The notes under the pieces: model-generated
Told to the model about the DNA's origin: nothing
Database searches by the model: none
The model's input: the letters and a program-made list of their open reading frames with translations, nothing else
In this document: positions 1-64,000 of the stretch, in pieces
Numbering within the stretch: the stretch's first letter is position 1
Layout: each line of letters starts with the position of its first letter
Position numbers and translations under genes: made by a program
From: Arthrobacter sp. zg-Y20
GTDB taxonomy: Bacteria > Actinomycetota > Actinomycetes > Actinomycetales > Micrococcaceae
Direction of reading: 5' to 3'
Assembly (NCBI RefSeq): GCF_030142075.1
Contig: NZ_CP126241.1
Location: forward strand, 1,550,001-1,614,000
DNA length: 64,000 bases

Positions 1-666
1 GGCGACAGCGCCCTGGGCACCGCCAAGCTGGCGCGGTCCTCGGACTACCAGGCGCTGCTGCCCATCCGCGGCAAGATCCTGAACGTGCAGAAGGCGTCCG
101 TGGCGGACATGCTCTCCAACGCCGAGTGCGCCGCCCTGATCCAGGTAGTGGGCGCCGGCTCCGGCCGCAGCTTCCAGTTGGACGCGGCACGGTACGGCAA
201 AGTCATTTTCATGACGGACGCCGACGTCGACGGCGCGCACATCCGTACGCTGCTGCTGACCCTGTTCTTCCGCTACATGCGTCCGCTGGTCGAAGCCGGA
301 CGTGTGTACGCGGCGGTTCCGCCGCTGCACCGGGTGGAGGTCATCAACGCGGGTTCCAAGAGCAACGAGATGGTCTACACCTACAGCGAGAAGGAACTGC
401 ACCAGGTCCTGGCAAGCCTTGAAAAGGAGGGCAAGCGGTACAAGGAGCCCATCCAGCGGTACAAGGGACTGGGCGAAATGGATGCCGGCCAGCTGGCGGA
501 AACCACCATGGACCCCCGGCACCGTACCCTGCGCCGGGTACGGATCTCGGAGGCTGCAGCAGCGGAGCACGCCTTCGAACTGCTGATGGGAAGCGACGTT
601 GCCCCGCGCAAGGACTTCATCATTGCAGGCGCAGCCATGCTGGACCGGGACCGCATCGACGCCTAG
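1..666 (+). CDS. parE: DNA topoisomerase IV subunit B (ParE), 3' part only
   Basis: This is the C-terminal 221 residues of a type IIA topoisomerase B subunit; the frame is open from base 1, so the start lies outside the window. The visible part begins inside the TOPRIM domain with GDSALGTAKLAR, a remnant of the EGDSA motif, and contains the metal-binding acidic cluster DADVD at residues 73-77 of the fragment. The conserved RYKGLGEM block follows, and the protein ends soon after, as these subunits do. With ParC it decatenates daughter chromosomes in the cytoplasm. I call it ParE rather than GyrB because a ParC-type A subunit lies about 12.8 kb downstream on the other strand and no replication-origin genes are present. 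The GyrB/ParE distinction is the less certain part. Confidence 0.9.
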   Translation, partial: GDSALGTAKLARSSDYQALLPIRGKILNVQKASVADMLSNAECAALIQVVGAGSGRSFQLDAARYGKVIFMTDADVDGAHIRTLLLTLFFRYMRPLVEAGRVYAAVPPLHRVEVINAGSKSNEMVYTYSEKELHQVLASLEKEGKRYKEPIQRYKGLGEMDAGQLAETTMDPRHRTLRRVRISEAAAAEHAFELLMGSDVAPRKDFIIAGAAMLDRDRIDA

Positions 667-691
667 CGGTGCGCCGGGTCGGGGCAGGGAC

Positions 692-1666
692 TTAGTCCAG
701 CAGGCCCGGAGCGATCAGCAGTGTGGTCGGGACGGCCAGCAGCAGGACCGAGAGGCACAGCACGCACACCTGCTGCCAGCGCGGGAGCGGCGGCTGCGGC
801 GTCAGCAGCCGGCTGAGCCTGCCGGCTGTGCCCAGCGGTTCCTGGAAGTCCGGGCCGCCCAGGGCAGCCGGAGAGTTGGACGCCGGCGCTGCCGGCGTCT
901 CCCGGCCAGGTGCGGGGCTGCCGGAACCCACTATGGCAACCGAACGCACCAGGGTTAGCCGGTCCACCTTCCGCAGCGCCTCATCATCTGCGAGCATTTC
1001 GATCAGTTCGTTGACCGACCGCTGCGCCATCAGTGAGGTCGGCAGCCACGGCAGCGCCGCGCGCCAGGCCGCGAACGCCCACAGCAGCAGGTGGTGGTGC
1101 TGAGCCAGATGCGCCCGCTCATGGGTCAGGACGGCGGAAAGCTCATCCTCGGAGAGCATGTTCAGCAGCCCGTCGGACAGGACGGTGACCGAGCGTGCGC
1201 CGCCGGGCAGGCAGTAGGCCACCGGCGTGGGGTGCTGGATCACCAAGGTGGCCGGTGCGTCCGAGGAGGGGGAGCTGAGCAGGTTCAGCATGTCCCGGTG
1301 CCGCCGCCGGCCGCGGAGAATGCGGTACCAGGTCAGCAGCAGGGTAAAGACCAAATGGGCGCTCAACAAAGATGCGGCGCTGAGGGCGAACACGTGGACC
1401 AAGCCGAGTTCGCTCGCCGGGGCGCCGGCCACCAGGATGGCCCAGAGGCCCTGCAGCCCGTCCAGCAAGTTGTTGCCCAGCGGTTCCAGGCCCCAGGTCA
1501 GCATGGCGCCGATCATCGACAGTCCGCCGGCGAGGGCTATGGCCTGCCACAGGACCATGGCCGTGAAGGGGGAGCGCGCGGGCCACTTTGCCCGCGAGAG
1601 GAGAATGGGCACGGGCCACGCCAGGATAATCGCCAGCGCGGCCAGTGCGTAGGAAGCCCAGAACAC
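692..1666 (-). CDS. M56 family (BlaR1-like) membrane metallopeptidase
   Basis: A 324-residue integral membrane protein starting at a GTG. Several hydrophobic segments fill the N-terminal half, a zinc-peptidase motif HERAH (HExxH form) sits mid-protein in THERAHLAQHH, and a final hydrophobic helix lies near the C-terminus. This is the M56 layout of BlaR1/MecR1-type sensors, but no penicillin-binding sensor domain follows. It lies 17 bp downstream of a BlaI-type repressor gene on the same strand, the standard two-gene arrangement in which the protease senses a signal and inactivates the repressor. The signal is unknown. Divergent cytochrome bd genes suggest respiratory or cell-envelope stress rather than beta-lactams; that is inference. 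Confidence 0.85.
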   Translation of the reverse strand: MFWASYALAALAIILAWPVPILLSRAKWPARSPFTAMVLWQAIALAGGLSMIGAMLTWGLEPLGNNLLDGLQGLWAILVAGAPASELGLVHVFALSAASLLSAHLVFTLLLTWYRILRGRRRHRDMLNLLSSPSSDAPATLVIQHPTPVAYCLPGGARSVTVLSDGLLNMLSEDELSAVLTHERAHLAQHHHLLLWAFAAWRAALPWLPTSLMAQRSVNELIEMLADDEALRKVDRLTLVRSVAIVGSGSPAPGRETPAAPASNSPAALGGPDFQEPLGTAGRLSRLLTPQPPLPRWQQVCVLCLSVLLLAVPTTLLIAPGLLD

Positions 1667-1683
1667 TCTGTTGGTGCCGCTGC

Positions 1684-2049
1684 CTAGGCGCCGAGCAACC
1701 TGCGGAGCATCTCGGCTTCGGTGTCGGAGACCGAGCCGACAAACCGGGCCAGGACGGCTTCACGGTCGTTGGCGGTACCCAGGGCCTCGTGCATCAGTTC
1801 GGCGGTGTGTTCTGCACGCGTGGTCACTGCCCGGTAGCGGTGCGGCCGGATGTCCCGCTCGCGGCGTACCAGGGATTTTTTCTCCAAGCGCGAAAGGACG
1901 GTCAGCACAGTAGTCACTGCCAGGCCCCTGCCGTCGGCGGATTCCTCGCGCTGCGCCAGTTTTTCCCGCAGCTCGTTGGCCGTGGCTGCTTCGGGCGACT
2001 CCCACAGGAGGTCCATCATTGCGCGTTCCAGGTCACCCAGCGTAGCCAT
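1684..2049 (-). CDS. BlaI/MecI/CopY family transcriptional repressor
   Basis: A 121-residue winged-helix repressor (LGDLERAMMDLLWESPEAAT near the N-terminus, a recognition-helix region around TTVLTVLSRLEKKSLV, then a C-terminal dimerisation helix). An ATG at 2055 is also open, but a GAGAAGG ribosome site at 2056-2062 lies six bases from the ATG at 2049, so I chose 2049. It is cotranscribed with the M56 peptidase gene. Family members bind dyad operators as dimers and are released by proteolysis. Three identical-armed palindromes lie between this gene and cydA and are the obvious candidate sites, which would give autoregulation plus control of cytochrome bd. Effector and targets are inferred from position only. 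Confidence 0.88.
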   Translation of the reverse strand: MATLGDLERAMMDLLWESPEAATANELREKLAQREESADGRGLAVTTVLTVLSRLEKKSLVRRERDIRPHRYRAVTTRAEHTAELMHEALGTANDREAVLARFVGSVSDTEAEMLRRLLGA

Positions 2050-2131
2050 GTGCATCCTTCTCGTTATTCAGTCCCGGCCTCAGCCGATAGTTCAGTCCAG
2101 ACCTACCAATGTACCGCGTTTCGGCCTGTGG

Positions 2132-2204
2132 TTCTACATCACGTAGAAATCTTTGCGGCGATGTTCTACGCTGTGTAGAAGTCAGTCTTCTACGTCCTGT
2201 AGAA
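2132..2204. promoter_or_regulatory. Three 17-bp palindromic operators between blaI-like gene and cydA
   Basis: Three copies of TTCTAC-N5-GTAGAA occur at 2132-2148, 2164-2180 and 2188-2204. The six-base arms are identical in all three; the five-base centres differ (ATCAC, GCTGT, GTCCT). Copy starts are 32 and 24 bp apart. They fill the region just upstream of the cydA ribosome site and lie 83-155 bp from the repressor start. A BlaI-family dimer is the natural ligand, given the adjacent gene. Binding itself is inferred. Confidence 0.75.
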
Positions 2205-2232
2205 GTCGTCGAACTATTGAAGGACAAATCGC

Positions 2233-3834
2233 GTGGAAGCACTGGATATCGCCCGGTGGCAGTTTGGCATCACCACCGTCTACCACTTCCTTATGGTGCC
2301 GCTGACCATTGGCCTGGGCATCGTGGTCGCAGCATTGCAGACGGCCTGGGTACGTACCGGCAAAGAGCAGTACCTCAGGATGACCAAGTTCTGGGGCAAG
2401 CTCTTCCTCATCAACTTCATCCTCGGCCTGGCCACCGGCCTGGTGCAGGAATTCCAGTTCGGCATGGCGTGGAGCGAGTACAGCCGTTTCGTCGGTGACG
2501 TCTTCGGCGCCCCGCTGGCCCTGGAATCGCTGCTCGCCTTCTTTACCGAGTCTGTGTTCCTGGGACTATGGGTCTTCGGCTGGAAGCGTCTGCCGAAGAA
2601 AATCCACCTGGCGAGCATCTGGATCACCACGCTTGCCTCGATGCTTTCGGCCTACTTCATCCTGGCCGCCAACTCCTGGATGCAGCACCCCGTGGGCGTG
2701 GAAATGGTCGACGGTCGCCCGGTCATGAATGACATCTGGGCCGTCCTGACCAACAACACCCTGCTGGTGGCCTTCCCGCACACCGTCTTCGGTGCCTTCG
2801 CCGTAGCCGGCGGCTTCCTGCTCGGCATCTCCTGGTACCACCTCTGGAAGCGGCGCCGTGACGGCATCGACACCGTGGACAGCAAGGGCAACGTAGTAGT
2901 TGGCGAACGGCCCGAAATCGGCCGCGACAAAACCGACCACGCCGTCTGGCTCCGCTCGTTGCGCGTGGGCGCCGCCGTCGCCGTCGTCGCCTTCGCCGGC
3001 GTGGCCGTCAGCGGCGACCTGCAGGGCAAGCTCATGTTCGAGCAGCAGCCCATGAAGATGGCTGCGGCTGAAGCTGCCTGCCACGACGGTACCGGCTTCT
3101 CCGTCCTCTCCGTCGGGGACCCCGGCGCTGCAAACTGCGAGGACGTGGACACGCTCCTCGAGATCCCCGGCATGCTCTCCTTCCTGGCCAACGGCGACTT
3201 CGACACCGAGATCCGGGGCGTGAACACCCTCCTGGACCAGTACCAGGACGACTACGGCACCCACCTGCCGGACAACGAAATCTACGGCTCCAACTCGGGC
3301 GCGGAGATCGACTACACACCGAACTTCGCCGTCACCTACTGGGGCTTCCGCATCATGATCGGCTTCGGCGGCATCGCAGCAGTCGCTGCGGCCTTCGCCC
3401 TCTGGGTGGTCCGCAAGGGCACCGTGCCCGAGTCGAAGTGGCTGATGCGCCTGGCCGTGTTCGGCATCCTGGCGCCGTTCGGCGCCAACAGCGCCGGCTG
3501 GATCTTCACCGAGATGGGACGCCAGCCGTTTGTGGTGGCACCGAATCCCACCGGCACCGACGGCGTCTTTATGTTCACCGCGGCTGCCGTCTCACCGGGC
3601 GTAAGTATGGGCGAACTGCTCTTCTCCGTCATCGCGTTCACCGTGGTCTACCTGGCACTGCTGGTGGTTGAGGTCCGGCTGCTGTTCAAGTTCGTCCGCG
3701 GCGGCGTCCCGGCTGCCATGCCGGACCTGCTGGGCAACGACGACGGCGACACCGGCGGCCTCAACTCCCCGGGCATGGACCCGGACGGCACGCCCGGAAA
3801 GGCGAAGTCCGATGTCCTCGACTTTGCCTACTAA
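2233..3834 (+). CDS. cydA: Cytochrome bd oxidase subunit I
   Basis: Subunit I (533 residues, GTG start behind AAGGA at 2219-2223) of the quinol:O2 oxidoreductase in the cytoplasmic membrane. It carries the haem ligands and oxidises quinol without pumping protons. Visible features: the N-terminal ITTVYHFLMVPLTIG segment with the first haem-ligand His, a second His in FPHTVFGAF, the quinol-site block GDLQGKLMFEQQPMKMAAAE, and the late MGRQPFVV motif. The loop after the quinol block (about residues 285-350) is long and acidic. It is first in the cydA-cydB-cydDC operon. The three palindromes directly upstream suggest repression by the divergent BlaI-type protein. Oxidases of this type serve low oxygen, nitric oxide or respiratory-poison conditions. 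Confidence 0.96.
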   Translation: MEALDIARWQFGITTVYHFLMVPLTIGLGIVVAALQTAWVRTGKEQYLRMTKFWGKLFLINFILGLATGLVQEFQFGMAWSEYSRFVGDVFGAPLALESLLAFFTESVFLGLWVFGWKRLPKKIHLASIWITTLASMLSAYFILAANSWMQHPVGVEMVDGRPVMNDIWAVLTNNTLLVAFPHTVFGAFAVAGGFLLGISWYHLWKRRRDGIDTVDSKGNVVVGERPEIGRDKTDHAVWLRSLRVGAAVAVVAFAGVAVSGDLQGKLMFEQQPMKMAAAEAACHDGTGFSVLSVGDPGAANCEDVDTLLEIPGMLSFLANGDFDTEIRGVNTLLDQYQDDYGTHLPDNEIYGSNSGAEIDYTPNFAVTYWGFRIMIGFGGIAAVAAAFALWVVRKGTVPESKWLMRLAVFGILAPFGANSAGWIFTEMGRQPFVVAPNPTGTDGVFMFTAAAVSPGVSMGELLFSVIAFTVVYLALLVVEVRLLFKFVRGGVPAAMPDLLGNDDGDTGGLNSPGMDPDGTPGKAKSDVLDFAY

Positions 3835-3851
3835 GACCTTCCGGACCGGCC

Positions 3852-3883
3852 GGATCCGGTCCCGCACCTGCGGGACCGGATCC
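3852..3883 (+). other. Perfect intergenic hairpin between cydA and cydB
   Basis: A 14-bp perfect inverted repeat, GGATCCGGTCCCGC at 3852-3865 and its complement at 3870-3883, closes a four-base loop (ACCT). It starts 18 bp after the cydA stop and ends 65 bp before cydB. No T run follows, and cydB and cydDC have no other evident promoter, so a processing/stability element or attenuator fits better than a full terminator. Confidence 0.6.
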
Positions 3884-3948
3884 ACCCCGACCCTGTCCGG
3901 CTTCCTTTCAACCCTGCCGGCCGCCGGCATCCCTGGAGCTCTGTTGTA

Positions 3949-4965
3949 ATGTCGCTACCGTTGTTCTGGTTTATCGTGATTGCCTTCCTGTGGGTCGGCT
4001 ACCTCTTCCTCGAAGGCTTCGACCTGGGCGTGGGCATGCTTATGAAGCTGATGGCCCGCGACGAGAAGGAACGCCGCGTGCTGCTGAACACCATCGGCCC
4101 GGTGTGGGACGGCAACGAGGTGTGGCTGATCACCGTGGGCGCGATGACGTTCGCCGCGTTCCCCATGTGGTACGCCTCGCTGTTCTCCGCGCTGTACATC
4201 CCGCTGGTCTTTGTGCTGATGGGCCTGATTTTCCGGGCGGTCTCCATCGAGTACCGCGGCAAGCATGACAGTGACAGCTGGCGCAACCGGTGGGACTGGG
4301 GGATGGCCCTGGGTTCGCTCGTGGCCGCCTTCGGCGTGGGGGCCGCGCTTGGGCTGACCACCACCGGCCTGCCGCTGAACGAGAACGGCGACCGGGTGGG
4401 CGGGGCCTTCGCCTGGCTGACCCCGTACGCCGTGCTGGGCGGAGTGGCCGTTGTGGCGTTCTGCCTGATTCACGCCTGCGCGTTCCTGATGCTCAAGACC
4501 GACGGCGAGATCCGCGAACGTTCCCGCAAGGTGGTCCTGCACTGGCTGCCGCTGGGCATCCTCCCGCTGGCTGCCTGGGCGATCATTGTCCAGTTCATGA
4601 ACGGCAAGGCCTCGACGCTTCCCCTGCTGGTAGTGGCCGTGGTGGGTGCACTGCTCGCCTGGATCTTTGCCCGGCGCGGCCGCGACGGGGCGACTTTCGT
4701 CAGCCTCGGCGTCTTCCTCGTGGCCGGTGCGGCCACCATCTTCGCCGCCATGTACCCGGTGGTACTGCCCTCCACGCTGGACGCCGCCTGGAACCTGACC
4801 GTGGAGAACGCCTCCGCATCCCCGTACGCCCTGAAGGTCATGAGCTGGGTGGCACTATTCGGCCTGCCGGTCGTGGTGCTCTACCAGGGCTGGACCTACT
4901 GGGTCTTCCGCAAGCGGGTCAGCGCTGAAGCGATCCCGGCCGCCCACAGCTTCAAGTCGCAGTGA
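3949..4965 (+). CDS. cydB: Cytochrome bd oxidase subunit II
   Basis: Subunit II (338 residues) of cytochrome bd, the structural partner of CydA in the membrane. The N-terminus reads LFWFIVIAFLWVGYLFLEGF, followed by the conserved GPVWDGNEVWLI block, and the rest is a succession of hydrophobic helices, as expected for this eight- to nine-helix protein. Length matches the actinobacterial family. It is separated from cydA by 114 bp that contain a strong hairpin, and its TGA overlaps the GTG of cydDC (GTGA), indicating translational coupling to the exporter needed for oxidase assembly. Confidence 0.96.
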   Translation: MSLPLFWFIVIAFLWVGYLFLEGFDLGVGMLMKLMARDEKERRVLLNTIGPVWDGNEVWLITVGAMTFAAFPMWYASLFSALYIPLVFVLMGLIFRAVSIEYRGKHDSDSWRNRWDWGMALGSLVAAFGVGAALGLTTTGLPLNENGDRVGGAFAWLTPYAVLGGVAVVAFCLIHACAFLMLKTDGEIRERSRKVVLHWLPLGILPLAAWAIIVQFMNGKASTLPLLVVAVVGALLAWIFARRGRDGATFVSLGVFLVAGAATIFAAMYPVVLPSTLDAAWNLTVENASASPYALKVMSWVALFGLPVVVLYQGWTYWVFRKRVSAEAIPAAHSFKSQ

Positions 4966-7900
4966 AGCCCGTCCTGCCGGTCAGCGCCACCAGTCGGCGG
5001 GCGCTGTATCTTCTTGGCCTGCTGGCCGCCGTCAAGGCGGCCGGCCTGGTCCTGCTGGCCGACGCCGTGGCCGGTGGAATTGCCGGCTTGGCCGGCGGCG
5101 GCCCGGACTGGAACCGGATGCTGCTCCTCGGTGCCGCCGGTGCCGTGCTCCGCTCCCTGGCGGTGTGGGGGCAGGACACCGTAGCCCAGCGGGCAGCGGC
5201 CGGAGTCAAGGACGAACTGCGCCGCCAGCTTTCCGCCCGCGTGCTGTCCGACGGCGGCACGGTGCCCGGCATGGGCAGCGGCGCCTTGAGCGTCCTGCTC
5301 ACGCGCGGTCTCGACGGCCTGGACAACTACTACTCCAAGTACCTGCCCGCACTGGTGACCTGTGCCGTCGTTCCCCTGCTGGTAGGCATCCGCATCCTGT
5401 CAGCGGACTGGGTCAGCGCGCTCATCGTTGTGCTGACCGTGCCCCTGATTCCGGTGTTCATGATCCTGATCGGCATGCATACGCAGGACAAGACCGCCGC
5501 GGCCGTGGATGCCCTGAACCGGCTGTCGGACAACATGCTGGAGCTGGCCAAGGGCCTGCCGGTGCTGGTGGGGCTTGGCCGTGCCAAGGCCCAGACCAGG
5601 GCCCTGCGGGACGTGGCCGACCGTTACCGCACCACCACGCTGGCCACGCTGCGCGTTGCTTTTATGTCTTCCCTGGCCCTTGAGCTGATTGCCACCATCT
5701 CCGTGGCGCTGGTGGCCGTGTTTATCGGCGTGCGGCTGGTGCACGGCGGCATGCCGCTGGAAGTGGGGCTGCTGGCCCTGATTCTGGCCCCCGAATGCTA
5801 TCAACCGCTGCGTGACCTGGGTACCGCGCACCACTCCAGTGAAGACGGATTGGAAGCGCTGAACCGCACCAACGCCGTGCTTCGCGCACCGGCTGCCCGT
5901 CCGCTGGTTTCCGCTGCCGGGAGCGGCGCCGGGGCCGGAACCCCGGGCAACGCCGTGCCCGGACACGCGCCCCTGCAGGTCCGGAACCTGACCATCAGTT
6001 ACGAGGGACGCCCGCATCCGGCCGTGGAGAACCTGAGCTTCACCGTACCCGCAGGCTCCATCGCGGCCCTGACCGGCCCCAGCGGTGCCGGCAAGACGTC
6101 GGTGCTTGAGGCCCTGGCCGGGCTGCGCCGCGACGGCGGGGACACCCGGCTCAGCGGATCCGTTGACGGCGTTGACCGTTCCACCCTGGCCTGGATACCC
6201 CAGCATCCCGTCCTCGTGGAGGACACCGTTGCCCGGGAAATTGCCCTGTACGCGGGTCTGCCGGCCGGCGACGCCACCCGTCCCGACGCTCCCGCCCGTG
6301 CCGCAGCCCGCGACGCACTGGACGCAATCGACGCCGGACACCTCCTGGACGCCGCGACCGCCGATCTCAGCCCCGGCGAGCAGCGCCGGGTGGCCGTGGC
6401 CCGTGCCCTCGCCCGGATCGACGCCGTCCCCGGCGTCCGGGTGCTGCTGGCCGATGAACCCACTGCGCACCTGGATGTCCGCAGCGCTTCGGCTGTCCGT
6501 GCAGCGCTGGCCGGGCTGCGCGGCCGGGCTACCGTCCTCCTGGTGGCGCACGACGCCGCAACGGCCGCCGTGGCGGACACCCTGATCCCCGTGGATGCGC
6601 CCGCAGGCGTGGTGCAGCCCGCCGGCAGCGGTGCGGTGTTCGAGACGGTCTTCGAGACTGCGCCCGAGGCACTGCCCGAGGAACTGCCCAAGTCGCTGAC
6701 CGGAACCGCCGACCTGCAGGCGGATCCGTCGCCGGAACCCACCGCCGTCGCGCCGATGACGGCAGCAGCGGAGAACGCAGCCGCCCCGGCCCACCAGCCG
6801 CTGTGGAAGAACATGCTGGTACTGCGGCCGTGGAGCAAGCAGTTTGTCCTGGCACTGGTCCTGGGCACAGCCGCCACCATGTTCGCCGTCACCCTGACGG
6901 CACTGTCTGCCTGGCTGATTGTCCGTGCCAGCGAGCAGCCGCCCATCCTGTACCTGATGATGGCGATTGTGGGGGTGCGGTTCTTCGGTATTGGCCGTGC
7001 CCTGCTGCGCTACCTGGAGCGGCTCTCCCTGCATGACGCGGTTTTCCGCGCCACGAATACCCTGCGCGTACGGCTGTGGAACGGCCTGCTGCAGCGGCCC
7101 GAAGGCTGGCGCCGCGTGGCCCGCGGCGGCGGTGCACTGGAACGGCTCGTGGGCGACGTGGACGAGTTGCGGGACATTGCGCCGCGGGTCGTCTTCGCGC
7201 CGCTGACCGGACTGCTCACTGCGGCTGGAGCCTGCGTGGCAACCTGGCTGCTGGTCCCTGAGGGCCTCGCGGTGCAGGTGGCGCTGTGCGTCGTCGGAAT
7301 GCTGGTTGCTCCGCTGCTGGCACTGCTCGCCGACCGCGCAGCACGGGCAGCCACGGTCAACCTGCAGGCACGGTCCATGTCCGGCATGGCCCGCCTGCTT
7401 TCCGCAGCTCGGGACCTGGAAGCCAACTCCAGCTCGGCACCCGTGCTGGCCCGCCAGGAACAACTCGAAGCGGCGGCGGCCAAAGCCGTCCGGCGCAGTG
7501 CCTGGGCACAGGGGCTGGCCAACGCCCTGACCGCCCTCGCCTGCTCCCTGAGCGCGCTCTACATGGTCAGTGCCGCCCGCGAGGCTCCGGCCACAGTGGC
7601 CGCCGTGGTGGTCCTGGTCCAGCTGGCCCTGATCGAACCCTTTGTTGCGGTCAACGGGTCCATCCAGCAGTTCTTCGCCTGGCGGACGCTGGGGGACAAG
7701 GTGCTGCCGGACCTGGGCACCGATGACGTGGAGGAGGACACCACCGAAGCCGAAGCGGCCGCGCGCGCCCGGTTCGGCACGGTGCAGGACCTGGAACTGC
7801 ACGGCATCCGTTACCGCTACCCGGGCGCTGCACGCGATGTCCTGGCCGGGGTGGACCTGGAGGTATCGGCAGGGGAGTGGGTGGCTGTCACCGGCCCGTC

Positions 7901-8447
7901 CGGCAGCGGCAAGTCCACGCTCCTGGGCGTCCTGCTGGGGTTCCTTACACCGCAAAGCGGGTCATACACCATCAACGGGCAGCAGGCGCAGTCGCTGCCG
8001 CCCGCTGCCCGGCGCATGGCGTGGTGCCCGCAGGAGGCCCACCTCTTCGACTCCACGCTGCGCGGAAACCTTCTGCTGGCCCGTGACCGCGCCCTGGCGC
8101 CAAGCGAAGCCGAAATGGTCGAGGCACTGCGCGCCGTCGGGCTTGGACCGCTGTTCCGGACGCTGCCCGAAGGACTGGACACGCCCATCGGTGCCGGCGG
8201 ACATTTCCTCTCCGGCGGCCAGCGCCAGCGCCTCGCCGTGGCGCGGGCACTGCTTGCAGAGGCCGACGTCGTGCTCCTGGACGAGCCTACGGCCCACCTG
8301 GACGCGGCGGCCGGGGAACAGCTCATGGCGGACCTGAAGTCCGGCCTGCAGGGCAAGGCCGTGGTGGTGGTGACCCACAACCCTGCAGATGCCGCCTGGT
8401 GCGAACGGGAGGTCGGCCTGGGCGCAGGGGCTGTGCTTCTGTCCTAG
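4962..8447 (+). CDS. cydDC: Fused thiol reductant ABC exporter CydDC
   Basis: A single 1161-residue protein that joins both halves of the heterodimeric CydDC exporter, which moves cysteine/glutathione-type reductants out of the cytoplasm and is required for assembling cytochrome bd. The order is membrane domain 1, ATPase 1 (Walker A GPSGAGKTS, signature LSPGEQRR, Walker B LLADEPTAHLD), an acidic Ala/Pro/Glu-rich linker at about residues 545-610, membrane domain 2, ATPase 2 (Walker A GPSGSGKST, signature LSGGQRQR, Walker B VLLDEPTAHLD). The first signature has SPGE in place of SGGQ, a degenerate form that suggests one weak ATP site. GTG start overlaps the cydB stop by four bases. Fused forms are common in Actinobacteria. 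Confidence 0.95.
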   Translation: MKPVLPVSATSRRALYLLGLLAAVKAAGLVLLADAVAGGIAGLAGGGPDWNRMLLLGAAGAVLRSLAVWGQDTVAQRAAAGVKDELRRQLSARVLSDGGTVPGMGSGALSVLLTRGLDGLDNYYSKYLPALVTCAVVPLLVGIRILSADWVSALIVVLTVPLIPVFMILIGMHTQDKTAAAVDALNRLSDNMLELAKGLPVLVGLGRAKAQTRALRDVADRYRTTTLATLRVAFMSSLALELIATISVALVAVFIGVRLVHGGMPLEVGLLALILAPECYQPLRDLGTAHHSSEDGLEALNRTNAVLRAPAARPLVSAAGSGAGAGTPGNAVPGHAPLQVRNLTISYEGRPHPAVENLSFTVPAGSIAALTGPSGAGKTSVLEALAGLRRDGGDTRLSGSVDGVDRSTLAWIPQHPVLVEDTVAREIALYAGLPAGDATRPDAPARAAARDALDAIDAGHLLDAATADLSPGEQRRVAVARALARIDAVPGVRVLLADEPTAHLDVRSASAVRAALAGLRGRATVLLVAHDAATAAVADTLIPVDAPAGVVQPAGSGAVFETVFETAPEALPEELPKSLTGTADLQADPSPEPTAVAPMTAAAENAAAPAHQPLWKNMLVLRPWSKQFVLALVLGTAATMFAVTLTALSAWLIVRASEQPPILYLMMAIVGVRFFGIGRALLRYLERLSLHDAVFRATNTLRVRLWNGLLQRPEGWRRVARGGGALERLVGDVDELRDIAPRVVFAPLTGLLTAAGACVATWLLVPEGLAVQVALCVVGMLVAPLLALLADRAARAATVNLQARSMSGMARLLSAARDLEANSSSAPVLARQEQLEAAAAKAVRRSAWAQGLANALTALACSLSALYMVSAAREAPATVAAVVVLVQLALIEPFVAVNGSIQQFFAWRTLGDKVLPDLGTDDVEEDTTEAEAAARARFGTVQDLELHGIRYRYPGAARDVLAGVDLEVSAGEWVAVTGPSGSGKSTLLGVLLGFLTPQSGSYTINGQQAQSLPPAARRMAWCPQEAHLFDSTLRGNLLLARDRALAPSEAEMVEALRAVGLGPLFRTLPEGLDTPIGAGGHFLSGGQRQRLAVARALLAEADVVLLDEPTAHLDAAAGEQLMADLKSGLQGKAVVVVTHNPADAAWCEREVGLGAGAVLLS

Positions 8448-8475
8448 CGCTTATGGGGTGTCCTAGGGTGGATGG

Positions 8476-9468
8476 ATGCAGACGCCCTCCCTTCCCACAG
8501 TCCCAGGGCCGGAAACCGGTCTCCGCTGGCGCTCCATCGCAGCCGACGACGTCGATGCCTGGTATGCGCTAATCCGCCGGATGGCGGAGGCGGACAGACC
8601 GGGCTGGGTGGAGGACCGCCGGGACCTGGAGCAGGCACTGGAAACCGCCTCCGGGGACCCGGCGCTGGACACGCTGATTGGCCTGGACAAAGACGGGGCA
8701 GCACGCGCCTACGGGCGGATTGCGCTGAACCCGGGCTCCGAAACCGGGTCCGGGTTCGGCGGCGTGGATCCGCAGTGGCGCCGCCGCGGGATCGGCGCGG
8801 CCGTGTTCGGCTGGCAGGAAGCGCGCCTGCGGCAGCGGCTGCTCAGCGAGCACCGCAAGCACGGTGTGCTGCGGACCTATGCCGAGGAAGCCAACGCGTC
8901 GCACGTTGCCCTGCTGGAGTCCGCCGGCGCCCGTGTGGTGCGGTACTTCACGGAGATGAGCCGGCCGCTGCACACGGACCTGCCGGACGCCGAATTGCCG
9001 GCGGGCATGGAGTTCCAAACGTTCAGCGCCGCGAATTCCGACGCCATCCGCCGGGCGCATAATGAAGCGTTCAAGGACCACTGGGGCAGCGAGCCGCGCA
9101 ACAAGGAACGCTGGGCGTTCACCGTTGGGCATCCCGAGTTCCGTCCGGACTGGAGCTTCGCCGTGATCGATTCCGGCACCGGGGAAGTCGCTGCATACCA
9201 GCTGGCCAGCTTCGACCCGGAGAGCCAGTCCATCCACGGCTACAAAGAGGGCTACACCATGCTCCTTGGGGTGCGACGGAACTGGCGCGGACGCAAGCTG
9301 GCACCGGCCATGCTGGGCGAAGCCATGCGCCGGTTCCGCGACGGCGGGATGGACAACGCCGGACTGGGGGTGGACACCGAGAACCCCTCCGGCGCCCATG
9401 ACCTGTACGAAAGCCTTGGCTACCGTCCGACGCACCGCGAAGTGGTCTTCGACAAACCCGTGCTCTAA
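8476..9468 (+). CDS. Tandem GNAT-family N-acetyltransferase
   Basis: A 330-residue protein with two GNAT folds in series, an arrangement also seen in mycothiol synthase. Acetyl-CoA pyrophosphate-loop motifs are visible as DPQWRRRGIGAAVFGW in the first half (about residues 95-115) and VRRNWRGRKLAPAMLGEAM in the second (about 265-285). The start at 8476 is preceded by AGGGTGG; an out-of-frame ATG at 8472 is rejected. The substrate cannot be deduced. It follows cydDC by 28 bp on the same strand and could be cotranscribed, but no functional link is evident. Confidence 0.85.
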   Translation: MQTPSLPTVPGPETGLRWRSIAADDVDAWYALIRRMAEADRPGWVEDRRDLEQALETASGDPALDTLIGLDKDGAARAYGRIALNPGSETGSGFGGVDPQWRRRGIGAAVFGWQEARLRQRLLSEHRKHGVLRTYAEEANASHVALLESAGARVVRYFTEMSRPLHTDLPDAELPAGMEFQTFSAANSDAIRRAHNEAFKDHWGSEPRNKERWAFTVGHPEFRPDWSFAVIDSGTGEVAAYQLASFDPESQSIHGYKEGYTMLLGVRRNWRGRKLAPAMLGEAMRRFRDGGMDNAGLGVDTENPSGAHDLYESLGYRPTHREVVFDKPVL

Positions 9469-9484
9469 GACGTGCCCGTGCCCT

Positions 9485-10174
9485 CTAGGCCGGGGTGTGC
9501 TTCGGGGTTGTCTGGATCCATATCGCCTCGGCGGCGGGGAGGCCCAGTTCCATGGGACGCCCGCACGCTTCGATGGTGAGCGTTCCGGCGTAGGGCTGGC
9601 GCGCCAGGACGGTCAGCACCGTATCCAGGTGCAGTCCCAGTCCGGCGATATAGCGCAGCAGTTCCGGTTCGTTGTCTGACACGCGTGCCACCACGCCACG
9701 CGTCCCGGGCTCGCAGCGGCTGAGCCGCAGGGCATCCAATACCGGGAAACTGCCGTCGCGGGCGGGAATCGGGTCTCCATGGGGGTCGCGGACGGGGTGG
9801 CCGAGCCGGGCGGATAACGCGTCCACCATTTTGTCCGAAACCGCGTGCTCCAGGTGCTCGGCTTCGTCGTGGACTTCGTCCCACCGGTAGCCCAGGTACT
9901 CCACCAGGAACGTCTCGATCAGCCGGTGCCGCCGCACCATGCCCACGGCCGCCGTCTCGCCGGCAGCGGTCAGGGCAATGGAGCCGTAGCGCGCATGTGT
10001 GAGGAGCCCTTGGGCCGTAAGCTTTTTCACCGCTTCGGAGACGGACGACGGCGAAAACCCCATGTGGACTGACAACGCGGAGACCGTCAGGGGTTCGTCC
10101 GTCCACTCCTGTGCGGTCCAGATGACCTTCAGGTAATCCTGGGTAGCCGTGGAAAGTTCGCTGTGTGGTGCCAC
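9485..10174 (-). CDS. mntR: Manganese-responsive regulator MntR (DtxR family)
   Basis: A 229-residue DtxR/IdeR-type repressor: N-terminal winged helix (about 1-75), metal-binding/dimerisation domain (about 76-140) and a C-terminal SH3-like FeoA domain. At the metal site, Asp13 in QDYLK takes the place of DtxR Met10, and in HDEAEHLEH a Glu takes the place of DtxR Cys102. These are the substitutions found in manganese-specific MntR proteins, and the text closely resembles M. tuberculosis MntR (Rv2788) as I recall it. Family members bind Mn(II) and repress manganese uptake genes. The GTG start has AAGGTGG upstream. No mntH or mntABCD lies in the window. It is divergent from the copper operon, separated by about 115 bp. 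Confidence 0.88.
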   Translation of the reverse strand: MAPHSELSTATQDYLKVIWTAQEWTDEPLTVSALSVHMGFSPSSVSEAVKKLTAQGLLTHARYGSIALTAAGETAAVGMVRRHRLIETFLVEYLGYRWDEVHDEAEHLEHAVSDKMVDALSARLGHPVRDPHGDPIPARDGSFPVLDALRLSRCEPGTRGVVARVSDNEPELLRYIAGLGLHLDTVLTVLARQPYAGTLTIEACGRPMELGLPAAEAIWIQTTPKHTPA

Positions 10175-10218
10175 GGTCCCACCTTACTGGAAGGCCTGCA
10201 TGAAAAATGGCCCTCAAA

Positions 10219-10263
10219 TACCCCCAGGGGGTACTTGACCTATACCCCTTGGGGGTATACCTT
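10219..10263 (+). promoter_or_regulatory. CsoR-type operators and promoter of the copper operon
   Basis: Two GC-tract palindromes typical of CsoR sites precede csoR: a perfect 15-mer TACCCCCAGGGGGTA at 10219-10233, and TATACCCC-TTG-GGGGTATA at 10241-10259. Between them sits a -35 element TTGACC (10235-10240), and 17 bp further a -10 element TACCTT (10258-10263). The second operator fills the spacer, so bound repressor would block RNA polymerase directly. Confidence 0.8.
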
Positions 10264-10289
10264 GGTGGGGAAAGCGAGGGGAGAGAACC

Positions 10290-10655
10290 ATGACAGAAGC
10301 AACCGGACATGCCGTGCACACACCCGGGGCGGCAGCGGCAGGCGTTGCGGCGCCGGCCGCAGTGCACGGATACACCTCCGATAAAGCTGCGTACCTGCGC
10401 CGGCTGAAGCGGGTCGAGGGCCAGGTCCGCGGCATCGCCCGGATGGTGGAGGAAGACAAGTACTGCATAGACATCCTCACGCAGGTCGCCGCCATCAATA
10501 AGGCGCTGCATGCCGTCAGCCTGGGGCTGGTCCAGGATCACATGTCGCATTGCGTGGTGGATGCCGCGCAGGAAGCAGAGCGCACCGGCAACCCCGAACT
10601 CGTCCAGGCCAAGGTGCAGGAAGCAGCCGACGCGATCGGCCGGCTCCTGCGCTAG
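10290..10655 (+). CDS. csoR: Copper-sensing transcriptional repressor CsoR
   Basis: A 121-residue all-helical DUF156/CsoR repressor. The Cu(I) ligands are present as Cys59, His84 and Cys88 (DKYCIDIL and HMSHC), matching the C-H-C set of the M. tuberculosis founding member. Residues 1-27 are an Ala-rich extension before the first helix, so the protein is longer than minimal family members. Cu(I) binding releases the tetramer from GC-tract operators, and two such operators flank its own promoter. It is first in a csoR-copZ-copA operon and so is autoregulated. ATG start; the upstream GAGGGGAG serves as the ribosome site. Confidence 0.94.
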   Translation: MTEATGHAVHTPGAAAAGVAAPAAVHGYTSDKAAYLRRLKRVEGQVRGIARMVEEDKYCIDILTQVAAINKALHAVSLGLVQDHMSHCVVDAAQEAERTGNPELVQAKVQEAADAIGRLLR

Positions 10656-10690
10656 GGTCCGCCGAAGAATACCCAAGAAAGAAGAAGGAT

Positions 10691-10915
10691 ATGGAAACCA
10701 CCACACTGAACATCTCCGGTATGACCTGCGGCCACTGTGTAGCCTCCGTCACGGAAGAACTGAAAGCGCTCGACGGCGTCAGCGAGGTCTCCGTTGACCT
10801 GAACGCCGGCGGGGTCTCCACCGCCACCGTCACCTCCACCCGGAGGATGGCACCGGCGGAACTGGGCGAAGCGGTAGCCGAAGCGGGCTACATGGTCGTC
10901 GAAACCACGGCCTAG
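10691..10915 (+). CDS. copZ: CopZ-like copper chaperone (heavy-metal-associated domain)
   Basis: A 74-residue single HMA domain with the Cu(I)-binding GMTCGHC motif (Cys13, Cys16), beginning METTTLNISG. Longer in-frame starts exist upstream inside csoR, but the ATG at 10691 follows AGAAGGA closely and gives the standard domain length. Such chaperones carry Cu(I) through the cytoplasm to the exporting ATPase or to the sensor. It lies 35 bp after csoR and 75 bp before copA on the same strand. Confidence 0.92.
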   Translation: METTTLNISGMTCGHCVASVTEELKALDGVSEVSVDLNAGGVSTATVTSTRRMAPAELGEAVAEAGYMVVETTA

Positions 10916-10990
10916 GAGCCGTTCCCGGGCCCGGCCCAACGCTGGATCCGGCCCCGGACAGCCGGCAGTAAGCAACAGAAGGGAAGAACC

Positions 10991-13336
10991 ATGGACACCC
11001 AGGAACTGGTGAACAACAACGCCAGGGCCGTTGAGCTCGATATCCAGGGCATGACGTGCGCCTCCTGCGTGGCACGGGTGGAACGCAAGCTCGGCAAGAT
11101 CGAAGGCGTGGAAGCATCGGTTAACCTGCCGCTGGAAAGCGCGCGCGTAACGGCACCGGCTTCAGTGACGGACCAGCAGATCCTCGACGCGGTGAACTCT
11201 GCCGGTTACCAGGCACGGTTGAAGACCCGGGCCGGCAACTCCGCCGCGCATGGTGCGCATGCGGAGGGCAGCCACGCAGGCGAGGACCATCTGGCCCACG
11301 GCAGCCACGCAGGCGAGGACCATCTGGCCCACGGCGGCTCAGGCGAGGACCATATGTCCCACGGCGGGACCGCAGCACAGCTGCGTCCGCGGCTGATTGC
11401 CGCCGCCGTCCTCAGCGTGCCGATCCTGCTGATTTCCATGGTTCCGGCCCTGGCCTTCCCCAACTGGGGCTGGGTGGCCGCACTGCTGGCCCTGCCTGTG
11501 GTGACGTGGTCCGCGTGGCCCTTCCACCGGGCCGCGGCCATCAACGCCAGGCACCTGGCGTCCACCATGGATACCCTCGTGGCGATCGGCGTCGCGGCCT
11601 CGTATCTGTTCTCGGTGGGCGAGCTGCTGGCCGATCCGGGGCTGACCGCAGACCCGGGCATGGGCGCGGACCCGCACCTGTACTTCGAAGTGGCGTCGGT
11701 GGTGGTGACCTTCCTGCTGCTGGGCCGCTACCTGGAGGCCAACGCCAAGACCAAGGCATCGGACGCATTGAAATCGCTCCTGAGCCTAGGTGCCAAGGAC
11801 GCGACCGTGCTGCGCGGCGGAGAGGAAATCCGGATCCCGGCGGACCAGCTTGCCGTGGGCGACATTGCCGTAGTCCGGCCCGGGGAGAAAATCCCGGCCG
11901 ACGGTGTCGTGGTGGACGGCCGTTCCGCCGTTGATGCGTCCCTGATCACCGGCGAATCCCTGCCGGTGGAAGTGGACGTGGACAGCCCCGTTACCGGGGC
12001 GACCATTAATACTTCGGGCCGGCTGCTGGTCCGGGCCACCCGTGTGGGCAGCGAAACCACATTGGCGCAGATGGGCCGCCTGGTCAGCGATGCCCAGTCC
12101 GGCAAGGCGCCCATTGCGCGGCTCGCTGACCGGATCAGTGCAGTTTTTGTGCCGGTGGTGCTGGGCATTGCGGTGCTGACCTTCCTGCTCTGGCTGTTCT
12201 TCGCCGGTGACCTGCAGGCAGCGTTCGTGGCTGCGGTTGCCGTGCTCGTTATTGCATGCCCCTGTGCCCTGGGGCTGGCCACACCCGTGGGCCTGCTGAC
12301 CGGTACCGGGCGGGGTGCCCAGCTGGGCATCCTCATCAAGGGCCCGCAGGTGCTGGAAGACACCCGCACCGTGGACACCATCGTGCTGGACAAGACCGGA
12401 ACCATCACCACCGGCAAGCTGTCCGTGGCACGGGTCCGGCTCCTGGACAGTGCCCCCGCGGACCTGACGCAGGACGGGCTGCTGCGCCTGGCCGGCTCGG
12501 TGGAAGATGCCGGGGAGCATCCCATTGCCCGGGCCATCGCGGCCTCCGCCCGCTCCGGCCCGGGCACCGTCTCCGTCGCCGGATTCGATTCGGCTCCCGG
12601 CGGAGGGGTGCGCGGCACCGCTGACGGCCGCAGCGTTGTTGCCGGACGTCCGGCCTGGCTGGATGAGAACGGCGTCGACCTGCCCGACGGCGCGTATGCG
12701 GCACTGCGCCAGGAGCAGGCTGCCGGTTCGACGGCGGTGCTGGTGGCGGTGGACGGGCACGCGGCCGGCATCATCTCGCTGCAGGACACCCTGAAGGACG
12801 GCTCGGCGGCTGCCATTGCCAGGTTCCGCAGCCTGGGCCTGCGTCCGGTGCTGCTGACCGGTGACAACGCCGTGGTGGCGGCCCACGTGGCGGAACAGGT
12901 CGGCATTCCGGCGGAAGACGTCCTCGCGGACGTCCGCCCGGAAGGCAAGGTGGAGGCAGTCCGGCGGTTCCAGGACCAGGGACGTACCGTGGCCATGGCC
13001 GGCGACGGCGTGAACGACGCCGCGGCGCTGGCGCAGGCCGACCTCGGCATTGCCATGGGCACGGGCACCGACGTTGCCATGGAAGCGGCGGACCTGACCG
13101 TGATGGGCAGCGACCTGGGCCAGGTGGCCACCGCCATCGAGCTGTCCCGGCGTACGCTGGCGACCATCAAGACCAACCTGTTCTGGGCCTTCTTCTATAA
13201 CGCTGTGGGCATCCCGGTAGCGGCTTTCGGGCTGTTGAACCCGATGATTGCCGGAGCAGCGATGGCCGCCAGTTCGGTGCTGGTGGTGGGTAACTCGCTG
13301 CGGCTGCGCAGCTTCGGCAAACAGCACGCCCAGTAG
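10991..13336 (+). CDS. copA: Cu(I)-exporting P1B-type ATPase CopA
   Basis: A 781-residue copper efflux pump. Order: one N-terminal HMA domain (GMTCASC, Cys23/Cys26), a His-rich linker at about residues 80-122, membrane helices, actuator TGES, the transmembrane metal site CPC (Cys423-Pro-Cys425), the phosphorylation motif DKTGT (Asp467), and the hinge GDGVNDA near the end. The His-rich linker carries a 33-bp perfect tandem DNA repeat, so [11 protein letters not shown] is repeated, with a third degenerate unit. Third gene of the CsoR-controlled operon; ATG with AGAAGGGAAG upstream. A strong hairpin follows at 13355-13393. Confidence 0.96.
11267..11332 (+). repeat. 33-bp perfect tandem repeat encoding the His-rich linker of CopA
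   Basis: Two identical 33-bp units lie head to tail at 11267-11299 and 11300-11332, each encoding an 11-residue His-rich segment. A third, diverged unit follows to about 11359. Unit length is a multiple of three, so copy-number change would keep the frame. Confidence 0.9.
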
Positions 13337-13350
13337 GCTGCACGGCACAG

Positions 13351-13393
13351 AAAAAAGCGGCAGGCATGGTCCAACGGACCATGCCTGCCGCTT
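13351..13393 (-). terminator. Rho-independent terminator of parC, shared with copA
   Basis: An 18-bp perfect stem (13355-13372 with 13376-13393) has a three-base loop. A run of six A at 13351-13356 reads as T6 on the minus strand, making a classic terminator for parC. On the plus strand the stem lies 18 bp after copA but only a weak T-containing tail follows. Confidence 0.85.
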
Positions 13394-13450
13394 GGTTTGC
13401 GCGGTGCTTGTGTGGCTGTGCTTGGTGTGGCGGTGCCTTGTGTGCCGGGG

Positions 13451-15952
13451 CTAGCCTTGGCTGGGGCCGACGGCGTCCACTGCATTGGCCAGCGGCACCC
13501 CGGACCCGTCCCGGCGCCCGTGCTCGGTGGGCAGCGCCCGGGCTACGCCGTTGGCAGCAGCTGCCTTGGCTGGTCCGTGCCCGGCCCAGGCCACCACCAG
13601 AGCGTCTTCGCCCTTCAGGAAACGGTGCGCCCGGACACCGGCAGTAGCGCGGCCCTTGGCGGGGAATTCCTCGAACGGCGTCACCTTGACGGAGCCGCCG
13701 GGTGTGCCCGGCAGGGTTTCGGCGGCGGTGGACACCGTCACCACTACCGCATCGGGATCATCCGCGGCCACCACTCCGAAGTACACCACGGCGTCGTCGG
13801 CTGCCAGCTTGATGCCGGCCACGCCGCCGGCCGTGCGGCCCTGGGCACGGACGGCGGACGCCGGGAAGTGCAGCAGCTGCGCCGAACGGGTGATGAAGAC
13901 CAGTTCATCGGTCTCGTTCGCGGCCACCGCAGCACCTACCACCTCGTCCTTCGGCTTGAGCGTGACGGCTTCCCAATCGTCCCGGTTCAACGGGTAATCC
14001 GGGTTCACGCGCTTCACCACGCCGTTGCGGGTGCCCAGTGCCACTACTTCATTCAGCGGCACCAGGCCAACCAGTTTCTCGCCCTTGGCCAGGGTCATGA
14101 ACTCCTTCGCGGGAACCCCGCCGGCCAGGTTCGGCAGCCCGGCGGTGGAGGGCAGGGCCGGCAAATCCAGCACCTGCACGCGGATCATCCGGCCGCTGGA
14201 GGTCAGCGCGCCTATCTCGCCGCGCGCCGTGGTCTTCACCACGGAGCGGAAGACGTCGTGGCGCACCCGCTGGCCGCTTTCAGCCAGCGGGTCCTGGTCC
14301 GAGGTGCGGGCCACCTGGCCCGAGGTGGAGAGGATGGCCCAGCAGGGGTCGTCCGGGATTTCCAGCGGCAGGACGGCTTTGGCCCCCTTGCCGGTGGCGC
14401 CTGCAGCAGCGGCGGCGACGGCGGCGCCCTTCAGCGGGGAGGCAGCCTCGGATTCCAGCAGCACGGTGCGCCGCGGCGTGGCGTACTTGGCCGCTACCTC
14501 GCCCAGCTCGTCCGAGACCAGGGAACGCAGGAGCTCTTCAGAGCCCAGGATGGCTTCCAGCTCCTCGATGGCCTTGCGCAGCTCGTCCTGTTCCTTCTCC
14601 AACTCAATGCGGGAGTACTTGGTCAGCTGGCGCAGCCGCAGTTCCAGGATGTGGTTGGCCTGGATCTCCGTCAGGTCGTACACGGCCATCAGCCGCTGGC
14701 GGGCCTGAGCGGTCTCATCCGAGGACCGGATGATCTGGATGACTTCGTCAATGTCCACAATGGCGATCAGCAGGCCCTCGACCAGGTGCAGCCGGTCCTT
14801 CTTCCGGCCCAGCCGGTAAGCGGTCCGGCGGCGGACCACGCCGATGCGGTGGGCCACGTACACCTGCAGCAGCTCCACCAGGCCCAGGGTGCGCGGCTGG
14901 CCGTCCACCAGGGTCACGTTGTTGATGCCGAAGGAATCCTCCATGGGCGTGAACTTGTACAGCTGCGCCAGCACGGCATTGGGATTGAACCCGTTTTTCA
15001 GCTCGATCACCAGCCGCAGCCCGTGGCTGCGGTCCGTCAGGTCCACAATGTCGGAAATGCCCTGCAGCTTCTTGGACGTGACGGCGTCCTTGATTTTTTC
15101 GATGACCTTTTCCGGGCCCACCATGTACGGCAGTTCCGTCACCACCAGGCCGGTGCGGCGGGCGGTCAGCTGTTCCACTTCGACCTTGGCGCGGGTCTTG
15201 AAGGATCCGCGGCCCGTGGCGTAGGCATCCCGGATGCCCTCCAAGCCCACGATCCGTCCGCCGGAGGGCAGGTCGGGGCCGGGAATGAACCGCATCAGTT
15301 CATCCAGCCCGGCATCGGGATTGGCGATCAGGTGACGGGTGGCGGCAATGACTTCGCCCAGGTTGTGCGGGGCCATATTGGTGGCCATGCCCACGGCAAT
15401 GCCCGTGGCGCCGTTAACCAGCAGGTTCGGGAAGGCGGCGGGCAGCACTTCGGGCTGTTCCAGCTGGTTGTCGTAGTTGGGCACAAAGTCCACTACGTCT
15501 TCATCGAGGTGGTCCGTCATGGTCAGCGCGGGGGCCGCCAGCCGGGCCTCGGTGTACCGGGCGGCGGCAGGGCCGTCGTCGAGCGAACCGAAGTTGCCGT
15601 GCCCGTCGATCAGCGGCAGGCGCAGCGCCCAGTCCTGCGCCATGCGCACCATGGCGTCGTAAATGGCCGTGTCACCGTGCGGGTGCAGCTTGCCCATTAC
15701 CTCGCCCACCACGCGGGCGGACTTCACATGCCCGCGGTCCGGGCGCAGCCCCATGTCGGACATCATGTACAGGATGCGGCGCTGGACGGGCTTCAGCCCG
15801 TCCCGCGCATCCGGAAGGGCGCGCGAATAGATGACCGAGTAGGCGTATTCGAGGAACGAGCCTTCCATCTCGGTGGTGACATCAATATCGATGATGTTCT
15901 CGGCGATCACTTCGCCGGGTGCGGACTTGGAGACGGGTTGGCGCCGGGCCAT
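13451..15952 (-). CDS. parC: DNA topoisomerase IV subunit A (ParC)
   Basis: An 833-residue type IIA topoisomerase A subunit. The N-terminal winged-helix region includes [18 protein letters not shown]; the catalytic Tyr133 sits in [10 protein letters not shown]; a coiled-coil region follows; and the C-terminal third is a beta-pinwheel of repeated strands. It cleaves and religates DNA, and with ParE decatenates chromosomes. The C-terminal domain lacks an obvious QRRGGKG GyrA box, supporting ParC over GyrA. ATG start. It ends just before a strong minus-strand terminator and is divergent from the Pat-like gene across 71 bp of G-rich sequence. Confidence 0.93.
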
Positions 15953-15976
15953 GCTGTGTCGAATCCTTGCAGTGGT

Positions 15977-16004
15977 AGGAGGTGGGTGGCAGGAGGTGGG
16001 TGGT
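15977..16004 (+). repeat. G-rich 14-bp tandem repeat between parC and the Pat-like gene
   Basis: AGGAGGTGGGTGG plus one base is repeated at 15977-15990 and 15991-16004 in the 71-bp divergent promoter region. The stretch has many G runs on the plus strand, and the repeats contain ribosome-site-like GGAGG. Confidence 0.8.
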
Positions 16005-16023
16005 TGGGGACTACTCTGAGTCT

Positions 16024-18711
16024 ATGGTGGAGCAGGGACATTACCCCGAATATTGGGAAGCCGACGTCGTGTTGCGGGACGGCGGTACCGGCCATCTGCG
16101 GCCGGTTTCCCCCGCGGACGCAGACGCGCTGCAGGCCTTCCACATGCGGCAGTCGCAAAGCTCCATCTATCTTAGGTTCTTCACCTACAAGGCCAAGCTC
16201 ACCAAAAAGGAGCTTGAGCGCTTCACCAACGTGGACTACCGCAACCGGGTGGCGTTCGTCATCACCATTGGTGACGAAATTATCGGCATCGGCCGTTATG
16301 ACCGCCTCGACGACCCCACTGAGGCCGAGGTTGCCTTCAACATCTCCGACGGCCACCAGGGCCGCGGCCTGGGTTCCATCCTGTTGGAGCACCTTGCCGC
16401 CGCCGCGCGGGAAAACGGCATTCGCCGGTTCTCGGCCGAAGTGCTGCCGGAGAACCGCAAGATGATCGGTGTCTTCGCCGACGCCGGGTACGAGGTGCGC
16501 CGGCATTTCGACGACGGCGTGATTGCCCTGGACTTCAACATCGACCCCACGGAGAAATCCCTGGCGGTGATGGAGGCCCGCGAGCACCGCGCCGAGGCGC
16601 GCAGCGTCGCGGACCTGCTCTCGCCGTCGTCCATTGCCGTTATCGGAGCCAGCCGCGAGTGGGGATCGGTGGGTTACCAGCTTCTGGAGCACATCATTGA
16701 GGGCGGCTTCAAGGGCTCCGTTTATGCCATCAATCCCGAGGCCTTCGAACTGGCCGGCATGATTTCCTACAGCCGGATCGCAGACGTTCCGGAAACGGTT
16801 CAGCTTGCCGTGATCGCAGTGCCGTACGACCAGGTCCTGGAGGTCGCCGACGAGTGCGCGGCTGCCGGCGTCAAGGCGCTGCTTGTGGTCACAGCCGGGT
16901 TCGGGCCCAAGGGGCCGGAAGGCCTGGCCCGGCAGCGCGCCCTTGTCCGCCGGGCCCGTGCGCACGGCATGCGGGTGGTGGGGCCGGCATCGCTGGGCCT
17001 GATCAACACCCGTCCCGAGGTAGCACTGAACGCGTCCATGGCTCCGGCGCTGCCGCGGCGCGGGGGATTGGGGTTGTTCAGCCAATCCGCGGCCATCGGG
17101 GTGCTGCTTTACGCCACTGCGCAGCGCCGCGCGCTGGGGCTGTCCTCCACCATCTCGGCCGGCAACCGGGCCGATGTGTCCGGCAACGATGCCATGCAGT
17201 ATTGGGAGGACGACGCCGACACCAAGGTGGTGGCGATGTACCTGGAGTCGGTGGGCAACCCGCGTAAGTTCTCCCGCCTGGCCCGCCGGCTGGCTCGCAC
17301 CAAGCCGGTGATCGTGGCGAAATCCGATGTCACCGGCCTCCAGCTGCCGCCCGGCCACGCGGTGCGGACCACCCAGGCACCCCCCGGCGCGTTGGATGCC
17401 ATGCTGCGCCAGTCCGGCGTCATCCGGGTCAGCACCAATGAACAGCTGATCGACGTGGCGCAGATCGCCGTCAGCCAGCCGCTGCCCCGCGGCCGCAGGA
17501 TGGCCGTCTTCAGCAACTCGGTGGCACTGGGCCGGGTGCTGGCCGACGCGTGCACCGGACTGGACCTGGAAATCACGGCACTGGAAGCCGAACTTGCCCT
17601 GGACACCGGCAGAAGCGTGGCCCTGCCGCAGCTGCGCCGGACCGTCATAGGGGTCCTTTCCGACGATGACGTCGACGCCGGCGTTGTGGCCATCCTGCCC
17701 ACCCCCGGGCTCACCACCGATGCCATTGCTGCCGTGCTGGCCGAATGCGTGCAGGAGACCGGGAAACCGCTGGTGGCGGCGTTCACCGGAATTGTTGACC
17801 CGCGGGCGCATGTGGAAGGCATCCTTGCCGCCGATACCGACGTACCCGGTGAGGGTCTGCCGTGCTTCAGCAGCCCCGGTGCCGCGGTCAGCGCACTGGC
17901 GGCCGTGGTGCGGTACACCGAGTGGGCCAACCGCGACCACGGCAGCTTCGTGGAGCCGGCCGGGGTGGACACCGAGGGTGCCGCAGCTTTCATCACTTCC
18001 CTGATGGGCCGGGTCGAAGGGGACCGCCTGACCCGTCTGGACCAGGAACATACCGCCCGGCTGCTGCAGTTCTACGGGATCTCCGTGCTGCCGTCCGTCA
18101 ACTTTTCCACCCCTGAGGAAGCCGTGGCCGCCGCGGACCGGCTGGGCTGGCCCGTGGCTGTCAAGACCAGGGAAGGGCATCTGCGCCACCGCCTGGATCT
18201 TGGGGGAGTGCGGCTGAACATTTCCAGCCCCGAGGCACTGCGGACCAACATTGAGCAGATGCGCGGCGCGCTGCAGCGGTACGGGGATTTCGAGATGGAA
18301 ATCCAGTCTATGGCCCCCAGCGGCCAGGGGTGCCGGATCCGTGCCATTGAGGATCCGCTGCTGGGGCCGGTCATCTCCTTCGGCCTGGCCGGGGATGCCA
18401 CGGGCCTGCTCGATGACTGGGCGCACGGCGTGCCGCCGCTGACGGACCGCGACGTCGCCGAGCTGGTGCGTGCACCGCGCGCCTCCGTCAGGCTTTTCGG
18501 TTACCAGGGCCTGCCTGAAGCCGACACCCCGGCACTGGAGGACCTTATTGCCCGGCTGGCGGTCCTGAAGGACGAACATCCGCAGATTGCCTTGATAGAC
18601 ATCAACCCGGTGCTGGTCTCCGCCGACGGCATCACGGTGCTCAGCGCCGACATTCGGCTGGGCAATCCGCAGCGCCGCACCGACAGCGCGCGGCGGGCAA
18701 TGCGGGACTGA
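16024..18711 (+). CDS. Pat-like GNAT / NDP-forming acyl-CoA synthetase fusion
   Basis: An 895-residue protein with an N-terminal GNAT domain (about residues 25-180), a CoA-binding Rossmann domain (about 200-330), a succinyl-CoA-ligase-like part (about 340-475) and a C-terminal ATP-grasp domain (about 675-890). This order matches actinobacterial PatA-type protein lysine acetyltransferases, the reverse of Salmonella Pat. In active NDP-forming synthetases a catalytic His lies in SHTG; here the aligned stretch after KPVIVAKSD (residue 427 on) reads GHAVRTTQAPPGALDAML, with no SHTG. The synthetase part is therefore probably a regulatory, non-catalytic module. An in-frame GTG at 15982 exists, but ATG 16024 gives the family-like N-terminus. 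Likely target: acyl-CoA synthetase lysines (inference). Confidence 0.85.
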   Translation: MVEQGHYPEYWEADVVLRDGGTGHLRPVSPADADALQAFHMRQSQSSIYLRFFTYKAKLTKKELERFTNVDYRNRVAFVITIGDEIIGIGRYDRLDDPTEAEVAFNISDGHQGRGLGSILLEHLAAAARENGIRRFSAEVLPENRKMIGVFADAGYEVRRHFDDGVIALDFNIDPTEKSLAVMEAREHRAEARSVADLLSPSSIAVIGASREWGSVGYQLLEHIIEGGFKGSVYAINPEAFELAGMISYSRIADVPETVQLAVIAVPYDQVLEVADECAAAGVKALLVVTAGFGPKGPEGLARQRALVRRARAHGMRVVGPASLGLINTRPEVALNASMAPALPRRGGLGLFSQSAAIGVLLYATAQRRALGLSSTISAGNRADVSGNDAMQYWEDDADTKVVAMYLESVGNPRKFSRLARRLARTKPVIVAKSDVTGLQLPPGHAVRTTQAPPGALDAMLRQSGVIRVSTNEQLIDVAQIAVSQPLPRGRRMAVFSNSVALGRVLADACTGLDLEITALEAELALDTGRSVALPQLRRTVIGVLSDDDVDAGVVAILPTPGLTTDAIAAVLAECVQETGKPLVAAFTGIVDPRAHVEGILAADTDVPGEGLPCFSSPGAAVSALAAVVRYTEWANRDHGSFVEPAGVDTEGAAAFITSLMGRVEGDRLTRLDQEHTARLLQFYGISVLPSVNFSTPEEAVAAADRLGWPVAVKTREGHLRHRLDLGGVRLNISSPEALRTNIEQMRGALQRYGDFEMEIQSMAPSGQGCRIRAIEDPLLGPVISFGLAGDATGLLDDWAHGVPPLTDRDVAELVRAPRASVRLFGYQGLPEADTPALEDLIARLAVLKDEHPQIALIDINPVLVSADGITVLSADIRLGNPQRRTDSARRAMRD

Positions 18712-18771
18712 CTTTTCCCCTGTCCGCGCGCCATTTAGGCGCTGGGGGGCGGTCTGGGGGAAACTGGAAGC

Positions 18772-19446
18772 ATGTCGCCGTTACTTTCCGCTGAACGCCG
18801 CAGCCTTGATGCTTCCATGGAACGGGCAGGTTTCTACCCGACGCTCCTGGCCGATGTGGTCCATGACGCCCTGGACGGCCGCGAACCGCTGTCCCACCTC
18901 ATCCACTTGGAAACGCACTTTGAGCGCACCGAGGTACACCGCCACATCACCGTGCTGGTCCTGACCGAGGACATGCTGGTAATCACCCACGTGGATGACC
19001 AGCAGCTGGATGAAGCCGGCGAGCAGATGATGGCCCAGGTTTCCACCGAGTCCGTACCGGTCACCCAGATCCGGTCCGTGGTGCTGGGTTACATGTACGC
19101 CCAGCCGCAGGACTACAAGCCTTCCGACCCGGTCCGTGAAATGACCCTGGCCATAGCCTGGTCCGGCGGCCAGCGGCTGGATATGGGACCTGCGGGATGT
19201 GCGGACCCGCAGTGCGAGGCCGACCACGGCTACACCGGCACCATTGCGCAGGAGGACATTGTCCTGCGTGTCAGCGCCGAGGCGGACGGGGCCCAGGCGG
19301 TGCAGAACGCCAAGGCCTTCGCCCGTGCCCTGCGCAAGGTCAATACCGACACCACCGCCGCGCCGCGCCCGTTCGACGGCGCCGACTCCCGGCAGCGGAT
19401 GCCCGGTATCGGCGGCCGCTTCAACCGCGCCCACCCGCAGCGGTAA
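18772..19446 (+). CDS. DUF5998 family protein
   Basis: A 224-residue cytoplasmic protein of an actinobacterial family with no assigned function. It has no membrane segment or signal peptide. The sequence is mixed alpha/beta, with CADPQCEADHGYTG in the middle whose paired Cys and His could bind a metal. The C-terminal ~30 residues look disordered (Arg/Pro/Gly-rich). ATG start preceded by GGAAG. It lies 60 bp after the Pat-like gene and 7 bp before the phosphatase-superfamily gene on the same strand, so the three may be cotranscribed. Confidence 0.8.
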   Translation: MSPLLSAERRSLDASMERAGFYPTLLADVVHDALDGREPLSHLIHLETHFERTEVHRHITVLVLTEDMLVITHVDDQQLDEAGEQMMAQVSTESVPVTQIRSVVLGYMYAQPQDYKPSDPVREMTLAIAWSGGQRLDMGPAGCADPQCEADHGYTGTIAQEDIVLRVSAEADGAQAVQNAKAFARALRKVNTDTTAAPRPFDGADSRQRMPGIGGRFNRAHPQR

Positions 19447-19453
19447 GCCAGCG

Positions 19454-20662
19454 GTGTCAGCTTCCACAATCCCTGAGTCCCTGCCCGCAGCACCGGCCTA
19501 CGGAACCCGTTCGGTTGGCGACGTCCTGACCAGCGCCGCCGCAGTGCTGGGAGTGCCCGGCTACGAGAACCTGCTAAAGCTTCCGGCAGCCCGCCGCGTG
19601 TGTGTGGTGATGGTGGACGGGCTGGGTTTGTCCCTGTTGAAAAAGCGCGGTGGACATGCGCCCTTCCTGAAGGGCTTCCTGCCGAAGGCACGGACCCTGA
19701 GCGCATCCTTCCCCACCACCACCGTGGCTTCCCTCGCCTCCCTCGGTACCGGACTGCCTCCGGGCCGGCACGGGCTGGTGGGTTATGACGTCCTCGATCC
19801 CGGGCAGGACAAAGTGGTCAACATGCTCGGCTCCTGGGATGCCGGGGTGGACCCGCTGCAGTGGCAGCCGTATCCCACTGTTTTGGAAAAGGCCGCCGAG
19901 CATGTTTCCGTGGCCACGGTGAGCCTGCCGCGTTTCGCCGATTCCGCGCTGACGCGTGCCGCCCTGCGCGGGGGTACGTTCATTCCGGCCACGGGCGTCC
20001 ATGCCCGGGTGTCCGCCGCGGTCGACGCCCTTGCCGGCGCCGACCGGATGCTGATGTACCTGTACTGGAACGAACTGGACAAGGCCGGGCACCGTTACGG
20101 TGCTGCGTCTTCCGAATGGGGCAACCAGCTCGAGGAACTGGACAGCGCCCTGAAGCGCCTGGTGGCCCGCGTCCCGGCCGGCACCCTGGTGGTGCTGACC
20201 GCAGACCACGGCATGGTGGACGTCCCGGTCTCCCAGCGCTTCGACTTCAGCGCGCAGCCGGAACTGGTGGACGGCGTCCGCCATACGGCCGGTGAGCCGC
20301 GCATGGTGCACCTTTACCTGGAGCCGGATGCCGCTGAGGGAACCCTGGACCGGCTCAAGACCACATGGCAGGACGCGTACGGTACCCGGGCCTGGATCTT
20401 CACGCGTGACGAGGCGGTGCGAGCCGGCTATTTCGGTCCCGAGGTGGACGAGTCCGTGCTGCCGCGCATTGGGGACCTGATGGTTGCCGCGCGCGAGCCG
20501 ATCGCCCTCTACGACACCCGCCGGGTGGCCGCCTCGGCGCTGGAGGTGAACGGCCAGCACGGGTCCCTGACCCGCGCAGAATGCGAAGTGCCGCTGCTGA
20601 TCCTGGCTGCCCCTGAACCATCCACCCGCAAGCAGTCCCGGCCGCAGAAGGCACTTGGGTAG
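19454..20662 (+). CDS. Alkaline phosphatase superfamily protein (nucleotide pyrophosphatase/phosphodiesterase type)
   Basis: A 402-residue hydrolase of the type I phosphodiesterase/nucleotide pyrophosphatase branch. Metal-ligand Asp lies in VVMVDGLG, the nucleophile is the Thr of SFPTTT, and a late metal site is TADHGM. No signal peptide is visible, so it is probably cytoplasmic. An in-frame extension upstream overlaps the previous gene and is not coding; GTG 19454 is the first start after that gene's stop. It follows DUF5998 by 7 bp and precedes thymidine kinase by 9 bp. The substrate is unknown; a nucleotide-metabolism link is suggested only by position. Confidence 0.85.
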   Translation: MSASTIPESLPAAPAYGTRSVGDVLTSAAAVLGVPGYENLLKLPAARRVCVVMVDGLGLSLLKKRGGHAPFLKGFLPKARTLSASFPTTTVASLASLGTGLPPGRHGLVGYDVLDPGQDKVVNMLGSWDAGVDPLQWQPYPTVLEKAAEHVSVATVSLPRFADSALTRAALRGGTFIPATGVHARVSAAVDALAGADRMLMYLYWNELDKAGHRYGAASSEWGNQLEELDSALKRLVARVPAGTLVVLTADHGMVDVPVSQRFDFSAQPELVDGVRHTAGEPRMVHLYLEPDAAEGTLDRLKTTWQDAYGTRAWIFTRDEAVRAGYFGPEVDESVLPRIGDLMVAAREPIALYDTRRVAASALEVNGQHGSLTRAECEVPLLILAAPEPSTRKQSRPQKALG

Positions 20663-20671
20663 AAAGTAGTT

Positions 20672-21517
20672 ATGGCAGAGCTGGTCTTTTTCTCGGGCAC
20701 CATGGACTGCGGCAAGTCGACGCTTGCCCTGCAGATGGACTACAACCACAGTGCCCGGGGGCGCGGCGGAATACTGTTCAGCCGCAACGACCGGGCGGGG
20801 GAATCCATGATTTCCAGCAGGCTGGGCCTGCAGACCCCGGCCGTTGAGGTGCGCGACAGCACCGATTTCTGGGCGGAGGTCCTGCAGTGCCGGGATTCCG
20901 GGCACAACGTGGACTACCTCATTTGCGATGAGGCACAGTTCTACAGCGCCGAGCAGGTGGAGCAGCTGGCCTACATCGTGGACGAAATGGACATTGACGT
21001 GTTCGCATTCGGTATCACCTCCGATTTCCGGACCCGGTTGTTCCCCGGCTCCCAGCGCCTGGTGGAACTGGCGGACCGGATGGAGGTCCTGCAGGTCCGG
21101 GCACTGTGCTGGTGCGGGCGCCGCGCCACCCATAACGCCCGTACTGCGGACGGTGTGATGGTTACTGAGGGGGACCAGGTGGTGGTGGGCGACGTCGAGT
21201 CCCGCACCGCCGCCGCGCCCGCTGCTGGCGCGCCGCTGGATGAACCGCTGTTTGAGGACGAACCACTGTTTGACGATATGCCGCTGTTTGACGCCGAGGA
21301 GCTGCTCGGCTCCCCGCAGGGCGCCGCGGCTTCGGCTGCCGGCGGGGGAGAGCATGCGGCCCCCGCAGCCGAACCCGCTGTGGGCTATGAGACCCTGTGC
21401 CGGCGCCACTATATGCGCCGCGTAACGGCGCAGCAGGCGGCGGCAACGGAAAGCGGAGACACACCGGCGGACGTGTGCTCAGTGGAGCTGAAAACCGGAC
21501 GGCACCGGCTGGCCTGA
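20672..21517 (+). CDS. tdk: Thymidine kinase with acidic repeat insertion
   Basis: Type II thymidine kinase (281 residues), which phosphorylates thymidine with ATP in the salvage pathway. Walker A is GTMDCGKST, Walker B/catalytic DEAQFY, and the lasso region is GYETLC. The family is usually 190-225 residues long. Here the zinc ligands Cys146/Cys148 and Cys243/His246 are about 95 residues apart, against about 35 in E. coli Tdk. The extra ~60 residues contain three near-repeats of EPLFDD type (about residues 188-210) and then Ala/Gly-rich sequence. The core motifs are intact, so activity is likely. Last gene of the plus-strand group; a hairpin follows at 21545-21573. Confidence 0.92.
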   Translation: MAELVFFSGTMDCGKSTLALQMDYNHSARGRGGILFSRNDRAGESMISSRLGLQTPAVEVRDSTDFWAEVLQCRDSGHNVDYLICDEAQFYSAEQVEQLAYIVDEMDIDVFAFGITSDFRTRLFPGSQRLVELADRMEVLQVRALCWCGRRATHNARTADGVMVTEGDQVVVGDVESRTAAAPAAGAPLDEPLFEDEPLFDDMPLFDAEELLGSPQGAAASAAGGGEHAAPAAEPAVGYETLCRRHYMRRVTAQQAAATESGDTPADVCSVELKTGRHRLA

Positions 21518-21544
21518 GGCGCAAGCGGGGGAAGTTAAGCGGGA

Positions 21545-21573
21545 GCACCGCCGGGATGGGATCCCGGCGGTGC
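21545..21573. terminator. Bidirectional hairpin between tdk and sepH
   Basis: A perfect 13-bp stem (GCACCGCCGGGAT at 21545-21557 with 21561-21573) and a GGG loop lie between convergent genes. No T run follows on either strand, so it is a stem-only terminator candidate. Confidence 0.65.
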
Positions 21574-21592
21574 AAAGAAGATACTGAACGGG

Positions 21593-22942
21593 CTAGTCGC
21601 CCTTGGTGCCGAACACGATCTCGTCCCAGGAAGGGACGGAGGAACGCTTGGGTTTGATGGCACGGCGTTCCGTGCCCTCGCCCTTGGCATCATCCTTACC
21701 GGCTTCCGGTTCCCGCTGGCCCCGCCCGCCGTTGGGCAGCCGGTCCCAGGGGAAGTCGCGGCCGGCGTTTTTGCGGGCCGCCGGCTCGGCGGCCGGGGCA
21801 GCTGCAGTTTCCTCCGGCGCGTCCTGCTCGGAATCCTCCGCCCCGCTTTCAGCGGCAGCAGCCTCCGGGGAAGCTGGCTCGGCTTCTTCGCGGACGTCCT
21901 CGTCCCGCCCGTTGCGGCGGCGGAAGGGGCGGGCCAGCACACTGATTTCGCGTGTTTGGCTGACACCGCCGGGAAGCGTAACGGGGTCAACCGTGTCGTC
22001 GGTGTCCGCCGGGTCCATGGCAGGCGCAAGGCTCAGCCGCCCGGTCCGGGGCCGGCGGCCGGCGTCTTCCTCGTCCTCCGGGCGTCCGTCCCGCGGATGC
22101 GCGGCAGGAACACTGCCTTTGGCCAGCAGCGCCGCCAGGGCGTCGTCGCCGTCTTCGTCGCTGCCTAGCCGCTGTCCGCGCCGGGTACGCAGCACTTCGA
22201 GGATGCTGTCAGTGTCATCGGAGGGTTCCTCCGGACTGCGCTCGGCTTCAAAATCGAAGACTCGGTCTGCGACGGCGGCCAGCCTGCGGGTGGGTACGGG
22301 AGTATCCAGGGGTTCCAGTTCGCTCAGGACCTGGGCCCAGCGGTTGGTGTTGGTGACGCTCTTGCGCAGGGGACTGAAGATCCAGCGGGCCGGAGGCTCT
22401 TCCCCGACGGCGACGCGCGATTTTTCGGTCAGCTCAAAGCGGGCCACCACGTCCCAGGTTCCGTCCGGACGGCGCCAGGCGTCCCATTCCACGGAGTCGG
22501 GATCAACACCGAACGAACGCAGCCGGTGGCGGACCATGTCCCCGAGGTTGACCGGATTCTCGCCGAAGGCGCTGCGGTAGCCATCGTGCGTGGCGGACAT
22601 GGGGGCGGCGACCTCAACAGCCTGTGCCTGCAGGGCCACGTATTCACGTTCTGCGAGGACCGGGCCTTCGTAGCGGCGGATGTGGGCCAGGTCGTGGCCG
22701 GAAAGTGCCGCCACTTCTTCGGCGCTGGCGCCGGACCGGATCCTGGACTGGATGTCCCGCGGGGTCATGCTGGGCCCGGATCCCGAGGAGGGATCGGGCT
22801 GCGGTGCGGAACGGTGCGTGGGACGAGAGGCGGCCACGCGGAGGGCTTCGTCGATTCGGAGACGGAAGGTTTCCCCGCCCTTGCCGCTTAACAGCAGATG
22901 TTCGCCACCTTCATGGACACCCACCAGCCGTAGATCCTGCAT
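21593..22942 (-). CDS. sepH: Cell division protein SepH (DUF3071)
   Basis: A 449-residue actinobacterial division protein. The N-terminal DUF3071 domain starts MQDLRLVGVHEGGEHLLLS and contains a helix-turn-helix-like SAEEVAALSGHDLAHIRRYE; the region after residue ~230 is acidic, Ala/Glu-rich and disordered, and the end is a conserved basic tail (KPKRSSVPSWDEIVFG). SepH binds FtsZ and promotes its assembly at the septum. A GTG at 22957 is also in frame, but it lies in the GGTGGAGGA ribosome site serving ATG 22942. The end is convergent with tdk; the start is divergent from the DUF4193 gene. Confidence 0.92.
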   Translation of the reverse strand: MQDLRLVGVHEGGEHLLLSGKGGETFRLRIDEALRVAASRPTHRSAPQPDPSSGSGPSMTPRDIQSRIRSGASAEEVAALSGHDLAHIRRYEGPVLAEREYVALQAQAVEVAAPMSATHDGYRSAFGENPVNLGDMVRHRLRSFGVDPDSVEWDAWRRPDGTWDVVARFELTEKSRVAVGEEPPARWIFSPLRKSVTNTNRWAQVLSELEPLDTPVPTRRLAAVADRVFDFEAERSPEEPSDDTDSILEVLRTRRGQRLGSDEDGDDALAALLAKGSVPAAHPRDGRPEDEEDAGRRPRTGRLSLAPAMDPADTDDTVDPVTLPGGVSQTREISVLARPFRRRNGRDEDVREEAEPASPEAAAAESGAEDSEQDAPEETAAAPAAEPAARKNAGRDFPWDRLPNGGRGQREPEAGKDDAKGEGTERRAIKPKRSSVPSWDEIVFGTKGD

Positions 22943-23256
22943 CAAAAAGTCCTCCACCCGATAGCAATTCCTTCTGGAAACAATGCCATCCCCGGCGGCG
23001 AAAACCTAAGCTTTGCGCGGGTGTGGCGCATTTCCGGCCGCCCGGCAGCGGTGCCGGGCAGGAGCGGCCGGGAGATCCGGCGGGGGCCGGTTCGCTTTTT
23101 GCTTCCCGTTAGGTAAAAATCTCTGCTTTACGGGCACAAAACAGGTATCCGTGGCGTTGATATCTCCGAGTCGCTGACACGGGTCCGGACAGCCGGTCCT
23201 GCGCGGGCTCATGCAACGGCGAAACACCACTCAACCGGACGGTGAGATAAGACATT
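22943..23256. other. Divergent promoter region of sepH and DUF4193 gene, with nested hairpin
   Basis: This 314-bp gap has no credible gene. It contains a nested hairpin at 23034-23071: outer arms CCGGCCGC/GCGGCCGG, inner arms CCCGGCA/TGCCGGG. An A/T-rich patch at 23096-23147 probably carries the DUF4193 promoter, but I cannot assign -35 and -10 hexamers with confidence. Confidence 0.5.
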
Positions 23257-23556
23257 ATGGCGACGGATTATGACGCCCCGCGCAAGACCGAAGAGGACAC
23301 CGGCGAGGAGTCGATCGAAGAGCTGAAAACCCGGCGGACCGACCCGCAGTCGGCCGTCGTGGACGAGGATGAGACGGAAGCAGCCGAAGGCTTCGAGCTT
23401 CCCGGCGCCGATCTGTCCAGTGAGGAACTGCTGGTCCGGGTGATGCCTGCGCAGGCTGACGAGTTCACCTGCGCTTCCTGCTTCCTTGTCCGGCACCGGT
23501 CACAGATTGCCTTGGAGAAAAACGGAATGTTCTACTGCGTGGACTGCGAAGGATAG
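23257..23556 (+). CDS. DUF4193 zinc-ribbon-like protein
   Basis: A 99-residue protein: acidic, probably disordered first half, then a C-terminal zinc-ribbon with two CxxC pairs (CASC and CVDC). The actinobacterial DUF4193 family has no established function; the M. tuberculosis counterpart is Rv2699c, beside dut as here. The stop codon is followed 7 bp later by the convergent DUF3093 gene. Zinc binding is inferred from the Cys pattern. Confidence 0.9.
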   Translation: MATDYDAPRKTEEDTGEESIEELKTRRTDPQSAVVDEDETEAAEGFELPGADLSSEELLVRVMPAQADEFTCASCFLVRHRSQIALEKNGMFYCVDCEG

Positions 23557-23563
23557 AACCGGT

Positions 23564-24031
23564 TCAGCGGTCCCCGGTGAGTGCAGCAACAAGCTTTTCG
23601 GGATGGCGGGTGGAGGTCAGCCAGTACGGGGTCCGGTCTGCCGGGTCGGTGATTTCCATCCGAACCACGGGCGAGATCCAGCCGCGGATGCACATATAGG
23701 CGGTGGCGTTCAGGGCCGGCCCGCGCTGCAGGGTGGCGTCTTCGCCGCGGAAAGCCTCCACCTTGCCGATGTAGCGGCGCTCAATCTGCGCCCGCCCCAC
23801 CTGGAGGGTCTCGGGGGTTACCCGGATCAGCGGGGTGGACACAATGAGCAGCACCGCCATGATGATTGCAGCGACGACGGCGGCGGTGATTCCGGCGAAA
23901 AGGCTGATGGGGACAAACACCAGGATGCAGGCCGCGGCAAGGCCGGCGGCAATAAGCCAGATCCAAATCGAGGGGAACAGCCGTTCGGAGTAGAGCACGG
24001 CGTTGGGGGTCTTGGCAGCGGGGGATGACAT
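23564..24031 (-). CDS. DUF3093 membrane protein
   Basis: A 155-residue protein with two adjacent transmembrane helices (about residues 17-35 and 38-60), then a soluble domain with a conserved RAQIERRYIGKVEAF stretch. Family DUF3093, function unknown; the M. tuberculosis homologue is Rv2698, next to dut. Convergent with DUF4193 (7-bp gap) and divergent from dut across about 200 bp. The ribosome site is weak (GGGGGT before the ATG). Confidence 0.88.
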   Translation of the reverse strand: MSSPAAKTPNAVLYSERLFPSIWIWLIAAGLAAACILVFVPISLFAGITAAVVAAIIMAVLLIVSTPLIRVTPETLQVGRAQIERRYIGKVEAFRGEDATLQRGPALNATAYMCIRGWISPVVRMEITDPADRTPYWLTSTRHPEKLVAALTGDR

Positions 24032-24232
24032 ACCCCCAGCTTTTCACCTTTCGCGGGGCATTTCATCCTGCGCCGTGCCGGTGGCTCCGGCCCGGGGTTC
24101 GTACAGGAAAACGCGCTAAAGTGAGTGCGTTGGCCCGGGCGGCCCGCTCCATGCAGTGCAGCAGCCCCCGCTGCCGTGGAAAGCAAGACAGAAGACATCC
24201 CAAAAGACATCCCAGAACACCTGCCAGTAGAC

Positions 24233-24745
24233 ATGGCAGAAAACACGTACGCCGAAGTGAAACCGGAGAAGCTGGTGCAAGGAGCAGGGACACCCCTGGA
24301 AGTACAGATCAAGATGCTCGACGACGGGCTGGAACCGCCGTCGTACGCGCATCCGGGCGACGCCGGCGCGGACCTTCGTTCGAGGATCGACTTCACGCTG
24401 GCCCCGGGGGAGCGGCTGCTCGTGCCCACCGGCGTCGCGCTGGCGTTGCCGTTCGGCTACGCAGCCTTTGTGCATCCGCGGTCCGGCCTGGCCACCAAGC
24501 ACGGGCTCAGTATCGTGAACGCACCGGGAACGGTGGACGCCGGCTACCGCGGCGAGATTTCCGTGACCCTGATTAACCTGGACCCGGCCCGTCCGGTTAG
24601 CCTGAGCCGCGGCGACAGGATTGCCCAGCTGGTGATCCAGCGCGTGGAAACCGCCCGCTTTGTTCCCGTGGACGAGCTGCCGGACTCCGTCCGCGGCACC
24701 GGTGGGTTCGGCTCCACGGGCGGGTTCACGGCCGTACCGGCCTGA
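24233..24745 (+). CDS. dut: dUTP diphosphatase
   Basis: Trimeric dUTPase (170 residues from this start) that hydrolyses dUTP to dUMP and pyrophosphate, keeping uracil out of DNA and feeding dTMP synthesis. Motifs: [11 protein letters not shown] (motif 1), PRSGLA (2), [12 protein letters not shown] (3), [13 protein letters not shown] (4) and the C-terminal P-loop-like [11 protein letters not shown] (5). The start is uncertain: the frame stays open to 24125, and the 5' part contains the repetitive stretch [14 protein letters not shown] prefer ATG 24233 because the homologous core begins soon after, but neither start has a good ribosome site. Transcribed toward the DUF3710 operon. Confidence 0.93.
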
Positions 24746-24917
24746 TCCGGGCGGCCGCACAGCCGCCGAACCGTATCCCGTGCAGCGCGGGCGTTCCGGC
24801 AGGGTGTTTTACGCGTACGGCTGCTGCTCCGGCTTTCCGCCGGTGAACCTGCGGACGGGCGCTTTCAAAGACTTCATTTCCCAAGAGACTTGCAGATAAG
24901 AGAGAAGGAACCTGGTT

Positions 24918-25643
24918 ATGGCATTTGGCCGTAGGAAAACCAAGGCAGAAGAACCAGCCGGGACAGCCGCTGACAACGGCACGGCCGACGAAGGGACCGG
25001 GGATGCCGGAACCGGCGACGCCGGGCAGCCGGGCGGCACGGGGCCCTACGACCTGAGCGAACGCCCCTCCGAGGAGGGGTACATCGACTTGGGTGCGCTC
25101 CGGATTGCTGCCTCCCAGGGCCTGCAGCTGCGCCTCGAGGTTGAGGAAAAGACTCAGCGCGTTGTTGCCGTGACACTGGACCTCGAGGGATCCAGCCTGC
25201 AGCTCCAAGCCTTTGCCGCACCCCGTTCCGAGACTCTGTGGGATGACATCCGCAGCCAGATCGGCAAGTCCGTGGGTTCGCAGGGCGGAACGGTCGATGA
25301 ACTGTCCGGCACTTTCGGCACTGAACTTCTGGCCAAGGTACCGGCGCAGGCCCAGGACGGATCCAAGGGGTACCGGGTGGCACGCTTTGTGGGTGTCGAC
25401 GGACCCCGCTGGTTCCTCCGCGGCGTGTTCGGCGGTCCGGCCGCCATGAACCCGGAAGCGGCCGGTCCGCTGGAGGAGGTCTTCCGGAACGTCGTCGTGG
25501 TGCGCGGCGAACAGCCGCTGCCGCCGCGTGACCTGCTGCAGCTGCGCCTGCCGCGCGATGCGTCTCCGCTGCCCCGTCCGGACGCAGGAACCGGAAAGCC
25601 CGCTGCGCCCGAGCGCGGCCCCGAAATCACGACGATCGGCTGA
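24918..25643 (+). CDS. DUF3710 family protein
   Basis: A 241-residue soluble protein, starting MAFGRRKTKAEEP after an AGAAGGA ribosome site. The N-terminal ~45 residues are a charged, Gly/Ala-rich tail; the core (residues ~50-210) is mixed alpha/beta with a RYVGVDGPRWFLRGVFGG-like block. DUF3710 is an actinobacterial family found next to dut (Rv2696c in M. tuberculosis) with no known biochemical role. The following OB-fold gene starts 3 bp downstream, so they are cotranscribed. Confidence 0.9.
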   Translation: MAFGRRKTKAEEPAGTAADNGTADEGTGDAGTGDAGQPGGTGPYDLSERPSEEGYIDLGALRIAASQGLQLRLEVEEKTQRVVAVTLDLEGSSLQLQAFAAPRSETLWDDIRSQIGKSVGSQGGTVDELSGTFGTELLAKVPAQAQDGSKGYRVARFVGVDGPRWFLRGVFGGPAAMNPEAAGPLEEVFRNVVVVRGEQPLPPRDLLQLRLPRDASPLPRPDAGTGKPAAPERGPEITTIG

Positions 25644-25645
25644 GC

Positions 25646-25987
25646 GTGGGAACTGCTTACGGTTCCACCCGCTGCATCAGCATCACCTCGCTGCCGGAAC
25701 GCGGGCGCGCCTACTGCCGCGGTTACGTTTCCGCCATCACCGTGGTTCCCGCCACGGAATCTCCGCGGTTTACCGCCGTGCTGGAGGACTTAGCGGCCGA
25801 ATACCGCGCCGCCGATGCGGGACCGCGCCCAAAGGTCAGCCTGGTCTGGCTGGGGCAGCGCAGGGTGCCGGGGATCGAGGCTGGAACCTACCTCGCTTTT
25901 GAGGGCATGGTTTCGGTCATCGACGGCCGGCCCACGATCTTTAATCCGCGATACGAAATCATTGGACGCCCGGAGGCCGACGCATGA
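25646..25987 (+). CDS. OB-fold nucleic-acid-binding domain protein
   Basis: A 113-residue protein resembling a small OB fold, with beta strands such as GYVSAITVVP and PKVSLVWLGQRRVPGIEAG. It corresponds by position to the small protein between the DUF3710 and DUF3159 genes in other Actinobacteria (Rv2694c). GTG start 3 bp after the DUF3710 stop; its TGA overlaps the ATG of the next gene (ATGA). Nucleic-acid binding is inferred from the fold. Confidence 0.85.
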   Translation: MGTAYGSTRCISITSLPERGRAYCRGYVSAITVVPATESPRFTAVLEDLAAEYRAADAGPRPKVSLVWLGQRRVPGIEAGTYLAFEGMVSVIDGRPTIFNPRYEIIGRPEADA

Positions 25988-26766
25988 GCACACCCGATCC
26001 GGACAGTCAGCCGGGCCGTGCCGACAACCAGCAGGGCCGTGCCGACAACCAGCCGGACCTGAACCAGTTGGCTGGCCAGTACGCCGCCCGTGCCGGCGTT
26101 GAGCGCCGCAGTGACGGGCAGATTGACGTGCTGAGGTCGGTTGGCGGCGTGCGCGGCCTGGCCGAAGCTATTGTGCCCGGACTCCTTTTTACCCTGCTCT
26201 ACACGGTGAGCGCGCCGCTGAACGCGGCTCTCGGTGCCGCCGTGGCTGCCGCGGCGGTGTTCTCGGTGGCAAACCTGATCCAGCGCCGCCCGCTGGTGCA
26301 GTCACTCACGGGCGTGGCAGGGGTGGCCATCTGCGCCTTCGTGGCGTTGCGCAGCGGCGAGGGGGCCACGTACTTCGTACCCGGTTTCTACCTCAACGGC
26401 GCCTATATCCTGGCGTTCCTGGTATCCATCGCGGTGAAGTGGCCGGTGGCAGGGCTGCTGTTTGGTTTCATCCGCGGGGAAAACCTCGAGTGGCGGTCCG
26501 TCCCCGTGCGGATGAAGGCCTACACCTGGGCCAGCTGGATCATTGTGTCCGTCTTCGCGCTCCGGCTGGCCGTCCAGCTGCCGCTCTACCTTGCCGACAA
26601 CGTGGCCGCACTGGGCACCATGCGCCTGGCCATGGGCGTACCCCTCTACGCGCTTGGGCTGTGGCTGGCGTGGGTGGTTTCCCGTCCTGCGGCCATTGTG
26701 CCCGCCGACTCCGCGGCGTCCGCGCCGGAGACCCCATCGGGGTCTTCCTCCGACCCGGAGTCCTGA
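25984..26766 (+). CDS. DUF3159 membrane protein
   Basis: A 260-residue integral membrane protein. After a Gln/Asn-rich N-terminus it has about six hydrophobic helices from residue 60 to 235, including LIQRRPLVQSLTGVAG and PGFYLNGAYILAFLVSI. DUF3159 has no known function (Rv2693c is the equivalent). Translationally coupled to the OB-fold gene. The last ~40 codons, encoding a Pro/Ser/Ala-rich tail, are antisense to the 3' end of the convergent TrkA gene (121-bp overlap). Confidence 0.88.
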   Translation: MSTPDPDSQPGRADNQQGRADNQPDLNQLAGQYAARAGVERRSDGQIDVLRSVGGVRGLAEAIVPGLLFTLLYTVSAPLNAALGAAVAAAAVFSVANLIQRRPLVQSLTGVAGVAICAFVALRSGEGATYFVPGFYLNGAYILAFLVSIAVKWPVAGLLFGFIRGENLEWRSVPVRMKAYTWASWIIVSVFALRLAVQLPLYLADNVAALGTMRLAMGVPLYALGLWLAWVVSRPAAIVPADSAASAPETPSGSSSDPES

Positions 26767-27464
26767 GCCGCGTCCGCTGCACCGGCTGCTGACGCGCCGG
26801 TCAGGGCCGCGGGGGAGAGGATGGCCCGCAGTTCGTCCTCCGCGGCAATGGTCGTAATGAAGAAAAGTTCGTCGCCCGGTTCCACGACGTCGTCGCTGCT
26901 GGGCGTGATGGGCGCGTCGTCGCGCAGGATGGCCACCACGGTGGAATCCAGCGGCCAGTCGATGGAGCCCAGGGTGCGCCCGGTCAGGTGCGACCCGGTG
27001 GGGACAGTGAACTCCACCATGGAGGAGACCCCGGTCTGCAGGGTCAGGAGCCGGACCAAGTCACCGATCTCCACTGCCTCTTCCACCAGGGCGGTCATCA
27101 GCCGGGGTGTGTTCACTGCAACGTCCACTCCCCAGGAATCATCGAACATCCAGTCATTCTTGGGGTTGTTGACGCGGCCCACTGTCCGGGCCACCCCGAA
27201 TTCGCTCTTGGCCAGCAGGGAAACCACCAGGTTCACCTTGTCGTCGCCGGTGGCCGAAACCACGACGTCGGCTTCCTCCAGGCGGGCGTCCTTCAGTGTG
27301 GTGAGCTCGCAGGCATCACCGATCAGCCACTGCGCCCCGCGCAGCCCGGTGCGCTCGGCGCACTCGGGCTTCTCATCAATCAGCAGTACTTCATGGCCGT
27401 GGGCGAGCAGCTCCTTGGCAATGGATGAGCCCACGCTGCCGGCGCCGGCAATCACAACTTTCAC
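26646..27464 (-). CDS. TrkA-type potassium uptake regulator (second of pair)
   Basis: A 272-residue RCK protein: N-terminal NAD(H)-binding Rossmann domain (MKVVIAGAGSVGSSIAKELL, nucleotide-binding GxGxxG form) and a C-terminal TrkA_C domain. Such cytoplasmic subunits gate K+ transporters. GTG start overlaps the TGA of the upstream trkA gene (GTGA). Typical members are near 220 residues; this one has an extra ~45-residue Ala/Ser/Asp-rich tail that runs antisense into the DUF3159 gene. Equivalent to ceoC of mycobacteria. No K+ channel gene is in the window. Confidence 0.9.
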   Translation of the reverse strand: MKVVIAGAGSVGSSIAKELLAHGHEVLLIDEKPECAERTGLRGAQWLIGDACELTTLKDARLEEADVVVSATGDDKVNLVVSLLAKSEFGVARTVGRVNNPKNDWMFDDSWGVDVAVNTPRLMTALVEEAVEIGDLVRLLTLQTGVSSMVEFTVPTGSHLTGRTLGSIDWPLDSTVVAILRDDAPITPSSDDVVEPGDELFFITTIAAEDELRAILSPAALTGASAAGAADAAQDSGSEEDPDGVSGADAAESAGTMAAGRETTHASHSPSA

Positions 27465-28135
27465 AGGGACTCCTTGATCGGTTCCTTGGACAGGACCTTG
27501 CTGATTTCGGCCGTCCGGTCCACGGACATCATGGCGTGCAGGACATCGCCCTGCTGGTAACTGCTGTCGGGGCGGGGGAGGATCCCTTCACCGAACCGGG
27601 TCACGTAGGCAATCCGCACACCGGCGGCAGCTTCGATGCTGCCCAGCGAACGGCCCAGCCAGCCCTCGTGCAGGGACAGCTCGCCCAGGATCAACCGGCC
27701 CGAGGACTCCCGGAAATCGCCGTTAATGCTCTGTTCGGGCAGGATCCGGCGCAGCACCTGGTCCGCGCTCCAGCGCACGGCGGCAACCGTGGGAATACCG
27801 AGCCGCTGGTAGATCTCCGCACGTCCCGGATCGTAGATCCGCGCCACTACATGGCCCACGTGGAAGGTCTCCCGCGCCACGCGGGTGGCCAGGATGTTCG
27901 AGTTGTCGCCGCTGGATACTGCGGCAAAGGCGTAGGCCTCCTCGATGCCGGCGGCCTTCAGCGTTTCACGGTCGAAGCCGACGCCGGTCACCTTGCGGCC
28001 GGAGAAGCTTTGGCGCAGGCGGCGGAAGGCGCGCTCATCCTGGTCGATGATCGCGACCGAGTGGCCGGCCTCATCCAGGGTATGGGCCAGGCTGACGCCC
28101 ACGCGCCCGCACCCCATAATCACGTAATGGGCCAA
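27461..28135 (-). CDS. TrkA-type potassium uptake regulator (first of pair)
   Basis: A 224-residue RCK protein with an NAD-binding motif HYVIMGCGRVGVSLAH at the N-terminus and a TrkA_C domain near the end. The TTG start follows AGGTAGGG. First gene of a two-gene operon with the next TrkA; the four-base overlap implies coupled translation and probably equal subunit amounts. Equivalent to ceoB. In related genomes a permease gene lies directly upstream and divergent; here only 223 bp of non-coding sequence separates it from the methyltransferase gene. Confidence 0.9.
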   Translation of the reverse strand: MAHYVIMGCGRVGVSLAHTLDEAGHSVAIIDQDERAFRRLRQSFSGRKVTGVGFDRETLKAAGIEEAYAFAAVSSGDNSNILATRVARETFHVGHVVARIYDPGRAEIYQRLGIPTVAAVRWSADQVLRRILPEQSINGDFRESSGRLILGELSLHEGWLGRSLGSIEAAAGVRIAYVTRFGEGILPRPDSSYQQGDVLHAMMSVDRTAEISKVLSKEPIKESL

Positions 28136-28358
28136 CTTGCCCTACCTCGGTTTCAGTCTGGTTCCGGTGTGGTCCGGATTTGTTCGGTTTGGTCCGGTTT
28201 GGTCTGTGGTTCCGGCGTGCGTTCGCAGTGACCTGCCCGCACACGTGCGGAAATTGATTCAACGCAAGCTTAGTCCCGTCTCAGCTTCAAATAGCACAGC
28301 GCTCCGCTCTCGTGGTGAGATGGGGTTTTAGCCCCTGCAAGGAAGTAAACCTCCCCCC
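28136..28358. other. Divergent intergenic region with GT-rich repeats; permease gene missing
   Basis: No gene is seen in this gap. Its left half (28147-28218) is rich in reiterated GGTCCGG/GGTTCCGG and TTTGGTC words on the plus strand, a degenerate repeat. The right half is less biased, with GGAAG at 28341-28345 as ribosome site for the methyltransferase. Promoter hexamers are not clear. Confidence 0.55.
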
Positions 28359-29648
28359 ATGACCATTGAACTCACCATCGGTGCTCCGGCCCACGGCGGC
28401 CACTTTGTTGCCCGGCACGAAGGGCGCGTCGTTTTTGTCCGGCACGGACTGCCGGGGGAACGGGTTCGGGTGCGTCTCACGGAGTCCGGTCCGGACGCCA
28501 AGTTCTGGCGGGCCGACGTCGTTGAGGTGCTGGAGCCCGCCGCCGGCCGCAGGGAACATTTCTGGAAGGAAGCGGACGCGCTGCGTGCTGCGTCACGCGG
28601 CAAGCTGCCCGTAGGCGGCGCCGAGTTCGGCCACATCGAGCTTGGGGTCCAGCGGCAGCTGAAGGCGGACATTTTCGCCGAGCAGCTGCGCCGGCTCGGC
28701 GGCACCGACCTGGTTCCCGAGGTTGAACCGGCCCTGGAAGAAAGCACCGACGGACTGGGCTGGCGTACCCGTGTCAGTTTCTCGGTGGCGCCCAGCGGCC
28801 GGCTGGCCATGCACGCCCACCGCTCGGATGAGCTGATCCCGGTGGAGACCATGCCGCTGGCCACCGCGGACATCAATGCCCTGCAGCTGTGGGAGACGGA
28901 TTTCACGGGCATGGACCGCGTGGAAGTCGCCGCTCCTGCTGCCGGCGGACAGCCGCTGGTCCTGCTGATCCCCGCACCGGGAACCCATCCGCGGACGCCG
29001 GCACGCATTGCCCAGAACCTGCCCGACGGCGTGTCCGTGGCCGCGTGGAACCCGGAAAGCCATGAGCTGACGCGCTTGAAGGGCCGCACCTGGGTGCAGG
29101 AAACGGTCCTGGGGCACGACTACCGGGTGACCGGTGCCGGTTTCTGGCAGATCCACCGCTCCGCGCCGGAAACCCTGGCCACCGCCGTATTGGACGGCCT
29201 GCAGATCCAGTCCGGCGAATCAGTCGCGGACCTGTACGCCGGTGCCGGGCTGTTCACGGCGCCCCTGGCTGCCGCTGCCGGGGAAGCCGGCAGCGTGCTC
29301 TCCATTGAGGGTTCCCCGGGCACCAGCCGGGACGCCCGCAAGAACCTCTTCGCCGCACCACAGGTGCAAATCCGCCAGGGCCGCGTGGACAAGGAGCTGC
29401 GCGATGCCGGGAACCTCGACGTCGTCCTCCTGGATCCGCCCCGCGCGGGGGCCGGAAAAACCGTTGTCAGCCAGATCGACGCCGCCGCGCCACGGGTGGT
29501 CGGCTACGTCTCCTGCGACCCGGCGTCGTTCTCCCGCGATTTGGGGTATTTCCGCAGCGCGGGCTGGGAACTGGACCGGCTGCGCGTTTTCGACCTCTAC
29601 CCGCACACCCACCACATGGAGTCCTTCGCCGTGCTGCGAAAGGCCTGA
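28359..29648 (+). CDS. TRAM-domain class I SAM-dependent RNA methyltransferase (TrmA/RlmCD-like)
   Basis: A 429-residue RNA m5U-type methyltransferase. The N-terminal TRAM domain (residues ~1-60) contains VFVRHGLPGERVRVRLTE; a central substrate domain follows; the C-terminal Rossmann fold has VADLYAGAGLFTAPL (SAM motif I) and LDPPRAGAGK (motif IV), with the catalytic Cys in YVSCDPASFSRD. I see no Fe-S cysteine cluster, unlike E. coli RlmD. Whether it modifies 23S rRNA or tRNA cannot be decided. It corresponds to Rv2689c in the conserved neighbourhood. A hairpin follows 8 bp after the stop. Confidence 0.9.
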   Translation: MTIELTIGAPAHGGHFVARHEGRVVFVRHGLPGERVRVRLTESGPDAKFWRADVVEVLEPAAGRREHFWKEADALRAASRGKLPVGGAEFGHIELGVQRQLKADIFAEQLRRLGGTDLVPEVEPALEESTDGLGWRTRVSFSVAPSGRLAMHAHRSDELIPVETMPLATADINALQLWETDFTGMDRVEVAAPAAGGQPLVLLIPAPGTHPRTPARIAQNLPDGVSVAAWNPESHELTRLKGRTWVQETVLGHDYRVTGAGFWQIHRSAPETLATAVLDGLQIQSGESVADLYAGAGLFTAPLAAAAGEAGSVLSIEGSPGTSRDARKNLFAAPQVQIRQGRVDKELRDAGNLDVVLLDPPRAGAGKTVVSQIDAAAPRVVGYVSCDPASFSRDLGYFRSAGWELDRLRVFDLYPHTHHMESFAVLRKA

Positions 29649-29656
29649 GCGGCCAT

Positions 29657-29683
29657 CGCGCCGGGTCCGCAGGGCCCGGCGCG
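29657..29683 (+). terminator. Stem-loop after the TRAM methyltransferase gene
   Basis: A 12-bp G/C-rich stem (CGCGCCGGGTCC at 29657-29668 with 29672-29683, one G-T pair) has a three-base loop and starts 8 bp after the stop codon. There is no T run, a common form in high-GC Actinobacteria. Confidence 0.65.
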
Positions 29684-29874
29684 AAGCCCGTCACGGGGAG
29701 TCGTGGCGTATATCTCCTGCGGGCGTCCCTGTAAAGGCTAGGATGGGAGGCAGTTGTCCAGTCCTGCGCCGTAAAGGAAGTTTTCCGCATTGTGGGGGAA
29801 ACATTTCCGCGGCAGGGGGCCTGTGGGCAGGGAAATGAACCACCGGTTTCCCTTGCCGGCCCTTTTATCCAACG

Positions 29875-29890
29875 GTTAGGGAAACCTAAC
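29875..29890. promoter_or_regulatory. Palindrome upstream of aconitase gene
   Basis: GTTAGG-GAAA-CCTAAC is a 16-bp dyad ending 55 bp before the acnA start. It resembles iron-box half-sites (TTAGG/CCTAA), but the spacing of four bases is shorter than in DtxR/IdeR boxes, so the regulator is uncertain. A possible -10 (TAGGAT, 29739-29744) lies further upstream. Confidence 0.45.
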
Positions 29891-29945
29891 TGGCGGGCAG
29901 TAGTGAGCTGGACAAAGATAACAAGGTGGCGAGAGGAGTCCTGTT

Positions 29946-32771
29946 ATGACTAATGTGGACAGCTTCGGTTCCAAAGGCGTACTAGACGTCAACGGTTCCG
30001 AATATGAAATTTTCCGGCTGAATTCCGTCGAAGGCGCCCAGAGCCTTCCGTTCAGCCTCAAGGTCCTGCTGGAGAACCTGCTGCGCACCGAAGACGGTGC
30101 CAACATCACTGCTGACCACGTACGTGCCCTGGCGCAGTGGGACGCGGAAGCAGAGCCCAGCACCGAAATCCAGTTCACCCCCGCCCGGGTGATCATGCAG
30201 GACTTCACCGGCGTCCCCTGCATTGTGGACCTTGCGACCATGCGCGAGGCCGTAGCCGATCTCGGCGGCGACCCCAAGCGCGTGAACCCGCTGGCACCCG
30301 CGGAAATGGTCATTGACCACTCCGTGCAGATTGATGCCTTCGGCAACTCCGGCGCCCTCGAGCGCAACATGGAAATCGAGTACCAGCGCAACGGCGAGCG
30401 GTACCAGTTCCTGCGGTGGGGCCAGACTGCGTTTGATGACTTCAAGGTTGTTCCCCCGGGAATGGGCATTGTCCACCAGGTCAATATCGAATACCTGGCC
30501 CGCACGGTCATGACCCGCGAAGTTGACGGCGTCCTGCGCGCCTACCCGGACACCTGCGTCGGCACCGACTCCCACACCACCATGGTCAACGGCCTGGGCG
30601 TGCTGGGCTGGGGCGTCGGCGGCATCGAGGCAGAGGCAGCCATGCTCGGCCAGCCCGTCTCCATGCTCATCCCGCGCGTTGTCGGCTTCAAGCTGACTGG
30701 GGAAATCCCGGCCGGCGCCACCGCCACCGACGTAGTGCTGACCATCACCGAAATGCTGCGCAAGCACGGTGTTGTCGGCAAGTTCGTGGAGTTCTACGGC
30801 GAGGGCGTTGGAGCCGTTCCGCTGGCCAACCGCGCCACCATCGGCAACATGAGCCCCGAGTTCGGTTCCACCGCGGCGATCTTCCCGATCGACGACGTGA
30901 CCCTGGACTACCTGCGCCTGACCGGCCGCTCCGAGGAGAACGTAGCCCTCGTAGAGGCCTACGCCAAGGAGCAGGGCCTGTGGCACGACCCGTCCAACGA
31001 GGTCAAGTACTCCGAGTACCTCGAGCTGGACCTGTCCACCGTGGTGTCCTCGATCGCCGGACCGAAGCGTCCGCAGGACCGCGTGGAGCTGACCAACGCC
31101 AAGACGCAGTTCCGCAACGACCTGAAGAACTACGTCCACGAGACGGTGGAAGCTGAAAACGGCACCGTTGACGAAGCCCTGGAAGAGACCTTCCCGGCCT
31201 CGGACGCGCCGTCGTTCAACGCGAACGCCACCCAGATCGAAGACCACGAACATGACCTGGTGGAGAAGGCCGACGCTCCGGCCGAACGCTCCACGAACGC
31301 GGTTCAGGTCTCCATGGCCGACGGCCGCAGCTTCGAGCTGGACCACGGTGCTGTGTCGATCGCCTCGATCACGTCCTGCACCAACACGTCCAACCCGTCG
31401 GTGATGATGGCAGCAGCAGTGCTCGCCCGCAACGCCGTCGAAAAGGGCCTTACCGCCCAGCCGTGGGTCAAGACCTCGATCGCACCGGGTTCCAAGGTAG
31501 TTACCGACTACTACGAAAAGTCCGGCCTGATCCCGTACCTGGAGAAGCTCGGCTTCTTCGTTGTCGGTTACGGCTGCGCCACCTGCATCGGCAACTCCGG
31601 CCCGCTGGAAGATGAAATCTCCACGGCCATCCAGGAAGCCGACCTCGCCGTCACTGCAGTGCTCTCCGGCAACCGGAACTTCGAAGGCCGCATCAACCCG
31701 GACGTGAAGATGAACTACCTGGCCTCCCCGCCGCTGGTAGTCGCCTACGCCCTGGCCGGCACCATGGACTTCGACTTCGAGAATGACCCGCTGGGCCAGG
31801 ACGAAGCCGGCAACGACATCTTCCTGAAGGACATCTGGCCGAACCCGGTCGAGGTCCAGGAGATCATCGACGCCTCCATTAACAAGGAGATGTTCACCAA
31901 CAGCTACGACACCATCTTCGAAGGCGACGACCGTTGGAAGTCCCTGCCCACCCCCGAAGGTGCAACCTTCGAGTGGGATTCTGAGTCCACGTACGTCCGG
32001 AAGCCTCCGTACTTCGAGGGCATGAAGGCACAGCCGGAGCCCGTCTCCGACATCGAGGGCGCACGCGTCCTGCTGAAGCTGGGCGACTCGGTCACCACCG
32101 ACCACATCTCCCCGGCCGGTTCCTTCAAGTCCGACACTCCGGCGGGCAAGTACCTGCTGGAGCACGGTGTAGCCCGCAAGGACTTCAACTCCTACGGCTC
32201 GCGCCGAGGCAACCACGAAGTCATGATCCGCGGCACCTTCGCCAACATCCGCATCAAGAACCAGCTGCTCGACGGCGTTGAAGGCGGTTTCACCCGCGAC
32301 TTCAGCCAGGCCGACGCTCCGCAGGCTGCCGTTTACGATGCCGCGATGAACTACCAGGCTGCCGGCACCCCGCTGGTTGTCCTGGCCGGCAAGGAATACG
32401 GCTCCGGCTCCTCCCGTGACTGGGCCGCCAAGGGCACCGCACTGCTGGGCGTCAAGGCCGTAGTTGCCGAGAGCTACGAGCGGATCCACCGCTCCAACCT
32501 CATCGGCATGGGCGTCCTTCCGCTGCAGTACCCGGCCGGCGTGAATGCCGAGTCGCTGGGCCTGACCGGTACGGAGACCTTCTCGGTTGAGGGTGTCACC
32601 GAACTGAACAACGGGACCACGCCCAAGACCGTAAAGGTCACGGCCACCCCCGAAAACGGCGACGCCATCACCTTCGATGCGGTCCTGCGCATCGATACCC
32701 CGGGTGAAGCCGACTACTACCGCAACGGCGGCATCCTGCAGTACGTCCTGCGGCAGATCTCCGCTAAGTAG
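29946..32771 (+). CDS. acnA: Aconitate hydratase A
   Basis: A 941-residue monomeric [4Fe-4S] aconitase that interconverts citrate and isocitrate in the TCA cycle. Cluster ligands are Cys478 ([12 protein letters not shown]), Cys544 and Cys547 ([13 protein letters not shown]). The C-terminal swivel domain has the substrate loop [12 protein letters not shown]. Between about residues 400 and 460 is an acidic insertion ([16 protein letters not shown] region) typical of actinobacterial enzymes. ATG with GAGAGGAG upstream. Monocistronic: a stem-loop precedes it after the methyltransferase and a strong terminator follows. A palindrome at 29875-29890 suggests specific regulation, perhaps by iron or a dedicated TetR. 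Confidence 0.97.
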
Positions 32772-32789
32772 CAGTACACGCACCAGCAT

Positions 32790-32845
32790 CAGGGCCCCGA
32801 TTCCCCGATCCGCCCGCAGGGGCGGAGGAGGGAACCGGGGCCCTG
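32790..32845 (+). terminator. Terminator after acnA
   Basis: Outer stem CAGGGCCCCG (32790-32799) with CGGGGCCCTG (32836-32845) continues into TTCCC/GGGAA and an inner CCGCCC/GGGCGG hairpin. It is followed by TTGCATT. Position 18 bp after the acnA stop supports termination. Confidence 0.8.
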
Positions 32846-32946
32846 TTGCATTGGTACGGAACCATGCAGCACGTGCTGCGCGTTAGAGTTAACCATTGCG
32901 ACGGTGGATGCAGTGCCGCCGATACCGACTCAAGGGAGGCACCCTG

Positions 32947-34920
32947 TTGGGACTTCTGGAAACAATCCGGGATCCTCGGGACCTCAGCAGGCTTTCGCTG
33001 ACACAGCTGAAGCGGCTTGCTGAAGAGATCCGTTCGTTCCTGATCACGAACGTAGCGCAGACCGGCGGCCACCTGGGCCCGAACCTGGGTGTGGTGGAAC
33101 TGACCATGGGCATCCACCGGGTCTTCGATTCGCCGCGGGACAGCATCGTCTTTGACACCGGACACCAGTCCTACGTGCACAAGATCCTCACGGGCCGCCA
33201 GGACTTCGCCACACTGCGCCAGCAGGACGGCCTGTCCGGATACCCGTCGCGCGCCGAATCGGTCCACGACATTGTGGAAAGCTCCCACGCTTCCTCCTCG
33301 CTGTCCTGGGCTGACGGTATTTCCCGTGCCCGGCAGCTCAACGGCGAAGGCGACCGGTACACCGTGGTCATGGTGGGCGACGGCGCCCTGACCGGCGGTA
33401 TGGCGTGGGAGGCCCTGAACAACATAGCTGCGGACCAGCGCCGCCGCGTGGTGATTGTGGTCAATGACAACGGCCGGTCCTACGCGCCCACCATCGGCGG
33501 CCTGGCCGACTACCTCGCCTCCCTGCGTCCCACCATCGACGCCGTCCGCACCCACCACGCCTACGAAAACACCCTCGGCTGGTGTCGGGAGCGGCTGCAG
33601 CAGGGCGGTCCGGTGGGCCGTTTCACCTACCGCAGCCTGCACGCGGCAAAAAAGGGCATCAAGGACTGGTGGACGCCCCAGGGCCTCTTCGAGGACCTGG
33701 GCATGAAATACGTCGGCCCTATCGACGGACACGACATCGACGCCGTCGAACGCGCCCTGAACAAGGCCAAGAACTACGCCGGCCCGGTCATTGTGCACGC
33801 CATGACGGAGAAGGGCCGCGGATATGCCCCGGCCCGCGCACATGAGGCCGACCAGTTCCACGCCGTGGGGATCATTGATCCTGAAACCGGTGATCCGGTG
33901 GAGCCGGGCGGCAAGGAATCCTGGACGTCGGTCTTCGCCACGGAGATTGCCCGGATTGCCGATGAGCGCACCGACGTTGTGGGCATTACCGGCGCCATGC
34001 TGATCCCGGTGGGCCTGCACCGCTTTGCCGAGAAGCATCCGGACCGCGTATTCGACGTCGGTATTGCCGAACAGCACGCCCTCACCTCCGCCGCCGGCAT
34101 GGCTTTCGGCGGTCTGCACCCGGTGGTGGCCCTGTACGCGACCTTCCTGAACCGGGCCTTCGACCAGCTGTTGATGGACGTTGCCCTGCACAAGGCCGGC
34201 GTCACCATTGTGCTGGACCGCGCCGGTGTTACCGGCCCTGACGGCGCCAGCCACCACGGCATGTGGGACATGTCCATGCTGCAGATTGTGCCGGGCCTGC
34301 ACCTAGCTGCTCCGCGCGACGCCACCCGGCTGAAGGAGGAGCTGCGCGAAGCCGTGGCCATCTCCGATGCTCCGTCCGTGGTGCGGTTCTCCAAGGGCAC
34401 GGTCGGTGCCGACGTTGAGGCCGTGGAGCGGACCGCTGACGGCGTGGACATTCTCGCGCGCCGCCCCGCGGGTGACAGCTCCAATGACGTGCTGATTGTC
34501 AGCGTGGGCGCCATGGCGGACATCGCCCTGGACGTTGCCGGCCGGCTGGGGGACCAGGGCATCAGCTCCACCGTGGTGGATCCGCGCTGGGTATTGCCCG
34601 TGCCGCGCTCCATCATCAGCATTGCCGCTGAACACCGCATCGTCATCGTGATTGAAGACGGTGTCCGCGCCGGGGGCGTGGGCTCCCGGATCCGGCAGGA
34701 AATGCGGGCGGCCGGCGTGGACACGGCCCTAAACGAAGTAGGCCTGCCGGTGGAGTTCCTGGACCACGGCAGCCGCAGCGAAGTGTTGGAGCGGGTGGGG
34801 CTCACCGCCCGGCAGATCGCCAACGACGTCGTCGCGCAGGTCCTGGGGACCAAGGTGCCGTTCGCACGGCCGCTGCCCGGGCAGGAGCTGCCCACGGGAC
34901 AGGTGCCGAAGATCCAGTAA
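32947..34920 (+). CDS. dxs: 1-deoxy-D-xylulose-5-phosphate synthase
   Basis: A 657-residue thiamine-diphosphate enzyme that condenses pyruvate and glyceraldehyde 3-phosphate, the first step of the MEP isoprenoid pathway. Visible motifs: [11 protein letters not shown], ThDP-binding [16 protein letters not shown], and catalytic-Glu GIAEQHAL, with a C-terminal transketolase domain. An ATG 51 bp upstream is open, but TTG 32947 has GGGAGG at 32934-32939 with seven-base spacing and gives the family N-terminus [15 protein letters not shown], so I chose it. Extended C-terminal tail past the usual end is Pro/Gly-rich. Follows acnA after a terminator, so it has its own promoter, not identified. Confidence 0.96.
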
Positions 34921-34967
34921 CCGAGCAGGGGTTCCGAAGCCGGGAGCCGGGATAAGGGAGAGACGCC

Positions 34968-35822
34968 ATGGCGGAAAACGTTCCACCCCTCGCCGTCACG
35001 GGAGCCACCGGTGCCCTGGGGGGTGCCGTTGCCCGGCTCCTCGCCGAAACCGGTGCCAGGCAGCGGCTGCTTGCCCGGCGCACCGCCCGGCTCCCCGAAC
35101 TGCCGGATACACCGGTATTCGCAGTGTCCTACCTCGACCGCGCGCAGGCGGTCAGTGCGCTGCGGGGCGTGCATACGCTTTTTATGGTGTCCGCGGCCGA
35201 AAGTCCGCACCGGGTCGAGGACCAGCAGACGTTTGTGGACGCCGCCGTCGAGGCAGGTGTGGAGCACATTGTGTACACGTCCTTTATGGGCGCCGCCCCG
35301 GACGCGGTGTTCACCCTTGCCCGCGACCATTACGCCACCGAGGAGCACATCAAGTCCCGCGGCGTGGCCTACACCTTCCTGCGGGATTGCCTGTACCAGG
35401 ACATCCTGCCCACCTTTGTCCAGCCCGACGGCGTCATCCGCGGTCCTGCGGGGGACGGGCGTTTCGCTCCGGTGGCACGTACGGACGTCGCCCGGACCGC
35501 AGCGAAGATCCTCCTGGCGCCGGGGGAGCACCGGAACCGCATCTATACCCTCACGGGACCTGCGGAACTGACCATGTCGGACGTGGCGCAGGTGCTGAGC
35601 ACCGTCACGGGCAGCAGCGTCCGGTTCGAGAACGAGTCCTATTCGGACGCCGTAGCAACGCGGGTCAAAAGCGGCGCAGCGCAGTGGCAGGCGGAGGCCT
35701 GGAGCTCCAGTTACGCTGCCGTTGCTGCCGGGGAACTGGCTCCCGTCAGCACGGACGTCCTGGACCTCACCGGCACACCCCCGCTCGGCTTCGAGAACTA
35801 CCTGCTCCAAACCCGCCGATAG
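34968..35822 (+). CDS. NmrA-like NAD(P)-binding oxidoreductase
   Basis: A 284-residue atypical short-chain dehydrogenase of the NmrA/QOR2 type. The dinucleotide loop is VTGATGALGGAVARLLAETG at the N-terminus, and there is no clear YxxxK catalytic pair; a TSFMGAAPDAVF stretch occupies the expected strand. Members reduce quinones or act as redox sensors. ATG with AAGGGAGAG upstream, 47 bp after dxs. The specific substrate is not deducible. Confidence 0.82.
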   Translation: MAENVPPLAVTGATGALGGAVARLLAETGARQRLLARRTARLPELPDTPVFAVSYLDRAQAVSALRGVHTLFMVSAAESPHRVEDQQTFVDAAVEAGVEHIVYTSFMGAAPDAVFTLARDHYATEEHIKSRGVAYTFLRDCLYQDILPTFVQPDGVIRGPAGDGRFAPVARTDVARTAAKILLAPGEHRNRIYTLTGPAELTMSDVAQVLSTVTGSSVRFENESYSDAVATRVKSGAAQWQAEAWSSSYAAVAAGELAPVSTDVLDLTGTPPLGFENYLLQTRR

Positions 35823-35873
35823 GTGCGTCTGCAGGGCTGCACCGGGGCCTGCCCACCGGATAGGGTGGAGGGT

Positions 35874-36191
35874 ATGAACGAAGCATCTACGCCGGATGTA
35901 CGCCGTTTCCTCGCCGAATGCACGGTGGGTGACCTGGACGACGACGACGCAACGCCCGTAGCCGATCTGTACGGCATGTACATCATCTGGAGCGAACAGC
36001 AGGGCCTGGCCCCGCTGGCGGTGCAGGCATTCTCTGCAGCCGTCCGTGAGGAAGGCGTGGAAGCCGAGCGCCGGCACAGCGAGCAGGTCTATACCGGCCT
36101 GCTGCCCACGGGAGCCATTCCCATCCAGTACATCCTTGAAACCGACAAGGCGCCCAGCCCCAACAGCCCGCTGGACATTTTCCCGGCCTAG
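35874..36191 (+). CDS. Hypothetical protein with D5/primase-C-like helical motif
   Basis: A 105-residue protein that I cannot name. ATG 35874 follows GGTGGAGGG closely; the frame also opens at 35823 without a ribosome site. The core DLYGMYIIWSEQQGLAPLAV then FSAAVREEGVE resembles the small helical module seen after phage D5-type primases, which may be a nucleic-acid contact. No membrane segment. It lies between the NmrA-like gene and a strong inverted repeat, and is probably the last gene of that transcript. Confidence 0.7.
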   Translation: MNEASTPDVRRFLAECTVGDLDDDDATPVADLYGMYIIWSEQQGLAPLAVQAFSAAVREEGVEAERRHSEQVYTGLLPTGAIPIQYILETDKAPSPNSPLDIFPA

Positions 36192-36230
36192 GACACTGCT
36201 GAATCTGCTGCCGGATTGGGATCTTGCTGC

Positions 36231-36279
36231 CGGTTTGGGAAAACCCTCCGCTGCGCAGCGGCAGGGATTTCCCAAACCG
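36231..36279. repeat. Long interrupted inverted repeat
   Basis: Arms CGGTTTGGGAAA (36231-36242) and TTTCCCAAACCG (36268-36279) enclose a second dyad (CCGCTG/CAGCGG around CGC). It lies 39 bp after the hypothetical gene and 59 bp before the aldo/keto reductase, so it may end one transcript or lie in the leader of the next. Confidence 0.6.
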
Positions 36280-36338
36280 TAAGGATTTTCCCGAAGGGGA
36301 GGAAATATCCCCCCTGCCGACGGGTATAGCGTGGTTTT

Positions 36339-37316
36339 ATGACTTCCTACAACAGACTTGGCAATTCCGGACTCACCGTCTCCACAGTTGGGCTCGGTTG
36401 CAACAACCTGGGCCGCCCGGGAACCCCCACCGAATCGCAGGAGGGCACGGACGCCGTCATCAACGCGGCGGTCGACGCCGGTATTACGCTTTTTGACGTT
36501 GCCGACGCCTATGGTCGCACCCCGGGACTCAGCGAGGAAATGCTCGGGAAAGCGTTGGGCAACCGCCGCGGGGACGTGGTGGTAGCCACCAAATTCGGTA
36601 TGGACATGAAGGGCGTCAACGGTGCCGACTTCGGGGCACGCGGATCCCGGCGCTACATCGTCAAGGCCGCAGAGGCTTCCCTGCGCCGCCTGAACACGGA
36701 CTGGATTGACCTCTACCAGTTCCACACCCCGGACCCGCTCACGCCCATCGAAGAAACCCTGTCAGCCTTGGATGACCTCGTCACCAGCGGCAAGGTCCGG
36801 TACATCGGGCACTCCAACCGGGCCGGCTGGCAGATTGCCGAAGCCGAGTTTGTGGCCCGGATGGGTGGCTTCACGCCGTTCATTTCCTCGCAGAACCACT
36901 ACAACCTGCTGGACCGCCGGGCCGAGCTGGAAGTGACCCCCGCCGCCGAAGCCTACGGGCTGGGCGTGCTTCCCTACTTCCCGCTGGCCAACGGTCTGCT
37001 CACCGGCAAGTACAGCAGCGGCAAGGCTCCGGAAGGCAGCCGGCTCACCCACTCCCGGACCAACCTCTTGGAGAATGCGGACTTTGAGCAGCTGGCCGAG
37101 TTTGGCCGTTTCGCCGCCGAGCGCGGTCTGACCGAGGTGCAGGTGGCCTTCTCCTGGCTCGCTGCGCAGCCGTCGGTGGCGTCCGTGATTGCGGGAGCAA
37201 CGAAGGTGGAGCAGGTGCAGCAGAACGCCGAAGCTGTTTCGTGGGTGCCGTCGGAGAAGGACCTCGAGGAGCTGGACCGGATCTTCCCGAAGACGCCGAA
37301 GGTTGCCTTGTTCTAG
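36339..37316 (+). CDS. Aldo/keto reductase
   Basis: A 325-residue NADPH-dependent (beta/alpha)8 oxidoreductase. The catalytic tetrad is visible: Asp and Tyr in FDVADAYGRTPGLSEEMLG, Lys in VVATKFG, His in YQFHTPDP. NADPH-binding C-terminal part includes SVIAGATKVEQVQQN. It belongs to the YajO/perakine-reductase-like group. ATG start, ribosome site weak. Ends 22 bp before the first copy of the structured repeat, convergent with a hypothetical membrane gene. The substrate is unknown. Confidence 0.92.
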   Translation: MTSYNRLGNSGLTVSTVGLGCNNLGRPGTPTESQEGTDAVINAAVDAGITLFDVADAYGRTPGLSEEMLGKALGNRRGDVVVATKFGMDMKGVNGADFGARGSRRYIVKAAEASLRRLNTDWIDLYQFHTPDPLTPIEETLSALDDLVTSGKVRYIGHSNRAGWQIAEAEFVARMGGFTPFISSQNHYNLLDRRAELEVTPAAEAYGLGVLPYFPLANGLLTGKYSSGKAPEGSRLTHSRTNLLENADFEQLAEFGRFAAERGLTEVQVAFSWLAAQPSVASVIAGATKVEQVQQNAEAVSWVPSEKDLEELDRIFPKTPKVALF

Positions 37317-37334
37317 GGTCTGGGCGTCCGGGGG

Positions 37335-37423
37335 TCTGGAGGGTCCGGAACGGCGGCAACGAAAATCCCTTGCTCGCAGAGCTCGCCGGGATTATTAAAG
37401 CCGCCTAACCCGGACCCTCCGGA
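37335..37423. repeat. Structured repeat, copy A (inverted relative to copy B)
   Basis: Core 37345-37413 (69 bp) matches the reverse complement of 40265-40332 with one indel and one substitution. The whole can fold on itself: outer arms GGAGGGTCCGG (37338-37348) and CCGGACCCTCC (37410-37420), then GGCGGC/GCCGCC, then AATCCC/GGGATT. It sits between convergent genes. No transposase is nearby. Confidence 0.9.
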
Positions 37424-37479
37424 CGTCGTGGACGGCGTCGCCTAGCCCGAACCCTGCGGGCCTACGTGGATGGTGTCGT

Positions 37480-37878
37480 CTAGCCGGGAGCGCCCAGGTC
37501 CTCTGGGCAGATCCGAAAGACGGGATCGCCTTCGGCGAGGCGCTGTGAGTGTTCGATGGCGTCTATGCCAATGGCCCAATTGATCCAGACCGCCAAGGCT
37601 GCCGCCGCAAGGAGCAGCAGGGACGGGGCCAGCCTTTCCCGATTCCAAGGGCGGTAGCCCAGCGAGAGTATGGCTGCTGCAGCCGCCGTAACAGGCGGTA
37701 CCAAGGAAAGAGCCAGGACCCACTGGCGGCGTGGAACCTGCTGACCGTAGAAGCAGGCGCTGTGTCGGGGACGCAGTTCAGACTCATACCCAAACGCCAG
37801 GAATGTAGTAAAAAGGGCCACCACCATGGCGAAGAACCCCACCGTCAGGAATGTCCCGGCGTCGATGCGTCTGCTCAT
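37480..37878 (-). CDS. Hypothetical membrane protein
   Basis: A 132-residue protein beginning MSRRIDAGTFLTVGF at ATG 37878; the TTG six bases upstream lacks support. It has about three hydrophobic helices (residues ~8-28, ~50-75, ~82-105) and a short charged C-terminal tail. I do not recognise a family. It opens a run of small minus-strand genes whose base composition looks lower in GC than the flanks (36 of 60 bases in 37741-37800 by hand count). Confidence 0.6.
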   Translation of the reverse strand: MSRRIDAGTFLTVGFFAMVVALFTTFLAFGYESELRPRHSACFYGQQVPRRQWVLALSLVPPVTAAAAAILSLGYRPWNRERLAPSLLLLAAAALAVWINWAIGIDAIEHSQRLAEGDPVFRICPEDLGAPG

Positions 37879-37939
37879 GCGCAATAGTCAAGCACAGCTC
37901 TGGCCGCTCGCTGTTCGCAGGGTTCCCAGGGCGGAAAGC

Positions 37940-38227
37940 TCAGGCCGGCTTGGTGGCCTTGCCGTCCAGCCAAAGCGTTTCCGATTCGTCGCGGTGGGTT
38001 CCCGTTGTGCCGACGTGTTTCGTGCCGATTTCGGCACCGTTCTTAATAACGTGGACAATTGCCATCCCGTGGCCGCGTCCGATTCCGTAGTCCGCTTGGA
38101 GCCATTCCAGGATTTCCCCGGCCTTGGTGCTTTCGCCGAAACCTTTGGCCGCCGCTGCATCCACCAGTTGGCGGGGCGTTAATCCTGTCTTGTCCTCAAC
38201 CGCATCAAGGTAAGCCTGAAAGGACAT
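37940..38227 (-). CDS. DUF4287 domain protein
   Basis: A 95-residue protein starting MSFQAYLDAVEDKTGLTPRQ, which matches the DUF4287 pattern (a helical domain with a conserved GxGHxMA-like GIGRGHGMAIVHVIKNG). The domain occurs alone or fused to DUF5655-like modules in Actinobacteria and has no proven function. ATG start preceded by GAGGTAAAAGA. Surrounding bases 38041-38100 have 33 G/C of 60, lower than the chromosome core here. Confidence 0.8.
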   Translation of the reverse strand: MSFQAYLDAVEDKTGLTPRQLVDAAAAKGFGESTKAGEILEWLQADYGIGRGHGMAIVHVIKNGAEIGTKHVGTTGTHRDESETLWLDGKATKPA

Positions 38228-38260
38228 TCTCTTTTACCTCTGTTCGTGTTTGCGCCGAAA

Positions 38261-38455
38261 CTAGCGGGCGCGCTGCAGTCGGACCAGTATTACCAGGATC
38301 ACCGCCGTGAGTGCCAGCAGGATCCCGGCGAGAGTCCAGCGCCATGGCGCGGACCAGGGGAGAAGTACCGTCAGCCAGCCAAGAACTGCCGTGGCAAGTA
38401 TCAGCGCTACCACGCGCCGGCTTTGCCTGCGGTTTTCCTCCGACGTTCCCTTCAC
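38261..38455 (-). CDS. Small hypothetical two-helix membrane protein
   Basis: A 64-residue ORF with GTG start: charged N-terminus, then two hydrophobic helices (about residues 15-33 and 39-58) and a basic end (RLQRAR). No family recognised. It lies 33 bp upstream of the DUF4287 gene and 74 bp downstream of the tetR gene on the same strand. The ribosome site is weak, so coding status is moderate. Confidence 0.45.
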   Translation of the reverse strand: MKGTSEENRRQSRRVVALILATAVLGWLTVLLPWSAPWRWTLAGILLALTAVILVILVRLQRAR

Positions 38456-38529
38456 GTCCGGAAGGCTAGCGAAGGAGACCGTCCCTGCCCAGAGGGCCGG
38501 CGCTAAGCGGCCAGGTGCGCTGCAGGATG

Positions 38530-39210
38530 TCAGGCCCGCGGCAGCACACCCAGGAGCGCCGACGACAGGGCCATCCTTAGGGCGTCAGTGAGGTCTACGT
38601 GGAGGACACCCAGGGCGGGTTCCTCCGCATAGGCGGCAAGGAGGCTGGGGGGAGGCGGGACGTAGGAGGACAGTGCACCGGCAGTAACCAGTGCGATCAG
38701 GCAGAACTGCTGGGCTCCGTCCCCCAACTCTGGCAGGTGCCGGCACACGATGCCGGTCATGGCATCGAGCCTGGCCAGGGAGGCCCGCTTGTGCCGCTTG
38801 GCCACCTCAACCGAAATGTTGTGCTCCAAGACGCCGCCCTGCGCCCCGAACAGGTCGCACAGTACCGGGCGTGCCCCCAGGGACCGGCTGAGGATTTCGG
38901 CCAGCTGATCGGCCCGCACCGCCGGTGCCGCTTCGGGCTCGATGCCCATTGGGAGCTCCTGTGCCAACTCGGTGAGCCAGGTGCCCAGGAAGTCATCCAG
39001 CAGTTCGAGCAGCACTGCTTCGCGGGACTCGAAATAGCGCAGGACGTTGGACTTCGCCAGCCCCACCCGCCGGCTGAGCTCGTTGAGACTGACCCCGGCT
39101 ACCGGCATCTCGTCCAGCATTGCCGCTGCGGTGTCCAGGATGGCCCGACGCCGGGTCTCTTTCTGCTCTTCGCTGCGCGCCCGCTGGAATGTCACGCGGC
39201 CAGCATACAT
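38530..39210 (-). CDS. TetR family transcriptional regulator
   Basis: A 226-residue regulator. The N-terminal helix-turn-helix is ARSEEQKETRRRAILDTAAA through LSRRVGLAKSNVLRYFESR; the C-terminal ligand domain is largely helical with a Pro-rich turn (YVPPPPSLL). An alternative GTG at 39195 gives VTFQRARSEE; neither start has a good ribosome site. It is divergent from the SDR gene, and two ACC-N3-GGT dyads flank the SDR promoter, so it very likely represses that gene and itself. The ligand is unknown. Confidence 0.9.
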   Translation of the reverse strand: MYAGRVTFQRARSEEQKETRRRAILDTAAAMLDEMPVAGVSLNELSRRVGLAKSNVLRYFESREAVLLELLDDFLGTWLTELAQELPMGIEPEAAPAVRADQLAEILSRSLGARPVLCDLFGAQGGVLEHNISVEVAKRHKRASLARLDAMTGIVCRHLPELGDGAQQFCLIALVTAGALSSYVPPPPSLLAAYAEEPALGVLHVDLTDALRMALSSALLGVLPRA

Positions 39211-39213
39211 TAC

Positions 39214-39283
39214 GGACCGGCGGTCTATTGACGTGGGAAAGCAGGGCGCTTACGCTCGTCCTACGTAACAGACCAACGGTACT
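39214..39283 (+). promoter_or_regulatory. SDR promoter with two TetR-type dyads
   Basis: Promoter: -35 TTGACG (39228-39233), 17-bp spacer, -10 TACGCT (39251-39256). Dyad 1, GGACC-GGC-GGTCT at 39214-39226, abuts the -35; dyad 2, AGACC-AAC-GGTACT at 39270-39283, lies just past the start point. Shared core is ACC-N3-GGT. Ribosome site TAGGAG is at 39285-39290. Confidence 0.65.
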
Positions 39284-39295
39284 TTAGGAGCCCCC

Positions 39296-40213
39296 ATGAA
39301 CGTCAGTTGGAACGAGAACCACATCCCTGATCAGCACGGACGCGTGGCGATAGTGACCGGAGCCAACACCGGGCTGGGTTTTGAAACCGCCCGGATGCTC
39401 GCGGAACGGGGGGCGGCGGTGGTCCTGGCCGTACGAGACGTCGACAAGGGCAAGCAGGCGGCTGCCCGCATCAACGGGGACGCGAGCGTCCAGGCTTTGG
39501 ACCTGAGCTCACTGGAGTCGGTCCGGTCCGCTGCGGCGGCCCTGCGCGCAGACCACCCGCGGATAGACCTGCTGATCAACAATGCCGGCGTGATGTACAC
39601 GCCGAAGCGGACCACCGCGGACGGCTTTGAACTGCAATTCGGCACCAACCACCTCGGGCATTTCGCCCTCACCGGCCTGCTGTTGGACCGGCTGCTGCCT
39701 GTTCCCGGCTCGCGCGTTGTGACGGTCAGCAGCACCGGGCACCGCATCCGGGCCGATATCCACTTCGATGATCTCCAGTGGGAGCGTTCGTACAGCCGCG
39801 TCGGCGCCTACGGCCAGGCCAAGCTGGCAAACCTGATGTTCACGTATGAACTCCAGCGCCGTCTCGAACCCCTTGGTACCACCGTCGCGGTGGCCGCCCA
39901 TCCGGGCGTCTCCAATACGGAGCTCACCCGCAACACACCGGCAGCGCTTCGGGTGCCCGTCACCTGGCTCGCCCCGTACTTCACGCAGACTCCCGAGATG
40001 GGTGCCCTGCCCACCCTGCGTGCGGCTACCGATCCGGAGGTCACCGGCGGCCAGTACTACGGTCCCGGCAACCGCTCACAGACCCGCGGCTATCCGAAAC
40101 CTGTCGTCTCCAGCCCTGCCTCCCATGACCAAGCGGTCCAGCAGCGCCTCTGGACCATCTCGGAGGAACTCACGGGGGTAACCTTCCCTCTGGCCTCACC
40201 TCATCTCGCCTGA
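39296..40213 (+). CDS. Short-chain dehydrogenase/reductase
   Basis: A 305-residue SDR of the retinol-dehydrogenase/WWOX-like type. NAD(P)-binding [20 protein letters not shown] at residues ~18-37, structural NNAGVM, catalytic Ser in VSSTGH and YxxxK in YGQAKLAN. The substrate is unknown; the adjacent TetR regulator implies induction by a small molecule. ATG behind TAGGAG. Ends 51 bp before copy B of the structured repeat, convergent with the beta-oxidation gene. Confidence 0.92.
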
Positions 40214-40264
40214 GCTGACCTGACTGCGACCGCAACAGGACTGTTAACGAGAGCGCCGGACGGA

Positions 40265-40332
40265 CCGGGTTAGGCGGCTTTAATAATCCCTGCGAGCTCT
40301 GCGAGCAGGGATTTTCGTTGCCGCCGTTCCGG
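40265..40332. repeat. Structured repeat, copy B
   Basis: A 68-bp inverted copy of 37345-37413. Read on the minus strand, its inner stem AATCCCTGC/GCAGGGATT is perfect, and its outer arms (GGACCGG/CCGGTCCG) differ from copy A at both sides so that pairing is kept. Like copy A it lies between convergent genes. Confidence 0.9.
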
Positions 40333-40386
40333 TCCGCCCGGCGCGGACGGTAGGCGCGGACGGTAGGCGCGGGCGCCCGTTAGGGG

Positions 40387-42516
40387 CTAAGCAGCCACAG
40401 CCGCCTCGTGGAACTTCTTGCCATTAACCCGCTCGGACGCACCGACGCGGTCCAGGTACGGGGTAATTCCGCCCAGGTGCATCGGCCAGCCGGCACCGAG
40501 GATGACGCAGAGGTCGATGTCCTCGGGTCCTGCCACAACGCCGTCTTCGAGCATGAGCCCGATTTCCTCGGCCAGGGCGTCCTGCGTGCGGCGCAGGACT
40601 TCCTCGGACGTGGAGGGGGTGTTGCCGAAGTCCAGCATGGCCAGGGTTTCCTCCGGGATGTACTGGTTGCCGTTCTCGTCCTTCTGCCAAATGGACTTGA
40701 TGCCGGCGTCGATGATTTTCTGCTGGTTCTTGGAGACCCAGAAACGCTCGCCGAAGGCAGCGTGCAGGGATTCCTGCACGTGCTGGCCCACCGGCAGGCC
40801 CACCAGGGCGAGCAGGGTGAACGGAGACATCGGCAGGCCCATGGAACGCAGTGCGTTGTCTGCTGTGGCGGCGTCGGTGCCCTCGTCGTAGACCTTGGTG
40901 ATCTCGCCGAACATGCGGCCCAGGATGCGGTTGACCACAAACGCGGCCGCGTCCTTGACCAGCACTGCGGTCTTCTTGAGCTGCTTGGCCAGCACAAAGG
41001 CGGTGGCCAGGACGGCGTCGTCGGTCTTGGGTGCGCGGACAATTTCCAGCAGCGGCATCACGGCCACCGGGTTGAAGAAGTGGAAGCCCACCACACGCTC
41101 CGGGTGCTTGAGGTCCGCGGCCATTTCGGTGACGGAGAGCGAGGAGGTGTTGGTGGCCAGGATGCACTCGGGGGAGACCACGGCCTCCACCTCGGCGAAG
41201 ACCTGCTTCTTGACCGAGAGCTCTTCGAAGACGGCTTCGATGACGAAGTCGGCATCGGAGAAGGCTTCCTTGGAGACCGAGCCGGTAACCAGGGCCTTGG
41301 TGCGGTTGGCGGCGTCGGGGGAGATGCGCTTCTTGGCCAGGAGCTTGTCCACCTCGGCGTGCACGTAGCCCACGCCCTTGTCCACCCGTGCCTGGTCGAT
41401 GTCCGTCATGACCACGGGGACCTTGAGTTGGCGGGCGAAGAGCAATGCCAGCTGGCTGGCCATCAGGCCGGCGCCTACCACGCCCACCTTGGTGACCGGG
41501 CGGGCGAGCTTCTTGTCCGGGGCGCCGGCGGGGCGCTTGCCGCGCTTCTGCACCAGGTCCAGGAAGGCGTACACGGTGGAGCTGAACTGGGGGGACTGCA
41601 TCAGTTCGGCCAGGGCGTCGCACTCGGCTTCGCGGGATTCCTCACGGGTCCAGGTCTTGCCCTTTTCGAGCAGGTCCAGCACCTTTGCCGGGGCAGGTGC
41701 GGCGTTGGAGGTCTTGGCCTCCACGAAGGCACGGCCCTTGGCGACGGCGGCGTCCCACGCTTCGCCGGCGTCGGCAGGCTCGACGGCGTTGGGCCGCTCC
41801 ACCTTTTCTTCGCCGCTGATTACGCGGGAGGCCCAGGCCAGGGACTGCTCGAGGAAGTCCGCCGGCTCGAACAGTGCGTCGGCGATGCCCAGCTTGTAGG
41901 CGGCCGGACCGGCGAGGGTGCGGTTGTTGCTCAGCGGGTTCTCGATCATCACCTTGACAGCGTTCTCGGGGCCGATGAGGCGCGGCAGCAGGTAGACGCC
42001 GCCCCAGCCCGGGACCAGGCCGATGAAGGCTTCCGGCAGGGCCAGTGCACCGGCGCCGGTGGACACCGTGCGGTAGTCGGACTGCAGGGCAATCTCCAGG
42101 CCGCCGCCCAGGGCCACACCGTTGATGAAGGCGAAGCTGGGAACCCCCAGGGTGCCCAACTTGCCGTAGACGTCGTGGCCCAGGCGGGCCATGGCGTAGC
42201 CGGCTTCGATGTCGGAAATGGACTTCACAGCGGACAGGTCGGCGCCGGCCACCAGGTAGAAGGGCTTGCCGGTGACGCCCACGCCCACAATTTCGCCGGC
42301 GTCGGCGCGGACCTTGAGTTCGTCCAGCTTTTCGCCGAGCTCCAGCAGGGTGTTCGGGCCCAGCGTGGTGGGACGGGAGTGGTCGACGTCGTTGTCCAGG
42401 GTGATCAGCGCGAAGGTGCCGGCATTGCCGGGGAGCGCGATGTCCGAGACGTAGGAGTGGGTAACAACCTCGGTGGGGAAGAGGCCCGCGAGGCGCTGGT
42501 AATCGGGAGCAGACAT
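40387..42516 (-). CDS. fadB: Multifunctional enoyl-CoA hydratase / 3-hydroxyacyl-CoA dehydrogenase
   Basis: A 709-residue beta-oxidation alpha-subunit type enzyme. The N-terminal crotonase domain (about 1-200) hydrates enoyl-CoA (ALGGGLEIALQSDYR, then EAFIGLVPGWGG); the Rossmann domain starting KVGVVGAGLMASQLAL (about 340) and its C-terminal helical domain oxidise 3-hydroxyacyl-CoA (GFHFFNPVAVMPLLEIV with the catalytic His). The Rossmann loop is GAGLMA instead of the common GAGTMG. The start is ATG 42516, which overlaps the fadA stop by one base (TAATG); upstream in-frame codons lie inside fadA. Cotranscribed with fadA. Confidence 0.95.
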   Translation of the reverse strand: MSAPDYQRLAGLFPTEVVTHSYVSDIALPGNAGTFALITLDNDVDHSRPTTLGPNTLLELGEKLDELKVRADAGEIVGVGVTGKPFYLVAGADLSAVKSISDIEAGYAMARLGHDVYGKLGTLGVPSFAFINGVALGGGLEIALQSDYRTVSTGAGALALPEAFIGLVPGWGGVYLLPRLIGPENAVKVMIENPLSNNRTLAGPAAYKLGIADALFEPADFLEQSLAWASRVISGEEKVERPNAVEPADAGEAWDAAVAKGRAFVEAKTSNAAPAPAKVLDLLEKGKTWTREESREAECDALAELMQSPQFSSTVYAFLDLVQKRGKRPAGAPDKKLARPVTKVGVVGAGLMASQLALLFARQLKVPVVMTDIDQARVDKGVGYVHAEVDKLLAKKRISPDAANRTKALVTGSVSKEAFSDADFVIEAVFEELSVKKQVFAEVEAVVSPECILATNTSSLSVTEMAADLKHPERVVGFHFFNPVAVMPLLEIVRAPKTDDAVLATAFVLAKQLKKTAVLVKDAAAFVVNRILGRMFGEITKVYDEGTDAATADNALRSMGLPMSPFTLLALVGLPVGQHVQESLHAAFGERFWVSKNQQKIIDAGIKSIWQKDENGNQYIPEETLAMLDFGNTPSTSEEVLRRTQDALAEEIGLMLEDGVVAGPEDIDLCVILGAGWPMHLGGITPYLDRVGASERVNGKKFHEAAVAA

Positions 42517-43757
42517 TACTTCGTGGCCTCCGTGGAATCGGTGTTGTAGTCGGGGTGGTTCGGGTTTTCCCAAATCACCGTGGCGCCCATGCCCAGGCCG
42601 ATGCACATGGTGGTCATGCCGTAGCGGACACTGGGGTCTTCCTCGAACTGGCGGGCCAGCTGGTTCATCAGGCGCACGCCTGACGAGGCCAGCGGGTGCC
42701 CGACGGCGATGGCACCGCCGTAGCGGTTGACGCGGGGATCGTCGTCGGCAATGCCGAAGTGGTCCAGGAAGGACAGGACCTGGATGGCGAAGGCTTCGTT
42801 GATTTCGAACAGGCCGATGTCCTCAATGGACAGGCCGGTCTGCTTCAGCACCTTTTCGGTGGAAGGCACCGGGCCGTAGCCCATGACCTCCGGTTCGACG
42901 CCGGCGAAGGCGTAGCCGACCAGGCGCATTTTCACTCCCAGGCCGAGTTCCTCGGCGGCTTCGGCGGAGGCGAGCAGCGCGGTGGTGGCGCCGTCGTTCA
43001 GGCCGGCGGCGTTGCCCGCAGTGACCCGGCCGTGGGCGCGGAACGGGGTGCGCAGCTGGGCGAGGTCCTCAACCGTGGTGCCGGGGCGCGGCGGCTCGTC
43101 CACGGTGTTCAGGGTCCATCCGGTGCCGGGCTTCTTGGTGGCAACGGGCACCAGGTCAGGCTGGATCTCGTTGTTGGCGTAGGCCTTGGCGAGCTTCTCC
43201 TGGCTGGCGGCGGCGTACGCGTCGGTGCGCTCCTTGGTGATGTGCGGGAACCTATCGTGCAGGTTCTCGGCGGTGTTGCCCATGTTCAGGGCTGCCGGGT
43301 CCACCAGGCGTTCGGTCATGAAGCGGGGGTTGGGATCGGCGTCCTTGCCCATCGGGTGGTTGCCCATGTGCTCCACGCCGCCGGCGATGACGACGTCGTA
43401 GGCGCCGAAGCCGATGCCCGAGGCGGTGGTGGTCACGGCCGTCATGGCGCCGGCGCACATGCGGTCGATGGCGAATCCGGGGACCGTGCGGGGCAGGCCA
43501 GCCAGCAGGGCGGCGGTGCGGCCGATGGTCATGCCCTGGTCACCGGACTGGGTGGTGGCCGCGATGGCTACTTCGTCAACGCGTTCCGGAGGGAGGGAAG
43601 GGTTGCGGCGCATCAGCTCGCGGATGCACTTGACCACCAGGTCATCGGCCCGCATGCCGGCGTAGATACCCTTTTCGCCGGCTTTGCCGAACGGGGTCCG
43701 CACTCCGTCAACGAAAACTACGTCCCTGATCTGCCGTGATCGGCTTTGTGGGCTCAC
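42516..43757 (-). CDS. fadA: Acetyl-CoA acyltransferase (3-ketoacyl-CoA thiolase)
   Basis: A 413-residue thiolase that cleaves 3-ketoacyl-CoA, the last step of beta-oxidation. Nucleophile Cys101 lies in DRMCAGAM, the catalytic His in GGAIAVGHPLASSGVR, and the second Cys in TTMCIGLGMGATVIW. GTG 43757 follows AGAGGAG at seven-base spacing; ATG codons further upstream lie in the operator region and are not used. First gene of the fadA-fadB operon. A perfect 20-bp palindrome lies 46 bp upstream of the start and is the likely repressor site. Confidence 0.95.
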   Translation of the reverse strand: MSPQSRSRQIRDVVFVDGVRTPFGKAGEKGIYAGMRADDLVVKCIRELMRRNPSLPPERVDEVAIAATTQSGDQGMTIGRTAALLAGLPRTVPGFAIDRMCAGAMTAVTTTASGIGFGAYDVVIAGGVEHMGNHPMGKDADPNPRFMTERLVDPAALNMGNTAENLHDRFPHITKERTDAYAAASQEKLAKAYANNEIQPDLVPVATKKPGTGWTLNTVDEPPRPGTTVEDLAQLRTPFRAHGRVTAGNAAGLNDGATTALLASAEAAEELGLGVKMRLVGYAFAGVEPEVMGYGPVPSTEKVLKQTGLSIEDIGLFEINEAFAIQVLSFLDHFGIADDDPRVNRYGGAIAVGHPLASSGVRLMNQLARQFEEDPSVRYGMTTMCIGLGMGATVIWENPNHPDYNTDSTEATK

Positions 43758-43803
43758 GTACTTACTCCTCTTTGAGATATGAAACGGAACAACGTCCGAC
43801 TCG

Positions 43804-43823
43804 ATGTTACTCATGAGTAACAT
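43804..43823. promoter_or_regulatory. Perfect 20-bp palindrome upstream of fadA
   Basis: ATGTTACTCATGAGTAACAT is a perfect palindrome of 20 bp between fadA (start 43757) and the divergent esterase gene (start 43944). Size and symmetry fit a TetR-family fatty-acid-degradation repressor. The regulator gene is not in the window. Confidence 0.75.
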
Positions 43824-43943
43824 AGGCCGCAAGGGACCCCCGCATTGTCGGTGGTGCGGGGCGCACCTGCCCCGGCAACAGACCCTATCGACATACCGCC
43901 GTCCAAGGAACCGTTGTACGGACGGTGCTGATACTTTGTCCGG

Positions 43944-44879
43944 ATGGAATCCGTGGCCGACGCCGAACTGGCAGCATGGCTGGCGGTAGTCCGCTCAGGC
44001 GGCAGTTCGGAGCCATCGCCGGAACAGATCAGGCAACTGCGGGTGCCGCGCCGCCGCCCGGCAGGTCCGGCGGTGCAGGAAGTGCGGGATCTGATGATCC
44101 CCGGAACCGTACCGCTGGCCGCCCGGTTGTACCGTCCTCACGGTTCAGCACTGCCGCTGACGGTTTTTGTGCACGGCGGAGGATTCGTCTTCGGAGGGCT
44201 GGAGTCCCATGACCGGCTGTGCCGGCGGCTTTCGCTACTGGCCGGCACCGCCGTCCTGGCAGTGGATTACCGGCTGGCGCCGGAGCATCCCGCTCCCGCG
44301 GGGGTGGACGACGTCGTCCGGGCCCTGCGCTGGGCGGCGGACCGTCCGCCGGCGCTGGGGCCGCTGCTGCCCGGTGCCGGACTGGCCGGTGACAGCGCCG
44401 GCGGGCTTATTGCGTTCCTCGCAGCCCGCAGCTTGGCCGGTACCGCGGCCGAACCCCGCCTGCTGCTGCTGGCCTACCCGAATGCAGACCTGACCCTGAG
44501 CCTGCCCGGAGGCCGGACAAAGGGTGAAGGGTGGGGTCTTTCGGTGCGGGACCTGGCGTTCTACATCAAGCAGTGGGTGCCGGCAGCGGAACGGCTGGCG
44601 GAGTTCAGCCCAGTGCATCTTCTCCGTGCGGATCTGGCCAGGGGGCAGCACCTGCCGGTGCGGACGCTGCTGGCCACCGCAGAACACGATCCACTGCGGG
44701 ATGAGGGACAGTTGCTGGCACGCGAACTGGCCCGGGGCGGAACCGCCGTTGACTATGTTCCGCACTCCGGGCATCTGCACGGCTTCCTGACGCTGGACGC
44801 AGTGTCGCCTGCAGCCCGTACCGCAGGTGATGCCCTGCTGCTGCGGTACGGTGCGGCACTGGTTGCGGTCAGCGGCTGA
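43944..44879 (+). CDS. Alpha/beta hydrolase (HSL-type esterase)
   Basis: A 311-residue esterase/lipase of the hormone-sensitive-lipase group. The oxyanion motif is HGGGFVFG (about residue 75), the nucleophile elbow GDSAGG (about 152), acid in AEHDPLRDE and catalytic His in SGHLHGF. No signal peptide. It is divergent from fadA, sharing the region with the 20-bp palindrome, so a joint response to lipids is plausible: it would release fatty acids that FadAB degrade. The substrate is inferred. Confidence 0.9.
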   Translation: MESVADAELAAWLAVVRSGGSSEPSPEQIRQLRVPRRRPAGPAVQEVRDLMIPGTVPLAARLYRPHGSALPLTVFVHGGGFVFGGLESHDRLCRRLSLLAGTAVLAVDYRLAPEHPAPAGVDDVVRALRWAADRPPALGPLLPGAGLAGDSAGGLIAFLAARSLAGTAAEPRLLLLAYPNADLTLSLPGGRTKGEGWGLSVRDLAFYIKQWVPAAERLAEFSPVHLLRADLARGQHLPVRTLLATAEHDPLRDEGQLLARELARGGTAVDYVPHSGHLHGFLTLDAVSPAARTAGDALLLRYGAALVAVSG

Positions 44880-44909
44880 AGTTCCCGGCGGAAGGATGGG
44901 CGAGCGGTC

Positions 44910-45269
44910 CTAGGGGAGGGTTTTTACCTGTGCGTTCTCCCGGCGCACAATCCGCCGGCGCCACAGATGCACAAGGATCACGAGAACGATGGGTGGTCCA
45001 ACCACTAGGCCGAATCCGACGAAAGTGCCGATCACGTATCCAAAGCCTTCCCCGGCGGATTCGACGTCGGCGTCGCTCACTTGTTCCGGCAGCGTCACCA
45101 TCGCGGCAAGCAGCAAAATGCTGCCCAGCACGTAGCCGATGACCAGGAGGATCATGCTGGCGACGCGCTTGCCGGTTTCCCGCACGGGGGCGGGAGCGGA
45201 GAAGGGCTGGTAGCCCGGATACTGCTGGCCGGGATACAGCGGGTCCGGCTGCTGCTCGTTGGTGCTCAT
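44910..45269 (-). CDS. Hypothetical membrane protein
   Basis: A 119-residue protein: Pro/Gln/Tyr-rich cytoplasmic N-terminus (QYPGYQPFSAPAPV), two transmembrane helices (about residues 37-58 and 78-102), and a basic C-terminal tail. ATG 45269 has GGGGGAAAC upstream. No family recognised; proteins of this shape are frequent in Arthrobacter. Divergent from the MFS gene across 142 bp and convergent with the esterase gene (30 bp). Confidence 0.7.
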   Translation of the reverse strand: MSTNEQQPDPLYPGQQYPGYQPFSAPAPVRETGKRVASMILLVIGYVLGSILLLAAMVTLPEQVSDADVESAGEGFGYVIGTFVGFGLVVGPPIVLVILVHLWRRRIVRRENAQVKTLP

Positions 45270-45411
45270 GTTTCCCCCAATAAACCCGGCGTATGGCATC
45301 GCGCGGGATTCCGGGCGAGGGTAATAAGCCGGCTGGTAAATAGGGAATCGACGGCGAAAGGAGTATCGTTCTGGCCGCACCTTTAAGTGGTTAGTTAGGC
45401 TAAGGAAGACA

Positions 45412-46812
45412 TTGACACAACAACTAAATCCCCCCATGCGGACAAAGAGAGGACCCTTCCGTTTTCTTGCTGCTCCGCCGCCCGCCCCGCGCCTCGATGA
45501 TGAGGCAGTAAAGGCAAAATACCCGCGGCTCCGCCTGCAGGTGTTTATGGGCATCTTCATCGGCTATGCCGGTTATTACCTCGTCCGGAACAATGTGCCG
45601 CTGGTAGCCACCATTCTGCGTGACGAGCATGGCTTCAGCGCCTTCGGCCTCGGCGTAGTCACCAACGGTGTGCTCGTGGCCTACGGCCTCAGCAAGTTCT
45701 TCAGCGCCATTGTGAGCGACCGCAGCAGTGCACGGCTGTTCCTCCCCATTGGTCTGGCGCTTTCCGCCCTGGCCAACCTGTTTATCGGCTTTGTGCCGGC
45801 AGTGGGCACTTCCGTTGCCTTCTTGGCCGTCGTAATGATCTTCAACGGATTCTTCCAGGGAATGGGGTGGCCTCCCAGTGGGCGGACCCTCGTGCACTGG
45901 TTCTCCACTTCGGAGCGCGGCTCCAAGACCGCGTTCTGGAATATCGCCCATAACGTAGGCGGTGCCGGATCCGGCGCCCTGGCCGGGGCAGCCCTGGCCT
46001 GGTTCGGCGGCTGGCAGTCGGCATTCTGGTTCCCGGGCATTGTCGGCATGGTTATTGCCATTATTGCTTTCTTCCTGCTCCGGGATACACCGGAATCCGA
46101 AGGGCTTCCTCCCATTGAGGAATACCGCAATGATCCCGCTCCGGTTGAAGAGGATGCAGCGGATGAAACCGCCAGCACCTGGGAAACCGTCCGCCGCTAT
46201 GTCCTGACGAACGCCACCATGGTCAAGCTGGCCCTGGCCAATGTGTTTGTGTACACCCTGCGCTATGGCGTCCTCGTGTGGGCACCGGTGTACCTGGCGG
46301 ACGTGCGCGGGGCGAGCCTGGGCGAAGGCATTGCCGGATTCTCCCTGTTCGAGCTGGCAGGTATCCCGGGCACCCTGCTGTGCGGTTACATCAGTGACAA
46401 AATGTTCCGCGGCCGCCGTTCGCCGGCGGGCATCACCTTCCTGATCGGCGTATTCCTGGCCGTAATGGTCTACTGGCTTTCGCCGGTGGAATGGCCGCTG
46501 TGGATTTCCTACGGCGCACTGGTGGTTATCGGCGGCCTGATCTACGGGCCCGTCATGCTGATCGGCCTGCAGGCCCTGGACCTCAGCCCCCGCCGGGTAG
46601 CGGGTACGGCAGCCGGTTTCACCGGCCTCTTCGGCTATGTGCTGGGTGCCACGCTGGCCTCCACCGGCATCGGCCTGTCCGTGGACCACTTCGGCTGGGA
46701 TGTCACCTTCATGCTGATCCTGGTGTGTGTGCTGCTTGCCATCGCGTTCATGTACTCCGTGGGCCGCGACGAGGACGCCATGCGTGCCCGCCGCGCCAAA
46801 GCGCTGCAGTAG
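45412..46812 (+). CDS. MFS transporter of the organophosphate:phosphate antiporter type
   Basis: A 466-residue, 12-helix carrier resembling GlpT/UhpT/UhpC. The family signature is visible as GMGWPPSGRTLVHWF, followed by SERGSKTAFWNIAHNVGG. A hydrophilic loop at about residues 228-255 separates the two halves. Likely to exchange glycerol 3-phosphate or hexose phosphate for phosphate; the substrate is not fixed by sequence here. TTG 45412 is chosen because AAGGAAG (45402-45408) precedes it; ATG 45436 is the alternative. A TTAGTTAGGCTAA word at 45391-45403 overlaps the leader. A strong stem-loop follows. Confidence 0.88.
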   Translation: MTQQLNPPMRTKRGPFRFLAAPPPAPRLDDEAVKAKYPRLRLQVFMGIFIGYAGYYLVRNNVPLVATILRDEHGFSAFGLGVVTNGVLVAYGLSKFFSAIVSDRSSARLFLPIGLALSALANLFIGFVPAVGTSVAFLAVVMIFNGFFQGMGWPPSGRTLVHWFSTSERGSKTAFWNIAHNVGGAGSGALAGAALAWFGGWQSAFWFPGIVGMVIAIIAFFLLRDTPESEGLPPIEEYRNDPAPVEEDAADETASTWETVRRYVLTNATMVKLALANVFVYTLRYGVLVWAPVYLADVRGASLGEGIAGFSLFELAGIPGTLLCGYISDKMFRGRRSPAGITFLIGVFLAVMVYWLSPVEWPLWISYGALVVIGGLIYGPVMLIGLQALDLSPRRVAGTAAGFTGLFGYVLGATLASTGIGLSVDHFGWDVTFMLILVCVLLAIAFMYSVGRDEDAMRARRAKALQ

Positions 46813-46833
46813 CGCAGAACGTCAGCCGGCTCA

Positions 46834-47244
46834 CTAGCTGACACTGGCCGTGCCACCCCTCGGGGTGGCACGGCCAGTGTCATTCCGGGCTGCAAGCTGA
46901 TGGGCCACCACCGAACCCGCGGCACTGGTCACCCAGAGGATGAGGGCGGAAAGGACCCAGTCAGCCAGGCCGCTGACGCTGACCCCGCCCGGGAACAGGC
47001 CCGCGATTACCAGGGCCAAAAGGGCGGCGATGAGTCCGGTTCCACCCATGAAGGCGGGTGCATAACGCCGTGCCGCCCGGGCGGCAAGCGGTGTAAACGC
47101 CGCCTGGGCGAGAACAACAACCAGGACGGCCACAATGAAGCCTGGGGTTTGGATATCGAAGCCCGGAACCCACCAAAGGCTCAGGAGGAGCCCGGTGCAG
47201 GCCGCCAGGACTTGGACGCCGACGGTGATCAGGATGTTTTTCAC
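46834..47244 (-). CDS. Hypothetical four-helix membrane protein
   Basis: A 136-residue protein with four hydrophobic helices (about residues 4-24, 32-52, 68-88, 92-115), a layout like small holin-family or DUF membrane proteins; I do not assign a family. GTG start. Its last ~13 codons form the left and right arms of the stem-loop at 46839-46882, so the C-terminal tail (RATPRGGTASVS) is dictated by terminator structure. Lies 99 bp downstream of the LuxR gene on the same strand. Confidence 0.7.
   Translation of the reverse strand: MKNILITVGVQVLAACTGLLLSLWWVPGFDIQTPGFIVAVLVVVLAQAAFTPLAARAARRYAPAFMGGTGLIAALLALVIAGLFPGGVSVSGLADWVLSALILWVTSAAGSVVAHQLAARNDTGRATPRGGTASVS
46839..46882 (+). terminator. 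21-bp stem-loop terminator inside the 3' end of the opposing gene
   Basis: A perfect 21-bp inverted repeat (46839-46859 with 46862-46882) begins 26 bp after the MFS stop. It lies within the coding 3' end of the minus-strand membrane protein gene. No T run follows. Confidence 0.8.
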
Positions 47245-47343
47245 GGTACTCGCCCGCCCTATGGGAAATAGACTGCGCCAACGGAATCAGGCTAGGGCTG
47301 TGCGGAGCCGCGGCTATCACCCACATGGGGTGAGTGTTGGCCC

Positions 47344-49944
47344 CTAGGGCAGCTGCCCGCGCTGGTACGCGGCAGTAACGGCATCGTGCCGCGAGGTGGC
47401 GCCCAGCTTGGAGTAAATGACGCGGACGTGGGTTTTTACTGTGTTGACCGAAAGCTGCAGTTCCGAGGCGATCTGGCCCAGGGACAGGTGGGAAGGGAGC
47501 AACGAGAGGATCTCCTGCTGGCGCGGACTGAAGGGCACCGGGCGCGCCGTTGCCGGACGAAGGGCAAGCACCCGTTCTGCCGTTTCTTCCTCTGCGCCGC
47601 AGGATCCGGCGCGCTCGGCCAGAAGGCCGGCTACCTCCGCAGGCGCCGTGGCAAACGGGCGGAGGACGTCCAATTCGTCCGCCTGATGCAGGGCATGGAC
47701 CAGATGTTCAACGGCCAGCGGCCGCCGGCCGGTCCGTACGGCAATGGAGCACTCCAGAATGGACGCCTCGATCCCGGTCCACGCGAGAACAGGGACGGCG
47801 GTTCCGTCACGGAGCGGCTGGATCCGTTGGGCGGCGGCATCGAACCTGCTGATCCCGGCGGGACCTGTTGCACGAAGAAGGCACAGTTCGCCTGTTCCCG
47901 GAAGCCGCTCGTGTGCCCATCCCACCACTTCCTTAGCGCGCATGGTGTTCCCGACGGCCAGTGCAGCTGCATGTTCCGTCACGACCGCCAACGCGCTGAG
48001 GGGCTTTCCGAACGGGATGTCCGGGTTCAGCTGGTTGCGAGCCCGGCGCAGGTCGTTCAGGGCACGGTAGCCTCCACCCAAGTCGTGGAGTACGCAGGCG
48101 TCCAGGATGGCCGTGGCCGAGCGCAGTGTGGCACCGATGCCGCTGGAGGTGGACTCCAGCTGGCCCAGGTTCGCCCGAGTGGCCGCGCTCAGATCCCGGG
48201 CAGGGGCCGGCTCCAGCCGGAGCAGGGACCGGATCGCTTGGACCAAATGGGCCGCCGATCGGTTTGGCACATCCTGCCACGGACGGTCGGGAGTGCTGTT
48301 CCCGGCGCGGGCGAGAAGGCGGGCGGCGTCGCGCATCCGGCCCTGAAGTGCCGCGCTGAACGCCTGTTCAACAAGAATCTTGCCGGCAAGGTAGGTGTTC
48401 CCCGTATCCGCTGCCTCGGCGAACGCATCCGCAGCGGCGTTGTCCGCAGCAGCGAAATCCCCTGCGGCGGCCTCCGCTGCGGACGTTAGAATTTTCGCTT
48501 CGATACGGATGCAGGGTTCCGCTGAGAGGCGGGACAGACCCGCGGTGTCCGCCCATCGGCGCCCGGACGCTGCCCGTTCGGGGACAAACCACATCAGTTC
48601 CGCGTCCACCAGCGCGCGCAGCTCCCGTAGTTCACGCTCGGGCGCAGCAGGCCACGTCCGCTCTGCCGCTGCGGCATAACGTGCGGCGGTCACCGGTTCG
48701 AGTGCCTCGAGGTGGGCCAGCGCCGCGACGAGGGAGAGTCTCGGGCTGGCGACCAGGCTTGTTTCCGGCAGCTGTGTGAGGGCGCGGAGGACCGCGCCGG
48801 CCTGTCCGGAACTGACTTGGGTGACCCCGTGCTTTGCGAGGGTTGACGCCACGAGCCCGGCATCCCGGGAGGCTGCCGCATGCCGGAGGGTAGCGGCTGG
48901 ATCGCCCACTGCTCCATGCCAGTCCGCAGCCAGGCCGTGCAGGTGGCGGAGCGTGGCGGGGTCGGTCCGGGCGAGGGTGGCGAGGAAATACTCCCTGACG
49001 ATGGGAAGGATGCGGTTGCCGTACGTGCCGGACGGCTCCACTAATCCCCGGTCGGTGAGCCGGGCAAGGATGGTGCCGGCATCGGCCCGGCCGGACAGGG
49101 CTGCCGCTTGCGCGCCGTCGGCCTCCGGGCAGACGCAGATACTGGTGAGCAGGTGCACTTCGGCAGCGCTCAGCGTGGGCAGCACGTCCCGGTCCAAATA
49201 CTCGGTGAGGGCCTGCATCCCCTCGGGCGGGGAAGGCATTCCCGTAAGGCTGTGCAGGGAACGCAGCGTCAGGACCGTACAAGCCGGCCAGCCTCCGTTG
49301 TGCCGCTGGATCCGGTTTAGGGATCGTGTGCCAAGCCCGGGAGCCAGCCGGGCGGCCAGCTCCGCGGTTTCCACCGGAGTGAAGGCCAGATCGCAGGCGG
49401 TGATGTCCAGAAGCCGGCTCGACAGGCGGGCCTGCCCTGCGTCCACTGCGGATCTGTCCCGGGTGGTGGCAATGATGTGGACGGGGGAAGCCGACTGGTT
49501 CAGGAGTCCGGGAAACCAACGGTTGCGTTCCGCAGCGCTGAACACGTCAATGTCGTCGAAGATCAGGCGCACCGGAGTGGCATTAAGAGCCGCCTGCAGC
49601 ATGCTGAATGCAGGCCCGGGCGCGTCCTCGGTTCCGCTCAACCGGTGCAGCACCTCCGCCGACAGGACCGAAGCGGCCTCCAGCCCGGCCAGGAGAGTGG
49701 GCCACACCGCGCCGCGCTGGCGGGGGTTCGAACCGTTGAGCCAGATGGGAACGGGCCCGGACGCGTTTGTCCACTGCTGAACAAGCGTGGTTTTTCCGAA
49801 CCCCGCTGGTGCGGTCAGGAGGACCGATCCAGGGGCCCCATCCAGCCGCGCCGTCAACCGGGGACGCTCAACGAGGACCGGCAGCGGAGCTTCGGGGGAC
49901 TCCCTCGGGGCTCCGCCGCCGCCGTAGCGGTTCACGCTGTCCAT
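47344..49944 (-). CDS. Large MalT-like LuxR family ATPase regulator
   Basis: An 866-residue STAND-type regulator. The N-terminal NTPase domain has Walker A LTAPAGFGKTTLVQQW (about residue 45) and Walker B VRLIFDDIDV (about 125). A long Ala-rich helical region with TPR character fills the middle, and a C-terminal LuxR helix-turn-helix starts LSPRQQEILSLLPSHLS (about 800). Such proteins activate transcription after binding a small inducer and ATP. ATG start. No obvious target operon adjoins; the downstream four-helix membrane protein is the nearest candidate. Confidence 0.9.
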   Translation of the reverse strand: MDSVNRYGGGGAPRESPEAPLPVLVERPRLTARLDGAPGSVLLTAPAGFGKTTLVQQWTNASGPVPIWLNGSNPRQRGAVWPTLLAGLEAASVLSAEVLHRLSGTEDAPGPAFSMLQAALNATPVRLIFDDIDVFSAAERNRWFPGLLNQSASPVHIIATTRDRSAVDAGQARLSSRLLDITACDLAFTPVETAELAARLAPGLGTRSLNRIQRHNGGWPACTVLTLRSLHSLTGMPSPPEGMQALTEYLDRDVLPTLSAAEVHLLTSICVCPEADGAQAAALSGRADAGTILARLTDRGLVEPSGTYGNRILPIVREYFLATLARTDPATLRHLHGLAADWHGAVGDPAATLRHAAASRDAGLVASTLAKHGVTQVSSGQAGAVLRALTQLPETSLVASPRLSLVAALAHLEALEPVTAARYAAAAERTWPAAPERELRELRALVDAELMWFVPERAASGRRWADTAGLSRLSAEPCIRIEAKILTSAAEAAAGDFAAADNAAADAFAEAADTGNTYLAGKILVEQAFSAALQGRMRDAARLLARAGNSTPDRPWQDVPNRSAAHLVQAIRSLLRLEPAPARDLSAATRANLGQLESTSSGIGATLRSATAILDACVLHDLGGGYRALNDLRRARNQLNPDIPFGKPLSALAVVTEHAAALAVGNTMRAKEVVGWAHERLPGTGELCLLRATGPAGISRFDAAAQRIQPLRDGTAVPVLAWTGIEASILECSIAVRTGRRPLAVEHLVHALHQADELDVLRPFATAPAEVAGLLAERAGSCGAEEETAERVLALRPATARPVPFSPRQQEILSLLPSHLSLGQIASELQLSVNTVKTHVRVIYSKLGATSRHDAVTAAYQRGQLP

Positions 49945-49992
49945 TCTAGGTCTGCATCAACCGGTTGCACCGCCTGGGACCAAATTGCTGCG

Positions 49993-50370
49993 CTAGGCCA
50001 GCGCCATTGACTTGAGGCGGTCATACTCGGCGTCAGTGATTTCCCCCTGGGCGAGCAGGGTACGTGCGGACTCGATCTGCTCGGCAGGAGTAGGCCTGCC
50101 GGCCACCCGTCGGACGTAGTTTTCCGTCTCTTCCGCAATCCGTTCGGAGCGCTCCTGGCTGCGCCGGGCCATGCCGTTGCCCCTGGCGATCACATAGACC
50201 AAGGCGCTGATCAGGGGCGTAACGAACAGGAAGAAAATCCATACGGCCTTGGCGAATCCGCCCAGTTCCGTGTCCCTGAACAGGTCGTTCAGGATCTGGA
50301 ACAACAGGATCAGGTACGCAACGAAGAGGAAGGACACGACTACGGTCCAGATCAGCTCCCAGAAACTCAT
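49993..50370 (-). CDS. SHOCT / PLDc_N-type membrane protein
   Basis: A 125-residue protein with two N-terminal helices (WELIWTVVVSFLFVAYLILL and AVWIFFLFVTPLISALVYVI), a charged linker, and a C-terminal SHOCT motif (TPAEQIESARTLLAQGEIT, then DAEYDRLKSMAL). SHOCT motifs are short oligomerisation modules. ATG start with AAGGAG upstream. Located upstream of the LuxR gene (48 bp), possibly cotranscribed. The function is unknown. Confidence 0.85.
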   Translation of the reverse strand: MSFWELIWTVVVSFLFVAYLILLFQILNDLFRDTELGGFAKAVWIFFLFVTPLISALVYVIARGNGMARRSQERSERIAEETENYVRRVAGRPTPAEQIESARTLLAQGEITDAEYDRLKSMALA

Positions 50371-50690
50371 GGCTCTATCTCCTTAGGGAAGTCCCCCGCA
50401 GGGGCGACGCCGTCCAGCGGGTCACCGGCTGGTACCCAACCGCAGCGCCGATACTTCATTTTCAGGCGGGTGCAGTCCGGCAGAAGGGGTTGCCTCTAGC
50501 TGTTCGCAGCCGGAGGCATACTTCACCCGATGCAGGTGACAGGGTCGAGTCGGTGCGCAGGTGGCGCTCAGTGGACCGGTCACAGCGCGGCCACGCGGGG
50601 TCGCTGCGGGGGCGCCGGACACTAACGCTCTGGGCGGAAAGCATGCTTAGTATTTCGTTCAGCAACCGGTGCCTCGCTAACCTGATATTG
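50371..50690. other. Divergent intergenic region, no gene seen
   Basis: These 320 bp separate the SHOCT gene and the UvrA-like gene. Short open frames here lack ribosome sites. A TAGTAT word at 50648-50653 could be a -10 for the UvrA-like gene, but I find no matching -35 and no SOS box. Confidence 0.5.
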
Positions 50691-53216
50691 ATGAGTACCG
50701 CGAAAACTTCCCCGAAGAATGCCCCCACATCCAGCACAGCCGGGATGGTCCGCGTGCGCGGCGCGCAGGAAAACAACCTGCGCAACGTCGACGTCGACAT
50801 TCCCCGCGACGCGATTGTCGCCTTCACCGGCGTCTCCGGTTCGGGCAAATCCTCCCTGGCTTTCGGTACGATCTACGCCGAGGCGCAGAAGCGCTACTTC
50901 GAATCAGTGGCTCCGTATGCCCGCCGGCTGCTGTCCCAGGGGCACACCCCCAAGGTGGAGGAAATCACCGGGCTCCCGCCCGCCGTCGCCCTCCAGCAGC
51001 GCCGCGGCGCCCCCAGTTCCCGCTCCACCGTGGGCACCCTGACCACGCTGTCGAACTCCATGCGCATGCTCTTCTCCCGCGGCGGAACCTATCCGGCAAA
51101 CGCCGAGCCGGGCAGCCTGGACTCTGATGCCTTCTCGCCCAACACGGCCGCGGGCGCCTGCCGGGAGTGCTCCGGGCTGGGCATCGCCCATACCGTCACC
51201 GAGGATTCGCTGGTGCCGGACCCGTCGCTGACCATCCGCGAAGGCGCCATTGCTGCCTGGCCGGGGGCCTGGCAGGGCAAGAACCTGCGGGACATCCTCA
51301 TTCAGCTGGGCTACGACGTCGACGTGCCCTGGCAGAAAATGTCCAAGAAGGACCGCGACTGGATCCTGTTCACCGAGGAACAGCCCGTCGTGATGATCAC
51401 CCCGCAGCGTGACCGGGTGGCCAAACCGTACAAGGGCCGGTTCTGGAGCGCGAAGAGTTACGTTATGCACACGCTGGCTGATTCGGGCAGCGCACAGATG
51501 CGTGAACGTGTTCTCGCCTACATGGTTTCGGGCCCCTGTCCGGTCTGCGGCGGCGCCGGCCTGCGCCCGGAGGCCCTGGCCGTCACCTTCGCCGGCCGCA
51601 ACATTGCCCAGCTGAACGGTGCCACTCTGGCCGAGCTTGCCGAGATCATCCGGCCGACGGCGGAACTGAAGTCCGCCGGCACTGCCTCCCGCGCAGCGGC
51701 CTCCAATGAAGACACCGAAGTGGCGGTGACCATCACCCGCGACCTGCTTGGCCGGCTGGAGGTGCTGATCGGCCTTGGCCTGGGCTACCTCAGCCTCTCG
51801 CGCGCCACCCCCACCCTCTCGCCGGGGGAGATGCAGCGCCTGCGCATCGCCACCCAGCTGCGCTCCGGCCTGTTCGGGGTGATCTACGTGCTGGACGAGC
51901 CTTCGGCCGGCCTGCACCCGGCCGACGCCGAGCCGCTGCTGACCGTGCTGCAGGAACTGAAGGATGCCGGCAACTCGGTGTTCGTTGTTGAGCACAACAT
52001 GGACGTGGTCCGCAGTGCGGAGTGGATTGTCGACGTCGGCCCGCAGGCCGGCGACGGCGGCGGCACCGTGCTCTACAGCGGCCCGGTTGACGGACTGGCG
52101 GAGGTAGAGGAAAGCGCCACGCGTCCGTTCCTGTTCGGCGAAGCGCAGACCGCACCGCCGGCCCGCCGCACACCCGATGAGTGGCTGACGCTGAAAGGCA
52201 TCACCCGGCACAACCTGCACGGCCTGGACGCGGACATCCCGCTGGGCGTACTCACCGCAGTCACCGGCGTTTCCGGTTCCGGCAAGTCCACCCTGGTCAG
52301 CCAGGTGCTGGCCGAAACAGTGGGCCGGCAGGTCAACGGAGCGGCTCCGGAGGCCGACGACACGGAAGACACCGAGGACGACGATCCCGGCGTGCAGGTG
52401 CGGTCCATCGCAGGGTTGGAACACCTGGACCGGCTGGTCCGGGTGGACCAGCGGCCCATCGGCCGGACTCCGCGCTCCAACCTGGCCACCTATACGGGCC
52501 TGTTCGACGCCGTGCGGAAGCTCTACGCCTCAACCGACGAAGCCCGCTCGCGCGGCTACACCGCCGGCCGGTTCTCCTTCAACGTGGCCGGGGGCCGCTG
52601 CGAGACGTGCCAGGGTGAAGGCTTCCTCGCCGTCGAACTGCTGTTCCTGCCCGGCACCTACGGACCGTGCCCCGTCTGCCACGGCGCCCGCTACAACAAG
52701 GAAACCCTTGAGGTAACGTACCGGGGCATGTCCATTGCGGACGTGCTGGATATGCGGGTGGAGTCCGCTGCGGAGTTCCTCTCCGACGTGCCGGCTGCCT
52801 CCCGCAGCCTGCAGACCCTGCTCGATGTCGGGCTCGGTTACCTGCGCCTGGGCCAGCCCGCCACCGAGCTCTCGGGCGGCGAAGCGCAGCGGATCAAGCT
52901 CGCCACCGAACTCCAGCGTGCCCGCCGCGGACACACGCTCTACCTGCTGGATGAGCCCACCACCGGCCTGCACCCGCAGGACGTCCAACTGCTGCTGCGC
53001 CAGCTGAACCGTCTCGTCGATGCGGGCAACACCGTGGTGGTGGTGGAACACTCGATGAACGTGGTGGCTTCCGCCGACTGGGTGATCGACATGGGTCCTT
53101 CGGGCGGCGAAGAGGGCGGCCGGATCATGTGCGCCGGCACCGCCGCCGACGTCGCCGGTTGCGAGGCAAGCCGGACGGCGCCTTATCTGGCGGCGGCGCT
53201 CCAAACGCTGGGCTAG
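50691..53216 (+). CDS. UvrA2-like excinuclease ABC protein
   Basis: An 841-residue UvrA-family ABC ATPase. Two ATPase cores are present (Walker [13 protein letters not shown] near residue 45 and [11 protein letters not shown] near 530; signatures LSPGEMQRL and LSGGEAQRI). Zinc-finger pairs CREC/CPVC and CETC/CPVC remain. Compared with UvrA (about 950 residues) it lacks the first zinc module and the UvrB-binding segment, going straight from [15 protein letters not shown] to CREC. That is the UvrA2 (DrrC-like) form, linked to damage tolerance or drug resistance rather than standard excision. ATG 50691 is preferred; the longer frame to 50490 has no support. The last 34 bp before the end are duplicated at 55417-55450. 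Confidence 0.88.
53166..53199 (+). repeat. 34-bp direct repeat, copy 1 (inside 3' end of UvrA-like gene)
   Basis: This 34-bp stretch, encoding [11 protein letters not shown] of the UvrA-like C-terminus, is identical to 55417-55450. The two copies flank the glycosyltransferase gene in direct orientation. Confidence 0.9.
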
Positions 53217-53232
53217 CCGGCCGCAGTACGCC

Positions 53233-55263
53233 TCAGTCCCCGCGGGTGCTGGCCGTGAAGGTCCGCTCCCATGACTCCAACGAAGTGACGTCCGGCAACG
53301 CTGCACGGTAGGCGGAGCGCAACCGTGCCCATTCGCGGTACAGCTGGAGCTTGAGGGCCGTCGTTTCGGCGAGCATCCTGCGGACCTGGCGTGGATCACG
53401 CCGGTAGCGGGCGGCCCCCGTGCCCTCGGCGTTGGTGACGACGGCTCCGTCCAGCTGGGACAGGACCCACCACTTGCTGTCGTCGTGGCTGACTGCTGCT
53501 TCCCGTGCAGGTTGGGTCCGGGACGGCTGCACGGTCTGCTTCGCCACCGCCTTCAGGGTCCACGGTCCCCACCGGGGAGGATAGCTGCCACGCATCTTCC
53601 GCACCGGTTTGGGCAGCTTCAGTCCTGCCCGCTTGAAGGGAAGGGTGCCGGGCTTTGCGTTGATGAGGGCATCGGAATATCCGTGCCGCAGGGCCAGCAG
53701 CTTGGGAAGCATTGTCGGAAGGGACTCGTGCAGCCCGGCCGGACCGTTCAGAACGTCCCGCAGGGCCATGAGGCGCAAGGCTGCCGGGTAATACTGCATG
53801 GAGAAGAGGTGGCGGAAGTCGGTATCGAGGCTTTCGCGCAGGATCCGCCCGCCCCGTGGGTAGGGCGAGTGCAGGAGCGCCGCAATGAGCCGGTTGCGTT
53901 CGTGGAAGTATGCCTGCCAGTCGACGGCGTCGTCCTTGTCCGCCCAGGGGACGTGCCATACCGCAGCGCCCGGCAAAGACACGGTGGGGAAGCCGAGGTC
54001 GCGGGCCCGCAGCGAATACTCGGCGTCGTCCCACTTGATGAAGACAGGCAGGGGCAACCCGGCGGCACGGATGACTTCCGATGGGATCAGGCACATCCAC
54101 CAGCCGTTGTAGTCGGCGTCCCACCGGCGGTGCAGCGCACTGGAGGAACGCAAACCGGAGACCGCGAAGTCGTGCGCCGCCAGGCCCTTTTCCGGGCCCC
54201 AGAAGAACCGGTACGGATTCACCATTTCCGCGAAGGCGTTAAGGACGGACTTGTTGTACATATCAAACATATGCCCGCCGATAATGGCCGGGCTGCGGCA
54301 TAGATCCGCGAAGGCCACGGCACGAAGCACTCCTTCCGGTTCAAGCACGATGTCGTCGTCCAGGAGCAGTGCGTAGGCCGACTCGGGTGAGCGTACGGTC
54401 TCGCTCATAATCCTGGCGAAACCGCCGGAGCCGCCCAAATTGTCTTGGTTCACAACACGAAGCTGCTGACCGAGCGAAGCAGCCACTGCTTCATAGCCTG
54501 CCTCGTCCTGGACCTTGCGGCTGCCTTGGTCCACCACCACCAGCTCATGGAGGATCGGCCTGATGCCCGGATCACCGGCGATGGCGGACATGGTTGCCAA
54601 GCAGTAGTCAGGGCGGTTGAAGGTCGTGATGCCGAGTGTCGCCTTCCGTGCAGGGGCTGCGTTCTCGGTGCACCAGTCCGCCGACGCCAGGGTCATGCCG
54701 CCGGACCCGGACAGCAGGTCGAACCAATACCACCCACCGTCACCAAAGGCGGCAAGCGGAAGCCTGAAAATGGCTTCACCGTTGGCTGAGACCTTACGGA
54801 CTGCCACCCGTTGGGCAGAGCCCAGGGCAGTGGACCGGTAGACCATCACGGAGCCGGACCCAGTGGTCCGGACCCGCAGGAGCACGGTTTCAACCGTTGT
54901 CCACCGCCTCCAGTAACCGCCCGGGAAGCCGTTGAAGTAGGAGCCGAAGGAGACCCGCAACCCGGGCCGGACGCGGGCCGAGGAGCGGCTGAGGATGTCG
55001 TCTGGACGGAACCCGCCGCCTGTGCCCGCCTGCTCGGAGTTTCCTGCTGCAACGGCCGGCGCGCCGGGGCCCGTATCCCGGTCGATGTACAAAGGCAGGG
55101 TCTCGAGCTCGTTGTCCAGAGGCAGGACAACCCGCTGCAGGACCCGAAGCGGCACGCCGTTGCCGGCCGGCGCATGCTCGTCCTGGGGTGCGGGTCCGTT
55201 CCGGGGTGCCTGCCCGTTCTGCGGTACCTGCCCGCCAAGCTCGTCGAGCGTGCCCTTGCTCAT
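53233..55263 (-). CDS. GlfT2-like galactofuranosyltransferase
   Basis: A 676-residue glycosyltransferase matching the polymerising galactofuranosyltransferase GlfT2: an N-terminal beta-sandwich (about 90-220), a GT-A domain with LGITTFNRPDYC and the metal motif LLLDDDIVL, the catalytic-base region FIKWDDAEYSLRARD, a WHVPW metal His, and a C-terminal helical part. GlfT2 transfers UDP-galactofuranose residues onto cell-wall galactan at the inner membrane face. ATG with GCGGAG upstream. No glf or other wall genes are adjacent, so its polysaccharide is unknown. A 34-bp direct repeat flanks the gene. Convergent with the UvrA-like gene, gap 16 bp. Confidence 0.88.
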   Translation of the reverse strand: MSKGTLDELGGQVPQNGQAPRNGPAPQDEHAPAGNGVPLRVLQRVVLPLDNELETLPLYIDRDTGPGAPAVAAGNSEQAGTGGGFRPDDILSRSSARVRPGLRVSFGSYFNGFPGGYWRRWTTVETVLLRVRTTGSGSVMVYRSTALGSAQRVAVRKVSANGEAIFRLPLAAFGDGGWYWFDLLSGSGGMTLASADWCTENAAPARKATLGITTFNRPDYCLATMSAIAGDPGIRPILHELVVVDQGSRKVQDEAGYEAVAASLGQQLRVVNQDNLGGSGGFARIMSETVRSPESAYALLLDDDIVLEPEGVLRAVAFADLCRSPAIIGGHMFDMYNKSVLNAFAEMVNPYRFFWGPEKGLAAHDFAVSGLRSSSALHRRWDADYNGWWMCLIPSEVIRAAGLPLPVFIKWDDAEYSLRARDLGFPTVSLPGAAVWHVPWADKDDAVDWQAYFHERNRLIAALLHSPYPRGGRILRESLDTDFRHLFSMQYYPAALRLMALRDVLNGPAGLHESLPTMLPKLLALRHGYSDALINAKPGTLPFKRAGLKLPKPVRKMRGSYPPRWGPWTLKAVAKQTVQPSRTQPAREAAVSHDDSKWWVLSQLDGAVVTNAEGTGAARYRRDPRQVRRMLAETTALKLQLYREWARLRSAYRAALPDVTSLESWERTFTASTRGD

Positions 55264-55397
55264 TGATCGCTCCGCCCGTTCGGCCCAAAGCGGAGACCTG
55301 CCGCTTTTCCGCTTGCTTTCAGGCTGGTGACATTAGACCGGGGGCATGCTGTGGACAAGAGAAATCGCCGGAAGCGGGCCGGCCGTGCACCGCCGCC

Positions 55398-55433
55398 GGC
55401 GCCGTCCGGCTGGGACGCAAGCCGGACGGCGCC
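55398..55433 (-). terminator. Hairpin downstream of the KstD-like gene
   Basis: Arms GGCGCCGTCCGGCT (55398-55411) and AGCCGGACGGCGCC (55420-55433) form a 14-bp perfect stem 30 bp past the KstD-like stop on the minus strand. The right arm is part of direct-repeat copy 2. No T run. Confidence 0.55.
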
Positions 55434-55450
55434 TTATCTGGCGGCGGCGC
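55417..55450 (+). repeat. 34-bp direct repeat, copy 2
   Basis: Identical to 53166-53199. In the equivalent frame it still reads [11 protein letters not shown], continuing REMTG and a stop at 55463, but upstream codons show no resemblance to the UvrA-like protein. Confidence 0.9.
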
Positions 55451-55463
55451 GGGAAATGACTGG

Positions 55464-57203
55464 TTAGTGTCCGGCGGGCCGCTCCGCCGAGCCGGCAGCG
55501 GCAGCCGGGGCGCCCTTGCCGGCGGCGTCCCGTGCCGCAATGTAGCCGTACACCAGGCCTTGGCCGATGGTGGCGCCTGCCCCGGGGTAGCTCTTGCCGA
55601 AGACGTTCGCTGCCGTGTTGCCGATGGCGTACAGCCCCTCCAACACGGTGCCGTCCTCGCGCAGGACCCGCCCGCGGGCATCCGCGGTCAGGCCGCCGCA
55701 GGTACCCAGATCCGAGAGCACCATCTTGACGGCGTAAAAGGTCTTGCCGCTCAGGGGGCGCAGGTTCGGGTTGGGCCGGATGGTCGGGTCGCCGTAGTAG
55801 CGGTCGTAGGCGCTGGAGCCGCGGTGGAAGTCCTCGTCCACGCCGGCTGCGGCGACTTCATTGAAGCGGGCCGCCGTGGCCGTGAACGTGTCTTCGGGCA
55901 CCCCGATGCTCCGGGCGAGCTCGGCCAGGCTGCCGGCCTTCGCGGCGATGCCCGCCTCGTACCATGCTGCGGGCAGCGGCGAGCGGGGGTACAGCGCGCC
56001 GGCCAGCAGATAGCTGTTGCGGTATTCCTGGTCAAAGATCATCCACATGGTGCCCACCGGGTCGCCCTGCTTCTCCCGCTCCAGCACATGCTGGCCGAAG
56101 GACATGTAGTTCTCCGCCTCGTTCACGAACCGCTTGCCGGCGTCGTCCACAATAAACGAGCCCGGCAGGGAACGCTCCGCCAGCATCACCGACGGTGCGG
56201 CCCCGGGCAGCGGCGCGACGGCGGGGAACCACCAGGCCTGGTCCAGGAGTGCGGTGCCGGCGCCGGCGTCCACACCGGCCTTGATGGCGTCACCGGTATT
56301 GCCTTCGGCGCCGAAGCTCCACCCTTCAAGGGCTGGGGACTGGTGCTTGTGCCGCAGGGCCATGTCGTGGTCAAAGCCGCCGGCGGCGAGCACCACGCCC
56401 TGGCGTGCCGTCACCGTCACCTCCGTGCCGTCCTGCTCCAGGACGGCACCGGTGACCCGGCCGCCGTCGGAAATCAGCCGAACCAGGGATGTTTCCGTCC
56501 AGACCGGGATGCCCGCCTTCAGCACTCCGGCAAACAGCCCGGCAGCGAGGGCCTGCCCGCCGGCGACATAGTCCCGTTTCAGTGCCAGTCCGCCGATTCC
56601 CTGCACCGCTCGCCTCACTGCGGTCGGGAAGCCCTTGGCCGGGACCTTGGCGAGCAGGTTCAGCCAGCGGTAGTCCTTGCCCGTGATGGGCATGGGCAGG
56701 GGTGCCTCCATGGTGCCGCCGCGGAGCCGGGCGCGTTCGGTCCCCAGCCGGTTGGCGTCGAAGGGAATACATTCACAGCTGCGGCCGATGGCGGAGCCGC
56801 CCGGCTGCTCGGGCTGGTAGTCGGAGTACTCCTTGTCCCACATAAAGCGCATGGGGGTGGTCCGGCGCAGCATGTCCACGGTGTCCGTGCCGTTGTCGAG
56901 GAAAGACTGCCAGCGTTCCCGCGGGGAGGTGTCGCCGACGACGGCGTCCACATAGGCGGCCGCGCGGGCGGGGGAATCGGGGGCACCGGCTTCGCGCAGG
57001 ATCGGGTTGTCCGGAATCCAGAACGCACCGCCGGACCGTGCCGTCGAGCCGCCCACGTAGGCGGTCTTCTCTGCGATCAGGACGGAGGACCCCAGTTCGG
57101 CGGCGGCCAGTGCAGCGGCCATACCGGTGCCGGAGCCGATCACCAGCAGGTCCACCGTGGTGTCCTGTGCCGTTGCGGTGCGGACGGGTGCGGATTTGGG
57201 CAT
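55464..57203 (-). CDS. FAD-binding dehydrogenase (KstD-like)
   Basis: A 579-residue flavoprotein of the fumarate reductase/3-ketosteroid delta1-dehydrogenase type. The FAD-binding motif is LLVIGSGTGMAAALAAAELG at residues ~19-38, with GGSTARSGG following; the C-terminal SYPGAGATIGQGLVYGYIAARD is the second FAD-contact/catalytic block of KstD. ATG 57203 has AAAGGAG (57210-57216); an upstream in-frame start is not needed. Steroid or related cyclic ketones are probable substrates, but no other steroid gene is nearby, so the name is provisional. A large hairpin sits 8 bp upstream of the ribosome site. Confidence 0.85.
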   Translation of the reverse strand: MPKSAPVRTATAQDTTVDLLVIGSGTGMAAALAAAELGSSVLIAEKTAYVGGSTARSGGAFWIPDNPILREAGAPDSPARAAAYVDAVVGDTSPRERWQSFLDNGTDTVDMLRRTTPMRFMWDKEYSDYQPEQPGGSAIGRSCECIPFDANRLGTERARLRGGTMEAPLPMPITGKDYRWLNLLAKVPAKGFPTAVRRAVQGIGGLALKRDYVAGGQALAAGLFAGVLKAGIPVWTETSLVRLISDGGRVTGAVLEQDGTEVTVTARQGVVLAAGGFDHDMALRHKHQSPALEGWSFGAEGNTGDAIKAGVDAGAGTALLDQAWWFPAVAPLPGAAPSVMLAERSLPGSFIVDDAGKRFVNEAENYMSFGQHVLEREKQGDPVGTMWMIFDQEYRNSYLLAGALYPRSPLPAAWYEAGIAAKAGSLAELARSIGVPEDTFTATAARFNEVAAAGVDEDFHRGSSAYDRYYGDPTIRPNPNLRPLSGKTFYAVKMVLSDLGTCGGLTADARGRVLREDGTVLEGLYAIGNTAANVFGKSYPGAGATIGQGLVYGYIAARDAAGKGAPAAAAGSAERPAGH

Positions 57204-57224
57204 TGCAGTCTCCTTTGACGGGCA

Positions 57225-57276
57225 AGCGTTATCCGGCACCGGGGGAGTGGTTCCCCATCCGTTGCCGGATAACGCT
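57225..57276 (-). promoter_or_regulatory. Nested hairpin in the leader of the KstD-like gene
   Basis: Perfect 14-bp arms AGCGTTATCCGGCA (57225-57238) and its complement (57263-57276) enclose an inner GGGGA/TCCCC stem (57242-57256). It ends 8 bp from the AAAGGAG ribosome site of the KstD-like gene. It could be an operator dyad or an RNA leader structure. Confidence 0.6.
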
Positions 57277-57370
57277 TTGTGCTGAGCGGTTTCTGCACCC
57301 TAGCGCGGAACGTGGGCCGGTGCCATTTCCGTCCCTGCGTGCCGGGCATATCCAGTGAACGCGCAGCCGG

Positions 57371-57838
57371 TCAGTGTATGTCCTTCGGCCCCGGCTTGTC
57401 CGGCCCATGGAACCGCACATAGCTGTACCCGATCAGGGCCAGTCCCAGGCAGCCGGAAACAATCATGGTGACGCCTGTGGCCCATCCGCCGGGCAGCCAC
57501 CAGGTATCCTGCAGCGGCCACCACTTCGGTGCCTGCCGCCAGATACCCCACAGCACCCCGGCTGCCGTCACGGCCAAGGCACCGCAGACTGTTCCGGCGA
57601 TCCGCGGCCAGGTCTGCACCCCCTGAGCGGCAGCACGAAAGGCACGCACCCGGACGGGGTTCAGCCAGCGGTGGGCCCAGGCGTAGCGCAGGGACAACAC
57701 CGCAAGACCGGCAACTATCATCAGCAAGCCGGGCCCGGGGAGCACCAGGGCCGCCAGGCCCAGGACAACCAGCGTCCAGCCCGCCACCTCAATGCCCGTA
57801 CGGCGCAGCCATGCCGGTATCCGTTCAGTGCGCGTCAT
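57371..57838 (-). CDS. PGPGW-type transmembrane protein (TIGR02611-like)
   Basis: A 155-residue membrane protein with two N-terminal helices around the family motif LVLPGPGLLMIVAGLAVLS, followed by RYAWAHRWLNPVR, and a second helix pair at about residues 80-98 and 118-140. This matches the actinobacterial PGPGW/TIGR02611 family, function unknown. ATG start. It lies upstream of the KstD-like gene on the same strand, with 167 bp including a hairpin between them, so cotranscription is uncertain. Confidence 0.85.
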   Translation of the reverse strand: MTRTERIPAWLRRTGIEVAGWTLVVLGLAALVLPGPGLLMIVAGLAVLSLRYAWAHRWLNPVRVRAFRAAAQGVQTWPRIAGTVCGALAVTAAGVLWGIWRQAPKWWPLQDTWWLPGGWATGVTMIVSGCLGLALIGYSYVRFHGPDKPGPKDIH

Positions 57839-57964
57839 GGACCCAGCCTTTCACATCGCCCGCCCGGGCAGGAGTGCCCGAGGGTCACGTCACGGATTCC
57901 CCTGCAGTCCGCGGCGGCTGACATAATCCTTGCCGGAAACCGGAGGGAAAGCGGTGAGTGCCAA

Positions 57965-58228
57965 GTGAAGTTCCAGATGGAGGCCATCGGGCAGGTGTCG
58001 TCCAGCCGCAGCGAGGTGCGGGATGACCAGTGGGACCAGGAGCGGGCCGTGATTACGCTGGATCCCGCACTGTTCACCGAGGAGGCATTGTGGGGACTGG
58101 CGGTTCAGCCACGCCGGCCGAACCGGATCGGCACCACATTGTGCAGATCCGGTCGGTGGACGGCCTGTCCCTGGGGGCCCGTGGCCCAGCCCGGCTGGGC
58201 CACAGAGCTGATGCGTGGCTATTGGTAA
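57965..58228 (+). pseudogene. Decayed trmO/yaeB-like tRNA methyltransferase gene
   Basis: Reading from GTG 57965, the start VKFQMEAIGQVSSSRSEVRD and VITLDPALFTEEALWGL match the N-terminal part of TrmO-type (YaeB/UPF0066) proteins, which methylate t6A37 in tRNA. The text then jumps to RPNRIGTTLCR and ends PGWATELMRGYW, the family C-terminus. About 50 central residues are missing. The RSVDGLSL segment expected after TTLCR is found only in another frame, so a deletion plus frameshifts are present. Only 87 codons remain of about 150-165. It overlaps the start region of the next GNAT gene. Identity rests on remembered family motifs. Confidence 0.7.
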
Positions 58229-58253
58229 TCCAGGGGCAGTGGATACTGGTGCC

Positions 58254-58799
58254 GTGAACACCATCCTCCGTGCCGCCCGCATCAGCACACCCCGCCTGCA
58301 GTTGGAGCCCTTGACCGCTAACCATGCGGCGGAGATGGTCCCGGTGCTTGCCGGTACCAACCTCTACCGGTACATCGGCGGGGAGGCGCCCACCCGCGGG
58401 GAACTGACCGGCCGGTATGCCGCACAATCCGTCGGTGCCTCGCCGGATGGGCGGGAGGCATGGCTGAACTGGATCATCCGGGAGGAAGGCGCGGCCGTCG
58501 GATTCGTGCAGGCCACCGTGGCTGTGGGCGGGCCGTGCCCGACGGCGTACCTGGCGTGGGTAGTGGGCGAACCGTTCCAGGGCCGCGGCATCGCCACTGA
58601 AGCCGCCCGGGCAGTGCTGGATTGGCTGCAGCGGTGCTCCGGCGGCCCGGTTGCCGCGTTCATCCATCCGCAGAACCAGGCCTCCGCCGCCGTCGCCTGC
58701 AAACTGGGATTGATCGCCAGCGGGGAGCTGGACGAGGACGGCGAGGAGCGTTGGGACCTGCCCGGGCACGGCACAGGGAAAAGCGCCGCCGCCCAATAA
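58254..58799 (+). CDS. RimJ/RimL-type GNAT N-acetyltransferase
   Basis: A 181-residue acetyltransferase. It begins VNTILRAARISTPRLQLEPLT at GTG 58254, the family N-terminus; an earlier GTG at 58215 adds 13 residues and overlaps the trmO relic. The acetyl-CoA loop is EPFQGRGIATEAARAVLDWL, followed by HPQNQASAAVACKLGL. Members acetylate ribosomal-protein N-termini or small molecules; the substrate is not evident. Ends one base before the A-run of the following terminator. Confidence 0.85.
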   Translation: MNTILRAARISTPRLQLEPLTANHAAEMVPVLAGTNLYRYIGGEAPTRGELTGRYAAQSVGASPDGREAWLNWIIREEGAAVGFVQATVAVGGPCPTAYLAWVVGEPFQGRGIATEAARAVLDWLQRCSGGPVAAFIHPQNQASAAVACKLGLIASGELDEDGEERWDLPGHGTGKSAAAQ

Positions 58800-58840
58800 A
58801 AAACGGCAGGTGCCGGAGAAACAGTCTCCGGCACCTGCCG
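58798..58840 (-). terminator. Terminator of the M6 protease gene
   Basis: A perfect 16-bp stem (58804-58819 with 58825-58840) and a five-base loop. A6 at 58798-58803 reads as T6 on the minus strand, 17 bp after the protease stop. It overlaps the GNAT stop codon. Confidence 0.88.
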
Positions 58841-58856
58841 CTCATCGCTTGGGTTG

Positions 58857-60683
58857 CTAGTTGACCTTGACGGTCATCATGCCCTTGGGGTTGCTTTGGA
58901 CCACGGTGATCTTGGTTCCGGTTCCGGCAACCACCACGCTGCCCTGCGGATTGGCGGGGTCGTAGTAGGCATTGGGATTGCTGTCATCGAAGACGGCAAC
59001 ACCGGGCCGGGACGGAACCTGCAGGGTGGTCATGCCGGCCGCCGTCTCGCGGTGCAGCAGGATCGGATCCGTTGCTTCCTTGCCGAACGTGGCGTCAAAG
59101 CTCTGAATGCGGTTCCGTGCCACCGTGCCGTCTGTCCAGCGCAGGGCCGTGGCGCGGGCGTCCACCGGCAGGACCAGTCCGGCACCGGGGTGCTGGCTGG
59201 TGTTGTTGTTGCGCTGTCCGGCGTTCCAGTAGGTGACCAGCAGCCCGTTCTGGTACGGGAAGTGTTCCACCTTATCCGGTGAGCTCAGTGCCCAGCCGAA
59301 GTTGTACGGGCCGGTCTGCAGGGTGGAGTCGTATCCGGCGTACTGGCGGTTTTCGGCAATGTAGTAGCGGCCGTTACCCTGGGCATCCCGAGGCAGGGTG
59401 ACCACCAGCGCCTGCTGTTTCTTGGTGGCGTGGTACGACGCGCCCAGCATGTGCGTGGACTTTTGCCCCGCGCTGGCAACATCGTAGTCCAGCCAGCCCA
59501 GCTGCAGCTTTTCCCAGGCACCCATGTGGTTGGGGGTGGTGCCGATGGAATCCGTGCCGCGGCCCAGCCAGGAACCGGAACTCATCAGCGTCCAGAAACC
59601 GGTGCCGTTGTCGCCGCCGGCAGTGTCGTAGAGGTCGGGCAGGCCCAGATCGTGGCCGTACTCGTGTGCGAACACACCCAGTCCGCCGTTTTCCGGTTCG
59701 GTGGTGTAGTCGCGGATCCAGACCTTGGAATCACCGATCCGGATGCCTCCGAAGGGGTTGGTCGCCGGGCCGTCAATGCCGTAGCCTGCCTGGCCTACGG
59801 ACCAGCGGTGTGACCAGATGGCCGACGTCGCTGCTCCGGCCTCCTCGCCCTCGCCTGCGTGGATGGCCTGGAAGTGGTCGATGTAGCCGTCCGGCTCATC
59901 AAAGTTGCCGTTGTTGTTGTAGTCGTACCGGTCCCACTGGTCGAAACCGGCCAGGTAGGCATCAACGTCGGCAGGAGATTTTCCGGCGGCGATCTGGGAT
60001 TCGTACCAGGCGTCGGCAGCGTCCTGCACGAACCGGGTCATGTCCTCCTGGCTCTCGGTCTCGCCGTAGCTGGCCGAGTTGTACGGCACCGTAACCCAGT
60101 CGCTGACGTCACCGTCAACGGTGTAACGGCCGCTGGACATCTCCTCGTACAGCGTCTTCAAGGACTCGCCCGCCGGATCGAAGAACATGTTCTGGTAGTG
60201 CTCACGGCTGAAATCCGGCAGCCAATAGGTCGAGTTGTCCACACTGCGGTTCGGCTGCGGAATCCCGTTGTGCTGCGGGCCCGTCGCGGAGGCGGGGAAG
60301 CGGGTGTCCACCTGGCTGCCAAAGTCAATGAGGAAAGACAGGATCTGGTCGCTGTCCTCCAGCCCGTACTCCGCCCACTGGCCCGGCGCCACCTGGACCG
60401 ACTGTGATCCGCCCTGCTGCCGGACGGGCGCTTCGCCGCGGACCACTTTTTCAATTGCCTGCTGGTTGAGCGCACGCCGCTCGTCCGCCACCGGATCCGA
60501 GCGGTCATCTGCCTTGGCGGCGGTGCCGTCAGCGCCCGGAGCTCCGAAAGCGCCGCTGCTTTCCGGAGCTGCGGGCAGGACGGACGAAGCTGCAACTGCG
60601 GCCGCTGTTCCCGGCACAAGCAGAAGGGCGCCGCTGGCAATCAGCACCGCAGCCTTCCGCGCAAAACTTTTTTCGATTGTCAA
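58857..60683 (-). CDS. Secreted immune inhibitor A-type M6 metalloprotease
   Basis: A 608-residue exported zinc protease. The signal peptide is basic IEKSFARK, then AAVLIASGALLLVPGTAAAV, with cleavage likely after an Ala near residue 32. The catalytic motif is HEYGHDLGLPDLYD (HExxHxxGxxD), about residue 340. The N-terminal prodomain has a NRSVDNSTYWLPDFS stretch typical of the family. The TTG start follows AAGGGG at five-base spacing. Members degrade extracellular proteins and can act on host peptides. Transcribed divergently from the secreted 5'-nucleotidase; a strong terminator follows. Confidence 0.92.
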   Translation of the reverse strand: MTIEKSFARKAAVLIASGALLLVPGTAAAVAASSVLPAAPESSGAFGAPGADGTAAKADDRSDPVADERRALNQQAIEKVVRGEAPVRQQGGSQSVQVAPGQWAEYGLEDSDQILSFLIDFGSQVDTRFPASATGPQHNGIPQPNRSVDNSTYWLPDFSREHYQNMFFDPAGESLKTLYEEMSSGRYTVDGDVSDWVTVPYNSASYGETESQEDMTRFVQDAADAWYESQIAAGKSPADVDAYLAGFDQWDRYDYNNNGNFDEPDGYIDHFQAIHAGEGEEAGAATSAIWSHRWSVGQAGYGIDGPATNPFGGIRIGDSKVWIRDYTTEPENGGLGVFAHEYGHDLGLPDLYDTAGGDNGTGFWTLMSSGSWLGRGTDSIGTTPNHMGAWEKLQLGWLDYDVASAGQKSTHMLGASYHATKKQQALVVTLPRDAQGNGRYYIAENRQYAGYDSTLQTGPYNFGWALSSPDKVEHFPYQNGLLVTYWNAGQRNNNTSQHPGAGLVLPVDARATALRWTDGTVARNRIQSFDATFGKEATDPILLHRETAAGMTTLQVPSRPGVAVFDDSNPNAYYDPANPQGSVVVAGTGTKITVVQSNPKGMMTVKVN

Positions 60684-60730
60684 AGGATCCCCTTAGAAAA
60701 TGCATGGTGCGTAAATGAGGTGAAAACAAA

Positions 60731-60792
60731 TTACGGGCTCCTGAGGGCGGGGGAACCCGTAAAACGCCCTCTTATGCGAAGTGACCCGTAAA
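60731..60792. promoter_or_regulatory. Repeated ACCCGTAAA motifs between the two secreted hydrolase genes
   Basis: ACCCGTAAA occurs at 60755-60763 and 60784-60792 in direct orientation (29 bp apart), and its complement core TTACGGG at 60731-60737. The spacing is close to three helical turns. A shared regulator for the divergent genes is possible. Confidence 0.45.
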
Positions 60793-60885
60793 TGGTGCGT
60801 TTTTATCTCCGGACACTTCCGAAATAGACCGAACTCCTGTAAGGGTGCTTAGGGGGAAACCTGCACGCACTATGAGGAGTTCTAA

Positions 60886-62679
60886 ATGCTTTCATCCGCC
60901 GGTCGCCGGAATGCGGCCGCTGCAGTCACTGCAGCACTGGCAGTTACACTCGGTTCAATGACCCCGGCAGCAGCAGCGCCGCCGGACCATGCGGGGAAGG
61001 ACCAGTTGGCAAGAGTGACCGTCCTGGGCACCTCGGATCTGCACGGCAACATTGAAAACTGGGACTATTTCCAGGATGCCGAGTACGACGACGCCGCCCA
61101 CAACGATGTGGGACTGGCCAAGATTTCCACCCTGGTGGACTCCGTACGCACTGACCGGGGCCGGGAATCCACCCTGCTGATTGATGCGGGCGACACGATC
61201 CAGGGCACCTCGCTGGCGGACTACTTCGCCAACACGGCCCCGATCACGGAGACAGGCGAGATCCACCCCATGGCTGCGGCCATGAACGCCATGGATTACG
61301 ACGCCGCGGCGCTGGGCAACCACGAATTCAACTACGGTCTTTCCATGCTGCGCGGGTTTGAAAGCCAGCTGGCGTTTCCGCTGCTCGGCGCCAATGCGGT
61401 AGACCCGGCCACCGGCGCCCCGGCGTTCACCCCCTACATCATCAAAACGGTCAAGACCAAAGGAAACAAACCCGTGAAGGTGGGCATCCTGGGGCTCACA
61501 AACCCAGGGGTGGCAATTTGGGACAAGAACAATGTTGAGGGACAGCTCGAATTTCCCGGCATCGTTGAACAGGCCCAAAAATATGTGCCGGAAATGAAGG
61601 CACGCGGTGCTGACGTGGTAGTGGTCAGCTCGCACTCCGGAACGTCCGGTCTTTCCTCCTACGGGGACGAACTGCCGCTGGAAAACGCCTCAACCGAGCT
61701 TGCGGAAACGGTGCCGGACATTGATGCGGTGCTGGTAGGGCACGCGCACCAGGAAATCCCGGAACGCTTCGTCACCAACAAGGCCACTGGCGAGCAGGTG
61801 CTGCTCACAGAACCGCTGAACTGGGGAATGCGCCTGTCCGTTATGGACTTCGAACTGACCAAGGTGCGGGGCAAGTGGGACGTGACTTCGGCGTCGTCGT
61901 CCCTGCTGAACGCCAATACAGCGGAAGCGGATCCCGAGGTCTCCAAACTGGTGGCGGAGCAGCACCGGCGCGTCATCGACTACGTGAACACGCCCATCGG
62001 CACCGCCACGCAGTCGATGCCTGCAGCCGAATCGCGGTACCGCGACACGGCGGTGATGGACTTCGTGAACTCGGTCCAGGCGCAGGCCGTGGACCGGGCG
62101 CTCGACGGCGGGCCGAACGCGGACCTGCCGGTGCTGTCCGTGGCGGCACCCTTCAGCCGCACGGCCGAGATTCCCGCAGGGCCGGTCACCATCCGTGACA
62201 TCGCCGGGCTCTACGTCTTCCCGAACACCCTCTTTGCCGTCGAAATGACCGGCAGCCAGGTTAAGGACTACCTGGAGTACTCCGCCAAGTACTTTGTGCA
62301 GACACCTACCGGCGCGGCGGTGGACCCCGCCACCCTGACCAATGCCAACGGGACCCCGGACTATAACTACGACGTCATGACCGGAGTCAATTACGACATC
62401 GATATCTCCCGTCCGGTGGGGGAGCGGATCGTGAACCTGAGCTTCAACGGGTCCCCGGTGGACCCTGCGCAGCGGTTCGCCGTGGCGACCAACAACTACC
62501 GCCAGTCCGGTGGAGGCAACTTCCCCTCCATCAGCACGGCTGCGGTGATGGTGAACCAGCAGACGGAAATCCGCCAGCTGCTCATTGACTATGTGGTGGC
62601 CCAGGGTGCTGTGGATCCTGACGTCTTTGCGCAGGACAACTGGCGGCTGGTGCGGGGCGGCGAGCCTGTATTTGAGTAG
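60886..62679 (+). CDS. Secreted bifunctional metallophosphatase/5'-nucleotidase
   Basis: A 597-residue exported enzyme. Signal peptide MLSSAGRRNAAAAVTAALAV then LGSMTPAAAA. The calcineurin-like metal site is intact: GTSDLHGN, DAGDTIQG, GNHEFNYG and VGHAHQE. The C-terminal 5'-nucleotidase domain (about 360-580) contains NNYRQSGGGNFPSI. It releases nucleosides and phosphate from extracellular nucleotides. ATG behind GAGGAG. The next gene's start overlaps its stop. Confidence 0.94.
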   Translation: MLSSAGRRNAAAAVTAALAVTLGSMTPAAAAPPDHAGKDQLARVTVLGTSDLHGNIENWDYFQDAEYDDAAHNDVGLAKISTLVDSVRTDRGRESTLLIDAGDTIQGTSLADYFANTAPITETGEIHPMAAAMNAMDYDAAALGNHEFNYGLSMLRGFESQLAFPLLGANAVDPATGAPAFTPYIIKTVKTKGNKPVKVGILGLTNPGVAIWDKNNVEGQLEFPGIVEQAQKYVPEMKARGADVVVVSSHSGTSGLSSYGDELPLENASTELAETVPDIDAVLVGHAHQEIPERFVTNKATGEQVLLTEPLNWGMRLSVMDFELTKVRGKWDVTSASSSLLNANTAEADPEVSKLVAEQHRRVIDYVNTPIGTATQSMPAAESRYRDTAVMDFVNSVQAQAVDRALDGGPNADLPVLSVAAPFSRTAEIPAGPVTIRDIAGLYVFPNTLFAVEMTGSQVKDYLEYSAKYFVQTPTGAAVDPATLTNANGTPDYNYDVMTGVNYDIDISRPVGERIVNLSFNGSPVDPAQRFAVATNNYRQSGGGNFPSISTAAVMVNQQTEIRQLLIDYVVAQGAVDPDVFAQDNWRLVRGGEPVFE

Positions 62680-63253
62680 GGCTAAAGGGTCCGTTGCGGG
62701 GGCCGGAAGCGCAGAGCCGCAGTACCGCATAGACCCGCTGACCCTCCGCGAGGTCCCGGCGGACCGGGCGGCGGCCGAGGCGTGGCTGGCCGGCCCGGAA
62801 GCGGCGTCCGGGCCGGCGGCTGCCCGGATCGCATGGCTGCGAATCCTGGGCAGGCTTCCGGAGGCCGAGGCGGAGGCCCGCGCGTCATTTGCCGCAGCTG
62901 CTGCGGGTGACACGCGTCGGGACCTGCCGCTGGCCGCCGTCCTGCCCGGGATCCGGCTGGCACAGGTGCTGCAGTGGCAGGGAGACCTAGTGCAGGCGCT
63001 CCGCCTGCTCGCCCGCGTCGGGGAAGCACTGTCCCGGTCAGCAGAGTCCGCTGCGGTCCTGTCCGCAGCCGCTTTCCTGCACCAGCACCGGGGAAAGGTG
63101 CTGCTGGACGCGGGCCACCCCGGGTGGGCCCTGCGGGAGTTCCGGCAGGCTGAGCGTCTCCGCGACAAACCGGAGCTGCCGGCGGATCAGCTGGAGTCCA
63201 CGCGGCAGGCGGTTTCTGCGGCCCTGCGCACGCTCGATAAACAGCAGGCTTAG
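62672..63253 (+). CDS. TPR-like hypothetical protein
   Basis: A 193-residue Ala/Arg/Leu-rich helical protein. Paired-helix repeats such as LAQVLQWQGDLVQALRLLAR and KVLLDAGHPGWALREFRQAE look like tetratricopeptide repeats, so a protein-binding role is likely. TTG 62672 overlaps the nucleotidase stop by eight bases and is the first plausible start; the frame is open further upstream inside the nucleotidase gene. No clear ribosome site, so the start is uncertain. Cytoplasmic. Confidence 0.65.
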   Translation: MSRAKGSVAGAGSAEPQYRIDPLTLREVPADRAAAEAWLAGPEAASGPAAARIAWLRILGRLPEAEAEARASFAAAAAGDTRRDLPLAAVLPGIRLAQVLQWQGDLVQALRLLARVGEALSRSAESAAVLSAAAFLHQHRGKVLLDAGHPGWALREFRQAERLRDKPELPADQLESTRQAVSAALRTLDKQQA

Positions 63254-63361
63254 TAATTCCGGTGGGTCTGTGTCTAGCATTGATGAGGCAGAACAGGTGC
63301 GGAATATCCGCAGACCAGGGGGGAGGTTCTGCCTAATGCACTGCTAGGAAGGATCATGGTC

Positions 63362-63634
63362 ATGATCGGATTCATCATTGCAGGCCTCATTATCGGTGCC
63401 TTGGCTCGACTCATTAAGCCGGGCCGGCAGAACCTCGGAATCATCGCCACCCTGCTGCTTGGCCTCGTAGGTTCGGTGATCGGCGGCGTGATTGCCAATC
63501 TGCTTGGCACCGGAGACATTTTCGAGCTCAATATCCTGGGCTTCATCGTTGCCGTCATCGCGGCTGTACTGCTGATCGGCGTCGCCGAGGGCATCGCCGG
63601 CCGCAGCAAGGGCCAAGGGCAGGTCCGCCGCTAG
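63362..63634 (+). CDS. GlsB/YeaQ/YmgE-type stress membrane protein
   Basis: A 90-residue three-helix membrane protein (MIGFIIAGLIIGALARLIKP, LGIIATLLLGLVGSVIGGVI, LGFIVAVIAAVLLIGVAEGI). This is the Transgly_assoc/GlsB family, induced by general stress in many bacteria; the biochemical role is unknown. Two ATGs are in frame; 63362 is eight bases from AGGAAGGA (63346-63353), while 63356 is too close, so I chose 63362. A terminator follows at 63664-63711. Confidence 0.9.
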   Translation: MIGFIIAGLIIGALARLIKPGRQNLGIIATLLLGLVGSVIGGVIANLLGTGDIFELNILGFIVAVIAAVLLIGVAEGIAGRSKGQGQVRR

Positions 63635-63663
63635 CACCGGCTGCTGCGGCAATACCGCACTAA

Positions 63664-63711
63664 AAACCGTCCCGTCTCCTGCGCCATTCGGCGCGGAAGA
63701 CGGGACGGTTT
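63664..63711. terminator. Bidirectional terminator
   Basis: Arms AAACCGTCCCGTC (63664-63676) and GACGGGACGGTTT (63699-63711) enclose an inner GCGCC/GGCGC stem. A5 on the left side and TTTCTGT on the right allow termination in both directions between convergent genes. Confidence 0.82.
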
Positions 63712-63725
63712 CTGTATGCGGAGTA

Positions 63726-63965
63726 TTAAACGGCTGTCTGCAGGATTTTTTCTTCCTGGGAAGCGGGCGCCGGTGCGGCAGTGCGACCTACACTGCGGTC
63801 CTCAATCTCCACACTCAGGGAGAGGTAGAAGGCGAACAGTCCCTCTACGAGGGGGCCGTCTTCAAGCTGGCTGAATGCCTGATCCGCCAGGGATTCCAAG
63901 GCTGCGTCAGTCATCGTGGAGAATTCCGGGAAAAGGTCAACATGGGTGATGGGATTATGGGTCAC
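63726..63965 (-). CDS. Small hypothetical protein
   Basis: A 79-residue acidic protein (MTHNPITHVDLFPEFSTMTD..., helical, rich in Leu/Glu/Ala) without membrane segments. GTG 63965 has AGGAAACTTT upstream. No family recognised. The stop is 15 bp from a bidirectional terminator shared with the GlsB-type gene. Confidence 0.65.
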   Translation of the reverse strand: MTHNPITHVDLFPEFSTMTDAALESLADQAFSQLEDGPLVEGLFAFYLSLSVEIEDRSVGRTAAPAPASQEEKILQTAV

Positions 63966-64000
63966 AAAGTTTCCTAACTCAAAGGAACCATTGGCCCGCG

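Follow-up and report, generated by a model that had tools for sequence, protein, structure and literature searches.

The window, the whole 64,000-nucleotide stretch of DNA from Arthrobacter sp. zg-Y20 that was analysed, contains two inverted copies of a repeat, A and B, between an aldo/keto reductase (AKR) gene and a fadB-like gene. The genes lying between the copies include a TetR-family regulator and an SDR-family oxidoreductase (Table 1). As originally predicted, each copy sits in a convergent gap, A between the AKR (+) and DUF4287 (-) genes and B between the SDR (+) and fadB (-) genes.

Table 1. Genes and repeat features around copies A and B (positions in the window).
Feature	Position	Strand	Basis and remarks
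AKR gene	36339..37316	+	PF00248; 21 bases from stop to copy A
Copy A (G000:C1:1587338-1587421)	37338..37421	+	Model R2 match; sense to AKR gene; z -7.8 for 37335-37425
Core of copy A, GGCGGC...GCCGCC	37352..37405	+	Pattern match, alignment
Internal loop, 5' side AACGAAA, last A paired	37358..37364	+	168/168 elements; all 7 letters are in the pattern that fetched 110/168, and 4/7 were required for the other 58
Internal loop, 3' side TATTAAA, first T paired	37393..37399	+	156/168 elements; part of its letters required by the collection patterns
134-aa ORF, uncalled, between AKR and DUF4287 genes	37480-37884	-	ORF missed by gene caller
DUF4287 gene, convergent with AKR gene	37940..38227	-	PF14117, gene call
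TetR-family regulator of enclosed block	38530..39210	-	PF00440, PF17929
SDR-family oxidoreductase of enclosed block	39296..40213	+	PF00106
Copy B (G000:C1:1590257-1590339)	40257..40339	-	Model R2 match; sense to fadB-like gene; z -8.5
Core of copy B	40273..40325	-	Pattern match
fadB-like gene	40387..42519	-	PF02737, PF00725, PF00378; 47 bases from stop to copy B

Of the 45 inverted pairs in the window, the one that the copies form at 37363-37422 / 40256-40315 (60 nt, 90%) is the longest; a second pair lies at 37342-37370 / 40307-40335 (29 nt, 97%), and copy A is identical to the reverse complement of copy B at 76 of 81 positions. The original prediction described a ~69-bp repeat whose copies differ by one indel and one substitution. 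The pair is real, but the repeat is longer than that, with model R2 spanning more and the outer arms reaching further out; the two differences hold for the 53-54 nt core (an extra T in A, and C/A) but not for the outer arms, which also differ in sequence yet pair within each copy. Folding of both copies was likewise borne out, with minimum free energies of -53.9 to -69.2 kcal/mol and z-scores of -6.8 to -8.5 over both strands, and 0 of 200 shuffles folding as well for each copy and strand.

A dispersed repeat family in Arthrobacter

Ten copies, A and B included, are present in the 3.53-Mb genome of Arthrobacter sp. zg-Y20, not counting two further weak matches (E 0.003 and 0.005, 28-29 bits). 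All 29 genus genomes searched carry the element, with 2-21 copies each and a total of ~290 (the sum of per-genome counts). The spread of the family was judged from a search with model R2 under stricter filters together with an exact-pattern search, which misses variants that the model finds (for example G059, G105 and G124). For comparison of sequence and structure we used a set of 168 elements matching GGCGGC[N]ACGA...[AT]AAGC[CG]GCC, 110 of them, among the matches listed, taken from regions retrieved with a more stringent pattern; decayed or variant copies lie outside the 168-element counts. There are subfamilies whose members at different sites have common outer arms. As a separate observation, the inner stem reads ACTCC...GGAGT in 8 of 10 copies in G006 and 6 of 7 in G011 among exact-pattern matches, an apparent lineage-wide homogenisation.

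The Rfam 15 covariance models gave no gathering match within the window, and at E values up to 10 neither A nor B is touched by any of the four matches that fall in 37250-40450. No description of the repeat was found in Rfam 15 or in the literature searched, and on these searches the family, which belongs to Arthrobacter-type bacteria, is apparently undescribed. The strict element pattern had 0 matches in viral contigs, and carriage by phages was rejected.

Architecture and covariation

The element is a long hairpin. Its site-specific outer arms pair, and they enclose a GGCGGC/GCCGCC stem, then an internal loop that is asymmetric (AACGAAA on one side, TATTAAA on the other) and finally the inner stem. 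The three stems are stacked, the loops are conserved, and a T run is mostly lacking. Model R2 has 84 positions, and by arm pairing the elements measure 113-141 nt (interquartile range). The core is alike at unrelated sites: in an alignment of 89 rows, 24 of 85 columns are invariant and 17 nearly so, partly by construction, since letters of the pattern were used to collect the elements.

Selection on structure, as had been proposed, is supported by compensatory changes in the inner stem, where 114 cells are changed on both sides compared with 35.8 (sd 5.3) in shuffles, and where the covariation score is 0.199 against 0.076; 0 of 500 shuffles were as high in either measure, and slid controls came out lower. 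Two other measures of covariation were weak, with 8 pairs showing both-side change against 5.9 (a value reached in 26 of 500 shuffles) and 22 further pair types against 22.0. Outer arms have a mean pairing score of 33.4 with their own partner and 24.2 with the arm of another element.

The kinds of mispair were also compared between strands. In the inner stem, the element + strand has 19 C.A and 2 A.C cells versus 7 G.T and 2 T.G, the latter mostly in rows with another loop, and under a stricter rule there are 22 versus 0 distinct events in elements sense to a gene and 2 versus 0 in antisense ones. As a C.A mispair is a G.U on the other strand, the inner stem points to that opposite strand, which is unexpected if only the sense RNA is functional. 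The outer arms gave no strand answer, with 39 G.U and 27 A.C distinct events (p 0.18) and 9 versus 10 in antisense cases; a larger G.U excess (178 versus 93) was set aside, the alignment having rewarded both kinds of mispair and the events not being independent.

Position relative to genes

Flanking genes were called with our own gene-calling script. Calls on both sides were obtained for 163 elements; of these, 76 are in convergent gaps, 66 are codirectional and sense, 21 are codirectional and antisense to the sole gene end facing them, and none is in a divergent gap. Counted per site family (3 of 47, without both flanks, were left out), divergent gaps make up 0/44 versus 110/291 of element-free gene gaps of 100-1300 bases, and convergent gaps 19/44 versus 12/291. 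Gene pairs holding copies include rpoB-rpoC, grpE-dnaJ and pyrH-frr; in the first two the copies are also present in another genus of the host's family, and both element orientations are seen at these gaps, differing by species.

At the AKR 3' end the element is kept in 15 of 16 relatives whose fetched stretch includes the gene, and at the fadB 3' end it is found in 20 of 28 relatives, decayed in one of these. In two relatives the AKR gene and its element lie ~32 kb (G024) and ~25 kb (G001) away from fadB. Copy A is tied to the one gene end and copy B to the other, each kept whatever lies between, and the bracketing of a gene block that had been proposed for them is coincidental. Three relatives retain only the outer hairpin at the fadB site, most of the inner module being absent, and a fourth has similar arms with a different tip followed by a T run. 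The fadB sites of G002 and G018 hold the element plus a terminator-like hairpin, and that of G003 the element plus another hairpin. One copy of the zg-Y20 genome, L006, also co-occurs with a terminator-like hairpin; in the 14 relatives (of 28) read at that place the copy is absent and a terminator-like hairpin stands there instead. Since some genomes have both, the element is not simply a substitute for a terminator.

Comparison with known repeats

REP and BIME sequences are described in one source (PMC3733652) as palindromic, dispersed repeats that lie chiefly downstream of genes, in convergent or codirectional gaps, and are presumed to function as RNA; the same source puts REPs at 20-40 bp, with a GTAG or CGTC motif at one end. 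On that description the Arthrobacter repeat is similar in being dispersed, palindromic, at gene ends and non-divergent (0/163), but differs in its greater size, the asymmetric loop near its tip and its variable ends. GTAG occurs at no fixed place (maximum 6/168 elements), and CGTC stands at one fixed place in 44/168, within the outer arm of one subfamily rather than at the hairpin foot. Unlike REP/RAYT systems, none of the 29 genomes with the repeat has a Y1_Tnp gene.

ERIC/IRU of enterobacteria and NEMIS/Correia of Neisseria are, according to PMC2229807, short dispersed palindromes cotranscribed with genes, ERIC being linked to an RNase E site and having an orientation-dependent effect, and NEMIS being a proposed RNase III target. 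Both are said there to have fixed terminal repeats with target duplications, whereas the outer arms of the Arthrobacter element differ between sites; the comparison is one of published descriptions. SPRITE of Streptococcus pneumoniae, a terminator-like dispersed repeat, shares with ours an enrichment at gene 3' ends and in convergent gaps, going by PMC3049150, although in SPRITE an 18-bp duplex is joined to a long U-rich tract, as opposed to three stacked stems mostly without a T run.

Integron attC sites have paired RYYYAAC / GTTRRRY boxes. An attC-like site was rejected, the TAACCC flank needed for the box being present in only 75/168 elements.

What the elements may do

That A and B are inverted recombination sites flipping the 2.85-kb block between them, as had been suggested, is exceedingly improbable. 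Their near identity and inverted arrangement fit the idea, as do further pairs of a + followed by a - element in relatives, but such pairs arise where two convergent genes each have their own element, and AKR and fadB retain theirs even when far apart. Moreover, no inverted orientation was seen among relatives carrying the block genes, one assembly each: the strand of the DUF4287 gene is unchanged in 14 of 14 and that of the TetR/SDR pair in 2 of 2. We regard it as very unlikely that the elements are ordinary bidirectional intrinsic terminators alike by chance. The convergent enrichment and, at fadB in several species, a T run following the outer stem are what terminators would show, and the part of the original prediction that placed the copies at gene 3' ends in terminator-like locations stands; however, the 8 bases beyond the outer stem contain at least four T in just 27/168 elements on the + side and 1/168 on the - side, so that few resemble textbook terminators, and elements co-occur with terminator-like hairpins. 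The core is too conserved at unrelated sites, and copies within rpoB-rpoC and grpE-dnaJ, in an orientation varying by species, make an efficient terminator unlikely there. Plain terminators were rejected, and termination is at best part of the role.

Another possibility, albeit a doubtful one, is non-autonomous mobile DNA of the REP/MITE kind, its folded core recognised by an enzyme and gene ends being tolerated insertion places; in a pneumococcal study (PMC3049150) convergent enrichment is taken as tolerance. The predicted dispersed family is present, and its copy numbers, the outer arms common to different sites, the L006 copy missing from the 14 relatives and both orientations at one gene gap are all consistent with mobility. 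Spread by a RAYT transposase, as in REP systems, was rejected, because a search with PF01797 (Y1_Tnp) matched 0/29 genus genomes while a control search matched 5/14 known genomes. Against mobility, the outer arms vary between sites and so show no fixed end, different species keep copies within rpoB-rpoC and similar gene pairs, and the compensatory changes imply that the copies are themselves under selection; the empty-site comparison at L006 revealed no target duplication, the flanks being too diverged to reveal one. It is distinctly unlikely that the element is instead a DNA-level site of the kind proposed for REP/BIME, where a nucleoid or topology protein binds the duplex or an extruded hairpin. 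Its occurrence in either orientation and the strand-specific inner-stem mispairs, irrespective of gene direction, would suit such a site, but the absence of copies from divergent gaps would not, and outer arms that change sequence with pairing kept are better explained by a folded single strand than by a duplex site.

The best reading is a REP/ERIC-like dispersed repeat that, once transcribed, is an intercistronic or 3'-end RNA hairpin. That the elements work mainly in this way, with the core recognised by a factor, has in our estimation about an even chance of being correct. An element transcribed at a gene end, or in an intercistronic gap of an operon, would fold into a long hairpin that could set or protect the mRNA 3' end, damp read-through between convergent genes, or separate the fates of two cistrons. 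Pairing alone would be required of the outer arms, and a protein or RNase would most likely recognise the conserved stem with the asymmetric loop near the tip; such a putative factor probably reads the core. We infer that RNA may be the active form, that it may affect mRNA and that a specific factor may bind the core. A role in shaping mRNA ends or in mRNA stability, rather than flipping of the intervening DNA, seems most likely. We also offer, tentatively and as a possibility well short of even, that the core is a recognition module for a candidate Arthrobacter factor, carried at the tips of site-specific hairpins, copied to new gene ends, flipping inside palindromic arms at fixed gaps (rpoB-rpoC, grpE-dnaJ) and coordinating how the mRNAs of core operons are processed, the RNA polymerase operon among them.

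The ~290 natural copies in 29 genomes are available for comparison, with matched sites spanning the full element, the outer hairpin only, a terminator-like hairpin, or none, and these make the role of REP-like hairpins at gene ends directly testable. The copies in the rpoB-rpoC gap suggest a control acting on the RNA polymerase subunit mRNAs.

Structure and copies of the repeat element

Copies A and B form the longest inverted pair in the 64-kb window and are identical at 76 of 81 positions. The cores are distinguished by a single additional T and a single substitution, in agreement with the original prediction of one indel plus one substitution. Each copy folds far better than its own shuffled sequences on either strand, and the two copies are real, far beyond chance. 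Their positions, and those of other repeats and hairpins observed alongside them, are listed in the table.

Positions of the element copies and of other repeats (window coordinates unless a contig is named)
Feature	Position	Strand or orientation	Remarks
33-base repeat	11267-11362	head-to-tail	three units; second 100% and third 76% identical to the first
Separate hairpin	36230-36279		near-perfect, GGTTTGGGAAAACCCT...AGGGATTTCCCAAACC; between a 122-aa ORF and the aldo/keto reductase (AKR) gene
Copy A	37338-37421	+	3' of the AKR gene
Copy B	40257-40339	-	3' of the fadB-like gene
62-base repeat	53155-53216 and 55406-55467	direct	82% identical; both end on stop codons in a common register, at the apparent coding ends of two neighbouring genes; genome search gave no places beyond these two
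Neighbouring elements in a relative, G006, contig C6	426515-426598 and 426635-426718	same orientation	starts 120 bases apart; possibly a tandem duplication

The outer arms of the element are site-specific in sequence, yet each pairs with its partner. The core is flanked by unpaired steps, GGAAC on the 5' side (129 of 168 elements) and TAACCC, TTCCTC or TCCGCC on the 3' side (130 of 168). The middle stem is GGCGGC/GCCGCC, followed by an internal loop AACGAA/ATTAAA with an A-T closing pair, an inner stem that varies in sequence on both sides, and a tip in which CTCGCAGAGCTCGC is often present. Copies in another, distant genus of the family, g32, can carry slight loop variants (TATTGAA, TACGAAA and CACGAAA). 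In an alignment of 89 rows eight pairs of the inner helix are changed on both sides, and five of the six middle-stem pairs never vary, their letters being largely demanded by the search pattern. The double-change cells and covariation score of the inner helix lie above all 500 shuffles; the numbers of doubly changed pairs (8 versus 5.9) and of pair types (22 versus 22.0) are not outstanding against the shuffles.

Distribution

BLAST, queried with copy A, and a covariance model trained on ten copies agree on the places of ten copies in the window genome (3.53 Mb); the model adds two weak places (E 0.003 and 0.005), and an exact pattern listed eight of the ten. Across the genus the covariance model found copies in all 29 genomes searched, with 2 to 21 in each, and the suggestion that A and B are members of a dispersed repeat is thus upheld. 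A second model, of 89 rows, was applied to 245 genomes sampled from the family and matched 38: 17 from the window's genus, 14 from g32 (2-3 copies per genome) and 7 others (1-3 copies each). The exact pattern used across the order, which overlooks variants that the model detects, matched 5 of 396 genomes, all in the window's genus or g32. Among the matches listed for a strict pattern the records are Arthrobacter plus one Paenarthrobacter, and no viral contig matched that pattern. The element family is plentiful in a single genus and thinly spread in a few neighbouring ones. We note that an ACTCC...GGAGT inner stem is common to most listed copies in two relatives, G006 (8 of 10) and G011 (6 of 7), for which recent amplification or gene conversion is one reading; it is also present at the G006 fadB site, a position occupied by AATCC or ATTCC in other lineages.

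Association with gene ends

Elements were placed relative to genes predicted by a home-made gene caller, and are termed sense or antisense relative to the gene with its 3' end towards them. The 165 distinct elements comprise 76 in convergent gaps, 66 codirectional sense, 21 codirectional antisense and 2 with one flank missing, with none in a divergent gap. Grouping 168 elements by the facing gene gave 47 site families, and the 44 with both flanks are convergent (19) or codirectional (25; 14 sense and 11 antisense), with no divergent case. The 291 element-free gaps of 100-1300 bases used for comparison, drawn from the window and loci of overlapping species and so incompletely independent, included 12 convergent, 169 codirectional and 110 divergent.

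The original prediction also considered A and B as possible sites for inversion of the bracketed block, with its TetR/SDR pair and small genes. We located fadB in 28 relatives and examined the 6-kb stretches past its 3' end. A sense element is present in 20 (one decayed, 56 bits), three more have the hairpin alone with most of the inner module missing, and five show no element match; among these five, what appears to be the right half of the element persists in G008 behind a terminator-like hairpin, and in G014 the outer arms are similar but the tip is different. At the AKR 3' end an element is found in 15 of the 16 relatives with AKR inside the stretch, two being core-decayed. The contents between AKR and fadB vary: of the proteins encoded by the window's block, DUF4287 occurs in 14 of these 16 relatives, on the same strand in 14 of 14, and TetR/SDR in two (G026 and G010). 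AKR together with its own element lies far from fadB in G024 (∼32 kb; 91% identity to the window's AKR) and G001 (∼25 kb; 87%). Because the elements are kept at fadB and AKR while the contents between them vary, and the two genes can be far apart, each copy goes with the end of its own gene. The bracketing of the block is a coincidence, '+ then -' pairs being the outcome when two convergent genes each carry an element, and the notion of a bracketed unit is not sustained.

Relationship to known repeat families

The gene-end location is like that reported for REP elements (PMC3733652) and pneumococcal repeats (PMC3049150). The family does not pass the REP tests applied: the search for a RAYT-type transposase found Y1_Tnp in none of the 29 genus genomes, there is no fixed GTAG in the elements, and CGTC occurs in 44 of 168, confined to an arm in a single subfamily. 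The element is not a REP by these tests. A word search of the main text of a stem-loop family survey (PMC2267715) gave no mention of Arthrobacter; a table in a REP survey (PMC12306157) names one Arthrobacter genome. The literature searched yielded no description of this element, and we take it as an apparently new family of dispersed repeats that are structured and lie at gene ends.

Possible functions

ERIC has been linked to RNase E and NEMIS to RNase III (PMC2229807). We infer that the element may act like a REP- or ERIC-type RNA hairpin, through an RNA-level mechanism. If the sense RNA were the sole functional form, inner-stem mispairs would be expected to be G.U. Those observed are mostly C.A (G.U on the opposite strand), and this excess holds also for sense elements behind codirectional genes. 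The other strand may fold, as antisense RNA or single-stranded DNA; alternatively, the 5' arm may be held by a putative binding protein. The outer-arm mispairs show no clear strand bias.

The proposal that the element is a bidirectional terminator fares unevenly, as it fits the gene-end and convergent location, but the outer stem is seldom followed by a T run (in 27 of 168 elements on the + side and in 1 of 168 on the - side) and elements lie between rpoB and rpoC and between grpE and dnaJ. Since rpoC and dnaJ are normally reached by read-through from the upstream gene, an efficient terminator is unlikely in these gaps. The rpoB-rpoC gap (both names checked) holds 14 sense elements, with the core 33-41 bases past the rpoB stop, and 6 antisense elements at a distance of 39-64 bases, the species differing between the two orientations; the grpE-dnaJ gap holds 3 sense and 1 antisense. 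The ten g32 loci inspected are grpE-dnaJ (7) and rpoB-rpoC (3), and nothing else. Elements also occur at nadE (4 sense, 1 antisense) and in the pyrH-frr gap (5 sense; frr name checked in the window genome only).

Terminator-like hairpins also occur apart from the element. At the fadB site they are found without the core in G008, G023 and G024, and hairpin and element stand together in G002, G003 and G018. One further copy in the window genome (locus L006) lies between a stop codon and a terminator-like hairpin; in the 14 relatives examined the element is absent from this site in all and such a hairpin is present in most, and the copy reads as a gain in the window genome. Folding of 30 rpoB-rpoC gaps from across the family (L268-L297) showed the element in six; four (G053, G080, G062 and G057) lack a strong hairpin as judged by eye, and the remainder carry strong hairpins of other kinds. 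In G035 the gap contains a plain hairpin, in its congener G065 the element. Among the other Micrococcaceae loci in this set, most have a strong unrelated hairpin just past the rpoB stop, and in many of them a stretch that is alike between loci and resembles GACATTCAGATTTAGAGAACAAGAGAGAACAGGGACC comes next, ahead of rpoC.
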